From NCBI RefSeq assembly GCF_000311725.1, contig NZ_HE978511.1, positions 1,123,856 through 1,187,855 on the forward strand: 64,000 nucleotides of DNA, given 5' to 3'. The first letter of the stretch is position 1. Each line of letters starts with the position of its first letter. The stretch comes from Robertmurraya massiliosenegalensis JC6. Lineage in GTDB: Bacteria; Bacillota; Bacilli; Bacillales; Cytobacillaceae. A model generated the notes under the pieces. It worked only from the letters and a program-made list of their open reading frames with translations. It was not told the DNA's origin and did not search any database. Shown one piece after another: positions 1-64,000 of the stretch. A program made the position numbers and the translations under genes.

Positions 1-93
1 GGTGGAAAAATTATACTTAAAACCCATATAAAGTAACTTCTATATACCCTTGTGGATATTTTTGCAATGCTAATGGAGAAGAAGGGATTATTT

Positions 94-558
94 ATGGAAT
101 CAAATTTTACAGTTCGAAATTTGTGGTCAGGAATTCTTTTTGGTCTCGGATTGATAGCTTTTTTGGATGAAGCTGTTTTTCACCAAATCCTACACTGGCA
201 TCATTTTTATGACAAAAGTTCACTTTCAATTGGCTTCGTTTCTGACGGTCTCTTCCACGCATTCAGTTGGTTTGCGACCATTGGTGGTCTTTTTCTACTT
301 GCGGATTTAAGGCGTAGAAATGCTTTTGTGTTAAAAAGATGGGTAGGGGGTGTATTTCTTGGGGCCGGTGGGTTCCAATTATACGATGGGACGATCCAGC
401 ACAAATTAATGAGAATTCATCAAATCCGTTATGTAGACAATGTCATCTTCTACGACTTCACTTGGAATATCATTGCGGTTATCATGGTCTTCATTGGTAT
501 CTTCCTTATTATAAAAACAAAGAAGTCATTAAGAGGTGAAATAGAAAATGCACAATGA
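94..558 (+). CDS. DUF2243 family membrane protein
   Basis: Predicted inner-membrane protein of about 154 residues with four hydrophobic segments; the N-terminal part (GLIAFLDEAVFHQILHWHH) matches the DUF2243 family as I know it. The ATG at 94 is preferred over an upstream GTG at 52 because it follows an AGGG-type ribosome binding site at good spacing and starts directly at the family's first conserved stretch. It overlaps the next gene, a CtaG-like protein, by 11 bases, so the two are surely co-transcribed and probably translationally coupled. DUF2243 and CtaG-like genes are often neighbours. A role beside terminal oxidase assembly or metal handling is inferred from the neighbour only; the molecular function is unknown. 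Confidence 0.8.
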   Translation: MESNFTVRNLWSGILFGLGLIAFLDEAVFHQILHWHHFYDKSSLSIGFVSDGLFHAFSWFATIGGLFLLADLRRRNAFVLKRWVGGVFLGAGGFQLYDGTIQHKLMRIHQIRYVDNVIFYDFTWNIIAVIMVFIGIFLIIKTKKSLRGEIENAQ

Positions 559-1318
559 AAATGTTCTTCTCCTTGTTCTACCATTTATATTGTTAATAGT
601 GGGTTATATATTTGCTGTCCTACGTTCCAACCAGTACACTAAACGCTGGACATTATACCGTACTAGTTCTTGGATTTTAGGGATGCTTTGTATCACTGCA
701 GTATTTATTGGCCCTTTAGCAGAACTTGCTCACACAAATTTTACAGCCCATATGCTAGGACACTTACTTCTTGGAATGATTGCTCCGCTGCTCATTGTAC
801 TATCGGCGCCAATGACTCTTCTTTTACGCTGTCTTCATGTAAAACGAGCTCGTCAACTATCATACTTGCTTAAATCGACTCCAGTACGATTAGTTCATGA
901 TCCCCTTATTGCTTCGGTCCTTAATATGGGTGGGTTGTGGCTTCTCTATGCAACAGATCTTTATTCAGCTATGCATCATCATATATTTCTATTTTTGTTC
1001 GTCCACATTCATGTATTTCTTGCAGGCTATCTTTTTACAGCATCTATCGTTTATTTTGACCCAACTCCACATAGAACAAGTTATATCTATCGCACGATTA
1101 TTTTGATTCTTTCCTCAGCAAGCCACGCAATTCTAGCAAAATACCTATACACTCATCCACCAGCAGGTGTACCAAAAGCCCAGGCAGAAAAAGGGGCGAT
1201 GCTTATGTATTATGGAGGAGATGCAGTCGATATAATCTTGATTATCATCTTCTGTTTTCAATGGTACAAAGCTAGCAAACCAAAAGCAGAGTTCCTTAAA
1301 AAAGGTGTAGATGTTTAA
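548..1318 (+). CDS. CtaG-like cytochrome c oxidase assembly protein
   Basis: Polytopic membrane protein of 256 residues, about seven hydrophobic segments, belonging to the Caa3-type CtaG family, whose Bacillus members are needed for formation of active caa3 oxidase (family knowledge). Visible hallmarks are intramembrane histidines in HMLGHLLLGM near residue 70, a histidine-rich segment HHHIFLFLFVHIH near 145-157, and a late YGGDAVD motif. The start overlaps DUF2243 by 11 bases; a hairpin terminator follows the stop. No other oxidase gene lies in the window, so this is a stand-alone copy and may be a paralogue of the ctaG in the main oxidase operon. Confidence 0.85.
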   Translation: MHNENVLLLVLPFILLIVGYIFAVLRSNQYTKRWTLYRTSSWILGMLCITAVFIGPLAELAHTNFTAHMLGHLLLGMIAPLLIVLSAPMTLLLRCLHVKRARQLSYLLKSTPVRLVHDPLIASVLNMGGLWLLYATDLYSAMHHHIFLFLFVHIHVFLAGYLFTASIVYFDPTPHRTSYIYRTIILILSSASHAILAKYLYTHPPAGVPKAQAEKGAMLMYYGGDAVDIILIIIFCFQWYKASKPKAEFLKKGVDV

Positions 1319-1353
1319 AAAGCGATCAGAGATATTTTCTCTGACCGCTTTTT
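1317..1353 (+). terminator. Rho-independent terminator after ctaG-like gene
   Basis: An 11-bp stem with one mismatch (GCGATCAGAGA / TCTCTGACCGC) around a five-base loop, followed by five T. It ends the DUF2243-CtaG operon. A-rich flank on the other side could also serve the convergent trmL. Confidence 0.8.
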
Positions 1354-1369
1354 AATACGAATGACCACT

Positions 1370-1846
1370 TTATTTCAAGTGCAAATAATTCTGTTGTCTT
1401 AATGCTTCATAAATCAAAATAGCAGCCGTGTTCGAAAGGTTTAACGAACGTACATTTTCGTTCATTGGGATTCTCAGACATCGTTCTAGGTTTGCCTCAA
1501 TTAAATCCTTTGGAAGACCTGTCGTTTCTTTTCCAAATAGAAAATAATAATCTTGTTCCTGTTGACTATAATCAAAATTTGAATGCGGCTGAGTTCCAAA
1601 CTTAGTTAAATAGAAAAATTCCCCTCCAGCATTCTTTTCAAAAAATTCATCTAAAGAATCGTAATAGACAATATTGACAAATTCCCAATAATCTAATCCT
1701 GCACGCTTTAACATTTTATCATCTGTTGAAAATCCTAATGGGCGGATTAAATGGAGAGTTGTATCTGTTGCTGCACAAGTGCGGGCAATATTCCCTGTAT
1801 TTGCTGGTATCTCTGGTTGATATAAAACGACATGCACTGCCACCAA
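1370..1846 (-). CDS. trmL: tRNA (cytidine(34)-2'-O)-methyltransferase TrmL
   Basis: SPOUT-class methyltransferase (formerly CspR/YibK) of 158 residues, predicted to 2'-O-methylate the wobble nucleotide of tRNA-Leu isoacceptors in the cytoplasm. Motifs: N-terminal PEIPANTGNIARTC, FGKETTGLP near residue 105, and the knotted C-terminal cofactor site IPMNENVRSLNLSNTAA. Length is typical for the family. The start is TTG at 1846, or the adjacent GTG, after AGGAAGTG; no ATG is available. A perfect TATAAT lies upstream at 1962-1967 on this strand but with a weak -35. It converges on the CtaG-like gene. Confidence 0.92.
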   Translation of the reverse strand: MVAVHVVLYQPEIPANTGNIARTCAATDTTLHLIRPLGFSTDDKMLKRAGLDYWEFVNIVYYDSLDEFFEKNAGGEFFYLTKFGTQPHSNFDYSQQEQDYYFLFGKETTGLPKDLIEANLERCLRIPMNENVRSLNLSNTAAILIYEALRQQNYLHLK

Positions 1847-1992
1847 AATTCACTTCCTCATACAATTTACTCAATTCGTTCGTCCATTTTTGCTTTTTGT
1901 AAAAACATAAGTTTTCTAAAAAAAAGACGTATGTGAAAAGAGCCTATTTATTCTATGAGCTATTATATCACTTTTTTACACTTGAAGAAATT

Positions 1993-2865
1993 TCAATTTT
2001 GGTCATCTTTTATATGAAGAAATTTATATTTAATATTGGGTGTATACGCTGTCGAATCCTCATAAGCCCAGTACCTCATTCGACTATTTGCCGTATTGGC
2101 ATTAACGAGGGGCATGCCATCTCCGTCCTTAGCCGTAACAATGGTGGTATGATCAAATCTGCCATCCCCTTGAAAATCATAACAAATAACATCCCCGTAC
2201 TCCAATTGCCCGGGTTCTGATACTTCTTCAGCACGCAAGCCTCTTTTGGCATTCGGTAAGTACCACCTGAAAGAATGAGCCACCGTCCACGTATAGCTCC
2301 AATTTCGATTTTGCATCCACCAGCCATTACTTCGATTAGGATAGCCGACCATTGGAGCTTCGCCAGCATGAAGACATTGTGAAATATAATTCGTGCAATT
2401 AACATCAAACTTTTGATAGGCAGGATTAAACTCATTCCACCATCGCTCCGCATATTTAACAGCCTTCAGTCGATCATATTTAAAATACACACGTTCATCT
2501 CCATCGGTCACCTCACCAAGTGTGAAAGCAGCGCGATGATCAGGTTGTTCAACATTTAATTCCTGATCCTCAATCAGAATCCCCTTATAAAATTCAGCCA
2601 CCCGTTCCTCCACTTCTTCCTCGACATATATATTGCCTTTATGATTAATTACATATTGAAAATGAGCACGGTAAAAAGCTTTAGGAGTCTCTGCTTCTTC
2701 TGATATACGATCGATTTTTCCGGTCGCATGGACCTTGACGATCTCTCCTTTTCTTTTCGAAACACTCTCTTTCTTCTTCTCCATTTTTTCGCATATGATA
2801 TTCCTTGAGTTCGTAACACATTGATTCACACGTTTCATGAGATGTTCTTGCAGTTGTTCCTTCAT
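1993..2865 (-). CDS. Amidase-domain (Amidase_6-like) protein, YhbB-like
   Basis: About 290 residues. The C-terminal half carries a cysteine-peptidase-like putative amidase domain: NCTNYISQCLHAG near residue 156 gives the likely nucleophilic Cys, with HTTIV near residue 250 as the likely His. The N-terminal ~120 residues are charged and resemble the lead region of Bacillus YhbB-type proteins; no signal peptide is evident, so a cytoplasmic or spore-associated location is possible. ATG 2865 is chosen over GTG 2883 because GGAGGG lies just upstream of it. Substrate is unknown; a cell-wall peptide amide bond is the usual guess for the family. Confidence 0.8.
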   Translation of the reverse strand: MKEQLQEHLMKRVNQCVTNSRNIICEKMEKKKESVSKRKGEIVKVHATGKIDRISEEAETPKAFYRAHFQYVINHKGNIYVEEEVEERVAEFYKGILIEDQELNVEQPDHRAAFTLGEVTDGDERVYFKYDRLKAVKYAERWWNEFNPAYQKFDVNCTNYISQCLHAGEAPMVGYPNRSNGWWMQNRNWSYTWTVAHSFRWYLPNAKRGLRAEEVSEPGQLEYGDVICYDFQGDGRFDHTTIVTAKDGDGMPLVNANTANSRMRYWAYEDSTAYTPNIKYKFLHIKDDQN

Positions 2866-2920
2866 GTTGCTCCCTCCTCTCACAACATATATATGAATAA
2901 AGATGTGAAAAGAGAAATTA

Positions 2921-2953
2921 AAAAAAGGAACTCAACCGAATGAGCTCCTTCTA
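2921..2953 (-). terminator. Terminator after aldehyde dehydrogenase
   Basis: On the minus strand a stem formed by AAGGAGCTCA and TGAGTTCCTT is followed by seven T. It lies 15 bases past the dhaS stop. Confidence 0.8.
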
Positions 2954-2967
2954 ACTAAATCATTTCA

Positions 2968-4452
2968 TTATTGCATAGCAATCCAAACACTTTTTACTTC
3001 TGTATAGTTATTAAGTGCGTAGGATCCCATTTCACGTCCGATTCCCGATTGCTTATATCCGCCAAACGGAGAAGCTGCATCAAATGCGTTGTAGCAGTTC
3101 ACCCAAACAGTTCCTGCGCGAAGATTATTAGAGATGTAATGTGCTTTGGCAACATCTCGTGTCCACACACCTGCAGCTAAACCATATTCACTATTATTTG
3201 CACGATTAATTAACTCGTCTATATCATCATATGGCATAGCCGCAATTACTGGTCCAAAAATCTCTTCTTTAGCGATCGTCATTTCATCTCTAACATCAGC
3301 AAAAATAGTTGGCGAAACAAAATAACCTTGATCCTGTGGTTTGTTCCCGCCAGTTACAAGTTGAGCGCCTTCACTAAGACCTTTTTCAATATAGTTAAGC
3401 ACGCGATTTTGCTGCTCACTTGACACAAGAGGCCCGATTTCTGTATCGGCATGAATTCCTGCGCCTTGTTTTATCTTTTCTGCATGGGAAGCCATATCCG
3501 CTACCACGTTATCGAAGTCTTTTTTCTGAATAAACACTCTAGAACCGGCACAGCAAACTTGTCCTTGATTAAACATGACTCCATTTAATGCACCTGGGAT
3601 TGCTTTTGTTAAATCAGCATCAGGAAGAATAATATTTGGTGATTTCCCTCCTAATTCCAAGGTAACTCTTTTCAATGTTTTTGAAGCATTTGACATAATC
3701 AACTTCCCTACTTCAGTTGATCCAGTGAACGCAATTTTGTCGACTAATGGATGATCGACTAATGGTTGACCAGCAGTTTCACCAAAGCCAGGAACAACGT
3801 TGACAACCCCTTTTGGGAATCCAACTTCATCAATTAATTCGGCTAAGTAGAGCGCCGATAGTGGTGTTTGCTCTGCCGGTTTAAGAACGACCGTACAACC
3901 AGTTGCTAGAGCTGCACCAAGTTTCCACATGGCCATTAGAAGTGGAAAATTCCATGGAATAATTTGTCCGACCACCCCTACTGCTTCGTGACGAGTATAA
4001 TTGAAATAAGGTCCGCTAACAGGAATGGTCTGTCCAACAATCTTTGTTGACCAGCCAGCATAATAGCGCATATGTTCAATGGCTAACGGGATATCTGCGT
4101 TCGTCGTTTCACGAATTGGTTTTCCATTATCTAACGTTTCTAACTGAGCAAGTTCTTCACGATGCTCTTCCATTAAATCAGCAAGCTTATACATAAGACG
4201 GCTGCGTTCAGCGGCACTCATCTTTGACCAAGGCCCTTCATCAAAAGCTTGACGAGCAGCTTTTACCGCAAGATCAATATCTTCTGCCTCTGCTTCGAAA
4301 ACGGCAGCTAGCACCTCACCTGTTGCTGGATTGTAAGAATCAAACGTTTTTTGAGACTTACTCTCAACAAATTCTCCATTAATATAAAGCTTCTTCTTAC
4401 CACTCAAAAATTTTTCTACTTTTTCTTTTAACCCTACTGCAAGTTGACTCAT
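2968..4452 (-). CDS. dhaS: NAD(P)-dependent aldehyde dehydrogenase, DhaS-like
   Basis: A 494-residue aldehyde dehydrogenase oxidising aldehydes to carboxylic acids in the cytoplasm. It aligns by eye almost end to end with Bacillus DhaS. Visible features: the cofactor-site segment [14 protein letters not shown], nucleotide-binding FTGSTEVGK, general base in LELGGKSPN near residue 268, catalytic cysteine in GQVCCAGSR near residue 302, EEIFGPV, and C-terminal [16 protein letters not shown] 4452 follows AGAGGAGGAATTTT. It stands alone between terminators. A perfect cre box at 4511-4524 suggests CcpA control. Physiological substrate cannot be read from the sequence. Confidence 0.92.
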
Positions 4453-4510
4453 AAAATTCCTCCTCTTTAATTAGTATTTTATGTAGCACTAGTAGTAAAA
4501 TGGGTAATCC

Positions 4511-4524
4511 TGTAAGCGTTAACA
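4511..4524. promoter_or_regulatory. CcpA cre box upstream of dhaS
   Basis: TGTAAGCGTTAACA fits the catabolite-responsive element consensus TGWAARCGYTWNCW at every position. It sits 59 bases before the dhaS start codon, in the region where that gene's promoter should be, so glucose repression of dhaS is inferred. Confidence 0.65.
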
Positions 4525-4674
4525 CTTACAAATGAATCGTAACACTATCAATCTTCCAGAATCAATGTTTAAAATTCTAAAAATTCCGATATTTAATGAC
4601 ATAATATACTACTTTTTTCCAAAATTCAGTATAAATCGAAAACATTCGTGAATTTGGCAACTCATGATCAATTA

Positions 4675-4712
4675 AAAAACATGACTCATAAAAATCTCGT
4701 GAGTCATGTTTT
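4675..4712 (-). terminator. Terminator after queG
   Basis: A perfect 12-bp stem (AAACATGACTCA / TGAGTCATGTTT) around an 11-base loop, followed on the minus strand by a T run. It lies just past the queG stop; T and A runs flank it on both sides, so it could also work on the other strand. Confidence 0.8.
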
Positions 4713-4726
4713 TAGTTAAAGTAAAA

Positions 4727-5860
4727 TTAATGTTTAATTAATCGAAGCCCTTTTTCAATCTCATTTACCACATCAGTGTCCGTTTCTTTTTCCTTCGCTT
4801 GAAGCAACTCCTGCTCTGCTTTCTCTCCACCGATTTTCCCAAGTGCCCATGCGGCAGTCCCTCTCAACACCGGCCTTGAATCTTCCTTTAACATAATCGT
4901 TAAATCATCTACCGCAGTTTCATCCTTAAAATGGGCAAGGGCAATGACCGCATTGCGTTGGATCGGCTTCTTCCCTCGCCACGAACCAGAAAGTTGACCA
5001 AATCTTGCTTTAAAACTACGGTTGCTCAAATACAAGATTGGCTTTAATAGCGGTTTAACGACCTCTGGCTCAGCTTTCATTTCATCATGAAATTGATAAT
5101 TTTTCCCTTTATTTTCAGGACAAGCTGTTTGACAAGAATCACAACCATAGAGACGATTACCAATTTTATCGCGAAATTCATCTGGAATAAAATCCTTTGT
5201 CTGTGTCAAAAAGGCAATGCAGCGTTGAGCATTAATTTGACCACCTTGAACTAACGCTCCCGTAGGACATGCATCAATACATTTGTTACAATCACCACAG
5301 CGCTCCTCCATTGGTTCATCTGGTTCAAAAGGGAGATTGGTTATCATCTCACCTAAATAGACGTAGGAGCCGAATTCCGGAGTGATAATCGCACAGTTCT
5401 TCCCACTCCATCCAATACCTGCTCGCTCTGCAACAGCTCGGTCTACTAATTCTCCTGTATCAACCATTGATTTACATCTTGCCGCAGGAACTTTTTCCAT
5501 AATAAAGTCTTCTAACTTTTTCAACCGTTCTTTTAAAATAAGGTGGTAATCTAAGCCCCAGGAAGCTCGACAAAAAAGACCACGACGTTCGCCTTTTTTA
5601 CTAGTGACCCGTTCACTCATTTTTGATGGATATGCTAATGCAATCGAAATAATAGACCGTGGTTGCTCCATTAATAATGAGGGATTCACTCTTTTTTCAA
5701 TGTCGGGCTCTTCAAATCCAGATTGATAGCCTAATTCCTGCTGCCTGAGTAAGCGATTTTTCAGTCCATCAAAGGTGTTTGCAGTCGTAAATCCGATTTT
5801 ATCAATGCCAATTGTTTTGCTATATTCAATAATTTCATTTTTTAATTGATCGTAATTCAT
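4727..5860 (-). CDS. queG: Epoxyqueuosine reductase QueG
   Basis: A 377-residue iron-sulfur, cobalamin-dependent enzyme for the last step of queuosine synthesis in tRNA (epoxyqueuosine to queuosine). Two [4Fe-4S] motifs are clear: CGDCNKCIDACPTGAL near residue 187 and CDSCQTACPENKG near 239. The N-terminal region has the DUF1730 catalytic-domain sequence (GFTTANTFDGLKNRL, VDTGELVDRAVAERAGIGW). The last ~80 residues form HEAT-like repeats (HFKDETAVDDL, RPVLRGTAAWALGKIGG), as in the longer Bacillus form formerly called YhbA. The gene is divergent from the B3/B4 gene and ends at a strong terminator. No queuosine precursor genes are nearby. Confidence 0.93.
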   Translation of the reverse strand: MNYDQLKNEIIEYSKTIGIDKIGFTTANTFDGLKNRLLRQQELGYQSGFEEPDIEKRVNPSLLMEQPRSIISIALAYPSKMSERVTSKKGERRGLFCRASWGLDYHLILKERLKKLEDFIMEKVPAARCKSMVDTGELVDRAVAERAGIGWSGKNCAIITPEFGSYVYLGEMITNLPFEPDEPMEERCGDCNKCIDACPTGALVQGGQINAQRCIAFLTQTKDFIPDEFRDKIGNRLYGCDSCQTACPENKGKNYQFHDEMKAEPEVVKPLLKPILYLSNRSFKARFGQLSGSWRGKKPIQRNAVIALAHFKDETAVDDLTIMLKEDSRPVLRGTAAWALGKIGGEKAEQELLQAKEKETDTDVVNEIEKGLRLIKH

Positions 5861-5969
5861 TCATATCCCTCCTTTCTTAAAGGGATTTATATTTAAATGA
5901 GTTTCTTATTTGTGAAAAACCATATCCACTATGATAAACTATTTTCATGAGTTTTTGGAGGTGGAATGC

Positions 5970-6647
5970 TTGGAAATTACTCTATCACCCCAGTTATACA
6001 CGCTTATTCCAAATTTTAAAATCGGAGTCATTCATTATCACAATATTGAAGTCGGTACCTCTCCTCAAATGTTAAAAGGAAGATTACAGCTATTTCAAGA
6101 ATCGATTTTCTTTGATTTGGAAGATAAAAAAGTAGAGGAAATAGAAGAAATTAGTGAATGGCGCAGCATATTTAAAGAGACAGGACAAGATCCGAATCAA
6201 TTTCACCATTCAGCAGAAGCACTTTATCTTAGAGTCCAAAAGCAACAATTTCTTCCTTCAGTTAATAGTGCAATCGATTTAACGAATTTCTTTTCCTTAC
6301 AATATAAAATTCCATTAGGGATTTATGATTTAGGGGCAGTTAATGGATCGATTAACGTACGTATCGCAGAAGAGGGAGAACACTATGAAGGGCTTAACGG
6401 AAGAGTGAATCACTTACATCAATTGATCGTCACAGTAGATAACAACGGTCCTTTCGGTAGTCCTTATGTTGATTCTACTAGAACTTCTGTCTCTGAAAAG
6501 ACAAAAGCTGCGGTCCAAATCATCTATTTGAGACCATCCATGGAATTATCCGAAGCAAAACTGATGGTAGAATCGTTACGCAACATGTTCCTTCAAATCC
6601 ATGGTGGTGAAGCAAACATGCAGATCTTACACGAATCTTCCTTATAA
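5970..6647 (+). CDS. B3/B4 tRNA-binding domain protein (PheT-like)
   Basis: About 225 residues related to the B3/B4 domain of phenylalanyl-tRNA synthetase beta subunit, as a stand-alone protein. Typical stretches are EWRSIFKETGQDPNQFHHSAEAL and LTNFFSLQYKIPLGIYDLGAV. Such free-standing proteins are suspected editing or trans-acting tRNA factors, but function is not established. The start is taken as TTG at 5970, because GGAGGTGG lies five bases upstream; the ATG at 5931 has no binding site. It is divergent from queG and ends in a strong terminator. Confidence 0.75.
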   Translation: MEITLSPQLYTLIPNFKIGVIHYHNIEVGTSPQMLKGRLQLFQESIFFDLEDKKVEEIEEISEWRSIFKETGQDPNQFHHSAEALYLRVQKQQFLPSVNSAIDLTNFFSLQYKIPLGIYDLGAVNGSINVRIAEEGEHYEGLNGRVNHLHQLIVTVDNNGPFGSPYVDSTRTSVSEKTKAAVQIIYLRPSMELSEAKLMVESLRNMFLQIHGGEANMQILHESSL

Positions 6648-6653
6648 AAAATC

Positions 6654-6688
6654 GGAGCCAATAGCATTTGCTATTGGCTCCATTTTTA
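6654..6688 (+). terminator. Terminator after B3/B4 gene
   Basis: A stem of GGAGCCAATAGCA with TGCTATTGGCTCC around a minimal loop, followed by ATTTTTAT. Confidence 0.85.
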
Positions 6689-6781
6689 TAGAAAAAGGGG
6701 TAAATCTGGTTATTATGTTCTCACCTTAATAGACGAATGAGTGGATAAAAAGTTTCAACTTTTTTTATTTCGTCACAAAAT

Positions 6782-6825
6782 AAAAAACGCAATACTTCGT
6801 TCTTTTCGATACGAAATACTGCGTT
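6782..6825 (-). terminator. Terminator after tRNA-Gly
   Basis: On the minus strand AACGCAGTATTTCGT pairs with ACGAAGTATTGCGTT and is followed by TTTTTTATTT, 11 bases past the tRNA CCA end. Confidence 0.85.
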
Positions 6826-6835
6826 ATATATGTAT

Positions 6836-6909
6836 TGGAGCGGGTGATGGGAATCGAACCCACGACAACAGCTTGGAAGGCTGTGGTTTTACCATTAAAC
6901 TACACCCGC
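6836..6909 (-). tRNA. tRNA-Gly (anticodon TCC)
   Basis: A 74-nt cloverleaf on the minus strand with encoded CCA. The acceptor stem is GCGGGTG paired with CACCCGC and discriminator T. The D arm has GTTTAATGGTAAAAC, the anticodon loop CTTCCAA gives TCC, and the T arm reads GTGGGTTCGATTCCCAT. Upstream in the same direction lie two 31-nt copies of its 5' half, and a canonical promoter sits before those. The gene itself is complete and should be functional. Confidence 0.95.
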
Positions 6910-7038
6910 ATTTTTATTGAGATAATATTTAATTTTATTCCCTTATTTTGGCCTTACATGCCTCTAACTCTTATAGCTAATTCGAGGATGCCTTGTCGTC
7001 GAGGCAACTCGTAGGGAATTCACAGATGCTTTCCTCGT

Positions 7039-7069
7039 GGCTGTGGTTTTACCATTAAACTACACCCGC
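7039..7069 (-). pseudogene. tRNA-Gly 5'-half copy 1
   Basis: These 31 nt are identical to nucleotides 1-31 of the functional tRNA-Gly: acceptor 5' strand, D arm and 5' side of the anticodon stem. Identity stops just before the anticodon loop, and no 3' half follows. It cannot form a cloverleaf. Confidence 0.85.
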
Positions 7070-7197
7070 ATTATATTATAAATTGTATTTTTTTAGTTTC
7101 CTTACTCTGGCCTTACATGCCTCTAACTCTTATAGCTAATTCGAGGATGCCTTGTCGTCGAGGCAACTCGCAGGATATTCTCGGATGCTTTGCTCGT

Positions 7198-7228
7198 GGC
7201 TGTGGTTTTACCATTAAACTACACCCGC
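7198..7228 (-). pseudogene. tRNA-Gly 5'-half copy 2
   Basis: A second identical 31-nt copy of the tRNA-Gly 5' half, 159 bases further upstream and nearest to the predicted promoter. As in copy 1, identity ends at the same base before the anticodon. Confidence 0.85.
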
Positions 7229-7280
7229 ACTAATTAGAAGGATTTAGTTTATTCTATTAGCAAAAGTTAGAACATAGAAC

Positions 7281-7309
7281 AATATATCACTATTTTTTTT
7301 GACCGTCAA
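7281..7309 (-). promoter_or_regulatory. SigA promoter for the tRNA-Gly repeat transcript
   Basis: On the minus strand TTGACG, a 17-base spacer, then TATATT. Transcription would begin near 7274, about 45 bases before the outer tRNA half, and would cover both half copies and the complete tRNA down to the terminator at 6782-6825. Confidence 0.65.
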
Positions 7310-7327
7310 GGGTTCATAATGGGAGTC

Positions 7328-7334
7328 TGTCGAA
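7328..7334 (+). promoter_or_regulatory. Possible Spo0A box before the KinB-like gene
   Basis: TGTCGAA followed by AAA matches the Spo0A (0A) box core. It lies 106 bases upstream of the kinase start. A seven-base match can occur by chance, so this rests mainly on the sporulation-type gene that follows. Confidence 0.3.
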
Positions 7335-7439
7335 AAATAAGAGGTTTTGTAGTTATTCCTGCGATTATTGAAAATATTTTGACAATACTCTAAAATAAGA
7401 AGTGGATACAATTACATAGGTCTAACGGAGGATATCCAC

Positions 7440-8690
7440 ATGATACTACTAAAAGGTTTGCTCCTAAATCTCCTTTTTATTTTACTGATTGTTTTATTTT
7501 TCAATATGATAATAGTGAATAAGCAGAAGATGCTCTCACTTAATTATCAAAGAGGGACTCTTGCACTCATCTCATCCTTATTGATTATTCTAAGCCTATT
7601 ATTATCAATCCCTATTGAGGAGAATTTTGTTTATGACCTAAGATTTGTTCCATTTCTATTAGGAAGCCTATATGGCGGAAAAAAAGTAACACTTTGGTTA
7701 GGAACATTGCTCATTTTAGTACGGATTCCTATCGGTGGTGATGGAATATGGTTAACAATCATTCTTGTAATCTTCTCCACCGCCGTGATCCTCGGTCTCT
7801 CTCAATTATTTGAGAAGAAATCAACGAAATGGAGATTGTACTTTACAACTAATTTTGCGTTCCTGTATTCCATTTTTGCTTTCTTAATTCCTTCTTTTTA
7901 CTATGGATTTCAAGAGATACTTACTTTTTTCATATACTCTTTTGTGCTTACCTCTTCAACCTTCTTTGTCACGTACCTGTCTGAATTGCTACGCACCACA
8001 TATATATTACAACTAGAAGCTATAAAGAACGAAAAAATGGAAATTGTGAGCCATCTAGCTGCGAGCATCAGTCATGAAGTTCGAAATCCATTAACATCGG
8101 TAAAAGGATTTCTTCAGCTTATTCTTGAGCATAAAGGGATTCCAGATAGTTGTAAAACATACGCCTCACTCGCTTTAGATGAGACAAGCCGTGCAGCAGA
8201 CATCATTAATGACTATCTTACCTTTGCAAAACCGCATCCTGAAGTGCTTCATGTTCTTGATATTGAAAATGAAATCTTAAAATGTAGAGAAATCATTACA
8301 CCGCTTTGCTTAAGACACACGGTAGAAATGAATATCGTCTTTTTTCATACAAAAAGAATCCAAGGAGATCCACATAAATTTCGTCAAGTTCTACTGAATA
8401 TTTGCAAAAACTCGATCGAAGCCATGCCTAACGGCGGAACCCTTTCTATTGTCACCGCTACCAAGTTTAATAAAACATTCATCCATATTACCGATACTGG
8501 TCAAGGGATGAGTCCTGAACATCTTGCCCGCTTAGGTGAGCCTTATTTTTCCTTAAAAGAGCAAAAAGGAACTGGACTTGGCATGATGGTCGTCTATCGA
8601 ATTGTTGAAGGTATGGGTGGTAGCGTAAAGGTGAGCAGTGAAGAATTGGTTGGAACTTCTATTACACTTAGCTTTCCAAGTATCGCATAA
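7440..8690 (+). CDS. KinB-like membrane sensor histidine kinase
   Basis: A 416-residue kinase with about six N-terminal transmembrane helices (to residue ~180) resembling the 5TM/LYT-type sensor, then a HisKA dimerisation domain and HATPase. The phospho-acceptor is His212 in SHEVRNPLTSVKGFLQL; ATP-binding motifs are NICKNSIEAMPNGG near 320, DTGQGMS near 353, and GTGLGMMVV near 378. Layout and sequence resemble Bacillus KinB, a kinase feeding the Spo0A phosphorelay, though no kbaA or response regulator is adjacent. ATG 7440 follows ACGGAGGATATCCAC. A terminator follows. Assignment to sporulation is inference from similarity and a possible 0A box. Confidence 0.85.
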   Translation: MILLKGLLLNLLFILLIVLFFNMIIVNKQKMLSLNYQRGTLALISSLLIILSLLLSIPIEENFVYDLRFVPFLLGSLYGGKKVTLWLGTLLILVRIPIGGDGIWLTIILVIFSTAVILGLSQLFEKKSTKWRLYFTTNFAFLYSIFAFLIPSFYYGFQEILTFFIYSFVLTSSTFFVTYLSELLRTTYILQLEAIKNEKMEIVSHLAASISHEVRNPLTSVKGFLQLILEHKGIPDSCKTYASLALDETSRAADIINDYLTFAKPHPEVLHVLDIENEILKCREIITPLCLRHTVEMNIVFFHTKRIQGDPHKFRQVLLNICKNSIEAMPNGGTLSIVTATKFNKTFIHITDTGQGMSPEHLARLGEPYFSLKEQKGTGLGMMVVYRIVEGMGGSVKVSSEELVGTSITLSFPSIA

Positions 8691-8703
8691 TTGAACAAGC
8701 ACG

Positions 8704-8737
8704 AAAAGGCAGCGAGAGCACGAACCTCGTTGCCTTT
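8704..8737 (+). terminator. Terminator after KinB-like gene
   Basis: AAAGGCAGCGAG pairs with CTCGTTGCCTTT (one mismatch) around a nine-base loop, with T runs after it. A-rich sequence on the other flank means it may also serve the convergent UPF0060 gene. Confidence 0.75.
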
Positions 8738-8752
8738 TATTCATAGGATGAG

Positions 8753-9076
8753 TTAATTTCTAGGTGCAAATAACATGACTGAAACGCCGATAAGACAAAT
8801 CACTCCGCCTAACCAATCGTATAAATCTGGTGTTTTCCGATCAATTCCCCACCCCCATAAAATGGATAGAACGATAAACACTCCACCGTAAGCGGCATAC
8901 ACCCTTCCGAAGGTCGGAAAAGACTGAAACGTTGCGATTACCCCATAGAGTGCAAGTGTCAACCCACCAATAATACCTAAATAAAAGGATTTCCCCTCAC
9001 GTAGCCATAACCAAATTAAATAACCACCGCCTATTTCTGCAACTCCAGCTAATAAAAATATTATAAATGCCATCAT
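8753..9076 (-). CDS. UPF0060 (YnfA-like) small membrane protein
   Basis: About 107 residues with four transmembrane helices. The family signature is plain: [23 protein letters not shown] near the N-terminus, [20 protein letters not shown] in the middle and a late [16 protein letters not shown]0060 proteins resemble small multidrug resistance exporters but their substrate is not established. AAGGAG at 9092-9097 is only three bases from the GTG at 9088 and fifteen from ATG 9076, so the start is uncertain by four residues. The upstream region contains the 62-bp palindrome discussed separately. Confidence 0.88.
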
Positions 9077-9154
9077 ACTTACTCTCACTCTCTCCTTAGT
9101 TCATTCACTTCTTCATCTCCCATTATGACAGAACCGTGAATAATGAAAAACGTA

Positions 9155-9183
9155 TTGATTTTTCTAACAATAGGTTATAAAAT
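9155..9183 (+). promoter_or_regulatory. Promoter overlapping a 62-bp palindrome
   Basis: TTGATT (9155-9160), 17 bases, then TAAAAT (9178-9183). The -10 hexamer lies inside the left end of the palindrome at 9175-9236, so any protein bound there would block it. It would transcribe the small membrane protein gene at 9254. Confidence 0.55.
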
Positions 9184-9236
9184 ATGTACTGAGTATAAAT
9201 TGTATATACAATTTATACTCAGTACATATTTTATAA
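9175..9236. repeat. Perfect 62-bp palindrome
   Basis: Each of 31 consecutive base pairs from the centre (9205/9206) outward is complementary, with no loop; symmetry breaks at 9174/9237. The arms contain GTACTGAGTATAAATTG. It is very AT-rich. It lies between the UPF0060 gene and a small membrane protein gene, overlapping the latter's -10 and leader. It may be an operator array or a cruciform/hairpin element; no T run follows, so it is not a normal terminator. Confidence 0.9.
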
Positions 9237-9253
9237 AAAGAGGAGCTCAAAAC

Positions 9254-9472
9254 ATGATTAGAATTGCATTTTCCTTTGCTGGTGGATTTGTTCTTATATT
9301 CGTTGAAGCATATATTGTCTTGTTAATAAAAGGGTACCACTCTATCGATTTCGGAGGGATACAACCATTCTTTAATGTATGGATTATGAACTTCTTCTTT
9401 CTCTTCACGATCCTCACCCATATAAAAATGTGGATGAACGAAGAAGGCAATTCTAGACGAACCATTCGCTAG
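9254..9472 (+). CDS. Small two-helix membrane protein, unknown
   Basis: Encodes 72 residues with two hydrophobic helices (IAFSFAGGFVLIFVEAYIVLL; VWIMNFFFLFTILTHI) and a charged C-terminus rich in Arg. ATG 9254 is preferred to the in-frame ATG at 9143 because AGAGGAGCTC precedes it and because the longer version would be translated through the palindrome. I do not recognise a family. Transcription probably starts inside the palindrome. A TetR-type regulator follows 92 bases downstream and is a candidate partner. Confidence 0.6.
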   Translation: MIRIAFSFAGGFVLIFVEAYIVLLIKGYHSIDFGGIQPFFNVWIMNFFFLFTILTHIKMWMNEEGNSRRTIR

Positions 9473-9564
9473 ATTCATGTAACCACTAGAAAAATTTTCA
9501 AAAAAGTATATAGTAAAAGTAGAGTGTTTTTGTAGAAATACTCATTTGTACTTTAATAGAAAAA

Positions 9565-10179
9565 GTGGTGGTAAATTTGAAAATTGGACGATCTGCTAAC
9601 AAAAAACTACAAATGGAAGAAAGAATTTACGATGCAGGCATGACTCTTTTTCAGGAAAAAGGAGTAGAAAATACAACACTTCAAGAAATTTGTGAATTAG
9701 CAGGTGTTTCGAAAGGAACCATTTTTAATTATTTTTCTTCTAAAGAAGATATCGTTGCGAAATTTGGTCAAAATCAAATAAAAGTATTAAGAGAATTTGC
9801 AGAACAGCTACCAGCATCTATGAACACAAAGGAAAAAATCATTGCCGTTCTAATCGAAGATATACGAGGAGTCAAGGAGTCTGCCTTCAGCGCAAAAGCC
9901 GCCTTAAAAGGGATTTCCGAAGGCGGAGAAAAGGTCTATCAGTTAGAGTCGAAAAATAGAAGTGATCTAGCTAGTATTTATGAAAGTATTCTAAAAGCGG
10001 GCAAGAAAGAAAAAAGTGATTTGAATACTGCATTAGTAGCCGACCTTATTGTAAGCACTTATTTCCATGTCCTCAATAAACATTTCTACCATAATAATCA
10101 ATTAGATATGCTTGAAACGTCTATTATTGATTCCGTTGATGTGCTCTTTAATGGAATTAAATCACATATAATCAATTAA
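9565..10179 (+). CDS. TetR/AcrR family transcriptional regulator
   Basis: Up to 204 residues. The N-terminal helix-turn-helix is clear: ERIYDAGMTLFQEKG followed by TTLQEICELAGVSKGTIFNYFSSKEDI. The C-terminal ligand domain is unassigned. The start is GTG 9565 or TTG 9577; the latter has GGTGG just upstream. Its target may be the palindrome upstream of the preceding small gene, but that is inference from position only. A terminator at 10189-10218 closes the unit. Confidence 0.85.
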   Translation: MVVNLKIGRSANKKLQMEERIYDAGMTLFQEKGVENTTLQEICELAGVSKGTIFNYFSSKEDIVAKFGQNQIKVLREFAEQLPASMNTKEKIIAVLIEDIRGVKESAFSAKAALKGISEGGEKVYQLESKNRSDLASIYESILKAGKKEKSDLNTALVADLIVSTYFHVLNKHFYHNNQLDMLETSIIDSVDVLFNGIKSHIIN

Positions 10180-10188
10180 ATTAACTCG

Positions 10189-10218
10189 GTACTTAGCTCA
10201 TGCTAAGTACTATTTTTT
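10189..10218 (+). terminator. Terminator after TetR gene
   Basis: GTACTTAGC pairs with GCTAAGTAC around a four-base loop and is followed by TATTTTTT. Confidence 0.85.
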
Positions 10219-10309
10219 ATGCTTACCAAATAATTTGTATACTTCGAAGGCATTACCATAAAATAAGTCAAGAAAAGATATGAATCATACATCATTGGAG
10301 GTAAGCGTT

Positions 10310-11326
10310 TTGGGAAATTCCAAGAATAAACAAACCTTAACCGCTGCAGAAATATCCGCTCTTTGGCTTCAATATTTAGGCGACAGCATGGCTATTTGCA
10401 TTTATAAGTATTTTCTTAAAATTGTTGAAGATAATGAAATTAAATCCATTATAAAACTATCCTTGTCGTTAGCTGAGAAGCATATTACCAATATCAAAGA
10501 ATTCCTAAAAACGGCCAATTTTCAAATCCCAGTGAGTTTTACTGATGATGATGTAAATCTAAAAGCTCCACGTTTATTTTCAGATCAGTTTCTCCTTTTC
10601 TATTCCTATATTATGACCTTACATGGATTAACTGCGTATAGTCTCGCCATTACCAATTGTGAACGAGAAGACATCCAGAATTATTATTATGAATGCGTTA
10701 AATCATCTAAAGATTTGTTTCAATGAATAGTTAGGTTGGCTGAGCAACAACCGAAATTTTCGGCAGTCCCCACTATCCCTACCCCTCAAGGAGCTGAGTT
10801 TACTGAAACAACAGGCTTCATCTCTAATTTGGTTGGGGATAAAAGACCACTCAATAGTTCTGAAATCAGCAATCTATTTTTTAATTCAAAGAAAACTGGT
10901 TTTATCCGATCACTGAGTCTTGCTTTCAGTCAGGTGGCAAAACAAGAAGATGTCCGTGAATTCATGTTAAAGAATGTGAAGCTTGCTGGAAAAGATGCAG
11001 ACAGCTTTAATCATATTTTAGAGCAAGATCATTTACCCATTCCGGAAAAATGGGATGTAGATATCACTTCATCTACTGTTAGTCCTTTTTCAGACAAGCT
11101 CATGATGTTTCACGCAGCTTTACTGGTCAATACGGCTCTTTCCTATTATGGAGCATCACTAGGTGCGAGTTTGAGAACCGACATTATTTTAAATTACAGA
11201 AAAGTATTTAACCATGCCATGCAAGCAGGAGGCCTTTGCTACAATATTTTGGTTAAACATGGATGGCTAGAGAAACTTCCTGAAACCATCGATCGAGAAT
11301 CTTTAGCAAAAAGTACGAAAAAATAA
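10310..11326 (+). pseudogene. DUF3231 family protein gene split by an in-frame TGA
   Basis: Two open halves, 10310-10726 and 10736-11326, lie in the same frame, separated only by TGA at 10724-10726 plus three sense codons. Together they make a DUF3231-like protein of the usual ~330 residues with its two repeats: LTAAEISALWLQYLGDSMAI begins the first and PLNSSEISNLFFNSKKTGFI begins the second; SPFSDKLMMFHAALL near the end is typical. The linker across the stop (IVRLAEQQPKFSAVPTIPTP) also looks like normal family sequence, so a single nonsense change is the simplest reading. TTG 10310 is chosen for the start after GGAGG. DUF3231 function is unknown; four-helix-bundle folds are expected. Stop-codon readthrough or separate expression of two halves is possible but less likely. 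Confidence 0.75.
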
Positions 11327-11390
11327 AAAAGCATCTACAAAATGTAGGAAGCTTCTGGTTTGTCTTATTCGATCCAACCATCTCTCACCC

Positions 11391-11580
11391 TTAAGCGGAG
11401 TTTTTCCTGTTATCTCCTCAATGAAGTCCCTTTTCGGGGAAATAACGGAAGATTTTCCGCTTATGGAGAGCAAAATCGTTTATTTTGGCATGTTTTGAGG
11501 GAATAGCAGGAATTTTTCCTGTTATGTCGGCTCTTTTTCATGATGGTTGCTTATTAAGCGGAAATTTTCCTGTTATTTTT
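11391..11580. repeat. Cluster of short dispersed repeats (GCGGAaa-TTTTCCTGTTAT type)
   Basis: Four related segments of about 25 bases lie here: TTAAGCGGAGTTTTTCCTGTTAT at 11391, an inverted one ending TTTTCCGCTTA at 11463, a third with GGAATTTTTCCTGTTAT near 11510, and a fourth TTAAGCGGAAATTTTCCTGTTAT near 11553. The region has no open frame. Similar AT-framed GCGGAAA/CCTGTTAT elements are common between genes in Bacillaceae, from memory; their role is unknown. Confidence 0.6.
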
Positions 11581-11633
11581 TCATACCGATATTCCTAGAA
11601 CATAAAATCGAGGGAAGTTATAAATGGCGAGAC

Positions 11634-11665
11634 AATAAGAGGAGGCAAAGTCGCCTCCTCTTATT
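11634..11665 (-). terminator. Hairpin at the end of the P-II-like gene
   Basis: A perfect 13-bp stem (AATAAGAGGAGGC / GCCTCCTCTTATT) with a six-base loop. It overlaps the stop codon. The T tract after it is short, so it may act as a terminator or as a 3'-end stabiliser. Confidence 0.65.
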
Positions 11666-12329
11666 CATATAAACCGTATGTTCGATTGACATCCTGGATG
11701 AAAATAATTCCATTTCCAGGCTCATCTATTTTGAGTTTCTTTCGAATCGAAGAAACTATTTTCTCCGTACTATCTATTTTCGATAAAATCAAAACCATTT
11801 CTTTTTCAGGTTCAATATCCATTGAAAACAGCTTACTCGTTTCATGGATACCCGAACCTCTTGCATTGATGATCGTCCCACCTTTAGAGCCTGCTTCTGT
11901 TGCTGCATCAATCACGTCCCCAGCATTCCCTTTTTCCACAATGACCGTAATTGCATGATACATAGCGTTTTCTACACCTCCACCTTCAATTAAGTTCTCA
12001 CTTTTACAACTACTTGCACCAATGACACGACCGACAGAAGTTGTAAAGGCTATCCCATGATTCGGCTTTGTGAATTTAAATTTATGAGCCAGCTGTTCAA
12101 TCGCTTGATTTATAGTATTTGTGTTAGACACCAAGATCACAATTTCTTTTCTTATATCATTTATTGCTAACATTTCCAAGAGGCGGTTTTTGATCGTCCC
12201 TTTTCCTAATAAAACAGTACCACCTGAAATACCGTGTTTTTTTGCTGTCTGCATGACTTTACTTCCTTTTCCGAAGTCAACAATTATGCAAACTTGTTCA
12301 AAGGTATTGATATCAGAACTACTGGACAT
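11661..12329 (-). CDS. Tandem P-II-like signalling protein
   Basis: A 222-residue cytoplasmic protein with two P-II-like (GlnB fold) halves. The first begins FEQVCIIVDFGKGSKVMQTAKKHG and ends near GIAFTTSVGRVIGA (about residue 105); the second begins AITVIVEKGNAGDVIDAATEAG and ends GNGIIFIQDVNRTYGL. Normal P-II proteins are ~112 residues, so this is a fused duplication. The uridylylated T-loop tyrosine region is not recognisable, so sensing probably differs from classic nitrogen P-II. It overlaps the upstream DUF1538 gene by 11 bases, so it probably regulates that transporter, as GlnK does AmtB. Confidence 0.8.
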   Translation of the reverse strand: MSSSSDINTFEQVCIIVDFGKGSKVMQTAKKHGISGGTVLLGKGTIKNRLLEMLAINDIRKEIVILVSNTNTINQAIEQLAHKFKFTKPNHGIAFTTSVGRVIGASSCKSENLIEGGGVENAMYHAITVIVEKGNAGDVIDAATEAGSKGGTIINARGSGIHETSKLFSMDIEPEKEMVLILSKIDSTEKIVSSIRKKLKIDEPGNGIIFIQDVNRTYGLYE

Positions 12330-13815
12330 TTTTCACCACTCCTCTCTTCTTTGACTTTAATTTAAAAATGAATCCGACGATTTGTAAAGTAATTAATGGC
12401 GTTAATGCGACCATTGCGATCATCCCAAATCCGTCAACAAGGACATTAGCTCCTTCAATCGCTTCAGCAGCCCCTTGCACAAATGCCAGTATGAAAGTGG
12501 CGGTCATTGGGCCTGATGCCACGCCTCCAGAATCAAAGGCTATCCCGACAAATAGTTTTGGAACAAAATACGTCATCCCAATTGCCAAAATATATCCTGG
12601 CAGGAGATAATGCCATAACTGAAGCTCAGGAATAAGAATTCGTAACATCGATAACGCAACGGCTACTCCCACTCCAATACAAAGGGAGAATAGTACAACG
12701 TTTCTTCTCACATATCCACTCGTAACATCCTCTATTTGATGTGTTAATACATGGACAGCCGGTTCCGCCAAAATCGTCACAAGCCCTAGAACAAAGGCTA
12801 CAACTATAAGATATGCTTTATGGTCCAAAGAGGCAATAGACTGACCAATCGCTCTTCCTACATCCATAAAACCTGCATTCACTCCTATTAAAAATAACAC
12901 AAGACCAATAAAGGTAAAAACTAATCCAGTAACAATTCTTCTAACTTCTCTTTTGGACATTTTAAAAGAGAACTTCTGAAATAGGAGAAAGAGAATGAGC
13001 ATCGGAAGCAGAGCGATAATAATCTCTTGAACAATGATCGGGAATTCATGCAAAAAAGGACCCATTATCGAAACATTTTGCTCATCATGCAATTCCAAAC
13101 TACCAGATATTTTATCCGATTTTGAAATAATATTCATGATCATAACGGAAATGATTGCCCCTGTTGAGGCAATGGCTACAAGTCCAAAGCTATCCTTTTC
13201 AGATGCCTTACTATCCTTTTTCATCATTGATACCCCAAGAGCAAGAGCTAAGATGAAAGGAACTGTTAATGCACCAGTTGTCGCACCAGATGCGTCAAAG
13301 GAAATCGCTAAAAATTCCGGGGTCGTAAAAAAAGATAAAACTAAGATGATTCCATATAAAATGGTAAGTAATTTATATAAGGGGAAGTTAAAAACAATAC
13401 GTGCAAGACCTGTCGCAATGAGTGCACCAATTCCAATTGAGACAATGATGACGATACTCATCTTTGTAATAAGACCTGATGTTACAAAGTCCACTTGTCC
13501 TGCGAGAATATGTAGATCTGGTTCAGCAATGGAGATAAAGAAACCGAGTAGCAAACCCGATATCACCACAATCCAAAACTTATTTGTTTTGGCAATTGAT
13601 TTCCCCATTAATTGGCCAATCGGCGTAATTCCAATGTCGACACCAAATAGAAAGATCGATAATCCAAGAATAATTAAAATAGCTCCTATCACAAATCGTA
13701 TCAGCAATGTTGAGCTATCAAGGGGCGCTAACGTAAAATTTAGAATCAAAACAATGGAGGTAATTGGGAGTACTGCGTATAATACTTCTTTTAATTTGGA
13801 AATAAGAACACTCAA
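12319..13815 (-). CDS. DUF1538 family membrane protein (internally duplicated)
   Basis: A 498-residue polytopic membrane protein, roughly 12-14 helices, in two homologous halves. Matching motifs: GVDIGITPIGQLMGKSIA with GVNAGFMDVGRAIGQSIA; AEPDLHILAGQV with AEPAVHVLTHQI; and SFDASGATTGALTVPFILA with AFDSGGVASGPMTATFILA. The conserved FD-SGG-TGP/AMT motif resembles a substrate or ion site in inverted- or tandem-repeat transporters. Start is TTG 13815 after AAAGGAC. Substrate is unknown. Its coupling to the P-II-like gene suggests a regulated channel or transporter. Confidence 0.8.
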   Translation of the reverse strand: MSVLISKLKEVLYAVLPITSIVLILNFTLAPLDSSTLLIRFVIGAILIILGLSIFLFGVDIGITPIGQLMGKSIAKTNKFWIVVISGLLLGFFISIAEPDLHILAGQVDFVTSGLITKMSIVIIVSIGIGALIATGLARIVFNFPLYKLLTILYGIILVLSFFTTPEFLAISFDASGATTGALTVPFILALALGVSMMKKDSKASEKDSFGLVAIASTGAIISVMIMNIISKSDKISGSLELHDEQNVSIMGPFLHEFPIIVQEIIIALLPMLILFLLFQKFSFKMSKREVRRIVTGLVFTFIGLVLFLIGVNAGFMDVGRAIGQSIASLDHKAYLIVVAFVLGLVTILAEPAVHVLTHQIEDVTSGYVRRNVVLFSLCIGVGVAVALSMLRILIPELQLWHYLLPGYILAIGMTYFVPKLFVGIAFDSGGVASGPMTATFILAFVQGAAEAIEGANVLVDGFGMIAMVALTPLITLQIVGFIFKLKSKKRGVVKNVQ

Positions 13816-13936
13816 ATAGAAATCAGTCCTTTCTTTTTAAAACTCCGAACAAGCAAATAATTCAAAAAAAATAACCCTTCTTTATTATCGCATAAAGATG
13901 GATTATTTTGATATTATTAATCCTTCAAATTTAAAC

Positions 13937-15223
13937 TTAATATGTTTCAGGTAAATCTAGTATCCAATTCATCCACCCCATAATCGTGGAGGCTCTTCTG
14001 AAGTAGGTACTTTCCTTTTGAACATTATACAAATGACAGTTTTCCATAATGTCTACCACTCGAGATTTCTCAGGTAATGTACCTTTGGCGAAATACTCAG
14101 CTAATACTTGTTTAAAAGGTTCATGTGCAAGAATCTTATTCGTCAGACTCAAAAATTTATCCTTTGTTTTCTGCCTCATAATATCTCTACCCGTTTGGGT
14201 CAAACGAAACATCACTTGTTTATTCTCATCTTTGTAGGTTTCCATTAAACCAAGATACATGCCGGCCCTTGTATAATAACTCGTTTGCCTTTCGTCAAAA
14301 GCATAATTCCAGGTAATCTGGTCCTTACTTAAATCATTTTCCACTAACAGGCCTAACAAATCGACGACTCTCGTAAAAGAATCTGCCTGCGGAAATGGAA
14401 TCTCTGGTTCAGGGATGGTTTGGACAGCACGAAACACTTTGATAATGTCGTCCAGTTCGATTCCTTCATGGGCGATAATAAAATCTTTCTGCTCCACTAG
14501 CCTTAATGAATTGTACCGTTTCGGATCGGTAAACTCGTAGACAAAAAAACTAAAAATATCATTTGAATAGGTAAAGAACACAGGTATTACTTTCTTATGA
14601 GTTTTTTCCTGCCATAAACGATAGGGATAATAAAGTTGCCTTACCAAGAAATCATCGACCGTTTCATTCTTCGCCTCCACAATCATAAATTGATTTTCGC
14701 TTTCATAGCCACCATCAATCTCGATCTGGGAGTTTTTTATATGAATAAAGCGTTCCATTCCCTGTTTTGTTTGAATGTTAAAATCAAATTCCTTCGATGA
14801 CATTCTTCCTGAAATCGTTTGATAGGATGACTCACCAAGGACCATTTCCATCATCCCAGTCACATGTGCACAATGGAGAGCCGAACTTTCTGAATATAGA
14901 TTCGCAGGATCGATCGTTGTTATCATACTCGGAAAATCAACTTGAACCGGTTTTAATCTTGGATTATAACTTACTTTTTCATAGACATTAAACTCACCAA
15001 TTACATAACTAGAGCGAGAGATTGGTAAAATAGATAAACCATGTTCTTTAAACAATTTTGGCAAGTGGCTAAAATGATCAAACTTTGCCATCAACCTCGG
15101 TTCTCTGACCTCTTTAATCTCTTTCGCCAGAATTTCAAAGAAGCCATTTTGGTGAACTTTATTAAGGATTTGGTGCCGTTCAAATAAGATCTCCCAAGCT
15201 TTATCTGTTTTCGTTTGGCTCAT
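13937..15223 (-). CDS. Type II restriction endonuclease (PD-(D/E)XK type, putative)
   Basis: 428 residues, immediately downstream of and overlapping (23 bases) an adenine DNA methyltransferase, which is the main evidence for its role. Near residues 165-190 it has a plausible PD-(D/E)XK core: IEIDGGYES followed by FMIVEAKNET, giving D...E-x-K. The N-terminal ~150 residues include a basic, possible DNA-binding region, and the C-terminal part (residues ~290-420, TSYYTRAGMYLGLM) looks like winged-helix segments. Recognition sequence cannot be read from the protein. A tail terminator was not seen. Confidence 0.7.
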   Translation of the reverse strand: MSQTKTDKAWEILFERHQILNKVHQNGFFEILAKEIKEVREPRLMAKFDHFSHLPKLFKEHGLSILPISRSSYVIGEFNVYEKVSYNPRLKPVQVDFPSMITTIDPANLYSESSALHCAHVTGMMEMVLGESSYQTISGRMSSKEFDFNIQTKQGMERFIHIKNSQIEIDGGYESENQFMIVEAKNETVDDFLVRQLYYPYRLWQEKTHKKVIPVFFTYSNDIFSFFVYEFTDPKRYNSLRLVEQKDFIIAHEGIELDDIIKVFRAVQTIPEPEIPFPQADSFTRVVDLLGLLVENDLSKDQITWNYAFDERQTSYYTRAGMYLGLMETYKDENKQVMFRLTQTGRDIMRQKTKDKFLSLTNKILAHEPFKQVLAEYFAKGTLPEKSRVVDIMENCHLYNVQKESTYFRRASTIMGWMNWILDLPETY

Positions 15224-16067
15224 AATTCATCACCAACACTTCATCAATTTTTCCCCGTTTCGATGCGACAGAGTTGATGCTTCTCGTTGCTGATACAATT
15301 TCAATATGGAAATCCTTGTAGATATCTTTAATAAAATCAGTCGCTGAATTACTTAACAAAAACTTGCAGCCTTTCTTGTCAAGCTCCACACATAGATCCC
15401 TCAACCTAAGTTGGTCTTCTCGCTTGAATCCATCTAAACTATAGCTTGTAAAAGAAGAAGTGTCTGATACTGGATCATAAGGCGGATCGAAATAGACAAG
15501 ATCTCCCTCTTTTGCCGACTCAACCACCTTTGCAAAGTCAGTATTTAAGATCGTAATCTCACTTATGCTTAAATAGTGATGAACAGCACGAAGCACCGGT
15601 TCATTTACAATTTGTGGATTTTTATATTTCCCAAAAGGAACATTAAATTGCCCTTTACTATTCACTCGATATAACCCGTTAAAGCACGTCTTATTTAAAT
15701 AGATCATTCTAGCTGCTTTTTCCACTGAGGAAAGCTTGTCATACTCTTCTTTATTTCTATCCAAATGACGAATTTCATAGAAATAGTCGCTATTATTTCC
15801 ATTCTCATGCTTTTTCAATTCCTCGATCAAAGCATCTACATCATTCATAACAACTTGATATACGTTCACAAGTTCAATATTTATATCATTAAAAATAGCC
15901 TTTTTCGGCTGTAAATCTAACAGTACGGCCCCTGCTCCGATAAAAGGTTCAAAGTAAGTACCCATTTCTTCTGGAATATATTCTCTAATCTCAGGAAGCA
16001 ATTGGCGCTTCCCACCAGCCCATTTCAAAAAAGGCTGAGGTCCAATGCTTTTTACTGCTTTTGCCAT
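15201..16067 (-). CDS. DNA N6-adenine methyltransferase, Dam/D12 class
   Basis: 288 residues. Motif order is that of alpha-class Dam-type enzymes: KWAGGKRQLLPEI at the N-terminus, FEPFIGAGAVLLDL (SAM site, ~residues 39-52), LNKTCFNGLYRVNSKGQFNVPFG in the middle and the catalytic YFDPPYDP near residue 193. It should methylate adenine in a short palindromic site; GATC is common for this class but is not proved here. ATG 16067 is followed at once by the enzyme's core. With the overlapping endonuclease it forms a compact type II restriction-modification operon. Confidence 0.88.
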   Translation of the reverse strand: MAKAVKSIGPQPFLKWAGGKRQLLPEIREYIPEEMGTYFEPFIGAGAVLLDLQPKKAIFNDINIELVNVYQVVMNDVDALIEELKKHENGNNSDYFYEIRHLDRNKEEYDKLSSVEKAARMIYLNKTCFNGLYRVNSKGQFNVPFGKYKNPQIVNEPVLRAVHHYLSISEITILNTDFAKVVESAKEGDLVYFDPPYDPVSDTSSFTSYSLDGFKREDQLRLRDLCVELDKKGCKFLLSNSATDFIKDIYKDFHIEIVSATRSINSVASKRGKIDEVLVMNYEPNENR

Positions 16068-16230
16068 GTTGATTACAACTCCTCAAAATACGAACACAAA
16101 TTCTATACCTTATCATATCATGAACCTTTGAACAAAGAAATTGGAAATGTTACGTGCTCATTACAAGGGAATATTTTGTGTTCTTGACTCCCGTCTATGA
16201 TTTAATAAAAGCAATAGGGAGATGAGAATA

Positions 16231-16665
16231 ATGGACACGATTTCAATCAAAGAAATGAAAACCATACAAGATTGGAGAAATGCTTATCCTGTAATGAAGC
16301 AACTTCGAACCCATTTAGACGAAGAGGCCTATCTTCTACTAGTTAAAGAGGCGCAAGAACAAGAAAACTATAAGATGTTCGCCCTTATCGAAAATGAAAC
16401 AATCGTTGCAGTTACTGGGTTTATGCCGATGATTACCCTTTATAATGGGAAATTCATCTGGGTATGTGATTTAGTAACCGATATTCATCATCGTTCCAAA
16501 GGATACGGAGAAGTCCTACTCCACCATGTACATCAATGGGCAAAAGACAATGGATACGACGTTGTTTCCCTTTCCTCAGGGTTACAACGACTGGACGCGC
16601 ATCGCTTTTATGAAGAAAAGATGGATTATGATAAGGTTAGTTATGTCTTTTATAAAAAGCTCTAG
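16231..16665 (+). CDS. GNAT family N-acetyltransferase
   Basis: About 144 residues. The acetyl-CoA signature is [23 protein letters not shown] (R/Q-x-x-G-x-G/A form, residues ~88-110), followed by [21 protein letters not shown], the usual last strand-helix of the fold. ATG 16231 is chosen because GGGAGATGAG precedes it; the ATG at 16222 lies inside that binding site. Substrate unknown. It is a single gene between the restriction-modification operon (divergent) and the riboflavin operon. Confidence 0.85.
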
Positions 16666-16697
16666 AAAATGTTCAAAAAAATGACAAGTGAAAATAC

Positions 16698-16726
16698 TTG
16701 TTGTCCAATCTTCAGTCTGTTATGCT
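16698..16726 (+). promoter_or_regulatory. Promoter of the riboflavin operon
   Basis: TTGTTG, 17-base spacer, TATGCT. It places the transcript start near 16733, just before the FMN riboswitch. Confidence 0.55.
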
Positions 16727-16742
16727 TTTTTTAATTGAATAG

Positions 16743-16888
16743 GATTTCCTTCGGGGTCGGGTGCAATTCCCAACCGGCGGTGATGAGGTATAGCCTCTTA
16801 GTCCGTGACCCGGGTTCATTAATTTGAAAACGGTGGATTTGGTGCAATTCCAAAGCCGACAGTAAAAGTCTGGATGGGAGAAGGAATA
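16743..16888 (+). ncRNA. FMN riboswitch (RFN element)
   Basis: All conserved RFN blocks appear in order: CCTTCGGGGTCGGGTGCAATTCCCAACCGGCGGT, a variable hairpin, then GATTTGGTGCAATTCCAAAGCCGACAGT, GTCTGGATGGGAGAAGGAAT closing the basal stem. It senses FMN and controls the downstream ribDE-ribBA-ribH operon through a terminator at 16941-16971. Confidence 0.96.
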
Positions 16889-16940
16889 GATATTTGTTCA
16901 AAAAATGCTGTTTTTGACGCTTATTTGTGTTGCTTTTTTT

Positions 16941-16971
16941 CTCCCTTACTACTGTTAGTAAGGGAGTTTTT
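16941..16971 (+). terminator. Riboswitch-controlled terminator before ribD
   Basis: A perfect ten-base stem CTCCCTTACT / AGTAAGGGAG, six-base loop and five T. With FMN bound, this hairpin should end transcription before ribD. Confidence 0.9.
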
Positions 16972-17020
16972 CGTTTTAATGGAGAATTTAAAAATAGAAA
17001 GGAGCCATTTATAATCTGCA

Positions 17021-18121
17021 ATGAAAGATTGTGAATATATGAACATAGCTATTTCATTGGCGCGTGCAACTTTAGGGCAAACAAGTCCCAATCCGAGTGT
17101 TGGGGCTGTGTTAGTGAAGGATGGTAGATTAGTAGGGACAGGTGTACATTTTAAAGCGGGTAAGCCACATGCAGAAGTTCATGCAATTCAATCTGCAGGT
17201 GATGATGCCAAAGGCGCGGTCATGTATGTGACCCTTGAACCTTGTAGCCACTATGGAAAAACCCCGCCTTGTGCTGAGTTGATGATCCAATCGGAGATTA
17301 AGAAAGTATTCATCGCAACGCTTGACCCTAATCCTCTTGTTGCAGGCAAAGGGTTAGAAAAGCTTGTTCATGCTGGAATTGAAGCCGAAGTAGGTCTATG
17401 TAAAAAAGAAGCACTACAATTAAACGAGAAATTTTTTCACTATATCCAAACAAACACTCCATTTGTAACGATTAAAGCAGCTATTTCATTTGATGGCAAA
17501 ACAGCAGCAAAAACTGGTGATAGTAAATGGATTACTTCTCTTGAATCACGTCAAGATGTCCATAATCTACGTCACGAACATGACGGAATTTTAGTAGGAA
17601 TAAACACGATCCTACAAGATAACCCTCTTTTAACCACCAGACGACCCCAAGGTGGAAAAAATCCCATTCGAATTGTTTTAGACTCGGAATTAAAAATACC
17701 GACGTCGGCAAATGTAATCCAAGATCGCTCAACAGAGACGATCATTTTTACAGGAAATCACTTCAATATTGAACGCAAAAAAGAGCTTGAGGATCTAGGG
17801 ATCACCATCATTATTCTAGACAAGCCTTATATTGAAGTGACAGAGGTTTTGAAGAAGCTAGGTGCACGAAAACTTATGTCTGTTTTAGTAGAGGGTGGAT
17901 CAGAAATACACGCTTCATTTATCGCAGACAATGCTTTTCAACAGATCATTGCCTACATCGCTCCAAAAATAATTGGAGGCAAAAAGGCGCTCCCTTTTGT
18001 TGGTGGACTTGGTCCTGAATTTATAAAGGATGGAAAAAACCTTCAGTTCACAGCAGTAGAACAGCTTGGGCGAGATCTAAAAATTACCGCAAAACCTCTT
18101 AACAAGGAGGAGAACGAATAA
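17021..18121 (+). CDS. ribD: Bifunctional pyrimidine deaminase/reductase RibD
   Basis: 366 residues, cytoplasmic. The N-terminal deaminase domain has the zinc motif HAEVHAIQ near residue 49 with EPCSHYGKTPPC near 78; the C-terminal ribityl-reductase domain begins around residue 150 (PFVTIKAAISFDGKTA) and has LVEGGSEIHASFI. It converts diaminohydroxyribosylaminopyrimidine phosphate to the ribityl intermediate. The only usable start is ATG 17021, though GGAG lies a long 16 bases upstream. Its stop overlaps ribE (TAATG). Confidence 0.96.
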   Translation: MKDCEYMNIAISLARATLGQTSPNPSVGAVLVKDGRLVGTGVHFKAGKPHAEVHAIQSAGDDAKGAVMYVTLEPCSHYGKTPPCAELMIQSEIKKVFIATLDPNPLVAGKGLEKLVHAGIEAEVGLCKKEALQLNEKFFHYIQTNTPFVTIKAAISFDGKTAAKTGDSKWITSLESRQDVHNLRHEHDGILVGINTILQDNPLLTTRRPQGGKNPIRIVLDSELKIPTSANVIQDRSTETIIFTGNHFNIERKKELEDLGITIIILDKPYIEVTEVLKKLGARKLMSVLVEGGSEIHASFIADNAFQQIIAYIAPKIIGGKKALPFVGGLGPEFIKDGKNLQFTAVEQLGRDLKITAKPLNKEENE

Positions 18122-18759
18122 TGTTCACCGGAATCGTAGAAGAGTTAGGAACGCTCCAAAACATTCAACCTAAAGGAAAAACACTCATTCTTACGATACA
18201 AAGTCATAAAGTGCTAGAAGGTTTAAAACTTGGTGATAGCATTGCGGTTAACGGTGTTTGTTTAACTGTAACTTATTTTAACGACACCTTCTTCCATGTT
18301 GATATCATGCCTGAAACATTTAAAGATACATCTTTATCAAAGCTTAAACAAGGCTCACTTGTGAACCTTGAACGTGCCCTTCTTGCAAATGGACGTTTCG
18401 GCGGTCATTTCGTAACCGGCCATGTAGATGCAGTCGGAAAAATCAGCAAACGTGTGCAAAAGGAGAACGCCATTTATATCGACATCACTTTTCCAAAGGA
18501 ATTCCATCACCTTGTTTTATCCAAAGGCTCGATTGCCGTTGATGGCACATCGTTAACGATATTTGGGAGCGACAAAACTAGAGTAACAGTATCGCTCATT
18601 CCCCATACGGCAAAGGAAAGCGTCCTTGGTTTAAAACGAGTCGGAGAAGAGGTCAATATCGAATTCGATCTGATTGGAAAATATTTATTCTCTTTTATCC
18701 AATCAAAAAATGATACGTCTATTTCAATGGATTTTTTAAAGGAAAACGGGTTTATCTAG
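18121..18759 (+). CDS. ribE: Riboflavin synthase alpha subunit RibE
   Basis: 212 residues made of two lumazine-binding barrels. The N-terminus MFTGIVEELG is invariant in the family; VNGVCLTV near residue 42 and VDGTSLTI near 140 mark the equivalent sites of the two repeats, and GGHFVTGHVD opens the second. It dismutates two 6,7-dimethyl-8-ribityllumazines to riboflavin and the pyrimidine. Translational coupling to ribD is likely from the one-base overlap and GGAGGAG just upstream. Confidence 0.96.
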   Translation: MFTGIVEELGTLQNIQPKGKTLILTIQSHKVLEGLKLGDSIAVNGVCLTVTYFNDTFFHVDIMPETFKDTSLSKLKQGSLVNLERALLANGRFGGHFVTGHVDAVGKISKRVQKENAIYIDITFPKEFHHLVLSKGSIAVDGTSLTIFGSDKTRVTVSLIPHTAKESVLGLKRVGEEVNIEFDLIGKYLFSFIQSKNDTSISMDFLKENGFI

Positions 18760-18774
18760 ATAGGAGGTTAATAG

Positions 18775-19971
18775 ATGTTCCATCCAATTGACGAAGCATT
18801 ACAGGATTTAAAAAAAGGAAAAATGGTTATCGTCTGTGATGATGAAGATCGAGAAAATGAAGGAGATTTACTTGGCTTAGCTGAATTTGTGACGCCAGAA
18901 ATGATTAATTTCATGGCAAAAAAAGGGCGTGGTCTCATATGTGTCCCTATCTCCGTACCAATCGCAGAGAAACTTGAACTTCATCCAATGGTCGATAAAA
19001 ATACAGATAATCACGAAACGGCCTTTACTGTCAGCATTGATCATGTGGAAACAACAACTGGGATCAGTGCTTTTGAACGAGCATTGACTGTGCAAAAAAT
19101 ACTTGATCAACAATCTAACGCAAATGATTTTAGAAGACCTGGCCATATCTTTCCCCTCATCGCCAAAGAAGGTGGCGTTTTACGCCGAGCCGGACACACA
19201 GAAGCAGCAATAGACTTAGCACGACTTACAGGTTCTAAAGAAGCCGGTGTGATCTGCGAAATCATGAAAGATGACGGAACGATGGCTCGCGTAGATGAAC
19301 TAAAAAAAATGGCTGAGAAATATGATTTAAAAATGATTACGATCAAGGATTTAATCGCCTATCGACTTGAGCATGATTCATTAATTGAACGGGAAGTTGC
19401 CATTCAGCTTCCAACGGAATTTGGGGAATTTGAAGCGATTGGATTTACAAGTAAACGAGATAACTTGGAACATATTGCACTTGTAAAAGGTGACATTTGC
19501 GAAGACGAGCCCATTCTATTAAGAGTTCACTCAGAATGTTTAACAGGAGATGTATTCGGATCAAATCGCTGTGATTGTGGCCCTCAACTACATGCTGCGC
19601 TTTCCCAAATTGAGAAGGAAGGACGTGGAATCCTTCTTTATCTGAGACAAGAAGGAAGAGGCATTGGGCTAATAAATAAATTGAAAGCTTACAAACTACA
19701 AGAGCAAGGCTATGACACGGTTGAAGCAAATGAGAGATTAGGATTTCAGGCTGATCTACGAGATTATGGAATCGGAGCTCAAATCTTGAGAAATCTCGGT
19801 GTTCGGAAGCTACGTTTATTAACGAATAATCCACGTAAAATGGCTGGGTTAGCAGGTTATGGGTTAAAAGTTGTGGAACGTGTTCCCCTGCAAATACCAG
19901 CAAAAAAAGAAAATATACACTACTTAAAAACGAAGCAAGAAAAACTAGGACATTTACTATCCATGGATTAA
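18775..19971 (+). CDS. ribBA: Bifunctional DHBP synthase / GTP cyclohydrolase II
   Basis: 398 residues. The N-terminal domain (to ~200) makes 3,4-dihydroxybutanone phosphate from ribulose 5-phosphate: acidic metal motif [10 protein letters not shown] near 25 and RAGHTEA near 139. The C-terminal domain is GTP cyclohydrolase [16 protein letters not shown], zinc cysteines in CDCGPQL, and [10 protein letters not shown]. Both halves keep their active residues, so both committed steps of riboflavin synthesis are covered. It follows ribE by 15 bases with AGGAGG. Called ribA in B. subtilis. Confidence 0.96.
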
Positions 19972-20010
19972 CTTGAACACCATTAAAATTTTTATAGGAG
20001 TGAATCGATC

Positions 20011-20478
20011 ATGGCAAAAATAATTGAAGGCAATTTAGTGGGTACTGGATTAAAAATTGGAATCGTAGTTTCTCGTTTCAACGAATTTATTACGAGTAAA
20101 CTACTAGCCGGAGCCGAGGATGGATTAATAAGACATGGTGTTAAGGATGAAGACATTACCATCATATGGGTACCCGGAGCTTTTGAAATTCCCCTTGCTG
20201 CAAAAAAATTAGCTGACCAAGGTTTCTTTGATGCGATTATCACCCTTGGAACAGTCATTAGAGGCGCAACACCTCACTTCGAATATGTCAGCAGCGAAGT
20301 CGCAAAAGGTGTCGCCGCTACTGGAATGCAGAGTGGTACTCCGATCATCTTTGGTGTTCTTACTACAGATACGATTGAACAAGCGATTGAAAGAGCCGGC
20401 ACAAAAGCTGGCAACAAAGGCTATGAAGCAGCAGTCGGAGCCATTGAAATGGGAAATCTTTATACGAAATTTAATTAG
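20011..20478 (+). CDS. ribH: 6,7-dimethyl-8-ribityllumazine synthase RibH
   Basis: 155 residues. It joins the ribityl pyrimidine to dihydroxybutanone phosphate; in Bacillus it forms a 60-subunit capsid around riboflavin synthase. Signature stretches are [31 protein letters not shown] near residue 57, [15 protein letters not shown] near 78 and the late [14 protein letters not shown]. It is the last gene of the FMN-riboswitch operon and ends at a strong terminator shared with the converging ribulokinase gene. Confidence 0.96.
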
Positions 20479-20484
20479 GCACTT

Positions 20485-20527
20485 AAAGGAAAATGCAGAA
20501 GTGTTATACCTCTGCATTTTCCTTATT
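20485..20527. terminator. Bidirectional terminator between ribH and ribulokinase
   Basis: A perfect 14-bp stem AAGGAAAATGCAGA / TCTGCATTTTCCTT around an 11-base loop, between two convergent operons. The stem's AT-rich ends supply T-rich tracts on both strands. Confidence 0.8.
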
Positions 20528-20529
20528 AA

Positions 20530-22191
20530 TTAGCCATTTTTCATACTTTTCAAATGATGCATGATGGGCATTTCTTTCCGTCCAAAATAGTCGTGCAGTT
20601 CAACATACAGTTTATAAAGCACATTATAGCGTTTCACATTCTCTGGAATCGGTACAAAAGTTGTTTCTTTGACTTTTGCCATATGTTCTGCTGCTTCTAA
20701 AATAGTATCGTATCCGCCATTTCTCTTTCCTGCAGCAACCGCTGCATACATCGCAGAACCTAACGCAGTCGTTTGCTTTGAATCAGCGATCTTAATTTCC
20801 CTGTTTGTCACATCTGCATAAATTTGCATTAGCAAGTGGTTTCGTTGGGGCAATCCCCCTGTAGCAAAAAGTTCATTGACCTCAACACCCTCTTTTGTGA
20901 AAGTTTCAATGATCTTCCTCGTACCAAAAGCCGTTGATTCCAACAAAGCACGATAAATTTCTTCCGGTTTCGTTGACAGCGTGAGACCCACGATCATTCC
21001 AGATAAATTTGCATCCACCAGCACAGAACGATTTCCATTCCACCAATCAAGTGCAATTAACCCTGATTGTCCTGGACGATAAGCTAACGCCTTTTTCTCT
21101 AATAATTCATGCGTACTAAGTCCTTCTTTTTTTGCCTCTTGGATAATGTAATCTGGCACTCCATGATCAACATACCAAGCAAACGCATCCCCGACAGCCA
21201 CTTGGCCAGTTTCATAGCTAAAATAGCCTGGAATAATTCCATCTTCTACGATTCCACACACGCCTTCAATCGCTTCTTCTCGCTCAGTAATTAACATATG
21301 GCAAGTAGAAGTCCCTAATGCCATCACCATCTGTCCAGGGTTAACAGCCCCAACCGCAGGTACACTAGCATGGGCATCAATAACACCTATAGCTACTGAA
21401 ATACCAGGATTCAGCCCTAAACGCTGAGCCATTTTATCATGAAGAAATCCTGCCCTTTCTCCAATAGATTGAACAGTTCCTCGCATTTTTGTTACGAAAA
21501 TATCTTCTAACCGATTATCCACTGCTTTCAAGTAGGACTCATCTGGGTAGCCTTCTGCTTTACTCCAAAATGCCTTATAGCCACATGTATTGCTACTTCT
21601 AACTAAATTATTCGTTAATTGGTATGTTATCCAATCAGCAGCTTCAATAAAGAGATCTGCCGCTTCGTATACTTCTGGAGCTTCTCTTAAAATTTGCAAA
21701 ACTTTAGGAAACATCCATTCTGATGATATTTTCCCACCGTACCTACTTAAAAATTTCTCATTTCTTTCAGTAGCAACAAGTGTAAAATTGTCTGCTTCTT
21801 CTTGGGCAGCATGATGCTTCCAAAGCTTGACCCAGCTATGTGGATGTTTCTTCCATTTGGATTCATAACATAATGGTTTTCCCACCTTATTTAATGGGAG
21901 AATCGTTGATGAGGTAAAATCGATTCCAATTCCAATTATTTTCTCCGGTTCAACATTAGACAATCGTATTACTTCAGGAACAGAGCGATACAACACCTCT
22001 AGATAGTCATTCGGATCTTGTAAAGCCCAGTCTGCTTCTAAACGTGTTCCATCTGGAAGAAATTCAGTCATTACACCATTATTATAAGAAGTAACATGGG
22101 TTGCAACTTCTTCACCCGTGTTGACATTCACAAGCAAAGCCCTTCCAGACTCTGTTCCAAAGTCCACTCCTATTACATAAGATTCAGTCAC
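20530..22191 (-). CDS. araB: Ribulokinase, AraB-like (FGGY family)
   Basis: About 553 residues of the FGGY carbohydrate kinase family. The ATP-binding N-terminus is [35 protein letters not shown] and [20 protein letters not shown], a late FGGY-type motif, follow ribulokinases. It should phosphorylate L- or D-ribulose. The GTG at 22191 is chosen over an upstream TTG/ATG because AAGGAG lies nine bases before it. Here it follows a FucI-type isomerase rather than AraA and AraD, so D-ribulose (from D-arabinose) is a more natural substrate than L-ribulose. Last gene of the LacI-controlled operon. Confidence 0.85.
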
Positions 22192-22220
22192 GAGAATATT
22201 CTCCTTCCTCATTCAGTCCA

Positions 22221-24004
22221 TTATTTATATAATGGTCCAAATGTTTGACATGCTCGGTAATCTGCACTGGTTAGATCATCTGTTCCAAAAGCACTCCATG
22301 CACTTGGTCGAAAAATTCGCTCGTCATCCACATTATGCATAGAAACAGGGATTCGTAGCATGGATGCAAGTGTTATTAGCTCACCACCAATATGTCCATA
22401 ACTAATGGCACCATGATTGGAACCCCAATTGTACATAACAGAATAAACATCCTTAAATGCGCCTTTTTCAGTCAAATTGGGAACAAACCATGTTGTTGGC
22501 CAAGTAGGATCCGTTCTTTTATCTAACACATCATGCACTTCATCTTGCAGTTCCACTGTATATCCTTCTGCCAGTTGTAGGACAGGACCTAATCCATGAA
22601 CAATATTAATTCTTGCCATGGTTACAGGCATTTCCCCGCGAGTTGTAAAATCAGTAGAAAAACCACCATCACGGAAGTAATCAACGGCTTGACACCATTC
22701 AGTCGCATCTAAGCATTTTTTCACTTCTTCATCTGTTATTTCCCAAAATGGCTTCATTGCTGGTAAACCGTTTTTTTCTTGCTGACCTGTGCCATCCAAC
22801 GCTGCCGGTCCTGAGTTAATCAAATGAATAATTCCATTTGCTGCTCTGCCAAGTAGTTCCTTACCAGTTACACGTTTTACTGATTCAGGACTCCAATACG
22901 TTCTTACATCCGCAAAAATTTGTGCGGCATTTGTTATTAGATGTCCCAATAACATTGTTGCACCGTTAAGGGTGTCATTTTCTGTAGCTACGATATAAGG
23001 TTCTCTGATTCCGTTCCAATCAAACGAAGAAGACAGAATAGCTTCCATCACATCGCCAGTTGGCATAAAATCAGTCCATGCCCTTTGCCCTTGAAACCCT
23101 GCAGCAATGGCGTTGTGTCCGAGTGATTCTTCAGGAAAGCCTTTTTTCGCTAGCTTAGAATTGCCGACCATAAGATCTCTAGCAATTAACGTCATTTTCA
23201 CAACCGTTTTCCAATCTTCCTCTTTCTGTTCTTTTGTTCTCTGTAACTCAGGGGGATTTACATTTTGGCCTTCTTTTAAATTTCCTTTAACCCAATTCAA
23301 TGCTTGTTCAAATTCAACTTCATCATATATATTTAATTCCATTCTTCGAATAAATTCGCTCATATCGATATATTCATTTCTCATCCCAAGATAATTTTGG
23401 AAAAAAGATTCATCAACGATACACCCTGCAATCCCCATTGATACAGAACCCATCGATAAATATGATTTCCCTCGAATGATCGTAACGGCTAAAGCTGCTT
23501 TTGTGAATTGCAATAATTTCTCCTGTACATCTTCTGGTATTTCAGTATCGTTCATTTCTTGAACATCTCGACCATATATATTAAAAACTGGTAGACCCTT
23601 TTGATTGTGAGCAGATGCAGCCGCAGCTAAATACACTGCTCCTGGCCTCTCTGTACCATTAAATCCCCAAATTGCTTTTATTGTTTGTCTATCCTGATCC
23701 ATTGTTTCTGTTGGATAGCACCATGAAGGAGTTACCGTAATCGTAATATCTACTCCTTCTTTTCTAAATTTCGTCGCAGCCTTTGCCGCCTCTGCCACTC
23801 CACCTATCGTTGTATCAGAAATAACACATTCAATAGGAGAACCATTGGGATAGTGAACGTGCTCACTTAAAAAAACGAAACTGATTTTGCCATATTCATT
23901 GTGACTTCTTCCAAGGATTCTCGAATCCCCCCTTGACGTCCATCAATGACTGGTCGAATACCTATTTTTGGAAAATCTCCTATCCATCTATCAGAACGCT
24001 CCAT
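22221..24004 (-). pseudogene. fucI: L-fucose/D-arabinose isomerase gene with frameshift in a T7 run
   Basis: The main frame (22221-23798) matches FucI from about residue 70 to the end, including [36 protein letters not shown] and the C-terminal [12 protein letters not shown]. The missing N-terminus is found in another frame: ATG 24004 after GGAGGAATAAAC gives [30 protein letters not shown], then hits TAA at 23869-23867 directly after a seven-T run (23875-23869). Shifting -1 there restores [20 protein letters not shown] and the rest. Restored length would be ~594 residues, as in E. coli FucI (591). It could be a real mutation, a slippage-dependent gene or a sequencing error. Enzyme: ketol isomerase of L-fucose/D-arabinose. 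Confidence 0.85.
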
Positions 24005-24106
24005 GTTTATTCCTCCTACTATTCTCTCTATTTAATAGAAATTTTGATTCCCATATTTGATTTGGTACTCCCAATTTCTATAACAACAAGTAATCGTTTT
24101 TTGTCA

Positions 24107-25087
24107 TTATTGCTGTTTTGCCAATTCATTCAATATATTTTCAGGTCTTCTCCCTTGTAAGAGTGCGATGATCGCCTCTGCTGTCAATAATCCGACAGAA
24201 TAGTATGTTTCATATGTTTCTGCTGCAGTATGAGGAGTAGTGATAATATTCTTTAACTCAAATAAGGAATTTGACGGATTGACTGGTTCCTTCTCATACA
24301 CATCAATTGCAGCCGCACTTAGATTTCCTGTACTAAGCGCATCATATAGAGCTTTTTCATCCACTAGTCCACCTCTAGAAGTATTGATAAAATAAGACCC
24401 TTTCCTCATCTTCTTGAACTTCTCTTCATTCATAAAATGATGGGTTTCTTTCATATATGGCAAATGCATACTTACAATATGTGAGTTTTCTAGTATCTCC
24501 TCATAAGAAGTAAATTTCACATTATACTTATCTGCTATTTCTATATTCGGATATTTATCATAAGCAGTGACAGATACATCAAAGCCTTGTAATTTTTTTG
24601 CTACACTCTGAGCAATATTGCCAAATCCGAGTAACCCCACTTGTTTCCCTTTTAGTTCAAATCCTACAAATCTCTCCCATTTTCCTTCTTGTGTTGAAGC
24701 ATGGAGATTAGGTGTGTTCCTTAATGAATTTAAAATCAGGTTAACTGTCAATTCAGCAACTGCATTTGAATTGAGCCTTGGAGCATTAGTCACTTTAATT
24801 CCATATTCATTCGCTTTTTCTAAATCGATATTGTCGACTCCAACTCCAAATCTAGAAATAATTTTTAATTTAGGAGCGATCTTAAATATCTCTTCATCCC
24901 ATGTATCAACACCTGCTACTACAGCATCAATATCCGAAATCACCTCTTTTAATTCATCAAAAGCCATCGGACGGTTATGGGGATTTTCGATTACTTCGCA
25001 GCCATTCTCTTCTAAGAAGATTTTTGCTTCTCTACACAACTCCGAATAATTTGTTGCCGTTACTAAAACCTTTTTTAACTGTGTCAT
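24107..25087 (-). CDS. D-isomer 2-hydroxyacid dehydrogenase (SerA-like)
   Basis: About 326 residues. The NAD-binding Rossmann motif is GLLGFGNIAQSVAKKL near residue 150; catalytic elements follow the family: SRFGVGVDNID, NTSRGGLVDEKAL (Arg), DVYEKEP (Glu) and TPHTAAETYE (His). It lacks the C-terminal ACT region of true phosphoglycerate dehydrogenases. ATG 25087 follows GGAGGATTTG; the longer TTG start is inside that binding site. In a sugar operon it probably oxidises or reduces a 2-hydroxy/2-keto acid intermediate; substrate not determinable. Confidence 0.85.
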   Translation of the reverse strand: MTQLKKVLVTATNYSELCREAKIFLEENGCEVIENPHNRPMAFDELKEVISDIDAVVAGVDTWDEEIFKIAPKLKIISRFGVGVDNIDLEKANEYGIKVTNAPRLNSNAVAELTVNLILNSLRNTPNLHASTQEGKWERFVGFELKGKQVGLLGFGNIAQSVAKKLQGFDVSVTAYDKYPNIEIADKYNVKFTSYEEILENSHIVSMHLPYMKETHHFMNEEKFKKMRKGSYFINTSRGGLVDEKALYDALSTGNLSAAAIDVYEKEPVNPSNSLFELKNIITTPHTAAETYETYYSVGLLTAEAIIALLQGRRPENILNELAKQQ

Positions 25088-25110
25088 TTTCAAATCCTCC
25101 AAGAATGTGA

Positions 25111-26379
25111 TTAAGGTAAAAATACATTAATTTGAGGCAAATAAGTAACAATCATTAATGCTAAAACCATCAAGAAAAACATCGGAACTACTGCTTTGCT
25201 AACTTCCCAAATAGACAGCCTCGATATTCCTACACCAACGAATAATGTACCGCCAATTGGCGGAGTGATAAGGGCAATAGCAAGATTGACTACCATAATA
25301 ATTCCAAAATGAACAGGATCTACACCAATTGCTCCCGCAACTGGTATCAAAATAGGTGTTAAAATAATGATAGATGCGATTACATCCATAAACGTTCCAA
25401 CGAATAGAAGAAATAGATTAATAAGTAACAATAATACGATTGGGTTATCAGAAATACTTGTAATGGAGGTGGCAACTGCCTCTGGAATGTTTTCAATGGA
25501 GAGGATTCTTCCAAAGAAGGTTGCTGTACCCGTTATGATGAGAATAATAGCTGTTGTTAACGAAGCATTGCTAAATACTCGGAATAAATCTTTAATCTTT
25601 AATTCTTTGTATACGAAAACACCGACTATTAAGCCATAAACTGTTGCTACCACCGCAGCTTCTGTCGGAGTAAAGATACCTCCATAAATCCCACCGAGAA
25701 TAATAACCGGCATTGCCAAAGACCATGAAGCTTCCACAAATTCTCTAATTATTCGCTTGAAAGAAAGTTTTTGATTTTCCTTTGGATATTTATGAACTTT
25801 TGCGTGAAAATAGCTATAAAAGATTAATAGAGCACCGACAAGCAAACCTGGTATAATCCCCGAAAGGAATAAATCACCTATCGACGCAGATGCTGAGACA
25901 CCATAAATGACCATTGGAATACTCGGTGGAATAATTACCCCTATCGTACCAGCAGCTACAATGATTGCCGTTGCAAATTTTTTATCATATCCTTGTTGAA
26001 CCATCAATGGAATAACCATTCCACCAATTGCCGCCACTGTTGCTGGGCCAGATCCAGAAATAGCTGCAAAAAAGATACATGTCACGACTGTTGCAATTGC
26101 TAATCCACCTGTAATATTGCCTACAAAAATTTTGGCAAATCCAAACAGTCTTTTGGAGATTCCCCCTTGCCCCATAACTTCCCCAGCAAGTATATAAAAA
26201 GGGATTGCCATTAACGGAAATGAATCTGCAGACGTCACAAGGCCTTGCACCAAATATTGCGGTGAAACCGAACCACTATAAAAAATAGTTACAAGACTTG
26301 CAAGCCCTAGTGAAAATCCAATGGGAACTCGAATTAGCATAAAAAATAGAAATGATACAAATAAAATCGTTGCAATCAA
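25111..26379 (-). CDS. TRAP transporter large permease DctM-like
   Basis: About 422 residues, 12 or so transmembrane helices. Family landmarks are FVSFLFFMLIRVPIGFSLG, SFPLMAIPFYILAGEVM, AAISGSGPATVAAIGG and PPSIPMVIYGV. It is the substrate-translocating subunit of a sodium- or proton-driven tripartite transporter. The start is placed at TTG 26379, after GGGGGAG that overlaps the dctQ stop; an in-frame TTG lies 15 bases upstream. It is flanked by its small permease and the dehydrogenase. Confidence 0.9.
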   Translation of the reverse strand: MIATILFVSFLFFMLIRVPIGFSLGLASLVTIFYSGSVSPQYLVQGLVTSADSFPLMAIPFYILAGEVMGQGGISKRLFGFAKIFVGNITGGLAIATVVTCIFFAAISGSGPATVAAIGGMVIPLMVQQGYDKKFATAIIVAAGTIGVIIPPSIPMVIYGVSASASIGDLFLSGIIPGLLVGALLIFYSYFHAKVHKYPKENQKLSFKRIIREFVEASWSLAMPVIILGGIYGGIFTPTEAAVVATVYGLIVGVFVYKELKIKDLFRVFSNASLTTAIILIITGTATFFGRILSIENIPEAVATSITSISDNPIVLLLLINLFLLFVGTFMDVIASIIILTPILIPVAGAIGVDPVHFGIIMVVNLAIALITPPIGGTLFVGVGISRLSIWEVSKAVVPMFFLMVLALMIVTYLPQINVFLP

Positions 26380-26380
26380 T

Positions 26381-26890
26381 TTATTCTCCCCCAATTACCT
26401 TCTCATCAGTGAGAACGGAATCCCAGTTTTTAATAATGTAACTTGTATTCTGAACAAGCCTTATGATTGTCAGTAGCATCCCGATCGGGACAGAAAGATA
26501 AACCCAGACCATGTTTAGCCTCATTGCGGCACTCGTTTGGCCAAATGTTGCCAACTGCTCGATTAAAAATACACTATAGTAAATAACAGCAAGTGCAAAA
26601 ATGCCAACTAGTACGTTGGAAACGACTAATAGGATTTTTTTGAATGTGTCAGGAACTAAATCAAAAGCAATATCTAATGTAATATGCCTTGCTCTTTTTA
26701 CACCGTATGCAATACCGATATAAATTAACCAAATGAAACAATATCTTGCTAATTCTTCTGACCATGATAAAGAGTTTCCAAATATAAACCTCATACAAAT
26801 CTGTAACGTAATCGACGTGAGTGAGACAGTCAGTAAAGTGACTAATATCCATTCTTCAATATGTTTGTCAATTTTCTTCAAAATGCTCAT
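26381..26890 (-). CDS. TRAP transporter small permease DctQ-like
   Basis: About 169 residues with four transmembrane helices. The family motif is the WSEELARYCFIWLIYIGIAYG stretch followed by a basic loop KRARHITLD. It bridges the extracytoplasmic binding protein and DctM. ATG 26890 is preferred since AGGAGGTAAGTAT precedes it; the longer frame upstream has no binding site. Its stop sits on the dctM ribosome binding site, so the two permeases are coupled. Confidence 0.9.
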   Translation of the reverse strand: MSILKKIDKHIEEWILVTLLTVSLTSITLQICMRFIFGNSLSWSEELARYCFIWLIYIGIAYGVKRARHITLDIAFDLVPDTFKKILLVVSNVLVGIFALAVIYYSVFLIEQLATFGQTSAAMRLNMVWVYLSVPIGMLLTIIRLVQNTSYIIKNWDSVLTDEKVIGGE

Positions 26891-26975
26891 ATACTTACCT
26901 CCTAGAGGTTTTATTATCATGAAATATGTAGAAGGAAGACAATCGTCTTCCCCTGACATCATTTTCTCGATACCA

Positions 26976-27998
26976 TTATTGTTTAGACGCTTCTAAGAAT
27001 GTATCGACTACCTCTGCACCGATATCATCTTTAAATTGGTCATATACAGGCTCAACAATTTGTTGCATCTGCTTCAAATCGTCTGTTGAAAACTCATAAA
27101 CTTCCATTCCCTCTGCTTCTAATGCTTCTCTTGCTGTTTTTTCCTCTTCTTGAGCTAACTGACGGTTATATTCAATCGCTTCTTTCACCACACTCGTGAA
27201 TACTTCTTGTAAATCTTCTGGTAAACCATCGAAGAAGTTTTTATTGGTGATGATAACGTTTGGAGCATATACGTGATTCGTAACTGTTAAATACTTTTGT
27301 ACCTCATAAAATTTATTCGCAACAATTAAACCAAATGGATTCTCTTGACCATCAACGGTCCCTTGTTGTAAAGCAGTATATAATTCCCCAAATGCCATCG
27401 GCGTTGGGTTCGCCCCTAAAAGCTTCCATGCTTCAATGTGAGTTTGATTTTGCATCGTCCTTATAGAAAGACCTTTAATGTCTTCAATTGTTTTAATTGG
27501 TTTTACATTGTTGGAAACATTTCGGAATCCGTTTTCAAAATAACCTAAACCTTTGAAACCAGAATCTTCTAAATTCGTGAGGATCATCTGACCTGGCTCC
27601 CCATCTAATACCCTATAAGCTGTTTCACGATCAGGAAATAAGAAAGGCATATCTAAAATGGCAACAGATTTATTAAAACCACCTAAAGCAGCTGGTGACG
27701 GTGAGGCTAACTGAACTTCACCCATTTGCATCGCTTCAATGATTTCCCTATCTTCTCCCAATTCTCCTGCGACATTTAAGTCGACCTTAAATTTCCCATC
27801 CGATTCTTCCTCTAATTTATCTTTTAAATAGTTAAATGTTTTTGTAAGTGAATGCTCTGGTCCAACAGCTCCACCCGCAATCCGAATTGTATATTGATCT
27901 TGTTCATTGCTTGAATTTGATGCATTATCACTACCACAAGCTGAAACAAACACTACAATTGCTAAAGATAAAATACTTAGTAACACTTTTTTCATCAT
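26976..27998 (-). CDS. TRAP transporter substrate-binding lipoprotein DctP-like
   Basis: About 340 residues. An N-terminal signal ends in the lipobox VSAC-GSDN, so it is tethered outside the membrane. DctP-family features: HSLTKTFNYLKDKLEEESDGKFKVDL, FLFPDRETAYRVLDG, ENGFRNVSNNVKPIKTIEDIKGLSIRTM (Arg of the motif contacts ligand carboxylate in the family) and LYTALQQGTVDGQENP. That arginine suggests an acidic ligand such as a sugar acid. ATG 27998 follows AAGGGGTG. Confidence 0.9.
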   Translation of the reverse strand: MMKKVLLSILSLAIVVFVSACGSDNASNSSNEQDQYTIRIAGGAVGPEHSLTKTFNYLKDKLEEESDGKFKVDLNVAGELGEDREIIEAMQMGEVQLASPSPAALGGFNKSVAILDMPFLFPDRETAYRVLDGEPGQMILTNLEDSGFKGLGYFENGFRNVSNNVKPIKTIEDIKGLSIRTMQNQTHIEAWKLLGANPTPMAFGELYTALQQGTVDGQENPFGLIVANKFYEVQKYLTVTNHVYAPNVIITNKNFFDGLPEDLQEVFTSVVKEAIEYNRQLAQEEEKTAREALEAEGMEVYEFSTDDLKQMQQIVEPVYDQFKDDIGAEVVDTFLEASKQ

Positions 27999-28020
27999 TG
28001 ACACCCCTTATTTTTATGAT

Positions 28021-28926
28021 TTACCCGATTACACTAAGTTCTTGGTCTATCTCAACCAAATTCTTTCTTAACTTTTCAATTTCTTCATTCGTAATATCTA
28101 GCTGTGGCCCTTTCATATAACCTGCATCAATACCACGCATTTTTAACGCTTCTTTAAAATATGACATATTGCTTCCATTTCGTAAGACATCACAATATTT
28201 CGTTGCCAGTTTCTGAAGTTCGCGTGCTTTTCCTATATTCCCTTCTTGAAAAGCTTGATAGAGAGCTACAAACGGCTCTGGATAAACACCAGATATTCCT
28301 GAAACAGTACCAGAACAACCAAGTGCAAGAGCTGGTAAAAATAAATGATCTGGACCAAAGACGACATCAAAATTTCCTTCAATTACATTTAAATACTTAC
28401 TTGTTAAAGTAAAATCTGGGTAGCTATATTTAATACCTACAATGTTTTTGCATTCTTTAGCCAGTTTTTCAACCACTTCTACTGAAAGTTCATTAGCTGC
28501 ACATTGTGGAATGCTATATAGATAGATTGGAAAATTATCTGGTAAACTATTAGAAATTAATTTATAGTAGTTTTCCAACTCACGTTCATTTGCTCCAAAA
28601 TAAATTGGGGTAACTACACCAATGCCATCTGCTCCGATGTGAAGTGCATGTTGTGCGAGTTCCAATACATGTTCGACTTGGATATCTCCAACATGTATGT
28701 AAACCGTTACTCTTCCCCTCGCTGTATTGACAACTGTTTCTGCAATTGCTTTACGTTCCGAAACCGATAATTTCAACATTTCTCCTGTAGTACCAAGAGG
28801 ATAAAGACAATGCACACCTTTTGAAATAAGAAATTCTGTTAACTTTGCCACCTGTTCTAGATTTACGCTTCCATCCTCGTTAAAGGGCGTGACCATTGCT
28901 GTAGTAACTCCATATAATTTTTTCAT
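28021..28926 (-). CDS. DapA/NanA-family aldolase or dehydratase
   Basis: 301 residues of the dihydrodipicolinate synthase/N-acetylneuraminate lyase superfamily. Key residues: GVTTAMVTPFNEDGSVN, LGTTGEMLKLSVSERK, the Tyr in YLYSIPQC, Schiff-base Lys in NIVGIKYSYPDF near residue 163, and FGPDHLFLPALALG. Unlike biosynthetic DapA it sits at the head of a catabolic operon, so a 2-keto-3-deoxy sugar acid aldolase or dehydratase is more likely. ATG 28926 follows AAGGAG. An operator-like palindrome lies 210 bases upstream. Confidence 0.82.
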   Translation of the reverse strand: MKKLYGVTTAMVTPFNEDGSVNLEQVAKLTEFLISKGVHCLYPLGTTGEMLKLSVSERKAIAETVVNTARGRVTVYIHVGDIQVEHVLELAQHALHIGADGIGVVTPIYFGANERELENYYKLISNSLPDNFPIYLYSIPQCAANELSVEVVEKLAKECKNIVGIKYSYPDFTLTSKYLNVIEGNFDVVFGPDHLFLPALALGCSGTVSGISGVYPEPFVALYQAFQEGNIGKARELQKLATKYCDVLRNGSNMSYFKEALKMRGIDAGYMKGPQLDITNEEIEKLRKNLVEIDQELSVIG

Positions 28927-29135
28927 TATTAACTCCTTCATTCTAACTATTTTGATATTTCTTATTATAATTCTATTCTGAAAACTACTCACCCCCTCAA
29001 AGATAGAAAGTTGCCTTCTCTTCTTATTATTTTGTTTACTCAAAAGGGCAACGCTGACTAATTGTGAGAGGGCTTTCATATTGTTGCAACCGCTTACTCG
29101 AGAAACCTCTTTTAAATTTCAATCTTAAAACAAAT

Positions 29136-29151
29136 GCTATAACGTTTTAGC
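29136..29151. promoter_or_regulatory. LacI-type operator before the catabolic operon
   Basis: GCTATAACGTTTTAGC differs by one base from the perfect palindrome near lacI at 30240-30255. It lies between the lacI stop and the first structural gene, so binding of the adjacent regulator to control the operon is inferred. Confidence 0.65.
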
Positions 29152-29207
29152 AAAACCAAAAATATTTAGCCAGCTTTTTACTGGCCAATATTTTCATCAA
29201 CCTTAAA

Positions 29208-30215
29208 TCATGATTTACTACTTTTTCTTTTAACAAGTTCTGTCTTGAATTCTAAAGATCCCGTTGTCTCCACTTTATGATTAATAAGTTCCATTAACTG
29301 ATTGACGCATGCTACTGCCATTTCTTCTACTGGAAGGTGAACCGTAGTTAATGGCGGATAAGTATAGGCTGTTTGTTCATCATTATCATGACCGATAATC
29401 TCCAAATCTTCTGGAATTCTTATTCCATGTTCATGACAAGCAAGTATTGCACCTACAGCCATGGGATCGCTTAAGAAAAACAAAGCAGTCGGTAAATCCT
29501 TAGATCTTTTCACTAAAGATTGAATAACTGAATATCCGCCTTCTTCTGAGAAATCTCCTCTTAATATTTGAGAGTTAATCATCCCAGAATTTTTCACAGC
29601 CTCTAAAAAACCTTCTTGTCTTAAATCGACTGCTTGTGAAGATATTTCAGGGACTACGATTCCGACACTTTTATGACCCTTGCTCGCAAAATATTCTGCA
29701 ACCTCTATCCCGGTCAATCTGCTATCAACATTCACTGTACAGTATTTTTCAGAATATCGTTGATACAGGACGATAGGGACATTTAAATTTGTTCTTTCTA
29801 AATACTCAAGGTCTTCCTTGGATGCGTTTGCAATAATGGCACCATTAAACCTCGTACCAGTGTGCAAACTTTCTACCTCATGGATTTTCCCATTTTCATA
29901 TGGCTGAATAAGTAACTCAAACATCCCATCCTTGAATAAAGATTTCTCTTGAATTCCTTGTAAAAATCGGCTGATTAACGATGCCCTTGCATCGAGAGTC
30001 CACAATATGGTAATAACAGGGATTTTCTTCTCGTCAGAATTTCGTAATCTTCTTGCTGATATACTTGGTAAATAACCTAACTCTCTTGCTGCTTCCAAAA
30101 CTCTTTCTTGGGTTGCCACGGAAATTCTCATTTTATCCCCTTTTCCATTTAGAATAAAAGAAACTGTTCCGACGGATACCCCTGCTTTTTCAGCAATTTC
30201 ACGAATAGTTGCCAT
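29208..30215 (-). CDS. LacI family transcriptional regulator
   Basis: 335 residues. The helix-turn-helix TIREIAEKAGVSVGTVSFILNG occupies residues 3-24, the hinge helix ISARRLRN near 50 should insert in the minor groove, and the rest is a periplasmic-binding-like ligand domain (EIIGHDNDEQTAYTYPPLTTV near 275). It heads the TRAP/isomerase/kinase cluster in the same orientation and has two matching operators, one over its own early transcript and one before the operon, so it very likely represses both. Inducer unknown. Confidence 0.9.
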   Translation of the reverse strand: MATIREIAEKAGVSVGTVSFILNGKGDKMRISVATQERVLEAARELGYLPSISARRLRNSDEKKIPVITILWTLDARASLISRFLQGIQEKSLFKDGMFELLIQPYENGKIHEVESLHTGTRFNGAIIANASKEDLEYLERTNLNVPIVLYQRYSEKYCTVNVDSRLTGIEVAEYFASKGHKSVGIVVPEISSQAVDLRQEGFLEAVKNSGMINSQILRGDFSEEGGYSVIQSLVKRSKDLPTALFFLSDPMAVGAILACHEHGIRIPEDLEIIGHDNDEQTAYTYPPLTTVHLPVEEMAVACVNQLMELINHKVETTGSLEFKTELVKRKSSKS

Positions 30216-30239
30216 ATATTATATTCTCTCCAACTTTTA

Positions 30240-30255
30240 GCTAAAACGTTTTAGC
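30240..30255. promoter_or_regulatory. LacI-type operator (autoregulation)
   Basis: GCTAAAACGTTTTAGC, a perfect 16-bp palindrome with the central CG typical of LacI/CcpA-family operators. It lies about +8 to +23 from the predicted lacI transcript start. Confidence 0.75.
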
Positions 30256-30269
30256 ACTTCTTAATAAAA

Positions 30270-30298
30270 AGAATAATCTGTCATTTGTTATTTGTCAA
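30270..30298 (-). promoter_or_regulatory. Promoter of the lacI-type gene
   Basis: On the minus strand TTGACA, 17-base spacer, TATTCT. The downstream palindrome at 30240-30255 would block elongation or opening. Confidence 0.65.
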
Positions 30299-30345
30299 TG
30301 ATTTTTCGCAAAATATTTCGTTATTTATCTCCTATAACATGAAGA

Positions 30346-30379
30346 AAAGTGCTAGCTTGTATGAGCTAGCACCCTTTTT
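30346..30379. terminator. Terminator after the MMPL/heptad-repeat operon
   Basis: GTGCTAGCT pairs with AGCTAGCAC around a six-base loop. T-rich tracts follow on both strands (CCTTTTTT on plus, TTTTCTTC on minus). Confidence 0.8.
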
Positions 30380-30383
30380 TGTA

Positions 30384-32213
30384 TCACTTAAAAAGTTCCA
30401 GCAAACGAGCCCAGAATCCTTGTGGTTCTTCTTCTATTTCTTCTACCTCTTCTGGTTCCTCGTATTTAATGCTTTCCGTTTTTAGAACAAATTGGACAGA
30501 ATTGATGTTTTCGTTTTCTGCTGACACGAATGATACTGGTTCAAAGTCAGACTTGTCGTACTCTGCCATCATTTGATCGACTTCTTCTTTCATTTGCTCA
30601 GGAATATCGCTTGTCGCATCTTTCAGTTCCCCTGTACCGTCGTGAAGCTCACTGACACCATTTTCTAATTCGCCAGTTCCCGTTGATAAATCAGCAATAC
30701 CGCTATCGAGCATATCGTAAGAGCTAGATAACTGACTTACACCACCTGCATAACCGACTAATCCAGAGTGGAATTCTTTATAATTTGTGGAAAGATCGCT
30801 AATTCCTTTTTGTAAAAGTGCAAATGAATCTGTCATTTCGTTATTTTCTAGAGAAGACGAAATACCCTCTGCCATCGTTTCAAGATGGGTAGCTATCTCT
30901 AGAAGACCGCCGCTTACCTGTTCCAATGTTGAATTCACCGCATCAAAAGCAGCTTTTACAGCTGAATAAGTCCCTTTTGCTTGAAGTGCAGCAGAATAAG
31001 TATCAATTAATTGGTTTAACACATTAGGGTCAGCATTGCTACCATATAGCTCTTGAATTTGTGTTTCAGAAATCTCAGGAGCTGGAATGGCATTCATCGC
31101 ACCGTCTAAGGCTTGATATGAAGTAGCGTAGTTTTTCTTTAACGTCGAAAGTCCTGTTGACGTTTCTTTTAATCTTCCCGCTATTTGGAGAAGTCCATCT
31201 TGAAGCTCATTTAACCCCCCAAGATTCATCTCTTCTGAATTACCACTTAACGCTTGATTCAACGACACAAGAGCTTCATCAATTTGCTTAGAGGCACCAA
31301 TTAATTCAGAAGATGAAGCAGAAACTATCTTCATTCCTTCTTGATATTCTGCAGAACCCGTGCGGAGCTCTTTCACTCCTGAATTTAATTCTGAGACACC
31401 TGATTCAAGTTCCCCAACCCCATTATGGACCTCTTCTATCGCATCTGTTAAAGATTCCATATCTCCGACCATTTCATCGATATCTGGGGAATCTATCGCC
31501 ATTGATGACGGAACTGCTGATATATCAATGCCTTCAAGTTCAAAACCTTGAACATCCGCTTCAACAAGTAAGTCTTCTTCTTTTTCAGGCATGACTGTAA
31601 AAGTTATTTGCTTGTTTTTACCCGCATTCGCAAGCATCCCATCTGGTGCCACAATATTACGATAGATCTCTAAATCTAAAGAAAGTGAAACCTGCAATAA
31701 ATAATTTTGGAAAAAGACAGGGTCTACTTCCTCATTAGCAGAAGTCTTAATTCTGATTTGTACATGCCCGTCTTTTCCCGCAAGCTCTTCTGGGGTCATC
31801 TCTTTTCCATCTAACAGATACGATACGGAAACATCCCATGGTAACGGTTGTTCATCAATATTTCCTTGATAGTAAAATTTTCCCTTAGGAGCGGTAAATT
31901 CAACTGCATCATTTTGCTGATTGAGTTCGGCTAAATCCGTTAAATTTTTCAAATTAGAATAACGCCCGAAATCAATGACTGTCCCCTCTTTTTCTACGTC
32001 CAAAATGTTGACGACATAGATCTCTTGTCTTTCCCCCGTAGCGCTTAGCTTTGCATAGACAACTTCATCCTTTGAAGAGACAGTTCCTTCCTGAGAAGAA
32101 ACATCATCTTCCGACTTACTTGTATTTGTAGCAGCCGTCACAAGAAAGGAAGGAAGCAATAAAAGAATCGCTACAAAGACAAATAAAATTTTCTTTATTC
32201 TCCTCATCATCAT
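30384..32213 (-). CDS. Secreted heptad-repeat (YhgE-like) protein, MMPL partner
   Basis: 609 residues. A signal peptide ends near residue 28 (FLVTAA). A beta-rich N-terminal domain (to ~250) is followed by long coiled-coil segments with the X-X-X-Leu-X-X-Gly heptads known from YhgE/Pip proteins: LESGVSELNSGVKELRTG and LSTGTGELENGVSELHDGTGELKD. The C-terminus is acidic then ends GFWARLLELFK, with no transmembrane anchor. It overlaps the upstream MMPL gene by four bases (ATGA), so the two form a unit; an extracytoplasmic scaffold for the pump is a reasonable inference. Exact role unknown. Confidence 0.75.
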   Translation of the reverse strand: MMMRRIKKILFVFVAILLLLPSFLVTAATNTSKSEDDVSSQEGTVSSKDEVVYAKLSATGERQEIYVVNILDVEKEGTVIDFGRYSNLKNLTDLAELNQQNDAVEFTAPKGKFYYQGNIDEQPLPWDVSVSYLLDGKEMTPEELAGKDGHVQIRIKTSANEEVDPVFFQNYLLQVSLSLDLEIYRNIVAPDGMLANAGKNKQITFTVMPEKEEDLLVEADVQGFELEGIDISAVPSSMAIDSPDIDEMVGDMESLTDAIEEVHNGVGELESGVSELNSGVKELRTGSAEYQEGMKIVSASSSELIGASKQIDEALVSLNQALSGNSEEMNLGGLNELQDGLLQIAGRLKETSTGLSTLKKNYATSYQALDGAMNAIPAPEISETQIQELYGSNADPNVLNQLIDTYSAALQAKGTYSAVKAAFDAVNSTLEQVSGGLLEIATHLETMAEGISSSLENNEMTDSFALLQKGISDLSTNYKEFHSGLVGYAGGVSQLSSSYDMLDSGIADLSTGTGELENGVSELHDGTGELKDATSDIPEQMKEEVDQMMAEYDKSDFEPVSFVSAENENINSVQFVLKTESIKYEEPEEVEEIEEEPQGFWARLLELFK

Positions 32214-34267
32214 TGCTCCTTATAAAAATTTGCTTTCAAAGTAGTCTTCATAATCAATTTATCAAAAATCACCAGCATCGCCGGTAAGAAAAATACGACT
32301 AAAATAAACGCAAGCAATGCTCCTCGACCTAACAATAGCCCAATAGAGGCAACAATTGGATTGGTCGACGTGATCCATAAAATGAAGCCGACACTCGATA
32401 AAATCGAAGCGGAAATTCCAATCGAGAATATTTTATCATCAATCGTTTTCCGAACGGCTTGAATAACCGACATTTCTTTCCTGTACTCTTTATATGCATC
32501 TGTCAGCAAGATCGCATAATCGACTGTCGCTGCGAGCTGAATAATGCTGATCAATAAATATCCCACATACTGAAGTGGTGAATCTGTAAAATACGGAACC
32601 GATAAATTAATCCATACAGAAGTCTGAATGGTGAGAAGCAATATGATTGGAATCGAAATCGAACGGAATGTGACAATTAGAACCAAAGCAACAGTTCCAA
32701 TCGTTAAAAGGTTAACTAACTTATTATCCTTTTCCACTGTCGTTTTGATGTCATACAAGGTCACGCTTTCCCCAACAAGATAGACATCTTCATCATAATG
32801 CTCATTAGCTGCCTCTTGTACTTTTTCGATTAGTTGAAACGCTTCTTTTCCTTCATTTTTTGTTTCGGTCTGCAAGATGATTCGGCTATAATTCTCAGAA
32901 TAAAATTGTTCCGTAATAGATGGATCTAAGTACTCAGGAGGAATCGCTGCACTGACAGTATTGACATAAGCAAGCGCACTCGTCACATGTTTGAGTTCCT
33001 CAAAATCATGCACAAGCTCCTCTTCTTTGGCAATGTCCCCTTTTGGAACGAGTACTACAATTGGTGTACTCTCACCAAACTCTTCTTTAATTTTAACAAT
33101 ATCTGCCCCCGTCCTAGTTGACTCCGGTTGCTCCCCAATGCCATAGGTAAAATCTGTTTTACTTTGTGCCAAGAAGGCTGGGACAATCAATAGAAGAACA
33201 AAAATAAAACTGAACAGCCTAATTTTGACAACCCCATTCCCCATTTTTTTAAAGCTAGGAAGTAAAGGTTTGTGCTGTGTTTTATCAATCCATTTAAAGA
33301 AAAGAAGCGTAAGTGCTGGTAAAAATACCATGACACTTATGAAGCTTAATAGAATACCTTTGACTAAGTTAATCCCTAAGTCTGAACCAATTTCAAATTC
33401 CATAAAGGACAGTGCGATAAACCCAAAAAAGGTCGTTGATGCACTAGCTGCTATCGCTGAAAATGACTTTTTCATTGCAAGCTCCATCGCTTCATGTGGA
33501 TCGGCAACTTTTTTCCGATAATCTGAAAAGCTATGAAGTAGGAAAATCGCATAATCCAGTGAAACAGCTAATTGTAGAATAGGTGCCACTGACTGGGTAA
33601 CGAAAGAAACTTCCCCAAGAAAATAATTCGTTCCCATATTAATTAAGACTGATACACCGATAGCCGTTAAGAAAAACAGTGGCTCAACCCATGAAGTAGT
33701 CGATACGACCAAAATGATAATGATAATTGGAACTAATAACATGGCTGCAAACATTGACTCTTTCCCAGCCATCGTTTGTTGCGTTGCTGTATTGACCGAT
33801 TCACCGGCAAGAGCATTTTCTTCCCCGATAAGGTCATAAATGGCCTGTGTCACTTGGACTTCATCACCTGGACGGATACTAAATAAATATAACGCTGTGT
33901 CATTTTTATAGTAGGTTTCCACCGTATCCGGCTCCGCCATTTCGAGCGGTGATTTTATATCAACCGCATCATCTAACCACGTCACATCAGACACGCCATC
34001 AATTGCAGACAGCTGTTCTTTAAAGGTAAGCGCTTCTTGGAGCGTTACGTCTTTAACCATGACACGATTGGATGGAACACCACCCTCAAATTCCTGTTCC
34101 ATAATGTCCAATGCGATTGTTGAGCCAGCATCCTCTGGCAAATAATCTTTCATATCGTAATTAACCGACACAGTAAAGAGTGCAAAGGTAGATATTATGG
34201 TCAGGATCATAAATGTAATCGCAACGGATTTTTTATGTTTGATAATTCGTGCTGCAATATTTATCAT
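32210..34267 (-). CDS. MMPL/RND-superfamily transporter
   Basis: 685 residues, 12 transmembrane helices in two repeats, each with a large extracytoplasmic loop. Typical helices: QLAVSLDYAIFLLHSFSDYRKK in the first repeat and QLAATVDYAILLTDAYKEYRKE in the second, with the paired Asp-Tyr residues used for proton coupling in MmpL proteins. Exported substrate is probably a lipid or hydrophobic compound (family knowledge). It resembles B. subtilis YdgH/YdfJ in size. A promoter at 34307-34335 and a divergent TetR suggest inducible export. Confidence 0.88.
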   Translation of the reverse strand: MINIAARIIKHKKSVAITFMILTIISTFALFTVSVNYDMKDYLPEDAGSTIALDIMEQEFEGGVPSNRVMVKDVTLQEALTFKEQLSAIDGVSDVTWLDDAVDIKSPLEMAEPDTVETYYKNDTALYLFSIRPGDEVQVTQAIYDLIGEENALAGESVNTATQQTMAGKESMFAAMLLVPIIIIILVVSTTSWVEPLFFLTAIGVSVLINMGTNYFLGEVSFVTQSVAPILQLAVSLDYAIFLLHSFSDYRKKVADPHEAMELAMKKSFSAIAASASTTFFGFIALSFMEFEIGSDLGINLVKGILLSFISVMVFLPALTLLFFKWIDKTQHKPLLPSFKKMGNGVVKIRLFSFIFVLLLIVPAFLAQSKTDFTYGIGEQPESTRTGADIVKIKEEFGESTPIVVLVPKGDIAKEEELVHDFEELKHVTSALAYVNTVSAAIPPEYLDPSITEQFYSENYSRIILQTETKNEGKEAFQLIEKVQEAANEHYDEDVYLVGESVTLYDIKTTVEKDNKLVNLLTIGTVALVLIVTFRSISIPIILLLTIQTSVWINLSVPYFTDSPLQYVGYLLISIIQLAATVDYAILLTDAYKEYRKEMSVIQAVRKTIDDKIFSIGISASILSSVGFILWITSTNPIVASIGLLLGRGALLAFILVVFFLPAMLVIFDKLIMKTTLKANFYKEQ

Positions 34268-34306
34268 CCCTCACCTCTCTTGCCATATTTTTATATTCAC
34301 CATATC

Positions 34307-34335
34307 ATTATAGAAACATGATGTTGCCTATTCAA
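34307..34335 (-). promoter_or_regulatory. Promoter of the MMPL operon
   Basis: On the minus strand TTGAAT, 17-base spacer, perfect TATAAT. Transcript starts near 34300, about 33 bases before the MMPL ATG. Confidence 0.7.
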
Positions 34336-34365
34336 CAATCAGTTTAACAACATCTGTATTTTTTC

Positions 34366-34388
34366 CAACAAATTCATCAAATTTGTTG
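34366..34388. promoter_or_regulatory. Probable TetR operator between MMPL and tetR
   Basis: CAACAAATT-CATCA-AATTTGTTG, a 9-bp perfect inverted repeat with five-base centre, in the divergent intergenic region next to the MMPL promoter. The adjacent TetR-type gene is the natural candidate ligand. Confidence 0.55.
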
Positions 34389-34419
34389 TTTAAATCAAAA
34401 ATTCAAGGAGATCTCACTC

Positions 34420-34986
34420 ATGAATTCCAAATTAGATCGACGCAAAAAATATACTCGCATGGCTTTAAAGGATAGTTTGATCAAATTATTAAAAGAAAAA
34501 CCAATTTCTTCTATTACGGTAAAAGAAATTTGTGAGCTTGCTGATATCAATCGCTCTACTTTTTACGCCCATTACCTCGATCATTTCGACCTCCTTGATA
34601 AAATTGAGGAAGAGATCATTCAAGATATGGCAGGTTACCTAAATCAATGCGCCCATGAAAATGATGAGGACGATCTCCAATTGATTGAAAGATTGTTAGA
34701 GTACTTCACTTCTAAGCACGAAGTTTGTCAAATACTTCTAAATGAAAATACGGACACCACTTTCCAAAAAAAAGTGAGCACCTTTGCTCATCAAGCCTTC
34801 ATAAAGAACTGGAAAGCAGCACACACACTTGATCCAGAGCTTTCTGATTACATAAGCACCTTTATCATAAGTGGGAGCATCGATGTGATTCGAAAATGGT
34901 CAAATAACGGAATGGATAAAACACCGAAGGAACTAGCCGAAGTCATTAATAAGCTAATTAAGAATGGATTTTCGGGCTGGCTATGA
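34420..34986 (+). CDS. TetR/AcrR family regulator
   Basis: 188 residues. N-terminal helix-turn-helix: RMALKDSLIKLLKEKPISSITVKEICELADINRSTFYAHYLDHFDL. The remainder resembles the TetR_C_8-type ligand domain seen in regulators of this length, with FIISGSIDVIRKWSNNG near residue 147. It is divergent from the MMPL operon, with an inverted repeat between them, so it likely represses that operon and itself. ATG 34420 follows AAGGAG at nine bases. Confidence 0.88.
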   Translation: MNSKLDRRKKYTRMALKDSLIKLLKEKPISSITVKEICELADINRSTFYAHYLDHFDLLDKIEEEIIQDMAGYLNQCAHENDEDDLQLIERLLEYFTSKHEVCQILLNENTDTTFQKKVSTFAHQAFIKNWKAAHTLDPELSDYISTFIISGSIDVIRKWSNNGMDKTPKELAEVINKLIKNGFSGWL

Positions 34987-34989
34987 AAA

Positions 34990-35018
34990 ACACGCTCAAA
35001 AATTTTGGCTGAGCGTGT
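34990..35018 (+). terminator. Hairpin after tetR
   Basis: ACACGCTCA pairs perfectly with TGAGCGTGT around an 11-base loop just after the stop codon. No T tract follows, so termination efficiency is uncertain. Confidence 0.45.
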
Positions 35019-35444
35019 AACAACACAGAACTATACTTTTCTAAAACGGAAAATCATCACCGGCGGTAGTTCCAGCCACTCTTTTTCGGCCATTAGTATT
35101 CGTTATTGATGGTGAATTGTCCTGTTAATGCACTGGAATTAAAATCCTTCACCTTTTGAATGTAACAGTTTTGTAATTTTTGTAACATTAAAAGTGGAAT
35201 TCAAATTTTTCCCCATTGCTCATTCTTCGTTCTTCGCTCTCTAGACTTTTAAAGCTCCTACTTATCCTATCCTACTAAAACTGTTCTTTCCATCGATTAT
35301 CATCCTCATATGTATCTCTAAAGTGATTACAAAGCTAACCTAGAACAAATCATTCAAACTAAAGTTCATCTTAATTTAATCCATCTGTAACGTAAAAGGC
35401 TTCCATCTTTAGTACGATTATCTTATAGAAAGGTGGGCACATTC
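35019..35444. other. Non-coding stretch, possible gene debris
   Basis: No frame of convincing length. Around 35044-35160 the minus strand can be read as KDFNSSALTGQFTINNEY, then, after changing frame, NGRKRVAGTTAGDDFPF and a stop. This may be a remnant of a short gene, but I recognise no family and it could be chance. The rest is AT-rich with nothing I can name. Confidence 0.25.
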
Positions 35445-36158
35445 ATGAAAGAATCCATTCAAAATTACGAGGATCTATTACAAATGTTGGATGTTTTATT
35501 ACAGGAAAATACACAATTTCATTGGAATGATTTTTATTCGGATCGCAAAAAGAAAATTCCCTTCTTCGTTTCATCTCCTGATGAAAACCTCGTGAGCTAT
35601 TTGGAAAAGGGATTTTTCGATTCTGGTCACGTACTTGAGCTTGGTTGCGGACCTGGTCGAAACGCAATTTATTTTGCTGAGCAAAGCTTTACCGTCGATG
35701 CGATCGATTCTTCACAAAAGGCAATCTCTTGGGGACAAGAAAGAGCTTCTGAAAGGAACGTACAGGTCAACTTTATCCAAAAGAATATTTTTGATTTCAA
35801 TTATGCTAAGGAATCTTATGATCTAATCTATGATTCAGGCTGCTTTCATCATATTGCTCCACATCGAAGAATGAATTATCTTCAACTGCTTCATATGGCT
35901 TTAAAACCTAATGGCTATTTTGCTCTAACCTGTTTTATTGAAGGTGGTGAACTTGGTGGTGCTGCTATAACTGATTGGGATGTGTACCGATTACGTAGTT
36001 TACAAGGTGGGCTAGGTTTTAGTGAAGAAAAGTTGCGACAAATATTTAAAGATTTTGAGATGGTAGAAATACGTAAAATGAAAGAAATAGAGCAGCCACA
36101 TCATCATTTTGGAGTATCTTCCTTATGGGCTGCTCTTTTTCGAAAGGGAAATTCATAA
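35445..36158 (+). CDS. Class I SAM-dependent methyltransferase
   Basis: About 237 residues. The SAM-binding motif I is VLELGCGPGRNAIYFAE near residue 65; motif II acidic DAIDSSQKAI and a later DLIYDSGCFHHI motif are normal for the fold. This pattern resembles TehB/UbiE-like small-molecule methyltransferases. ATG 35445 follows AAGGTGGG. It is monocistronic, with a convergent exonuclease gene two bases past its stop. Substrate not predictable. Confidence 0.85.
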   Translation: MKESIQNYEDLLQMLDVLLQENTQFHWNDFYSDRKKKIPFFVSSPDENLVSYLEKGFFDSGHVLELGCGPGRNAIYFAEQSFTVDAIDSSQKAISWGQERASERNVQVNFIQKNIFDFNYAKESYDLIYDSGCFHHIAPHRRMNYLQLLHMALKPNGYFALTCFIEGGELGGAAITDWDVYRLRSLQGGLGFSEEKLRQIFKDFEMVEIRKMKEIEQPHHHFGVSSLWAALFRKGNS

Positions 36159-36159
36159 C

Positions 36160-36750
36160 CTATCTTGCTACCAACGAAGACCGATAATTAGTCTGCGTAA
36201 TCTCGCCAGGCCTAATTTTCGTTTTCATATATAGGTCATCTAAATTTGTTAATTGGAAATCATTCGTCAGCTTTAACATAATAGAAGCACAGGCTCTAGC
36301 ATCATCTAATGCATGGTGATGATTGAAAGAATCAATTCCTAAATACTTACATAACGCATTTAGTTTATACGTCGGTAAGCCTGGCATGATTCTTCTTGAA
36401 AGTTGATACGTACAAAGAAATTGATGATAGCTAGGCTTGACCTTGTACCTCGAAAGGCTGTCACGGAGAGCATATCCATCGAACGACAGGTTATGTGCAA
36501 CCATCATTTTATTTTCAATTCTATCTCTTATAGAATCATAGAAATCATCAAAGGTTGGAGCCCCCATGACCTCATCTGGACGAATACCGTGGATAGCTAT
36601 ATTCATTCGATCAAAATGCTCTTCAGGGTCGATCAATTGGTAGATGGAGTCCGTCATTTTACCATTTTCCACAAAGATCATTCCTACTGAGCATATACTA
36701 TGTCTATTTCGATTAGCTGTTTCAAAATCAAACGCAATAAAATCTTGCAT
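36160..36750 (-). CDS. DEDDh 3'-5' exonuclease (DnaQ-like)
   Basis: About 196 residues. Exo I is FIAFDFETAN with catalytic Asp and Glu at the N-terminus; Exo II is VAHNLSFDGYAL near residue 85; Exo III is HHALDDARACA near 147 with the DEDDh histidine. It is a stand-alone exonuclease like Bacillus homologues of the polymerase III epsilon domain. The start is ATG 36750 after AAGGTGG; the longer frame lacks a binding site. The N-terminal ATG lies one residue before the conserved Exo I strand, which supports it. Confidence 0.88.
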   Translation of the reverse strand: MQDFIAFDFETANRNRHSICSVGMIFVENGKMTDSIYQLIDPEEHFDRMNIAIHGIRPDEVMGAPTFDDFYDSIRDRIENKMMVAHNLSFDGYALRDSLSRYKVKPSYHQFLCTYQLSRRIMPGLPTYKLNALCKYLGIDSFNHHHALDDARACASIMLKLTNDFQLTNLDDLYMKTKIRPGEITQTNYRSSLVAR

Positions 36751-37193
36751 GGTTAACGCCACCTTCGTTTGGTTCAATCATTCTCTTTAAGTATAAAACA
36801 GGTGAAGAATAGAATACTAGGATTTTCTTTATCCATGAAACCCCTCCATTTATTGTACTGAGCATTTACCTTAAATCTCACTCCTTGATGATTCGTTTAA
36901 ACCTTCATTATCGACTTGTTCCCTATTCACACTTAATAGGTATATAGAACTAATATCCATATATCTATTAATATGACGTGTACGCTATCCGCCTAACTAT
37001 TAAGTCTTTCCACCTACTAAAATGGACGAAAACTTCATTATTTCTAGGTGTCTAAACCTACAAAAAATTCATATTTAATATTGCCATAAAGCATTGGAAA
37101 TTGTCGAAACATCCTATATCATGTTGAACTAGATTGAATATTGTCGGAAGCTCAATAGACCTATATACCTAGAAAAAAAGGAAAGTGATGTAA
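36751..37193. other. Intergenic region before the chemoreceptor gene
   Basis: No coding frame seen. TTGTCGAA (37101-37108) is a Spo0A-box match and a related TTGTCGGA follows at 37141, but no convincing SigA or SigD promoter could be placed. The sequence is AT-rich. Confidence 0.3.
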
Positions 37194-38951
37194 ATGAATA
37201 TTGTTAAGGACTTCTTCACGAAAACGATTAAAAGAAAGTTAATAAGCGTATCCATTCCTTTATTGGTTATTCCTTTAATCATATTAGGTTTTCTTAGCTA
37301 TGAAAAAAGTAGTAGTAGTTTAGATGAACTTGGAAAAACAAACTTAAAAAATAGTGTCGAACATACCCTTGAAATCATGGATGTACTAAACAGCCAAGTG
37401 AAAAGTGGAAATCTTTCACTTGAGGATGCCCAGGAACGAGCAAAAGTTTCGATTCTCGGAGAAATGCAAGAGGACGGTACAAGACCTATAAATGAAAATT
37501 TCCATTTGGGTGACAATGGTTATATATTTATTGCTGATAGCAAAGGCAATATCGTAGCCCATCCATCTGTAGAAGGAACGAATTCTTGGGAAAGTGAAGA
37601 CTCAAATGGAACAAAATATGCCCAAGAATACATTGAACAAGGGTTAAATGGCGGTGGATTTACTTATTATGAATACCCACTTCCTCAAAATGAAAATGAA
37701 ATCGATGAAAAGGTTACATATTCAGAAGCTTATGCAGATTGGGATTGGATTGTAGTCGCAAGCACTTATATGTCTGATTTTAATAAGTCGGCAATGGAAA
37801 TCTTAACACTGAATATCATCACCATTTCTGCAACCATTATTATTGGTACCTTGCTCATTTGGCTTTTTGCCAATAAATTAACTGCTCCTATCAAACAAGT
37901 AACTGACCATATGGTACATATTGGAGATGGGGATTTAACACTTGAGCAATTACAGATCGCAACAAATGACGAAACAGGATTGCTAGCTAATGGCATAAAC
38001 GAGTTACAGCGCAAACTGAAAGATATTATAAAAAATATTTCTATTGCCTCGCAATCGCTCTCAGGTCATAGTGAAGAACTAACGCAATCCGCAAATGAAG
38101 TTCAAGTAGGAACAGACCAAATTGCAAAAGCAATGGAGGAAATTGCTGCTGGAACAGAATCACAGGCCCATCATGCTAGTTCCCTTTCCAATTCAATGGG
38201 GACCTATGTAGAAAGTATTGATACGGCGAATACAAATGGAGATAGAATTTATCAATCTTCGAATGATGTTTTGCAACTGACCGAAGATGGATCCCAATTG
38301 ATGACACAATCCGTTAAACAAATGAGCAATATTGATCAACTCGTACAGGACTCAGTTACAAAAGTCAAAAAATTAGCCACTCAATCGAATGAAATATCAA
38401 ACTTAGTTACAGTCATTCACAATGTAGCTGAACAAACCAATTTGTTAGCACTTAACGCAGCGATCGAAGCAGCTCGAGCCGGAGAACATGGAAAAGGATT
38501 TGCTGTGGTAGCAGATGAAGTGAGAAAACTTGCTGAACAGGCTGCAAATTCTGTTAAAGAAATTACAGAAATTGTTGAAAACATTCAAAATGATACATCT
38601 GAAGTGGTCCATTCATTACAAAGTGGATATTCGGAAGTCGAAAAAGGCACGAAACAAATTACAACAACTGGGGAAACCTTTGAAAAAATTAATGATGCTG
38701 TTAATGCAATGGTTACAAATGCTCAAACCGTTCGTGATAATTTAACAATGATCAAATCTACAAGCGCTGAGATGAATACCTCGATTGAAGAAATTGCTTC
38801 TATTTCTCAGGAATCGGCAGCAAGTGTTGAACAAACTTCAGCTTCTGCTCAGCAAACAAGCAGTTCAATGGAAGAAGTTGCCTCAAGCTCTAATGAACTA
38901 GCAAAATTATCAGAAGAACTCAATGCATTAATAAGAAGATTTCGAACGTAA
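37194..38951 (+). CDS. Methyl-accepting chemotaxis protein
   Basis: 585 residues, membrane receptor. TM1 spans about 17-37, an extracellular Cache-type sensor follows ([20 protein letters not shown] near 110), then TM2 near 205-227, a HAMP linker, and a long methyl-accepting coiled coil. The invariant hairpin tip is [24 protein letters not shown] near residue 415. The C-terminal helix has runs of Ser/Gln/Glu suitable for methylation, ending ELNALIRRF. Cache domains of this form commonly bind small organic acids or amino acids. Single gene with its own terminator; no che genes nearby. Confidence 0.93.
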
Positions 38952-38960
38952 ATGAATGAA

Positions 38961-38998
38961 GGGTAGTAAAGAAATAGTGCTCTTTACTACCCTTTCTT
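38961..38998 (+). terminator. Terminator after chemoreceptor gene
   Basis: A perfect 11-bp stem GGGTAGTAAAG / CTTTACTACCC, ten-base loop, followed by TTTCTTTC. Confidence 0.85.
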
Positions 38999-39113
38999 TC
39001 GTACGATAGATAACTAGAACTTGGAATTTATACAAAATAAATGAATAATAGAGGAAGTGTAAATATGAATTTTTTTCCTTAATCTCCAAAAGATAATTTA
39101 GGAGTGTGTGGTC

Positions 39114-39743
39114 ATGACCGTAACAATAGTTAAAAAACCTTCTCTCATCACAGATATATTAATCTACATCATACAGGATCACTTTCCAGACTTTATTTTG
39201 AAAATATATGACCCCCATTTTCTAGAGATACTAATAAAAAATGAAAATATTACAGATATCATTCTCATTGATGTTGATATCGAAACGGATATCACCTTTC
39301 TTATCCAACACTATAAAAACCTAAATCGAAAAGTTATGATTTGGACTGGCAATATCTATAACTATAAATTAATCGATTTTTTTAGATTAAACTTGGATGC
39401 CTACTTATATCACAAAATGGAAAAAGAAGAATTAATTGATGCTATCGAAATGGTTTTAAAGGATGAAAAATACGTTCATCCTCAATTGGCGTTCATTCTT
39501 TTGAATGATTACTATCACTTAGTCAATGTTCAATTTAAGAAACCTGCTAAACTACTAACTTCTCGGGAATGGGAAATCCTTGAGCTTTTAACTCAAGGGT
39601 ATAAAAATGAAGAAATTGCACAAAAATTATCCTTATCTATCAAAACTGTTAGAAACCATGTGAATTCTATTTTTAAAAAACTTGGGGTAAAAGATCGAAC
39701 AAACGCTGTCATAAAGGCTTTTAGACACAGATGGTTTTATTAG
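39114..39743 (+). CDS. LuxR/NarL-type regulator with atypical receiver
   Basis: About 209 residues. The C-terminal GerE/LuxR helix-turn-helix is clear: LTSREWEILELLTQGYKNEEIAQKLSLSIKTVRNHVNSIFKKLGV. The N-terminal ~120 residues have a receiver-like layout with a candidate phospho-Asp in IILIDVD near residue 51, a Thr in IWTG and a Lys in YHKMEKE, but the usual N-terminal acidic pair is missing. No sensor kinase is adjacent. ATG 39114 is chosen with GGAG nine bases upstream. It is followed 43 bases later by an EAL gene, so the two probably act together. Confidence 0.8.
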   Translation: MTVTIVKKPSLITDILIYIIQDHFPDFILKIYDPHFLEILIKNENITDIILIDVDIETDITFLIQHYKNLNRKVMIWTGNIYNYKLIDFFRLNLDAYLYHKMEKEELIDAIEMVLKDEKYVHPQLAFILLNDYYHLVNVQFKKPAKLLTSREWEILELLTQGYKNEEIAQKLSLSIKTVRNHVNSIFKKLGVKDRTNAVIKAFRHRWFY

Positions 39744-39785
39744 GGTAATTTTTTTCACGGAATTTATTATGATGAGGTGAAAAAA

Positions 39786-40505
39786 ATGAAACATACTAGC
39801 GACTTTTCTTTACAGAGTATAAAAATCAATCATTATATCCAACCGATTACCAATTTAACAACGAATCATGTTATCGGATACGAATTCTTGCTTCGTTCAG
39901 AAACGATTAAAAACCCGGAATTATTATTCCAAACCGTTTCACATCCAAATCAATTACTTGAACTAGATATGAAATCCATTTTTAAAGCGATTGAAACGAT
40001 AAATTCTCATTATACATTTTTTGAAAATAAGTTGTTGTTTCTCAATATTTTCCCTGCAACATTAATGGAGAATAGTTTTCTCCAAGGATTATTAAACATC
40101 CTCTCGAAAACAACTATTAAGACAAGTTCCATCGTCTTAGAAATTAATGAATCAGCAAATGGAAGCAATATTTCTGCATTAAAAGAAGTGATATGTCTGT
40201 ATAAAAAGCACGGATTCATCATTGCACTCGATGATGTTGGCAAAGGAGATTCAACGGTAATGGCTCTCCTTGAAATCGAACCTGACATTGTAAAAATTGA
40301 TAAATATTTCTCGATTGATTTAGCAAATTCTATTAAGAAACAAAAATTGATCAGTCTACTCATTCAATTTATTGATCAGGATGCAACAATCGTATTAGAA
40401 GGAATTGAAACGAACGAAGATTTAAAGATGGCAAAAAGCATTGGGGTTCCTATTGCTCAAGGGTATTATTTAGGGAAACCTCTACCTCTAGCATCATACT
40501 CCTGA
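39786..40505 (+). CDS. EAL-domain c-di-GMP phosphodiesterase
   Basis: About 239 residues, an EAL domain alone. Canonical catalytic positions are mostly kept: E in GYEFLLRS, N in FLNIFPATL, E in VLEINES, paired Asp in IALDDVGKG, K in VKIDKYF, E in LEGIET and Q in QGYYLGKPLP. Replacement of DDFGTG by DDVGKG alters loop 6 but not its acid pair, so activity is likely. ATG 39786 follows GATGAGGTG. It lacks sensory or membrane parts, so its partner regulator may set when it is made. Confidence 0.85.
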   Translation: MKHTSDFSLQSIKINHYIQPITNLTTNHVIGYEFLLRSETIKNPELLFQTVSHPNQLLELDMKSIFKAIETINSHYTFFENKLLFLNIFPATLMENSFLQGLLNILSKTTIKTSSIVLEINESANGSNISALKEVICLYKKHGFIIALDDVGKGDSTVMALLEIEPDIVKIDKYFSIDLANSIKKQKLISLLIQFIDQDATIVLEGIETNEDLKMAKSIGVPIAQGYYLGKPLPLASYS

Positions 40506-40511
40506 CACTAA

Positions 40512-40565
40512 ATTGTAAACGATACCTACAATGACAAGATTTTGCATTGTAGGTATCGTACGAAA
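40512..40565. terminator. Hairpin between EAL gene and ABC permease
   Basis: A perfect 15-bp stem ACGATACCTACAATG / CATTGTAGGTATCGT, 11-base loop, between convergent genes. T tracts are weak on both sides, but position and stem strength support a shared terminator. Confidence 0.6.
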
Positions 40566-40575
40566 AATCATTATT

Positions 40576-42177
40576 TCAACCCTCAATATCCCTACGTCTA
40601 AATCCAATGAACCCAATAACCGTAAGCACTGCTGCAATCACGGTTAATACGAACAATGGTAAGATTGAAAATTCCTCCATTGGGGTTTGAGGGATATGGC
40701 CAAATGGTGAAAGGTCGCCGACCCAATCTGAAAATTGGAAGATATCTCCTAAATATAAAACAACAAAAGAATAGAAGAGATACGCCCAAATCAGACTTGT
40801 GAACTTCGGGAGAATTCCTGTGAGCAAAACAGCTAGACCCATCATCACAAGCATCGCAGGATAATAAGAAAAGGCATTCCCGAAAATTAATTCAGCTGAC
40901 AGTCCACCTTCGACCACTGCTGTTCCTGCTGACCATAGTCCAAGTGCCGCAAGAAAAATCATCACAAAGCCATTGACGACCGCAATCAGTAAATAACTTC
41001 CTAAAAGAGTGGTGCGTGAAACAGCACGACTAATGAGATGAACCATTCGTTCCTTTTTCTCTTCCCCGCGTAGTTTATTCATCGCCATTACTGGAGGAAT
41101 CGTCGCAAACAATGCAATGACGATCATAAGCATCGGAAGGAATCTTTCAAGCATCGATTCTCCTTCTTCTAATTGTAGTAATTCTACCATCGCTGCATTT
41201 TCTCCAAAGAATGAATCGAGGTCTCCTAACACTGAACCATAAGAAGCCCCTAATACAAACATCCCAATTGCCCAGGATATAATGCCCGTACGCTGTAATC
41301 TCAAGGCTAAACCGATAGGACTTTGCAAAAAGCGAGAAGCATATTTTTTTCCTGGCTTAGAAGGCAAGAAGCCCTGACCTAGGTCACGAATTGCGTTCAA
41401 ATAATAGGCTACGGCAAACAACACCAATGAAGCGACAACCATTAGAATCATCGGTCCCCAATTATTCGCATCATACACAGCAGCCTTTGAGACCCATGCT
41501 AAAGGGGAAATCCAAGATAGCGTCTCATTTGTCACATCTGTAACCGCTCGGAAAAGGTAGGATAGTAAAAGGAAAGTGATCGAGTATCCAATCGTACCGC
41601 GTGAGCTATCAGATAGCTGGGAAAAAACCGCCGTTACACCTGCGAAAAATAACCCAGTTGCTCCAAGTGCTGTTCCATATAAAAGAGAACCTTCTAAATC
41701 CATACTCTCCACTCCGAGCGCATAGAGACCAAATCCATTGATTAAAGCTAAAGCAATACAAGTAAGTGAAATAATAATCAATGTCGCATTCAAATAAGAA
41801 AGGCGACCGATCGCAAGAGAACGAAGGATTTCCAAGCGCCCATCCTCTTCATCCGCCCTTGTGTGACGGGTGACAAGCAAAATACTCATTAAACCGACAA
41901 CGGCCGCTGTCATAAGGAGCATTTGATGAGCGGTCATGACACCAACTGTATAGTTCTCTAAATTCGCTGGACCTGTCATCGCCGTCATCGCTGGATTGGC
42001 CATCGTTTGGGCCATCCCCGCTCTCTCCTGTTCAGAACCATATAATTCAGCAAGTGAAGGCGGAACAATGATGGTAAAAAAGGTTAGAGCCATCACCCAA
42101 ATAAAAATACGAACTCGATCTAGCCGAAAAATAAAGTGAGAAAGTGATGCCGTTTTAGCAAGTAAATTGTTGGACAT
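40576..42177 (-). CDS. ABC exporter permease (COG3559-type, 12 TM)
   Basis: 533 residues with about 12 transmembrane helices in two halves, like the large exporters described for polyketide-antibiotic resistance (TnrB3-type). It starts at ATG 42177, sharing one base with the upstream ATPase stop (TAATG). The first half contains a hydrophilic TRADEEDGRLEILRSLAIGRL and the second LRGEEKKERMVHLISRAVSRT, equivalent cytoplasmic elbows. With its ATPase and TetR neighbours it forms a self-regulated drug efflux operon. Substrate unknown. Confidence 0.85.
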   Translation of the reverse strand: MSNNLLAKTASLSHFIFRLDRVRIFIWVMALTFFTIIVPPSLAELYGSEQERAGMAQTMANPAMTAMTGPANLENYTVGVMTAHQMLLMTAAVVGLMSILLVTRHTRADEEDGRLEILRSLAIGRLSYLNATLIIISLTCIALALINGFGLYALGVESMDLEGSLLYGTALGATGLFFAGVTAVFSQLSDSSRGTIGYSITFLLLSYLFRAVTDVTNETLSWISPLAWVSKAAVYDANNWGPMILMVVASLVLFAVAYYLNAIRDLGQGFLPSKPGKKYASRFLQSPIGLALRLQRTGIISWAIGMFVLGASYGSVLGDLDSFFGENAAMVELLQLEEGESMLERFLPMLMIVIALFATIPPVMAMNKLRGEEKKERMVHLISRAVSRTTLLGSYLLIAVVNGFVMIFLAALGLWSAGTAVVEGGLSAELIFGNAFSYYPAMLVMMGLAVLLTGILPKFTSLIWAYLFYSFVVLYLGDIFQFSDWVGDLSPFGHIPQTPMEEFSILPLFVLTVIAAVLTVIGFIGFRRRDIEG

Positions 42178-43070
42178 TATCTCTTACCTCCAACTCCTTC
42201 ATAATGGCGCATAAATAAATCCTCTAATGTAGGTGGAGCACTTTCTAACTTCACAATTCCAAATGGGCTAATATGCTTGATGACTAAGTCCATTTTGTCA
42301 CTATCGACTTGGAATGAGACTCCAAGTTCGGTATCTTCCACTTCATGAACCCCTTCAAGATCAGCAAGTCCTGTAATCGGATCCTTCGTTTCTACTAATA
42401 TTTGCGTGCGTGTTAAATGGCGCAATTCTGCCAATGTACCAGACTCAATAATCTTCCCTTGACGAATAATGCTTACTCGGTCACAAAGCTTTTCCACCTC
42501 GGATAGAATATGACTGGAAAGGAGAACACTTTTCCCTAGTCTTTTTACTTCCATCACGCATTCTTGAAAAACTTTTTCCATTAATGGATCGAGTCCTGAT
42601 GTTGGTTCATCGAGAATATAAAGGTCCGCATCGGATGAAAAAGCTGCGACTAAAGCAACCTTTTGCCGATTTCCTTTTGAATAGGTTCTACATTTTTTCG
42701 TAGGATCCAAATCAAATTTCTGAATAAGTTCCTCCCGCTTTGAACCATGATCAGTGCCATTTAATTTCACAAATAAATCAATGACCTCTCCACCAGTTAA
42801 ATTCGGCCATAGATTCACGTCTCCTGGCACATAGGCCACTCGCTTATGAATATCAACCGCATCATTCCAAGCGTCCTTATCGAATATTTTCACCTCTCCA
42901 CTTGTTGCCTTTAAAATTCCAAGTATAACGCGGATCGTCGTTGATTTTCCCGCCCCATTCGGACCGATAAAGCCAACAATTTCACCACTATTGACTTCAA
43001 GATTTACTCCATCTAAAGCTGTAAACTTTCCAAACTTCTTTGTTAAATTGCTTACTTTTAATAAGCTCAT
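42177..43070 (-). CDS. ABC exporter ATP-binding protein
   Basis: About 297 residues. Walker A GPNGAGKSTTIR near residue 37; ABC signature here is the variant TYSKGNRQKVAL; Walker B LYILDEPTSGLDPL; switch His in LLSSHILSEVE. The C-terminal ~80 residues match the drug-exporter (DrrA-like) accessory region. ATG 43070 follows GGAGG inside the end of tetR; the ATP-site subunit is followed at once by its permease. Confidence 0.92.
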   Translation of the reverse strand: MSLLKVSNLTKKFGKFTALDGVNLEVNSGEIVGFIGPNGAGKSTTIRVILGILKATSGEVKIFDKDAWNDAVDIHKRVAYVPGDVNLWPNLTGGEVIDLFVKLNGTDHGSKREELIQKFDLDPTKKCRTYSKGNRQKVALVAAFSSDADLYILDEPTSGLDPLMEKVFQECVMEVKRLGKSVLLSSHILSEVEKLCDRVSIIRQGKIIESGTLAELRHLTRTQILVETKDPITGLADLEGVHEVEDTELGVSFQVDSDKMDLVIKHISPFGIVKLESAPPTLEDLFMRHYEGVGGKR

Positions 43071-43073
43071 CAC

Positions 43074-43700
43074 CTATTCCTCCCCATCTTTGTAGAAAGA
43101 TCGCTTGAGAATTTCCATATAACCATTCCATTCATCCATTAGCTCCATGCCTATATTTTCGAAAGTCTTTATTTTCTCCATTTGAGTTTCAGCAAAACCC
43201 ATCATCGTCCAATTAAGAATTTGCAGGGCTTTTTCCGGACTCACATCTGGACGAAACTTCGAGAAATCGATATTTTCGTAGATCCTATTTAAGGAACTAT
43301 CAAGAATACTCCCCATGATAGGGGAAATTTCATTCTTAACCTCAGCAGCATCCTCAAGTTGTGTCGATTTAAGAAAATCAAACACAAGTGGATATTTCTG
43401 TTGAATTTTCAGCTTAATAAAGCCAATTTGACTAAGGCGTCTAAACAGATCCCTTTCGCCGATGTCTACTTCTGCAAAAATCACATCGACAATTTTTAAA
43501 GCGTTTTCGATCAAATACAAATATAAGTCTTTTTTGTTATTAAAATAATTGAATAGTGAACCTTTTGAAATTTGTGCATCCTTAACGATTTCATTCGTAG
43601 ATGCCTTTTCATATCCACTTTGGACAAATTGTTTCATCGCTGCATTTATAATTCGAACTTGTTTTTCACTTGGCAAACTGTGAAATTTTAAATGATTCAT
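43074..43700 (-). CDS. TetR/AcrR family regulator of ABC exporter
   Basis: 208 residues. HTH: IINAAMKQFVQSGYEKASTNEIVKDAQISKGSLFNYFNNKKDLY. Its stop is within a few bases of the downstream ABC ATPase start, so all three genes are one operon. Two matching 15-bp operator-like repeats sit at 43722-43764, directly upstream of its start, so autorepression of the operon is likely. ATG 43700 follows AAGGAG. Confidence 0.9.
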   Translation of the reverse strand: MNHLKFHSLPSEKQVRIINAAMKQFVQSGYEKASTNEIVKDAQISKGSLFNYFNNKKDLYLYLIENALKIVDVIFAEVDIGERDLFRRLSQIGFIKLKIQQKYPLVFDFLKSTQLEDAAEVKNEISPIMGSILDSSLNRIYENIDFSKFRPDVSPEKALQILNWTMMGFAETQMEKIKTFENIGMELMDEWNGYMEILKRSFYKDGEE

Positions 43701-43721
43701 TCTTAACTCCTTTCTAATAAT

Positions 43722-43764
43722 TGACCACTTGAGTCAAATTTAACACGAATGACCATTGTGGTCA
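43722..43764. promoter_or_regulatory. Twin TetR operators upstream of tetR-ABC operon
   Basis: TGACCACTTGAGTCA (43722-43736) and TGACCATTGTGGTCA (43750-43764) share the form TGACCA-N3-N2-GTCA; the second is a perfect palindrome. Centres are 28 bases apart, as for paired TetR-family binding on adjacent faces. Confidence 0.65.
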
Positions 43765-43801
43765 ATTTTATTTTTAGGATAATCTAACATATGTCATAAT
43801 A

Positions 43802-43830
43802 AAAGACCCTCTCCATAATGGAAAAGGTCT
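43802..43830 (-). terminator. Terminator after VOC gene
   Basis: On the minus strand AGACC...GGTCT-type stem (with internal CC/GG pairs) is followed by TTTTATT, a few bases past the stop. Confidence 0.55.
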
Positions 43831-43836
43831 CCTCTC

Positions 43837-44232
43837 TTATTTTGCGTTTTCATCTGTTTGGTGAATCCCAAAAGTATTTCCTTCTGTGTCCACATAATAT
43901 CCTTGCCAGGCCATTCCTGGTAGAGCGTGCTTTGGCAACGCTACCTTACCACCAAGTTCAAGAATTTTTGCTTCAGTAGAATCATAATCTTCCACTTCCA
44001 TTGTGCATGCAAAACCATTCATCGCTTTACCTGGTTCTGGTGGAGGTCCTTGACGTTTCATGAGGGCTCCATTGATCCCTAGCTCACTGTCTGGTCCTGT
44101 CACAGCGCCAAAATATGGGACTCCTGCATAATCGCTCCAGTCTTGAAAGGTCCACCTAAATACTTCTCCATAAAAATTCTTCGCCCTCTCCATGTCATTC
44201 ACATGAATTTCAAAATGAATTAATCGTCCCAT
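43837..44232 (-). CDS. VOC family (glyoxalase/bleomycin-resistance fold) protein
   Basis: About 131 residues. First strand-helix unit IHFEIHVNDMERAKNFYGEVFRW; later AKILELGGKVALPKHALPGMAWQGYYVDTEGNTFGIHQ, with the metal-site Glu/His region of the VOC fold. Proteins with this pattern are usually annotated as glyoxalase-like; reaction unknown. Two ATGs are adjacent; the second (44232) is better spaced from GGAGGG. Confidence 0.85.
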   Translation of the reverse strand: MGRLIHFEIHVNDMERAKNFYGEVFRWTFQDWSDYAGVPYFGAVTGPDSELGINGALMKRQGPPPEPGKAMNGFACTMEVEDYDSTEAKILELGGKVALPKHALPGMAWQGYYVDTEGNTFGIHQTDENAK

Positions 44233-44465
44233 CATTTCCCTCCTAATAGATTGATACCTTATGTATTCTCCTAATCATGTTTGTACTCCTTTTAGTATCG
44301 GAAAAAAACAGATCGGATAAACCCAATAAACATGGAGTAAAACAAAATGACAAACTTGAAGGAGATTTTTAATTCCAAAACTTCTTCGATACTCATTAAC
44401 GTAACAAGAATTTAGTTATATTCGTTATAAAGAGGTGAGAAATAAGGATTGTTCGACTAAACACT

Positions 44466-45116
44466 CTATTTCTTCTTCTGACGATATAAATCCATCGTTT
44501 TGTATCCTTGCGATAACACTTCGACCATTTGCTCTTGACGCTTTTCTCTCGTTTTTGCTTGTTTGGCTGAAAAGACATACCTTGCCCAATCTTTTTTGTA
44601 GCCTGGAGTTAATGCTTGATAGAAATGTAATTCAGTTGAATGTTCCGATAATAGCTTTTCGATATCTTGAACATTGTCCTCATAATCTGCGACACACTGA
44701 CTAGCCGGTGCAGATTTTTGAACCTTCTTTTTCTCTCGCTTCAATCCAACTACTGTGAAGACATCATCCATACTAACCATCCGAGCAAATTTCACATCAC
44801 TGTTGTCCACATAGCCGTCGTCCCCAACCTTCATCGCTGGAAAAATATCATCTCGATGGACATACGTTTCATATCGTTTATTGCCCTTTTTCGGATAGGC
44901 AAAAAATAAGTACCCTTTTTCAAGCAATTGCTGTTCTCGAATGATTTTACCCGTATATTCCACCATTTCCTCAAGCGTTTCCACAAAAATGAAAATCGCA
45001 TCATGCTCTCCAGTTAATTGATTCTTATAGCCAGCAAACAAGTCATAATCATTCGGTTGATTCAATACTGCTAGATTTTGATACTTTTGCAGATTCAATT
45101 TATCCATGATTGTCAT
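44466..45116 (-). CDS. YdeI/OmpD-associated-like protein
   Basis: 216 residues, no membrane segment. The C-terminal part (LHFYQALTPGYKKDWARYVFSAKQAKTREKR) matches the YdeI/OmpD-associated (bacteriocin-protection-like) domain, here with the characteristic conserved Trp/Tyr and repeated basic residues. The N-terminal ~110 residues look like a DUF1801/YdhG-unrelated extension containing FIFVETLEEMVEYTGKII. ATG 45116 follows AAGGAG. Function unknown. Confidence 0.65.
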   Translation of the reverse strand: MTIMDKLNLQKYQNLAVLNQPNDYDLFAGYKNQLTGEHDAIFIFVETLEEMVEYTGKIIREQQLLEKGYLFFAYPKKGNKRYETYVHRDDIFPAMKVGDDGYVDNSDVKFARMVSMDDVFTVVGLKREKKKVQKSAPASQCVADYEDNVQDIEKLLSEHSTELHFYQALTPGYKKDWARYVFSAKQAKTREKRQEQMVEVLSQGYKTMDLYRQKKK

Positions 45117-45215
45117 CTTTTTCTCCTTTTTCGAAGGTAATCAATTAGCGGATCTAAACCTTTTATTTACCTATCTGCGATCATTTTATCAAAAAATTGC
45201 TTCATAAAGAAATGA

Positions 45216-45240
45216 GGCTGAATGCAAAAAGCAATCAGCC
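45216..45240 (-). terminator. Terminator after ABC-2 permease
   Basis: GGCTGATTGC pairs with GCATTCAGCC (one mismatch) around a five-base loop, overlapping the gene's last codons; TCATTTCTTT follows. Confidence 0.6.
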
Positions 45241-46092
45241 ACCACGTTTCTTAGACATTTTCCATAACGTTAATAGAAAGAAAATCATCCCGATCATCAA
45301 TAAATATAATAAACTATGCCACCACATGACGACAAAGTCTCCAATTTCAAACAAAGAGCCCATCGATAAGCGGAACTCCTCGATCGCTGATGCTGGAGCA
45401 CCATCAAATACGACTTGTTCAGACGGTCCCATCATGATCTCACGAAGCATCATTGCCGCATGGGAAGGTGGAAAAATTTTGACAATCATTTGGACAACTT
45501 CAGGCAAACTCCCAATCGGAATATAAATTCCTGTTAAGAAGCCGATCAAGGTTCCAATAATTGTTGCAGCCGCCGAAAAAGCATTGGAACTTTTGAAAAA
45601 TGAGACAAAATAATATAGAACAAAGACAGAGAAAAAATCATATAAAAAGATAATGCCCAATACTTTTACTAATGCAGACCAACTGAGCAATTCTCCTCCA
45701 TTAAGGACGATATATACTTCCGCAAAAATGAGAGTTATCAAGGTCAACAACAAACTGATAACAAAACAGCTTAAAATATAGCTCCCTGCTAAACTACTTC
45801 TTTTAATTGGTGAGGCATAGAAGTCTTTATCGATTTTCAGTTTCCGATCTTCTACCATGCTGCTCAACGCACTTATCCCGGTTGTAATGGGAGCAATCGC
45901 GATCACTCCTGCCATCAGCCAAGAATCAATTAACGTTCCAGCCTCTTCTATTCCCTCAAAATTACTTTTCATCACATCTCCCAAAAACAATAAATATAAA
46001 CCGATTACAATAAGGACACTAAGAAGAGAGAAAAATACTCCAGCCTTATCCCGAAAAAACACCAACAGATTTCTTTTCACCAAATGTCTCAT
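45235..46092 (-). CDS. ABC-2 type transporter permease
   Basis: 285 residues with six transmembrane helices. Early NLLVFFRDKAGVFFSLLSVLIVIGLY and a late GIYIPIGSLPEVVQMIVKIFPPSHAAMMLRE match the ABC-2/DrrB membrane family. It overlaps the ATP-binding gene by four bases (ATGA). It probably exports a drug or cell-envelope compound. Confidence 0.88.
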   Translation of the reverse strand: MRHLVKRNLLVFFRDKAGVFFSLLSVLIVIGLYLLFLGDVMKSNFEGIEEAGTLIDSWLMAGVIAIAPITTGISALSSMVEDRKLKIDKDFYASPIKRSSLAGSYILSCFVISLLLTLITLIFAEVYIVLNGGELLSWSALVKVLGIIFLYDFFSVFVLYYFVSFFKSSNAFSAAATIIGTLIGFLTGIYIPIGSLPEVVQMIVKIFPPSHAAMMLREIMMGPSEQVVFDGAPASAIEEFRLSMGSLFEIGDFVVMWWHSLLYLLMIGMIFFLLTLWKMSKKRGG

Positions 46093-47003
46093 TCTCTTAA
46101 CTCTTTTCCTGTAATCGTAATAAACGCATCATCCATCGTCCCCTTCACAACCTGAAACCCAATGATGTCTTCCTTACATCGTTCTAAAATGGGTAATGCC
46201 TCCATCGTTGAACCTAATTTAATCGTTAACGTATCTACTTTCAGTGCATATTCGTAACCTTCTGTTATCAACATGTCTTCTACTTTCTCTAGATTTGCCC
46301 CATGGATTTCTAGATAATCTGAAGTATATTTTTCTTTCAAGTCTGCTGGTGTTCCCTTTGCGACAACTTCACCATTATCAATGACGACAACATAATCTGT
46401 TTTTGCTGCCTCCTCCATATAATGAGTCGTTAGGAAAACGGTCATCCCCGTCTCTCGCTGAATCTGCCTAATCGTTTCCCACACCCGCTGTCTTGTTTGC
46501 GGATCAAGTCCGGTCGTTGGCTCATCTAAAATAAGTATTTTGGGCTTATTAATAAGTGCTCTTGCAATATCTGCTCTTCTCTTTTGACCACCAGACAATT
46601 TTCCATAAGGCTGATCTAAAAAGCTTAACACTTCCGTATGTTCGATCGCATATTCCATTCTTTTCTGCAGCTCGCGTCCCTTTAGTCCATATAGGCCACC
46701 ACGACACATAAGGTTTTCTTTAACAGTTAGGAGGTCATCTAATAGACTTGCTTGAAAAACAATTCCCAATTCAGAACGGATCCCGTTATCATCTTTTCCA
46801 AGCTGATAACCATTAATTGCCACACGACCACCATCTGGTTGTAATAACGTACTAAGAATATCAATTGTCGTTGATTTCCCAGCTCCATTCGGTCCTAAAA
46901 AAGCGAACAGAGACCCTTCTTCCACATAAAAATCAATTCCTTTGACCGCTTCAATACTTCCATATGATTTCTTAAGACCAGAAACTTCAATTATTTTCTT
47001 CAT
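46089..47003 (-). CDS. ABC transporter ATP-binding protein (DrrA/DRA-type)
   Basis: 304 residues. Walker A GPNGAGKSTTIDIL near residue 35, signature KLSGGQKRRADIA near 135, Walker B ILILDEPTTGLDPQT, H-loop LTTHYMEEA. The C-terminal region with VKGTMDDAFITITG is the DrrA-type extension. ATG 47003 at the head of a two-gene operon with the permease. No regulator is adjacent. Confidence 0.92.
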   Translation of the reverse strand: MKKIIEVSGLKKSYGSIEAVKGIDFYVEEGSLFAFLGPNGAGKSTTIDILSTLLQPDGGRVAINGYQLGKDDNGIRSELGIVFQASLLDDLLTVKENLMCRGGLYGLKGRELQKRMEYAIEHTEVLSFLDQPYGKLSGGQKRRADIARALINKPKILILDEPTTGLDPQTRQRVWETIRQIQRETGMTVFLTTHYMEEAAKTDYVVVIDNGEVVAKGTPADLKEKYTSDYLEIHGANLEKVEDMLITEGYEYALKVDTLTIKLGSTMEALPILERCKEDIIGFQVVKGTMDDAFITITGKELRE

Positions 47004-47128
47004 CGAAAACCATCCTTTTTTCCTAAAAAAGGAACAAAATCATCCATCTTCCATTTTCACTATAGCACAAGAAGGGACCAGGAAATATAAATTATTTATG
47101 AATTTTCTGATTAAAAAAAGACATAGAA

Positions 47129-47160
47129 AAGGCAGGTGAGCCATAGCGGCTACCCTGCCC
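47129..47160 (-). terminator. Terminator after secreted nuclease gene
   Basis: On the minus strand GGCAGG...GTAGCC pairs with GGCT-CACCTGCC and is followed by TTTTCT; it is a few bases past the stop. Confidence 0.75.
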
Positions 47161-47166
47161 TTCGTT

Positions 47167-50100
47167 TTACTTACCGTTTTTCTTTGATACATCTACAATT
47201 GTTGGTTTACTCTCATTTCCAGCAGCATCTGTAGCTGTGAAGATTAAGAAGTTTTTATGTTTTTGTTTTGGTACACGAACTTTGAAAGTACCTCTATAAT
47301 CTGCTACCGCTGTGCCAATCTTTAGATTGCCCATCATAACTTTAACCGTTGCACCTGCTTCCGTTTTTCCCATGATCAAGATATCGTTATGAGTCACAGG
47401 ATTCACGATTGGCGCAGCAGGTGGAGTTACATCAACCACTGTTACAACGGTTGGTTCGCTGACTTTACCAGCAGCATTTGTTGCCGTCACTTCTATTTCC
47501 GTACCAGCTGCTTGCTTTGCAATCTTAATGGAGAAGCTTCCGTTTTCAGATACAATTCCAGAGCCAATCACCTTTCCATTAACAGATACGTTAATCGTAG
47601 CGCCTGCTACTGATGTTCCTGTTACTTTTGTTGATTGGTCTGTTACTTCATTTACGTTTGGTGCTTCTGGGACGGGGCTTTCTTCTATTTCCGTTTCTGT
47701 CACAATTCGATCTTCAACCGTCGGAGAAACCGGATTATGCGCTTCAAGATAAGAAGTGAACACTTCAAAATCAACGATGTAAAGCTCAGTTATACGTCCT
47801 TCATCCTTCGCTGTTTTGAACATCGAGTAGCCGTCCCCACCATCAGCTGTAAAGGCATTGGTTGCCACACGATAGATGCTATCCAATTGAAGTTTTTCAT
47901 AACCATCTTCAGTTAAAGCTTCCACATACCAAACGCGTTCGCCAACTGGTTTTTCTGGATCATATTTAAACTTCAACCCTGACACTTGCATAAAGCCACC
48001 AGCACCTGGAGCACTTACACTATGTTCGAGAGCAGCGAGAATTTCTTCCCCTGTTAAGTCAAGTGTGACGAGATTGTTCCCAAATGGTAAAACGGTTAAG
48101 ACTTCACCTAAGGTAATATCACCTTCATCAATTGAAGCGCGGATTCCACCACCATTTTGCATCGCAATATACGTCGGGATCGACTCATTTGCTTTAGCAG
48201 CCATACCATCGGCAATTAAGTTCCCTAAATTCGTTTCCTTACTACGAACATCATCACGTTCCCCATTTAATGGAACTGTCGTACTTCCGACAACTTGCTT
48301 TTGAAGTTCTGTTAATGGCTCTTTAAATTCCTCAACTTTTTCTAATGCATCTGGGTCTTCTGCATACTCACTTAAGGCCTTCAATTCACCAGCAAAATCG
48401 GCAATGACGCCATTTTCATCAAAAGTGACATCCAGGACTCCCAGGTAATTTAAATACTCATTTGCCTGTACAATTAACGTAGGCTCTTCCTTTTCCACGA
48501 CAACCGGTTCTTCCAGTGTCGTATGGGAGTGGCCACCAACAATGACGTCAATCCCATCCACTTGTTCAGCTAAATTGACATCCGGTTGATAACCTAAGTG
48601 AGACAAGGCGATAATTTTATCAATCCCTTGTGCTTCTAAAAGGGCAACAGTCTCATTCGCCTTTTCGAATGAATCCTCAAACACGACATGTTCTCCAGGG
48701 TTCGCTAGGAATGTTGTATCCTCTGTCGTTAATCCAAAAATCCCTACCTCTTCTCCGTCGACTTCTTTAATAATCGCTGGGAAGATTTCTCCTTGTTCAT
48801 TATTCCCACCAATTCTATCATTGAATAAAGGTCCTAACTCAGGGTCATTGGTCATGTCAATATTAGACGAGACGATTGGGAATTGAGCTTGAGAAATAAA
48901 GTTCGCTAATGTCGCAGAATCCTTATCGAACTCGTGATTTCCAAGGGTCATCGCATCAAAGTCTAATTGATTCATAAAATACAGGTCAGCTAAACCTAAA
49001 TACTGTCTGAAGTACAACGTTCCTGAGAATACATCTCCTGCATTCAACAAGAGACTATTTTCCTTTTCCGCACGTAATTCATCTACCGCTGTAAACAGTC
49101 TTGGGAATTGTTCTACGTAAGCATGTGTATCATTTGTATGGAGAAGGGATAATGTAAACGGACCTTCTTCTACCGCCAAATCAAGCTGGGCAACTAGTGC
49201 ATCGTGGTCACTCGCACGTCCATGCTCTGCCATATAAGGAGAGTTAAAGTTAACGATATCAAGTTCTGCCCCTGCAGCTAATCGATTGGATACTAAAATA
49301 TGATCCAACACTTGCGCATTTCCTTGATAGTTATATGTGTAACGCTCTGTTTCTGGTAGAGTTTCAACTAAGTTTGTTAGTACATCCCCTTTTAAAGCTT
49401 GAAGTGGTGCCGAAAACTCAAAATCGTTTAAATCGCCAAGTACGACGACATTGGCATCTGCGTTTTGTTCTTTTATATCAGAAACAAAGTGGTTCACAAT
49501 CGTCGCTATTTCAATACGTTGCGCTTCACTTCCAAGGAAAGGTGGTTGATTTCTTCCGAATAACGGTTGGTCCCCTGTCTTTGAATTAAAATGATTGTTA
49601 ATGACAATGACTTCTTCCCCTTGGAAGGTAAACTCTGCTGCTAATGGCTTACGGCTGTTATTGAATGCTGCATTCGTTGGGTCAATACGACCTGGGTTCA
49701 ATGTAAGTGAGCCATTTTCATAGGCAACTGCGGTTGTTGCATCTCCTTTTGGAGCTTCATTTAACGTTACACGCTCAGGATTATACAAGTACCCGACGCG
49801 GATATTTCCACCTGGGACACCACCGTCTTGTTTATCCGCTGGAGCAATTTCGGTCCAGGCATACGTCGCTCCACCAAAACCTGCAATCGCATCACTTAAC
49901 GCCTTATAGTTGGCGTCTGCTTTAACGACACCATTATCTGTTTCTCCACTTTCATCTAGCACTTCCACTAACCCAATAATGTCTGGTGAGCCTAAATTTT
50001 CGACCATCGATTTAGCTAACTTATCGCGCTTAGCTGTATCAGTTGCGACAAAGTTTTCAATATTGTAACTAGCGACTGTAAGCTTATCCTCTTCTTTTTC

Positions 50101-51342
50101 GATTGTTGTCACTTCATTCGTTCTTTCACGCTCAACAAGCTCAGGTAAATCAGCTGCTTTTGTTAAAATTTTATAGTTGCTAAACGTGTAGCTCACAACG
50201 CCAGTCACGGTTCCATCAAAGGAATCACCTGCTTTTGTCACATAGCTACGGTCATCTAGTTGAAGAAGCATTTTCTCAGGATTCTGATTTTCTTCTGTTA
50301 GAAGAGGAATTCCTTCTTTCGTATAAGCTTTGCCCTCAACTTGTCCGGTAATAATCGGAACTTCTCCATATTTTTGCGGTCCAGTAACAGTTGGATTTTC
50401 AATGGAAACAAGCATTCCTTCAAGACTTTCGTAAAAATCAATGCCATCTTCAGAAGGATCAAATTCAGCAAATTGATCATTATCAATTACAGAAGTCGGC
50501 GGAATCACATCACGCCCAATTACGATAGGTTCAGGAAGTTCATTTCCACTTGATGCTTTCGTAATCCGTCCATTTTGCGCATTAATCTCTGTCATCGCTA
50601 AATCGGTTTGAAGCTTTTCATCATAGCCGTCTAATACCCATTCTTTAACGAGACCTGAAACATCCACCCGATCACCAACTTCAACACCATGTGACGGCTT
50701 ATAGACAAGTAAACCTTCTGCTGTATTTGGATTGTCGTCTGGATTTGGATCTTGCATATAGAAATTGCTACTGTCTACTACATAGGTAACAATCCCAGGT
50801 ACATCAACAACATTTTGATCTTGATAAGGCGAAGTATGGGATTGACCTTGAATATCATGAATTTTAAGCCCTGTCACACCCTCAATCGGTCCTTCTTCTG
50901 GCGGTTCAGACGCTCCATCAAAGGAAATGGCCGTTGGCGATTTAAGGCCAGGTACTGAGAAATAAGCTTCAAGAGAACCAGATATATATACCTTTTCCCC
51001 AATAATCGTTGGATTTGTTGCTAATCCAAAAGTAGATCGAAAACTACTAGGAAGCTGAACGGGTAAGATTTTCGTTGCATCTCTTTCGGTCGGACTATCG
51101 GCAATGGCAAAGTTTGTATCTGCTGAAAAAGGTGCCTCAAAATCATATGTAGCTTTGCCACCACCTCCACTAGTTGTATAACCTACTATGTAGCCTACCA
51201 CTGTTGCTGTTCCAGAATTATTCTCGATAGCTTCTGCCACCGTGATTGTCTCAGCTGCCTGTGTTCGATATGGGAGAACCATACTTAGCAACATGACGAA
51301 AATGGTCGATAAAGCAACTAATTTTTTTCTAAGCCTTTTCAA
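47167..51342 (-). CDS. Secreted nuclease / 5'-nucleotidase, multidomain
   Basis: About 1391 residues. The TTG at 51342 is chosen because GAGGAGG lies just before it. A signal peptide ends near residue 33 (RTQAAET). Then: a DUF6359-like region (to ~150), an OB-fold-like part (KIHDIQGQSHTSPY), an endonuclease/exonuclease/phosphatase domain with VASYNIENF (~430) and GDLNDFEFSAP, a calcineurin-like 5'-nucleotidase domain with LLHTNDTHAYVE (~750), GDVFSGT, GNHEFD and GGHSH, its C-terminal substrate domain with MQNGGGIRASI (~1080), and two Ig-like repeats. It should turn extracellular nucleic acids into nucleosides plus phosphate. There is no LPXTG or S-layer anchor, so it may be freely secreted. 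Resembles YfkN-like proteins with an added nuclease module. Confidence 0.88.
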   Translation of the reverse strand: MKRLRKKLVALSTIFVMLLSMVLPYRTQAAETITVAEAIENNSGTATVVGYIVGYTTSGGGGKATYDFEAPFSADTNFAIADSPTERDATKILPVQLPSSFRSTFGLATNPTIIGEKVYISGSLEAYFSVPGLKSPTAISFDGASEPPEEGPIEGVTGLKIHDIQGQSHTSPYQDQNVVDVPGIVTYVVDSSNFYMQDPNPDDNPNTAEGLLVYKPSHGVEVGDRVDVSGLVKEWVLDGYDEKLQTDLAMTEINAQNGRITKASSGNELPEPIVIGRDVIPPTSVIDNDQFAEFDPSEDGIDFYESLEGMLVSIENPTVTGPQKYGEVPIITGQVEGKAYTKEGIPLLTEENQNPEKMLLQLDDRSYVTKAGDSFDGTVTGVVSYTFSNYKILTKAADLPELVERERTNEVTTIEKEEDKLTVASYNIENFVATDTAKRDKLAKSMVENLGSPDIIGLVEVLDESGETDNGVVKADANYKALSDAIAGFGGATYAWTEIAPADKQDGGVPGGNIRVGYLYNPERVTLNEAPKGDATTAVAYENGSLTLNPGRIDPTNAAFNNSRKPLAAEFTFQGEEVIVINNHFNSKTGDQPLFGRNQPPFLGSEAQRIEIATIVNHFVSDIKEQNADANVVVLGDLNDFEFSAPLQALKGDVLTNLVETLPETERYTYNYQGNAQVLDHILVSNRLAAGAELDIVNFNSPYMAEHGRASDHDALVAQLDLAVEEGPFTLSLLHTNDTHAYVEQFPRLFTAVDELRAEKENSLLLNAGDVFSGTLYFRQYLGLADLYFMNQLDFDAMTLGNHEFDKDSATLANFISQAQFPIVSSNIDMTNDPELGPLFNDRIGGNNEQGEIFPAIIKEVDGEEVGIFGLTTEDTTFLANPGEHVVFEDSFEKANETVALLEAQGIDKIIALSHLGYQPDVNLAEQVDGIDVIVGGHSHTTLEEPVVVEKEEPTLIVQANEYLNYLGVLDVTFDENGVIADFAGELKALSEYAEDPDALEKVEEFKEPLTELQKQVVGSTTVPLNGERDDVRSKETNLGNLIADGMAAKANESIPTYIAMQNGGGIRASIDEGDITLGEVLTVLPFGNNLVTLDLTGEEILAALEHSVSAPGAGGFMQVSGLKFKYDPEKPVGERVWYVEALTEDGYEKLQLDSIYRVATNAFTADGGDGYSMFKTAKDEGRITELYIVDFEVFTSYLEAHNPVSPTVEDRIVTETEIEESPVPEAPNVNEVTDQSTKVTGTSVAGATINVSVNGKVIGSGIVSENGSFSIKIAKQAAGTEIEVTATNAAGKVSEPTVVTVVDVTPPAAPIVNPVTHNDILIMGKTEAGATVKVMMGNLKIGTAVADYRGTFKVRVPKQKHKNFLIFTATDAAGNESKPTIVDVSKKNGK

Positions 51343-51733
51343 GTGTTTTCCTCCTCTAACCTCTTTTATAGCCCCTTCACTTCCCTCTACCATTTTAAAC
51401 CTATTCCTCCTTTCCCTATTATGGTAGGAAGCTTGAGATCTTTACTACCAACTTACCACGACTTCTAGCCTTTTCGTTCTTTTTAACGAAAATTTAACCA
51501 ATTAGAAACAGGACGTTAAAAATTTTTACTTATTTTATCGAATTTTCAACATTCTTCTGCTAATTATACTATTTATTTTTTGTTCTTTAATGAGATTAAA
51601 CTCCCAGTCCTAAATTCCTTCTTGGCAGATATTTTTTATTAAAATGACCTTTGGCATATGCTTTAGTTCTTATATATTGTCAGTTCTTCAGTAATATTAT
51701 TTGTAAAATTCGTTAAGTTTCATTATATACATA
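51343..51733. other. Intergenic region upstream of secreted nuclease
   Basis: No gene seen. On the minus strand GGTTAAA-N5-GTTAAA and TTTTTAACG give TTAA-type direct repeats at ~10-11-base spacing that are weakly reminiscent of PhoP boxes, which would suit a phosphate-scavenging enzyme. No clear -35/-10 pair was found. Confidence 0.3.
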
Positions 51734-51742
51734 TGATATAAT
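51734..51742 (+). promoter_or_regulatory. Extended -10 promoter of the small membrane gene
   Basis: TG-A-TATAAT gives a full extended -10 with perfect hexamer. The -35 region is weak. The transcript would begin near 51749. Confidence 0.5.
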
Positions 51743-51771
51743 CCCCTTAAATGGATAATGGAGGAAATTAT

Positions 51772-52251
51772 ATGCTAGAAAGGAATAATCCGATTGCCAC
51801 AGCACTATTTTTCGTAGGGATTTTTATCATTGCTTGTAGTGCTGTATCAGGTCTACTTTATGGCACAAGTCTTGACTACTACTTTCTTGGACAACTACAA
51901 AGTATGTTAGGCTGGTCCATTTTTATTTCAGGAATTATTTGTGGACTTGTCTTCCTAGGCTTCTCAGAAGTTATCAAACTATTGCAAGGGATCTACAATC
52001 AAAACGAAAAACCACCAACAGATGAAAAACATGAAGTAAAATTGGCTAAATCACCGTCAGTTAAATCAATCATTACCGACCACATCTTCCAAGAAATCAC
52101 TGAATTCTATCAAACCCAAAATGTGAAGGTCGCAGACATTGAGGAAACCGATCAGGAATATTTCTTTAAAGTCACATTAGAAGATGGAAGTACAGAATGG
52201 GTTGAGTTGGGTGGATTTAAACCGATTGTTCATTCGAAGAAAGATAAATAA
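51772..52251 (+). CDS. Two-helix membrane protein, unknown
   Basis: About 159 residues. Two transmembrane helices (TALFFVGIFIIACSAVSGL and SMLGWSIFISGIICGLVFLGF) are followed by a soluble charged region of ~90 residues that ends in a small beta-rich part (FFKVTLEDGSTEWVELGG). I do not recognise a named family. ATG 51772 follows GGAGG. It is a single gene with its own promoter and terminator. Confidence 0.75.
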   Translation: MLERNNPIATALFFVGIFIIACSAVSGLLYGTSLDYYFLGQLQSMLGWSIFISGIICGLVFLGFSEVIKLLQGIYNQNEKPPTDEKHEVKLAKSPSVKSIITDHIFQEITEFYQTQNVKVADIEETDQEYFFKVTLEDGSTEWVELGGFKPIVHSKKDK

Positions 52252-52264
52252 ACTTTTCCAAACA

Positions 52265-52302
52265 AAAAACTGTGTGAGTGAAAATCCTCGACACAGTTTT
52301 TT
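52265..52302 (+). terminator. Terminator after small membrane gene
   Basis: AAACTGTGT pairs with ACACAGTTT around a 15-base loop; T6 follows. Confidence 0.75.
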
Positions 52303-52332
52303 AATGCATTATTCATGCGAATGGTGAAATTA

Positions 52333-54405
52333 TCAATCATAGTCCTCATAATCCTTTTTAAATAATACCTCTTTTGGGATTTGAAACCCTCTCGATCCCC
52401 GTATGTCGACTTCCTTTTTTTCGGCTGGATAATACACAATGAAATTATGCTGATTGATTTTGGCCAATCGTTTTGGCAACACCTCAAGCTCTGGATGCCA
52501 CGCAATCGTTCCTCTTCTCGCACTCAATATGATCACCAAATCATCTCCATGAAACTTAGGCACATACTCTGTTTGTAAGTTGAGCCAACTATTCACTCGC
52601 CTTAACTCAAAAGGTGGATCTGGCGTTGTTTTCTTTATGTGCATTTCATACGTTTCGATAGAATCATTAAGTACGAGAATGAACAGAGAAGCACTTAGTC
52701 GACTGGTCAATACTTTGATCCTCTGGAATGCTTCAATAAATCCTGGTTTATGGTCTGATCCGTAGGGAATGATTAAAATAATTCTCCTTGTTGGTTGTAC
52801 AGGATGCCCTAATTTTGAGACTAAAACAGCTTGATTCGTTTGATCGACAAAGCGATCAATAATACTGCCAAATAACCTGTTCGTCTTCCTTTCAGCATCC
52901 CAGCTAATCACAACCATACTAATCCTTTCTTCTGTAATCGCCCTGATGATTCCATTTGCGACATTCCGATCTACACGAGTGATCGGACGAACAGGAATCT
53001 CAGCACCGGAGGCATACATGACCGAATGACCAAGCATTTTTTCTGCATGTGCGACCTCTTCTTGGACTTTTCTAATGTCTTTCTGCACAACGGTTAACGT
53101 ATATAAGGGCTGGTCATCCGTATGAGAGCCTTTGATTAAATTCGCTAAATCGATCAATGACTCCATTGTCTGTGGATTTGCTAACGGGATCAAAATTCGT
53201 TCTGGTCCTTCATGATATTCGTTCGGTTGCTGATCCTCTTGCAGTGCTAATTTCCTGCCAAACTTTTCAACTAAATAGGGTCCAACCATACAGGTTAGTA
53301 AAATCATGATGATGACCGCATTTACAGTTGCTTGATCGAGCAGTCCCACTTCAAACCCAACTAATGTAGAAGCCAGGGTAGCAGCAGCTTGCGGAATCGT
53401 TAATCCAACTATGACATTTCGCTCTTGCCTTGAATATCGATAAATTTTACTAATCATAAATGGTGCAGAAGCTTTCCCAATAAATACGGAAAAAACAATC
53501 GCAGCTGTAACAATCCACGCCTTTGGATTGTTGAAAAGGACACTTAAATCCATTAACATTCCTACTGATAATAAAAAGAATGGAATAAATAAGGCATTTC
53601 CTAAAAAGCGAATACGATTCATCAATGTTCCATGTTCAAGAACAAAACGATTTAAGGCTAACCCTGCCAAAAAAGCTCCGATAATCGGTTGCATCCCTGC
53701 GACAATTGCCAAAAATCCTGAAACAAAAAGTATCACCATCACATACGAAAAATTGGCTACCCCTTCATTTTCTGCATTTCGGAAAAACCATCTAGATAAT
53801 TTCGGAGTTCCCCATAGAATGATGGCAACGAACACCATTAACGATAGAATCATTTTCACCCAAAAATAGACGGATAGTTGACCTGCGGTAACACCTGTGA
53901 TGATAGCTAACACCAACAAAGCGAATGTATCTGTAAGAAGCGTCCCTCCTACCGCTGTTGTAACTGCCTTATTTTTCGCAATCCCCAAACGACTGGCAAT
54001 TGGATAAGCCAGCAATGTATGAGAACCAAGAATAGAACCAAGGAGGATGGACGCCGTTAAACGATAGTCAAATAGAAGACCTACAGCTGTTCCTAAAAGG
54101 AGTGGAATTGTAAAGGAAAGCGAGCCAAAAAGAATGCTTCTCCTGCGATATTTTTTAAATCCATCAATGTCTAATTCCAAGCCAGCAATGAAAATAATGA
54201 ACAGCAATCCGATCGTCCCTAACAAGACAATCGTTTGATCCCTTTCTAACAAATGAAATCCATGAGGACCAATCATGACCCCTGCGATAATCGGACCAAT
54301 AATTCCTGGAATCTTCATTTTTTTCATCAAAATTGGCGTTAAAAAGAAAATCACCATCGCCAAGGCAAAAATAATCACAGGCTCATCAATCGGAAGACGA
54401 ATCAA
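52333..54405 (-). CDS. CPA2 family cation:proton antiporter with USP-like domain
   Basis: 690 residues. Residues ~1-390 form 12-13 helices of a Na+/H+ or K+/H+ exchanger: IPGIIGPIIAGVMIGPHGF, FIAGLELDID, LLGSILGSHTLLAYP and GAFLAGLALNRFV are landmarks. The rest is cytoplasmic, with a universal-stress-like nucleotide-binding region (RILIPLANPQTMESLIDLANL near 410, later RIILIIPYGSDHKPGF). It probably maintains cytoplasmic pH or ion balance. The transported ion is not fixed by sequence. ATG 54405 follows GGGGGG. Its upstream region is unusually G-rich on the plus strand. Confidence 0.88.
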   Translation of the reverse strand: MIRLPIDEPVIIFALAMVIFFLTPILMKKMKIPGIIGPIIAGVMIGPHGFHLLERDQTIVLLGTIGLLFIIFIAGLELDIDGFKKYRRRSILFGSLSFTIPLLLGTAVGLLFDYRLTASILLGSILGSHTLLAYPIASRLGIAKNKAVTTAVGGTLLTDTFALLVLAIITGVTAGQLSVYFWVKMILSLMVFVAIILWGTPKLSRWFFRNAENEGVANFSYVMVILFVSGFLAIVAGMQPIIGAFLAGLALNRFVLEHGTLMNRIRFLGNALFIPFFLLSVGMLMDLSVLFNNPKAWIVTAAIVFSVFIGKASAPFMISKIYRYSRQERNVIVGLTIPQAAATLASTLVGFEVGLLDQATVNAVIIMILLTCMVGPYLVEKFGRKLALQEDQQPNEYHEGPERILIPLANPQTMESLIDLANLIKGSHTDDQPLYTLTVVQKDIRKVQEEVAHAEKMLGHSVMYASGAEIPVRPITRVDRNVANGIIRAITEERISMVVISWDAERKTNRLFGSIIDRFVDQTNQAVLVSKLGHPVQPTRRIILIIPYGSDHKPGFIEAFQRIKVLTSRLSASLFILVLNDSIETYEMHIKKTTPDPPFELRRVNSWLNLQTEYVPKFHGDDLVIILSARRGTIAWHPELEVLPKRLAKINQHNFIVYYPAEKKEVDIRGSRGFQIPKEVLFKKDYEDYD

Positions 54406-54496
54406 AAAATCCCCCCTACTTTTTATGTGAAAGCATTGATGTCTAAATCAGCATTTAGGAGATCATGTACGTTTGCATATGACATTGTATGTGCTT

Positions 54497-54528
54497 GGGT
54501 TGGGAATATGATTGGGAATAAGAGTGGG
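54497..54528 (+). other. G-rich stretch with possible G-quadruplex
   Basis: Four GGG runs separated by 2, 9 and 9 bases, in an otherwise AT-rich genome, between the lysR and antiporter genes; more G runs follow to 54590. It would be C-rich in any minus-strand transcript. Confidence 0.4.
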
Positions 54529-54596
54529 AAAAGTTAGGTGGACGCAGGTGTGTGCGGTTACATCGTGATGGTTTGGGTGTTTTTGGGGGATCAGAA

Positions 54597-54631
54597 AAAG
54601 ACAGGTTTTTTGAGGACCTATCTTTTTTGTA
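54597..54631. terminator. Terminator after lysR-type gene
   Basis: AAGACAGGT and ACCTATCTT pair across a ten-base loop with T runs on both outer sides (TTTTTTG on plus; TTTTTC on minus). Confidence 0.7.
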
Positions 54632-54639
54632 CGATATGG

Positions 54640-55524
54640 TTAGCCAAAACGCTCTACCATCAAATCTATAAATAATTCCATCATTCGATTCATTTTCGAA
54701 TTCTTATTAACGATAAAACCTACTTCCCAAACGGCAGTGGGCACATTTATAGGAATACAAGTAATTTCACGGTATGAATTTATATCTGTTAAACTTCCAA
54801 TAAAGATGAATATCCCTTTATTGAGAGTGACAAATTCATAGGCTAGATTTAAATCATGGCTTAGTTTACTGTAAATTTGAGGTATAATGTTTTCCTTCTT
54901 AAAATGTTCCATGACGACCTCAGGTAAACGAAAGGTATCATCAATCAATATCAGCTTTTCATTATTAAGATCCGAAAAAGTAATGTTTTCTTTTTTAGAT
55001 AAAGGGTGCTCATTGTTAACGACTGCGACAAGTGAATGCTTCATTAATGGATAATAAGAAAAATGGATATCATTTCTTGGATTAGCTGTCAGAGCTAGAT
55101 CGAGGGTACCTTCTGACACCTTTACTTCACACACTTTATCGCTGTATTCAAATATGTCGATATCGACTCCCATTTCATCCTTCCCAAGCTCTAATACATC
55201 TTTTCCTTTTATGATTCTTAATATTCCGGGAGAAAAGCCTACTTTTAACCTTTTCTGTTCACTCTCTACTTTACGATGAATCTCTTCATGAAACTGATCA
55301 AATTGCTTAATTAGTTCATCCGCCTTTGAATATAGAAATTCTCCAAAATCCGTAAGAGTCACCCCGCGCGAATTTCGATAAAATAGTTTCATTCCCATCT
55401 GCTTTTCGATATTATTTATTGTCCGACTAAGAGCTTGCTGTGTAATAAAAAGCTCTTTAGCGGCCTTTGTTAAATTCTTCGTTTCACATACTTTTAGAAA
55501 ACACTTTAATTCAGCAATATCCAT
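54640..55524 (-). CDS. LysR family transcriptional regulator
   Basis: 294 residues. HTH: LKCFLKVCETKNLTKAAKELFITQQALSRTINNIEKQMG at residues 6-44. The rest is a two-lobed ligand-binding domain (KVGFSPGILRI; LALTANPRNDIHF). It lies 115 bases downstream of the oxidoreductase gene, in the same direction, rather than divergent as is usual for LysR, but probably controls it. ATG 55524. Inducer unknown. Confidence 0.9.
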   Translation of the reverse strand: MDIAELKCFLKVCETKNLTKAAKELFITQQALSRTINNIEKQMGMKLFYRNSRGVTLTDFGEFLYSKADELIKQFDQFHEEIHRKVESEQKRLKVGFSPGILRIIKGKDVLELGKDEMGVDIDIFEYSDKVCEVKVSEGTLDLALTANPRNDIHFSYYPLMKHSLVAVVNNEHPLSKKENITFSDLNNEKLILIDDTFRLPEVVMEHFKKENIIPQIYSKLSHDLNLAYEFVTLNKGIFIFIGSLTDINSYREITCIPINVPTAVWEVGFIVNKNSKMNRMMELFIDLMVERFG

Positions 55525-55639
55525 TAGGCGTCACCTCAAACAAGAAAAGAACTTGTACCCATAGTATACAAGCTCTTAAACTGTCACGGCGACTTAACTA
55601 ATGAACATTAAGCAACATTATACTACTTTTCCACTAATC

Positions 55640-57607
55640 CTATAATGCATATGCATTCAGATAACCTGTTTCCATTGCATCTCTAATTCTACCTGGCTTT
55701 GCTGCATCTCCTAGTATTCTAACATTGTCAAAGTTCGATTGGATCTCTTCTACTAATTCAGTATTTGGCTTTGTTCCAAGTGAGAGAATAATATAATCAA
55801 ACATAAATTCCTTCGTCTCTCCTGTATCAAGCTCCTCAAAACTTGCCTTCCCATGATCAAGTGCTAATAATTTATGCTTTGGATACATCGGAACACCCAA
55901 TGGTCCAAGATGGGTCATGACATCAATCAGACTCTGGAAATATAATCCTGGGCCAATTTGATCGGCCATTTCAAAGAGGCTAACCTTATTTCCTTCTTCC
56001 GCTAATAAGTGAGCCACTTCAATCCCCGTCATTCCTGAACCAATCACTCCGACTTTTTTATTCTGCAGCGATACTTTTCCACTTAATATATCAATTGGTG
56101 TCAATATTGTTTCTCCATCAAAACCTGGAATGAAATGTGGAATGACGGGTGCTGAACCTTGAGCAATAAATACCGCATATGGGTTCAATGCTTTAAGCTC
56201 CTCCAATGTGGGTGCCGTATTAAGTCTGACATCGATATCAAATTTTTCTACCTGAGCTTTTAAATAATCGATGAGCCAATTGATTTTTTCTTTGTTTGGC
56301 GGCTTACTAGCATACTCTAACTGTCCACCAAGTCGATTAGTTTTTTCAAAGACAATAGGTTTAAATTTTCGTTCTGCCAAGATTCTTGCTGCCTCTAGCC
56401 CTGCTGGACCTGCTCCTATTACCGCCACGACTCTTCCTTTACCATCTTCTCGGAAATCGCCAAACTCAAGCTCCCTTCCAGCTTCAATATTAATTCCACA
56501 TTGACAAGGAATTGGCGTTTGATCTGCTCCCATTAACGTTTCCATACAATGAAGACATGAAATACATTTTCTTATTTCATGTATCCGTCCCTCTTTTGCC
56601 TTGTTAGACCATTCAGCATCAGCAAAATGCTGTCTTGCGGACCCAACGAAATCAAGTTTTCCTTCGGCAATAATTTGATCCGCATACTCAGGGTCCCTAA
56701 TAACAGCTACCCCTATAACTGGAATGCTAACTTCTTTTTTCACAGCTTCTGATAAATGAATTTTCCAGCCTTGCTCGAAAGAAGTAGGTTCCCACGCTGT
56801 ATTCATCGTTTCGTAAGTTCCTGAACTCACATCGATCGCATCGACTCCTAATTGCTCAAGGCGCTTGGCAATTTTCACTCCTTCTGGAAGTTGCAGGCCA
56901 TCATCAGGAAATCCAACAGTATCTGCAAACTCCTCAACCGATAAACGAACGAGCATTGGAAATTCTTTTCCACATTCATTTCTGATTCCTGTCACGATTT
57001 CTTCTAAAAAACGCATTCTATTTTCTAAGCTTCCACCGTATTCATCTGTCCTTTTATTTGCACGAGGACTTAAGAATTCATGAATTAAATAGCCATGAGC
57101 ACCATGGACCTCAACCCCATCAATACCAGCATTTTTCAATCTTACAGCCGCTTTAATGAACTTCTCTACTAGCTCTGAAATTTCATCTTTTGTCATCGCG
57201 GTAGTAGGCTGATGAACGGTTGGGCATTCAATATCACTAGGTGCCATCATGGGCAAATTTCCATTTAAAACACTGATTCCTTGTCTACCAGGATGATAGA
57301 TTTGCACAACAATCTTACCGTTATAGTGATGGACTTCGTCCGCAAGCTGTCTAAGTCCTGGAATAAAACGGTCATCTGCAACAGATATTTGATGAGAATT
57401 CCCTCTCCCTCTTTCACCATCTACAAATGCACATTCCGTTATCACTACGCCAACTCCACCTTTAGCCCTCGCCCCATAAAAAGCGATATCCTTATCAGAC
57501 ACACTACCATCGGGATTTGCTAAATAATTCCCCATCGCAGTCATCACTATCCTATTTCTCGTTTCCATCGTTCCAATTCTTCCTGAAGAAAATAAATGTT
57601 TTAACAT
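55640..57607 (-). CDS. Old-yellow-enzyme/FAD oxidoreductase (2,4-dienoyl-CoA reductase-like)
   Basis: 655 residues. An N-terminal FMN-binding TIM barrel (MTAMGNYLANPDGS, GVEVHGAHGYLIHEFLSPRANKRTDEYGG near residue 175) is followed by cysteines of a 4Fe-4S site (CISCLHC near 350, later CQCGIN), then FAD- and NAD(P)-binding domains (VVAVIGAGPAGLEAARIL near 390; VGVIGSGMTGIEVAHLLAEEG near 525). This is the FadH/BaiCD architecture that reduces conjugated enoyl substrates. Signal is strong but substrate not determined. ATG 57607 follows AAGGAGGAG. Confidence 0.9.
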   Translation of the reverse strand: MLKHLFSSGRIGTMETRNRIVMTAMGNYLANPDGSVSDKDIAFYGARAKGGVGVVITECAFVDGERGRGNSHQISVADDRFIPGLRQLADEVHHYNGKIVVQIYHPGRQGISVLNGNLPMMAPSDIECPTVHQPTTAMTKDEISELVEKFIKAAVRLKNAGIDGVEVHGAHGYLIHEFLSPRANKRTDEYGGSLENRMRFLEEIVTGIRNECGKEFPMLVRLSVEEFADTVGFPDDGLQLPEGVKIAKRLEQLGVDAIDVSSGTYETMNTAWEPTSFEQGWKIHLSEAVKKEVSIPVIGVAVIRDPEYADQIIAEGKLDFVGSARQHFADAEWSNKAKEGRIHEIRKCISCLHCMETLMGADQTPIPCQCGINIEAGRELEFGDFREDGKGRVVAVIGAGPAGLEAARILAERKFKPIVFEKTNRLGGQLEYASKPPNKEKINWLIDYLKAQVEKFDIDVRLNTAPTLEELKALNPYAVFIAQGSAPVIPHFIPGFDGETILTPIDILSGKVSLQNKKVGVIGSGMTGIEVAHLLAEEGNKVSLFEMADQIGPGLYFQSLIDVMTHLGPLGVPMYPKHKLLALDHGKASFEELDTGETKEFMFDYIILSLGTKPNTELVEEIQSNFDNVRILGDAAKPGRIRDAMETGYLNAYAL

Positions 57608-57830
57608 ACCAGACTCCTCCTTCGTTATATTAACTTGTGAAAATATTCACAAGTTGTATTAAAAAATAAAAAGCAATATCGTTAGCAATTTTGAAATAGT
57701 TGCTTCGTATCACCTTCTATCTTTATACTAGAATCTTTTGTGGGATTTTAAAAACAGTTCGCGGTTGTGGGAGGTACAAGGAAATGTGGTGGCTAGTTTT
57801 TTCGTACTTCCATATTTTCGAAGTCAATGA

Positions 57831-58175
57831 TTAATTTATTGGCAAGAAAAAATCACTGCCGATGATTCCCTCAAATCCGTGCATTTCTCTGACATCACAA
57901 AGTTGTATAGTGAAATTATCGAGTTGGAACTCATCTATTGTCATGCCTCTCACTTTTTGCTCAATGCAAATTTCCGTACCGTCAATTTCATACATTTTAC
58001 GAGTAATGGTATTTTCTAAATCAAGCATAAGCTCGATTTCTTCACATAAGTCCGTATCTAAAATGGTCGAAGAACATCCGGTATCAAGTAAAATATTACT
58101 AAAAGTCTTTTTTATTCCGTTGTATTCAATCCTAACAGAGACTAAAGGCAAATGATCTGCCATTTCAAATTTCAT
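57831..58175 (-). CDS. Retropepsin-like aspartic protease-fold protein
   Basis: 114 residues. The catalytic-type motif is LLDTGCSSTI near residue 30, i.e. a DTG triad, followed by GIIGSDFF near the C-terminus, a typical hydrophobic-Gly end of the retropepsin fold. Cys replaces the usual Ala/Ser after DTG. A single short domain would have to dimerise to be active, as in retroviral proteases. It overlaps its upstream partner by four bases, and such pairs recur in Bacillaceae, from memory. Target unknown; dimeric processing of the partner is a possibility. Confidence 0.75.
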   Translation of the reverse strand: MKFEMADHLPLVSVRIEYNGIKKTFSNILLDTGCSSTILDTDLCEEIELMLDLENTITRKMYEIDGTEICIEQKVRGMTIDEFQLDNFTIQLCDVREMHGFEGIIGSDFFLPIN

Positions 58176-58434
58176 ACTCTTCTCCGCACCCCAATATATG
58201 GTTGCTCAATTACCTTTATTTCCTTATTATTCGTGTGAAATATATATAATTCACGACTTTGATTTTCTGCGTGTAGTTTTTTATACTCTTTCCATGCTGC
58301 ATTACCGTTCTCAAAATCATCGATTAACGACATTTCTTCGATAATTCTCTCTTTTCCTCTTGTTTCAGATTTAATTGCTTCTACTAAGACACACACCTCT
58401 CTGGAAAATGCTCGCGAACTTCAGACCATTTCAT
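58172..58434 (-). pseudogene. Small partner of retropepsin-like protein, frameshifted in a TG run
   Basis: The open frame at 58172-58396 starts with GTG and lacks a normal N-terminus. A second frame begins at ATG 58434 after GGGAGTGG and reads MKWSEVREHFPERCVS before a TAG at 58386-58384. Removing one TG from the TGTGTG run after PER joins the two as PER-CVLVEAIKSETRGKERI, so the true gene is ~87 residues. The later part EEMSLIDDF...KEYKKLH...RELYIFHTNN is a recognisable but unnamed family. It is probably expressed with the protease-like gene. Confidence 0.7.
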
Positions 58435-58616
58435 TAACATCCACTCCCAGATTTATATCCTTGTATAAAAGGAACTAATATAATTATTATCTCATATATG
58501 TATGTATAGTTTCACCTTCAGTCACTAATTTGAAAAGAAGGTTTCTTACACTTCACCTTTCTAGTTTGACAGGTACGTCCTTTGATAAATTGAATTTTAC
58601 ATCATTAAGTCTTTAC

Positions 58617-58653
58617 CAAAAAGGTAGTCACTGCTGCAACTACCCTTTTAAAA
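58617..58653 (-). terminator. Terminator after the 345-residue gene
   Basis: AAGGGTAGT pairs with ACTACCTT around a nine-base loop, followed by TTTTTGG; it overlaps the last codons. Confidence 0.65.
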
Positions 58654-59677
58654 AGTATCTTACAACCCTAGTAGAACTCTTTCCACTAGGAGTATCTCTT
58701 ATAATTGTAAATCTGAACACTCCTAATGACTCCATTGCTCCACAAACAGAGGGTAACCTATCTCTCAAACCCATTTCCTTATGTATATCACCAGATCTTA
58801 GGTCGATGTAATCTTCTCCACTATCACGAGCAATGCTCAATTTAGAAATGACGTACTTACGAATTTCTTCTGTTAATCCTTTACCGACTACTATCCTTCC
58901 ATTACTATTAATCGGTCGGTAACTTATATTTGAGGTTATCTCAATTTTTTTGCTCGATTTGTATTGGATTGCAAAGTCGTTGATACTCTTCAAGGCATCC
59001 AAGTGCATACTTAGGTTGTCCATCATAAATCCAATCTGCCAGAAGAACATATCTAACAACTTCATAGGTGTGTAATGTACCCCGTCATTACTGAAGAGCT
59101 TCTTACATTTCTCAAATTCTTCAATATTTTGATTATAAAAATCTATTAATTCCTGCAAACTTGATTCATTAAATTGCGTTCTAATTTCAAATAATGATAA
59201 AGCCTCTTTGAAATATCGATCATATGCAGGAACATTTCCATATACACCTAGTAATATCTTTGAAGCCAAAGTATCTGTTACATTAACAATTGACGGTTCA
59301 CCGTTTATTTCATGAATATTGTCTTGATAAGCTTTTTTAGATTCGTTTATAAGATTATTAATATCTGCACTATAGTCATAATCGAATGGCTGACTTTTAT
59401 CAAAGTAATGAAAATAACTTGGATTCAACACTATCTTTTTCAAGAAATGTAAATGAACCTTATAGTCCTTCTGAAGTAGAAATGAACTCCCCCTCAGCAT
59501 ACCCCAACTAGCAAGATAGAAAGCTAAATGAAGACTAGCTTGATCTAATATTTTTTCATCTTTTAAATTATGATAGTTTTGTGAGAAAAAATTATAACAA
59601 TGTTCCCATGACTTGAATCTATGATTGCTATCCTTGATAGAAAGTTCATGATATTTATAAAGCGTTTCATAAATCAT
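58640..59677 (-). CDS. Unrecognised two-domain protein, possible defence role
   Basis: 345 residues, no membrane segment. An N-terminal helical part carries SWEHCYNFFSQNYHNLKDEKILDQASLHLAFYLASWGMLRGSSFLLQKDY. The last ~90 residues (GLTEEIRKYVISKLSIARDSGEDYIDLRSGDIHKEMGL, then TPSGKSSTRVVRYFLKG) look like a small winged-helix nucleic-acid-binding fold. From memory, proteins with the LHLAFYLASWGMxRGSSFLL signature appear next to restriction or other defence genes, and here a degenerate HNH nuclease lies directly upstream. Function is not established. The start ATG 59677 is backed by AGGAG. It ends in a terminator. Confidence 0.6.
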   Translation of the reverse strand: MIYETLYKYHELSIKDSNHRFKSWEHCYNFFSQNYHNLKDEKILDQASLHLAFYLASWGMLRGSSFLLQKDYKVHLHFLKKIVLNPSYFHYFDKSQPFDYDYSADINNLINESKKAYQDNIHEINGEPSIVNVTDTLASKILLGVYGNVPAYDRYFKEALSLFEIRTQFNESSLQELIDFYNQNIEEFEKCKKLFSNDGVHYTPMKLLDMFFWQIGFMMDNLSMHLDALKSINDFAIQYKSSKKIEITSNISYRPINSNGRIVVGKGLTEEIRKYVISKLSIARDSGEDYIDLRSGDIHKEMGLRDRLPSVCGAMESLGVFRFTIIRDTPSGKSSTRVVRYFLKG

Positions 59678-59704
59678 CCTAATTCTCCTTTACTGTAATC
59701 AATA

Positions 59705-60457
59705 TTAATTGTTCATCTGATATCTAGCAGGACCTCTAAATACTTCTTTCACGTGCCATGTAAAAATAAGTCTTTTGGTTAGTAGCTTGGGTGTATGGGT
59801 TCTTTTATTTTTTGCCCATGATATCGTATTAACCACTCATCAAATCCATGTGTACCATGGGCTCTTTCTGATACAAGCATTTCCTTATTTTCGAAAAAAA
59901 GTAAATACGCCTCTATCAAATAGCTTATGATGCATCGTGCACAAGGCCAGTCCATTTTCCTCTACATCTGGACCTCCAGCTTGATGCCACTTAATATGCG
60001 CAGCTTCCACGCCTACTAAATTTTGTCCATGTCGAACATTGAATCCACAAATTGCGCAACTATATTCATACGCCTGTAAAATTTTATTTCTAAACTTCGG
60101 ATCCCTCTGTTTTTTTCTAATATATTGAAACTTTAAACCTACTGCATTCAATATTTCTTCGTGAAGAGATTCAGCAAAGTGCCCATGTAGAATTACATCT
60201 GCTACCTCTTGCATAAGAGTTAAATCATTTTCAAGTAGTTCCAATATCTCGTCTTTAAAACTTCCAATCACATTATTCTTTAGTAAAAGTGAATCACTAT
60301 AATTCGTACTATCCACATCACTAGATAAGTCCCAAATTCCATCATTATAAAGACGAACAAAAGGATGCTCTGGGTGATACCTTTGTCTTTGAGGACCGAA
60401 CTCTATTAATAGATTTTTCAAATCATCTTTAATTTGCTCATACGGAAGATTAGTTTT
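59705..60457 (-). pseudogene. Degenerate sulfur-binding HNH restriction endonuclease
   Basis: The long frame to 59885 contains YHPEHPFVRLYNDGIW, typical of the sulfur-binding domain of phosphorothioate-dependent McrA-like enzymes, and the HNH core CAICGF...VEAAHIKWHQAGG...LCTMHHKLFDRG. Three defects follow: the N-terminus stops abruptly near 60457, where sequence becomes antisense to another remnant; a T7 run shifts the frame after the last HNH motif (removing one T restores ENKEMLVSERAHGTHGFDEWLIRYHGQKI); and an in-frame TAA plus another shift break the tail before WHVKEVFRGPARY. The intact family is ~290 residues. Confidence 0.8.
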
Positions 60458-60460
60458 TGA

Positions 60461-60637
60461 AAAGATGGCTATCAATATCCTGGAGTCTCCACTTTCCAAA
60501 AAGATACCGATGGTACCATCTCTCATGTCGCTAATGCCCCATTTGGACCTGGGGATGAGTTCTGTTCTGTCTGGTACTTATTTGATTTGCTTCCATCTGG
60601 TCAAGAAGGCTATCATCCGAAACGGAAAATCAATTAA
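60461..60637 (+). pseudogene. Truncated remnant, DUF899-like C-terminus
   Basis: The frame after a TGA at 60458-60460 reads YQYPGVSTFQKDTDG, APFGPGDEFCSVWYLFDLLPSG to a TAA at 60635-60637. It resembles the C-terminal part of DUF899/thioredoxin-like proteins. There is no start or N-terminal domain, so it is a fragment whose 5' side abuts the broken HNH gene. Confidence 0.4.
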
Positions 60638-60652
60638 AATTCCGAGTTCGAT

Positions 60653-60770
60653 TTGACTAATAATATCGCTATCCAAGTGAACAACCAAACAGAAGCAGCT
60701 GCTTTCTATTCCAATATACTTGGAATGACTGAAGTCTTTACGAACAAATCAGAAACAAATACTAAGAAGG
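60653..60770 (+). pseudogene. Truncated VOC-family remnant
   Basis: From a TTG the frame reads TNNIAIQVNNQTEAAAFYSNILGMTEVF, the first strand-helix unit of a VOC protein, and loses similarity after ~40 residues near the carbamoylase terminator. The second half is missing. No ribosome binding site. Confidence 0.5.
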
Positions 60771-60801
60771 GTAGTCCCAAAGACGACAACCCTTCTACTT
60801 T
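60764..60801 (-). terminator. Hairpin after carbamoylase gene
   Basis: AGAAGGGT-TGTC pairs with GACTACCCTTCT around a short loop, just past the stop on the minus strand; T-rich tail is weak. Confidence 0.55.
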
Positions 60802-60804
60802 AAG

Positions 60805-62088
60805 TTATAATGCCCTCTCCAACTTCTCCAAAAACCCCTTCAACACATGGGCCGCTGTGACACAGTCATTCAAACTCGTCCATTCTTTTGGATTGTGGCT
60901 GATTCCGTCTTGGCTGCGGACAAAGAACATGGCGATTGGGATTTGTCGTCCAACAATCATAGCGTCATGTCCTGCACCACTGGGAATATAAATGGGCTCA
61001 ATTCCATTTTCCTTAAGTGACTCTGCTTGTAGCTCTTGCATTTTCCTTTCTACAGGAACTGGAGCAACGTCTAATGTTTTCTCCCATTTTACTTCTACAT
61101 GATGAATTTCGGCAATTCGTTTTGCTTCTTGAATAACTAAGCCAGCTAACTCTTCTAATGAATCCTTATGAATGTCGCGTACATCAACACTAAGTCTTAC
61201 TTCTCCTGGGATTACATTGCTGCCATTTGGAAAAACATGCACCTGACCCACTGTCGATACAGCCGATGAACTAACCTTTTTCGGTAATGTGCTGTTCATT
61301 AGAATAAATTCACCTGCTGCAACTAATGCATCTTTGCGGTCATTCATTGGGGTGTTACCAGCGTGTCCTGCTTGTCCGATAAAGGAAAGTTCTAAACCAA
61401 ATAGTCCAGAAATTCCTGTTACGATTCCTACTGGTTTATTATTCTTCTCAAGCTGTTTCCCTTGCTCAATATGCACTTCAACAAAGGCGGCTATTTCATT
61501 GGGGTCTCTTGATGCAGAGAAAAAAGTATCGGCAGAAAGCCCGTTTTTTTCTAGTACCTCTTCAAAAGGTACTCCTTCATAATCTTTTATTGGCAAATTA
61601 GCTAAATAGCCCATCATTGCTTGACTACCGGTAAGACCAGAATTAAATCTTGAGCCTTCTTCATCGGAAAAAATCACCATTTCAAAGGATCTAATTGGTT
61701 GTACATTCGTCGCTTTCCATGCTTCGATCGCTTCCAATGCGGTAAGAACACCTAACACACCATCGAAATGCCCGCCATTTGGAACTGTATCAAGATGTGA
61801 ACCAGACATAATGACTGGAAGCTCATTTTGTTTGCCTACTAATCTACCGAAAACATTTCCAGCCATGTCTTCTCTCACTTCAAGCCCTGCCCCTGTCATC
61901 CATTGTTTGACAAGCTCTTTTGCTTGCCTTTCTTCATCGGAAAAGCCGATTCGACATGAGCCTAAATCATTTGTCAATCCAATGTTGGCTATCGCTTGAA
62001 TTCTCGAAGCAAGTCGTTCTCCCTGAACCCCTGAATAATCGAGCCTAAAATCATATTCAGCTAAAAGTCTCTCCTTAATTTTACTCAT
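60805..62088 (-). CDS. M20 family hydantoinase/N-carbamoyl-L-amino-acid amidohydrolase
   Basis: 427 residues. Metal ligands are in SGSHLDTVPNGGHFDG near residue 96 (His/Asp) and FSDEEGSRFNSGLTGS (Glu-Glu); EVHIEQG near 200, AGHAGNTPM and the late PSGAGHDAMIVG complete the active site. It hydrolyses an N-carbamoyl amino acid or related amide (allantoate and ureidoglycolate amidohydrolases are close relatives). ATG 62088 follows AAGGAG. It is the last of a group with a dipeptide epimerase and an M20 peptidase, separated from them by an apparent terminator. Confidence 0.88.
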   Translation of the reverse strand: MSKIKERLLAEYDFRLDYSGVQGERLASRIQAIANIGLTNDLGSCRIGFSDEERQAKELVKQWMTGAGLEVREDMAGNVFGRLVGKQNELPVIMSGSHLDTVPNGGHFDGVLGVLTALEAIEAWKATNVQPIRSFEMVIFSDEEGSRFNSGLTGSQAMMGYLANLPIKDYEGVPFEEVLEKNGLSADTFFSASRDPNEIAAFVEVHIEQGKQLEKNNKPVGIVTGISGLFGLELSFIGQAGHAGNTPMNDRKDALVAAGEFILMNSTLPKKVSSSAVSTVGQVHVFPNGSNVIPGEVRLSVDVRDIHKDSLEELAGLVIQEAKRIAEIHHVEVKWEKTLDVAPVPVERKMQELQAESLKENGIEPIYIPSGAGHDAMIVGRQIPIAMFFVRSQDGISHNPKEWTSLNDCVTAAHVLKGFLEKLERAL

Positions 62089-62115
62089 ATCCTCTTCTCC
62101 TTCTCCTAAAATGAA

Positions 62116-62151
62116 GAAAAGACTGCCAATATTTCTCTTCTAGCAGTCTTA
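62116..62151 (-). terminator. Terminator after dipeptide epimerase gene
   Basis: AAGACTGC pairs with GCAGTCTT around a 16-base loop, followed on the minus strand by TTTTCTTC. It separates the epimerase unit from the carbamoylase. Confidence 0.6.
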
Positions 62152-62365
62152 TCATTTCGTTGTACTCGTGATTTTTCGTAAATGCACGTGGTTATCTCGA
62201 ATTTATTAATTTTAGGACCTGATATACAGCCAATCCATAATATGAATGTCTCAAATATTCATTCAAACACCGACATTTACACCCACACATTAATTTCACC
62301 CGGCATTATTCGCTGGCCGCTCTTGTCTATTTTAGCAACAAAGTTGACGAAAAGAGCCCTCTTCT

Positions 62366-63478
62366 CTAGCCGTTCACTTCTATTTTTCTACTAGTCAATT
62401 CTTCTAGTTTTTTGATGTCCATTTCAATTCCTAAGCCAGGTTTATCTGACAAGGAGATGAATTTCTTCGTGAAAGGCAATTGTGCGACATCTTTTGAAAA
62501 CATTAATGGTCCTACAAGTTCATGGCTTTGAATGGCCTTTTTCGCTGTTGCCAGATGTAGTCCAGCCGCTGAGGCAACGGATGATTCGACCATTGAGCCG
62601 ACCTGACAGGTGATTCCTGCCATCTCGGCGATATGAACAAGTTGACTCCCTCGGTACAGTCCGCCACACTTCATCAGTTTAATATTGATTTTGTCGGCCG
62701 CTTTTTTCGAAATGACCTCTCGCATTTCTTTTAAACTATGAAGTCCTTCATCAATCATCACGGGTATAGTCGTTTTGGCTCTCACTTCTACTAAAGCGTC
62801 AATATCATGTGCAACGACAGGCTGTTCGATCCAATCCATGTCATATTCCTCTGTTTGACGAATAACGGAGATAGCTTGAGCTGATGTGACCCAACCTTGA
62901 TTGGCATCCACTCTAATGGAAAAGTGTGGGCCAACAGCTGCTCGTACGGCACGGATTCTTTCAACATCCTTTTTTGCATCTGTTCCGACCTTTAGTTTAA
63001 TAGAGGCATAGCCTTCTTCTTTGGCTGCTTTCGCTTGTTTTGCCATTACTTCCGGTTCTAAAATGCTAAGAACTTTCGGGACTTCAAGCTGATTGTGATA
63101 GCGTCCACCTAATAAATCATAAACAGGTACTCCTGCTTTTTTTCCCATTAAATCATAACAGGCAATATCAATCGCCGCTTTAGCAGAAGTGTTGCCATAC
63201 AATAATTGAGCCATTTTTTCATGAATCGCTTCAATTTGAAAAGGACTTTCTCCGATCATTCCAGGCAATAGAAATTTCGTTAAGGCACTTATGACTCCAT
63301 CGAATGTTTCACCTGTCACATGTTCATCAGGTGTCGCTTCGCCATATCCAACGAGTCCGTCATCTGTCCGTAATTCTAGAATGACCGACGGCATATTCTC
63401 GTACGTATGATAGCTAATAATAAATGGTTCGATAAAAGGTAAATGAATACCATAGACTGTCGCCGAGATGATTTTCAT
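62366..63478 (-). CDS. Dipeptide epimerase / enolase-superfamily enzyme
   Basis: 370 residues of the mandelate racemase/muconate lactonising group. Catalytic features: SIKLKVG with two lysines near residue 160, RVDANQGW near 191, DWIEQPV (Glu) near 217, MIDEGLHSL (Asp-Glu) and NIKLMKCGG (Lys) near 265. The combination matches L-Ala-D/L-Glu-type epimerases. ATG 63478 overlaps the preceding M20 gene by four bases, so they are co-translated, suggesting peptide isomerisation followed or preceded by hydrolysis. Confidence 0.85.
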   Translation of the reverse strand: MKIISATVYGIHLPFIEPFIISYHTYENMPSVILELRTDDGLVGYGEATPDEHVTGETFDGVISALTKFLLPGMIGESPFQIEAIHEKMAQLLYGNTSAKAAIDIACYDLMGKKAGVPVYDLLGGRYHNQLEVPKVLSILEPEVMAKQAKAAKEEGYASIKLKVGTDAKKDVERIRAVRAAVGPHFSIRVDANQGWVTSAQAISVIRQTEEYDMDWIEQPVVAHDIDALVEVRAKTTIPVMIDEGLHSLKEMREVISKKAADKINIKLMKCGGLYRGSQLVHIAEMAGITCQVGSMVESSVASAAGLHLATAKKAIQSHELVGPLMFSKDVAQLPFTKKFISLSDKPGLGIEMDIKKLEELTSRKIEVNG

Positions 63479-64000
63479 AAAATCTCTCCATTATTTAAGT
63501 AATGTACCACTGCATCTGATAACAGCTTAACGGTCGGTACGAACATATTTTCATCCAAATCAAATTTGGGATGATGGTGACCATATGGAAGGTCTTTATT
63601 GCCAACCCCAATGAATGTATACATTCCTGGAATACGGTCGGTATAGTAGGAAAAATCTTCGCTACCTAATTGTGGATCCATTTCCACCACAGTTGATTCA
63701 CCAAATAGATCAATCGCTTTTTCTTTCATAATCGCATACAGTTTTTCATTGTTTGTAACCGGTGGATCTCCATAAGAGTAGTCAAGCTCATATTTAGCAC
63801 CGTAGGAAAGACAAATTCCAGCGAGGATGTCTGCTAGTCTCTTATGAACCTGCTTTGATACATGTGGATTGAAGTGACGTACGGTTCCAGAGAGAGTGGC
63901 TTGATCCGGAATGACATTATAGGTCGATCCTGATTTAAGCTCCCCAATACTAATAACCGCTGGTTCGATTGGATTTAATGACCGGCTTACAATCGTATGG
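63475..64000 (-). CDS. M20 amidohydrolase (partial, runs off right edge)
   Basis: C-terminal ~175 codons; the frame stays open to the last base, so the start is outside the window. Sequence includes IVSRSLNPIEPAVISIGEL, STYNVIPDQATLSGTVRHF and the late metal-ligand region GSEDFSYYTDRIPGMYTFIGVG, followed by HHHPKFDLDENMF, typical of M20D N-acyl-amino-acid/hippurate hydrolases (HipO/AmhX-like). It overlaps the epimerase by four bases. Confidence 0.88.
   Translation of the reverse strand, partial: HTIVSRSLNPIEPAVISIGELKSGSTYNVIPDQATLSGTVRHFNPHVSKQVHKRLADILAGICLSYGAKYELDYSYGDPPVTNNEKLYAIMKEKAIDLFGESTVVEMDPQLGSEDFSYYTDRIPGMYTFIGVGNKDLPYGHHHPKFDLDENMFVPTVKLLSDAVVHYLNNGEIL

Follow-up and report, generated by a model that had tools for sequence, protein, structure and literature searches.

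The question raised by this locus is why a complete tRNA-Gly(TCC) gene should be preceded by two copies of its own first 31 nucleotides, and what the sequence lying between the copies is. The stretch of DNA analysed, called the window here, is 64,000 nucleotides long; the features concerned are collected in Table 1. Read along the minus strand from 7309 to 6780, they come in the order promoter-like site, tRNA piece, 128 nt, second piece, 129 nt, intact tRNA-Gly(TCC) and terminator. The original prediction described two identical copies of tRNA-Gly nt 1-31 within a repeat of about 159 bp, and both statements hold: the copies match the intact tRNA exactly, and the period is 159/160 nt, with the two units 91% identical over 141 nt. 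The pieces were also said to stop just before the anticodon loop; they end one base inside it (nt 31, where ARAGORN places the anticodon at nt 33). Each piece is followed by an element of about 80 nt, here called E and defined by comparison with relatives, and then by a tail of about 48 nt that is AT-rich and little conserved. Chance is excluded, since exact 31-nt repeats are found at the same place in many genomes.

Table 1. Features of the array in front of tRNA-Gly(TCC), in order of transcription (window coordinates)
Feature	Position	Strand	Evidence
SigA-type promoter-like site driving the array	7281..7309	-	10/12 matches; similar promoters 5' of orthologous arrays L044 and L046
tRNA-Gly 5' piece, copy 1, nt 1-31, ends AGCC	7198..7228	-	identical to 6909-6879
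Element E, copy 1, ~80 nt	7118..7197	-	covariance model match, 73.7 bits
AT-rich tail 1 = leader of next copy	7070..7117	-	tails 55% alike between genomes
tRNA-Gly 5' piece, copy 2, nt 1-31	7039..7069	-	identical to nt 1-31 of intact tRNA
Element E, copy 2, ~80 nt, helix TTGCCTC/GAGGCA	6959..7038	-	covariance model match, 77.5 bits; co-variation
AT-rich tail 2 = leader of intact tRNA	6910..6958	-	sequence
Intact tRNA-Gly (TCC)	6836..6909	-	ARAGORN; Rfam RF00005, 72.6 bits
Intrinsic terminator 3' of tRNA	6780..6825	-	fold, then U-run

The SigA-type promoter-like site described at the head of the array is present as TTGACG-17-TATATT, TG-extended (TG before the -10) and with a 17-nt spacer. Promoter-like sites number 7 against 6.1 expected in shuffles, so the main support for this one is its conservation in relatives. 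The terminator claimed 3' of the complete tRNA is confirmed as a strong rho-independent hairpin (fold of 6765-6835, -22.4 kcal/mol, z = -4.6), and orthologous loci keep the motif AACGCAGT..TTTCGT. The same genome carries three units before the tRNA-Gly(TCC) located after tRNA-His, one diverged unit before the tRNA-Gly located after tRNA-Pro, and a single unit before tRNA-Lys whose piece is GAGCCATTAGCTCAGTTGGTAGAGCA. Elsewhere in the window, an FMN riboswitch is recognized at 16743-16889 (+; 113.9 bits).

E has the consensus ACGAGC...GRRRCA (written also ACGAGC...GCGAGTTGYYYCGACGCA...AGAGGAAGRRRCA), and 305 distinct copies were collected. When genomes of the order were scanned with a covariance model, 116 of 299 proved to contain E, and these belong to 60 of 117 genera; a further 298 genomes sampled from the rest of the phylum contain none. 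The genome set is a sample, and the locus set comes from several tools, so that near-identical strains may have been counted repeatedly even though identical contexts were removed. Copy numbers range from 2 to 33 in eleven genomes assembled into few contigs. Genera with E units include Geobacillus, Parageobacillus, Anoxybacillus, Shouchella, Halalkalibacter, Alkalihalophilus, Cytobacillus and Halobacillus, among others. E is apparently an undescribed family of tiny insertions before many different tRNA genes. No description of it appears in Rfam or in the open literature searched (interrupted tRNAs, tRNA fragments, and repeats in these genera), which takes in few subscription journals. Rfam, at gathering and at relaxed thresholds, gives no family for the spacer, the matches being tRNA, rRNA, and sub-threshold chance hits or tRNA look-alikes.

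One feature of the fold stands out. A 6-bp helix closes the 3' half of E, pairing an internal TTGYYYC with the 3' end GRRRCA (alignment columns 35-40/80-85). Among 181 elements found without any pairing requirement, the triplets of this helix pair perfectly in 171, using seven triplet types; in 289 elements retrieved by sequence profile, its three pairs fill the first three ranks by mutual information, at 98-99% Watson-Crick. (Alignment A3, which underlies the pair counts and the covariance model, was chosen on pairing, and the co-variation tests are those on the 181-element and 289-element sets only.) Two hairpins suspected from single sequences did not survive this analysis: pair counts support them, like the other stems of E, weakly, and only the helix at columns 35-40/80-85 stands. 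Pairing between the tRNA piece and E was likewise considered and rejected, as piece and E show no co-variation. The preserved structured spacer of the original prediction needs correcting: what is kept is an element of about 80 nt with one co-varying helix, and as RNA the two window copies gain no stability over shuffles (z = -0.2 and +0.7). Intermediates in the helix are equally rare whether A-C (8) or G-U (9) in the 289 elements. From these two observations, A-C as frequent as G-U and ordinary RNA stability, it follows that the fold may be needed as DNA, and the alignments fit a requirement either as RNA or as single-stranded DNA.

The placement of E is narrow. A tRNA lies downstream on the same strand for 284 of the 305 elements, and those lacking one are mostly at contig ends or in palindromic repeats, with a few orphans beside remains of tRNA-Arg. 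The hosts include the tRNAs for Gly, Lys, fMet/Met, Thr, Asn, Phe, Arg, Ala, Asp and Val; counted in full, E occurs with 12 tRNA species, at about 20 tRNA/site combinations. With few exceptions, E is preceded by nt 1 to X (X = 12-31) of the very tRNA that follows intact, in the sense strand, and the nearest unit lies 22-67 nt (median 45) from that tRNA. The four bases 5' of E are AGNN in 286 of 305 cases (AG at -4,-3). Piece length takes only a few values per tRNA, nearly all ending at an AGNN within nt 12-31: 31 for Gly, 14 for fMet, 24 for Thr, 17 for Asn, Ala, Val and Asp, 17 or 26 for Lys, and 17 or 27 for Phe and Arg. AGNN sites in the 3' half of these tRNAs are unused by E. The suggestion that the duplications belong to an element inserting in tRNA genes is therefore supported, and generalized well beyond tRNA-Gly; the restriction to the anticodon arm falls, most sites being in the D-arm.

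Copy number, which the original prediction proposed to compare among relatives, does vary, with arrays of 1 to 8 units. Arrays are internally homogeneous and of varied length (eight Phe units at L156, four Thr plus four Lys at L081, three Gly at L007). Within one genome, elements before different tRNA types are about 76% alike, so that signs of recent bursts are confined to arrays and to the palindromic repeat described below. At the orthologous solitary tRNA-Gly locus, E occurs in several families and at about one third of the loci assessed, a patchiness compatible with repeated loss as well as with repeated gain.

The pieces follow their own tRNAs closely. Where a tRNA departs from the majority at a variant site, the base found in the piece is, in 67 of 69 cases, that of its own tRNA. 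Identity between genomes is 95% for Gly pieces, 74% for E and 55% for tails. Mismatches between piece and tRNA amount to 0.6% beside multi-unit arrays versus 2.8% in single units, and exchange within arrays would explain the identity. In Gly units with the 31-nt piece, 17 of 24 mismatches fall in nt 1-7, the end away from E (P = 7e-7); Met14 and Thr24 pieces show the same trend toward the tRNA 5' end, and Lys17 and Asn17 pieces do not. This gradient of conservation toward E suggests some selection as well, and it speaks against homogenization as the sole cause, which would predict poor correction at both edges rather than at the E-distal end. It also bears on the proposal that the half-tRNAs act as decoys for RNase P: in Gly, fMet and Thr pieces conservation is lowest in the acceptor strand, and fMet units contain just 14 nt of tRNA, both of which argue against a decoy.

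Tails and leaders record how a unit may arise. The leader 5' of the left piece corresponds to the leader of an empty locus (L235 compared with L080), and several tails end in a copy of the old tRNA leader (L245, L250, L297). In such examples the old leader precedes the interrupted piece and is often repeated in the tail that leads into the intact tRNA; tandem arrays, in which such copies are to be expected, supply many of the strongest ones. The tRNA units look like E plus a duplication of the leader and the 5' part of the tRNA. The idea that the tail is a decayed tRNA 3' half (look-alikes of Thr, Ile and Lys had been noticed) was dropped after a shuffle test on 178 tails gave a mean z of 0.1, and it is kept only for the first 1-8 nt. 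At one locus (L185, 445-760) E splits a tRNA-Gly at nt 31; the 3' half is still largely readable, and no separate intact copy precedes tRNA-Ile. This may be either an insertion intermediate or a deletion product. Orphan elements beside tRNA-Arg remains, with no intact tRNA downstream, occur at L097 (4280-4520; 3' half nearly complete), L311 and L078.

A second host allows the insertion to be seen without a tRNA. In genome G402 and in Litchfieldia (L079), E sits inside a GC-rich palindromic repeat unrelated to tRNA; G402 has 18 copies of the repeat. There the empty form reads CCCGCAGGA / GTCTACG and the filled form CCCGCAGGA / ACGAGC...GAGACA / GTATCTCTACG, a junction that is not fully clean, having extra bases at the right. 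Many empty copies in Evansella match the two flanks joined end to end, and the same flanks lie 78 nt apart at the filled copy (L116). E has thus entered this repeat almost precisely, immediately 3' of AGNN and leaving no long duplication of the target, and copies occur on either strand. The repeats, MITE-like and dispersed in the same Bacillaceae genomes, share no sequence relationship with E. They are abundant (42 places in Evansella vedderi, G625, and 18 in G402), with E in a minority of copies. In one of them, at L079 5316-5512, two opposite-strand copies of E flank a 38-nt GC-rich core.

The best explanation, to which we give even confidence, is that E is a non-autonomous mini-insertion element, amplified as cassettes by way of the duplicated tRNA 5' piece. 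E would fold as a single strand, its TTGYYYC pairing with its own 3' end GRRRCA and enclosing a hairpin. An enzyme acting in trans would insert it by a logic resembling that of single-strand transposons, in which a short left target is kept, nothing is duplicated and an internal sequence serves as guide. In tRNA operons, insertion would be linked to duplication of the leader and the tRNA 5' piece, so that the tRNA is rebuilt at the 3' end. Piece, E and tail would then make up a cassette, and recombination or replication slippage between the direct repeats would add or remove units to give the observed range. Exchange would keep the pieces identical to the tRNA because the last repeat belongs to the functional gene. 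A benefit to the host is possible and is not needed. Against this reading, no transposase was found linked to E, a scan of 11 genomes with the covariance model found no autonomous parent element, and mobility alone leaves the tight spacing to the tRNA unexplained. Somewhat more tentatively, the units can be described as gene-free mobile cassettes that use the 5' part of the tRNA gene they occupy as attachment sequence, or else as a widespread class of tRNA-operon RNA. Under the former description the fold of E would recruit the candidate enzyme, and a tRNA-identical piece would let units be gained, lost and moved between copies harmlessly.

The rival that survives best takes the piece together with E as a conserved functional RNA domain of tRNA operons (a tRNA mimic, a processing or attenuation element, or a small RNA freed by the enzymes that process tRNA) acting on the neighbouring downstream tRNA or in trans. 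We regard it as a serious possibility, though a minority one, and it earns that standing because copies are rarely decayed (low-scoring remnants are very few among the covariance model matches, which itself suggests selection in place), the orientation is sense in all tRNA cases, and the distance to the tRNA is fixed. It also agrees with the invariant core and its compensatory triplets, with a piece that is strongly conserved near E and tracks tRNA sequence changes, and with the occurrence of E in several families at the orthologous solitary tRNA-Gly locus. Against it, E is patchy, missing from 61% of genomes of the order and from most at that orthologous locus, and it is also inserted in intergenic palindromic repeats on either strand. 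The ordinary RNA stability of the window copies, helix intermediates with no preference for G-U and the absence of co-variation between piece and E also count against it, and the length of its tRNA portion changes from 12 to 31 nt with the tRNA.

Much less probable is that E is a true element of the REP or IS200-IS605 type, mobilized by a resident Y1 (HUH) transposase. In IS608, the target is kept at the left flank with no duplication, the hairpins are subterminal, and a guide near the right hairpin pairs with the right end (PMC5934647). E likewise inserts 3' of a short fixed target with no target-site duplication, and has two similar hairpin motifs and an internal sequence pairing with its right end, features described for IS608 guides (PMC5934647) and REP (PMC8266576); the co-varying TTGYYYC/GRRRCA may match the pairing of a guide with a putative right cleavage site. 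The tRNA units nonetheless carry a duplication of leader and piece, and E differs further in being about 80 nt with no ORF and in having its AGNN target mostly in tRNA genes. Y1 genes are found in 10 of 12 E-bearing genomes, but none of 30 Y1_Tnp loci has an E within 1.5 kb, and the gene is absent from two of the most E-rich genomes, G596 (33 elements) and G048. Y1 transposases were for this lack of linkage set aside as the current mobilizer, and E is better called a look-alike of single-strand elements than a member. REP sequences are short, palindrome-containing and interspersed, possibly non-autonomous and mobilized in trans (PMC8266576). Unlike REP and the REPtron (TnpA-REP, RAYT), E has its two hairpin motifs in direct orientation, lies in tRNA operons away from the Y1 genes examined, and has no conserved GTAG 5' of a palindrome in its consensus ACGAGC...CGAGTTGYYYCGACG. 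Weak Y1_Tnp matches, possibly TnpA-REP-like and with no E nearby, occur in E-bearing genomes at L339-L342, L346-L348, L351, L352 and L355.

Transfer RNA genes are common integration sites, and nine IMG/VR contigs matched the pattern, those inspected carrying units at tRNA loci near a contig edge, so the units might be minimal att arrays, the scars of tRNA-using phages or integrative elements. This is very unlikely. Integrating elements usually restore the 3' part of a tRNA, whereas these units repeat its 5' part. They contain neither integrase nor phage genes, no E was seen at the ends of integrase-encoding elements, E has no match in 50,697 phage records, and it occurs in palindromic repeats too. 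Neutral remnants of unequal tRNA duplication with no mobile element, an origin the original prediction entertained, would account for the tandem period, the copy-number variation and the decayed 5'-most units, and are just as improbable, contradicted by an 80-nt element that sits at AGNN in different tRNAs and in an unrelated repeat with empty copies, by the co-variation of its helix, and by pieces of fixed length per tRNA that follow their own tRNA.

Other known systems share single features with the mini-insertion element proposed here. Group I introns make precise insertions in bacterial tRNA genes (PMC3984707); E, at 80 nt, matches no Rfam intron even at relaxed thresholds, and the copy it interrupts is not rejoined, there being a separate intact tRNA. 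Integron cassette arrays resemble E units in consisting of tandem units each with an attachment-like repeat, and circular cassettes are imaginable here as well; E units differ in having no integrase and no gene, and in having the 5' part of the neighbouring tRNA as their repeat. Classical MITEs have a different architecture, as the ends of E, ACGAGC and RRRCA, are not inverted repeats and empty sites give no target-site duplication. With structured non-coding RNAs E shares compensatory changes, at three pairs in 289 elements.

A mobile E would illustrate how an element with no gene of its own can live inside genes that are essential; an E acting as RNA would mean that a widespread part of tRNA expression in Bacillaceae has been overlooked so far. 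The co-varying triplet offers an experimental handle, by breaking and restoring the helix, and empty and filled sites offer a direct assay for movement. The array of eight near-identical 155-bp units before tRNA-Phe (L156, and G480:C1:756072-757236) is suited to seeking changes in copy number. Plasmid matches of E are stretches resembling tRNA clusters, with no annotated gene under the match. The records that hold these stretches (L363-L365) bear plasmid labels, from Anoxybacillus amylolyticus and Geobacillus subterraneus, and the genes neighbouring one of them (hisD, cmpA and a SprT family gene) look chromosomal.
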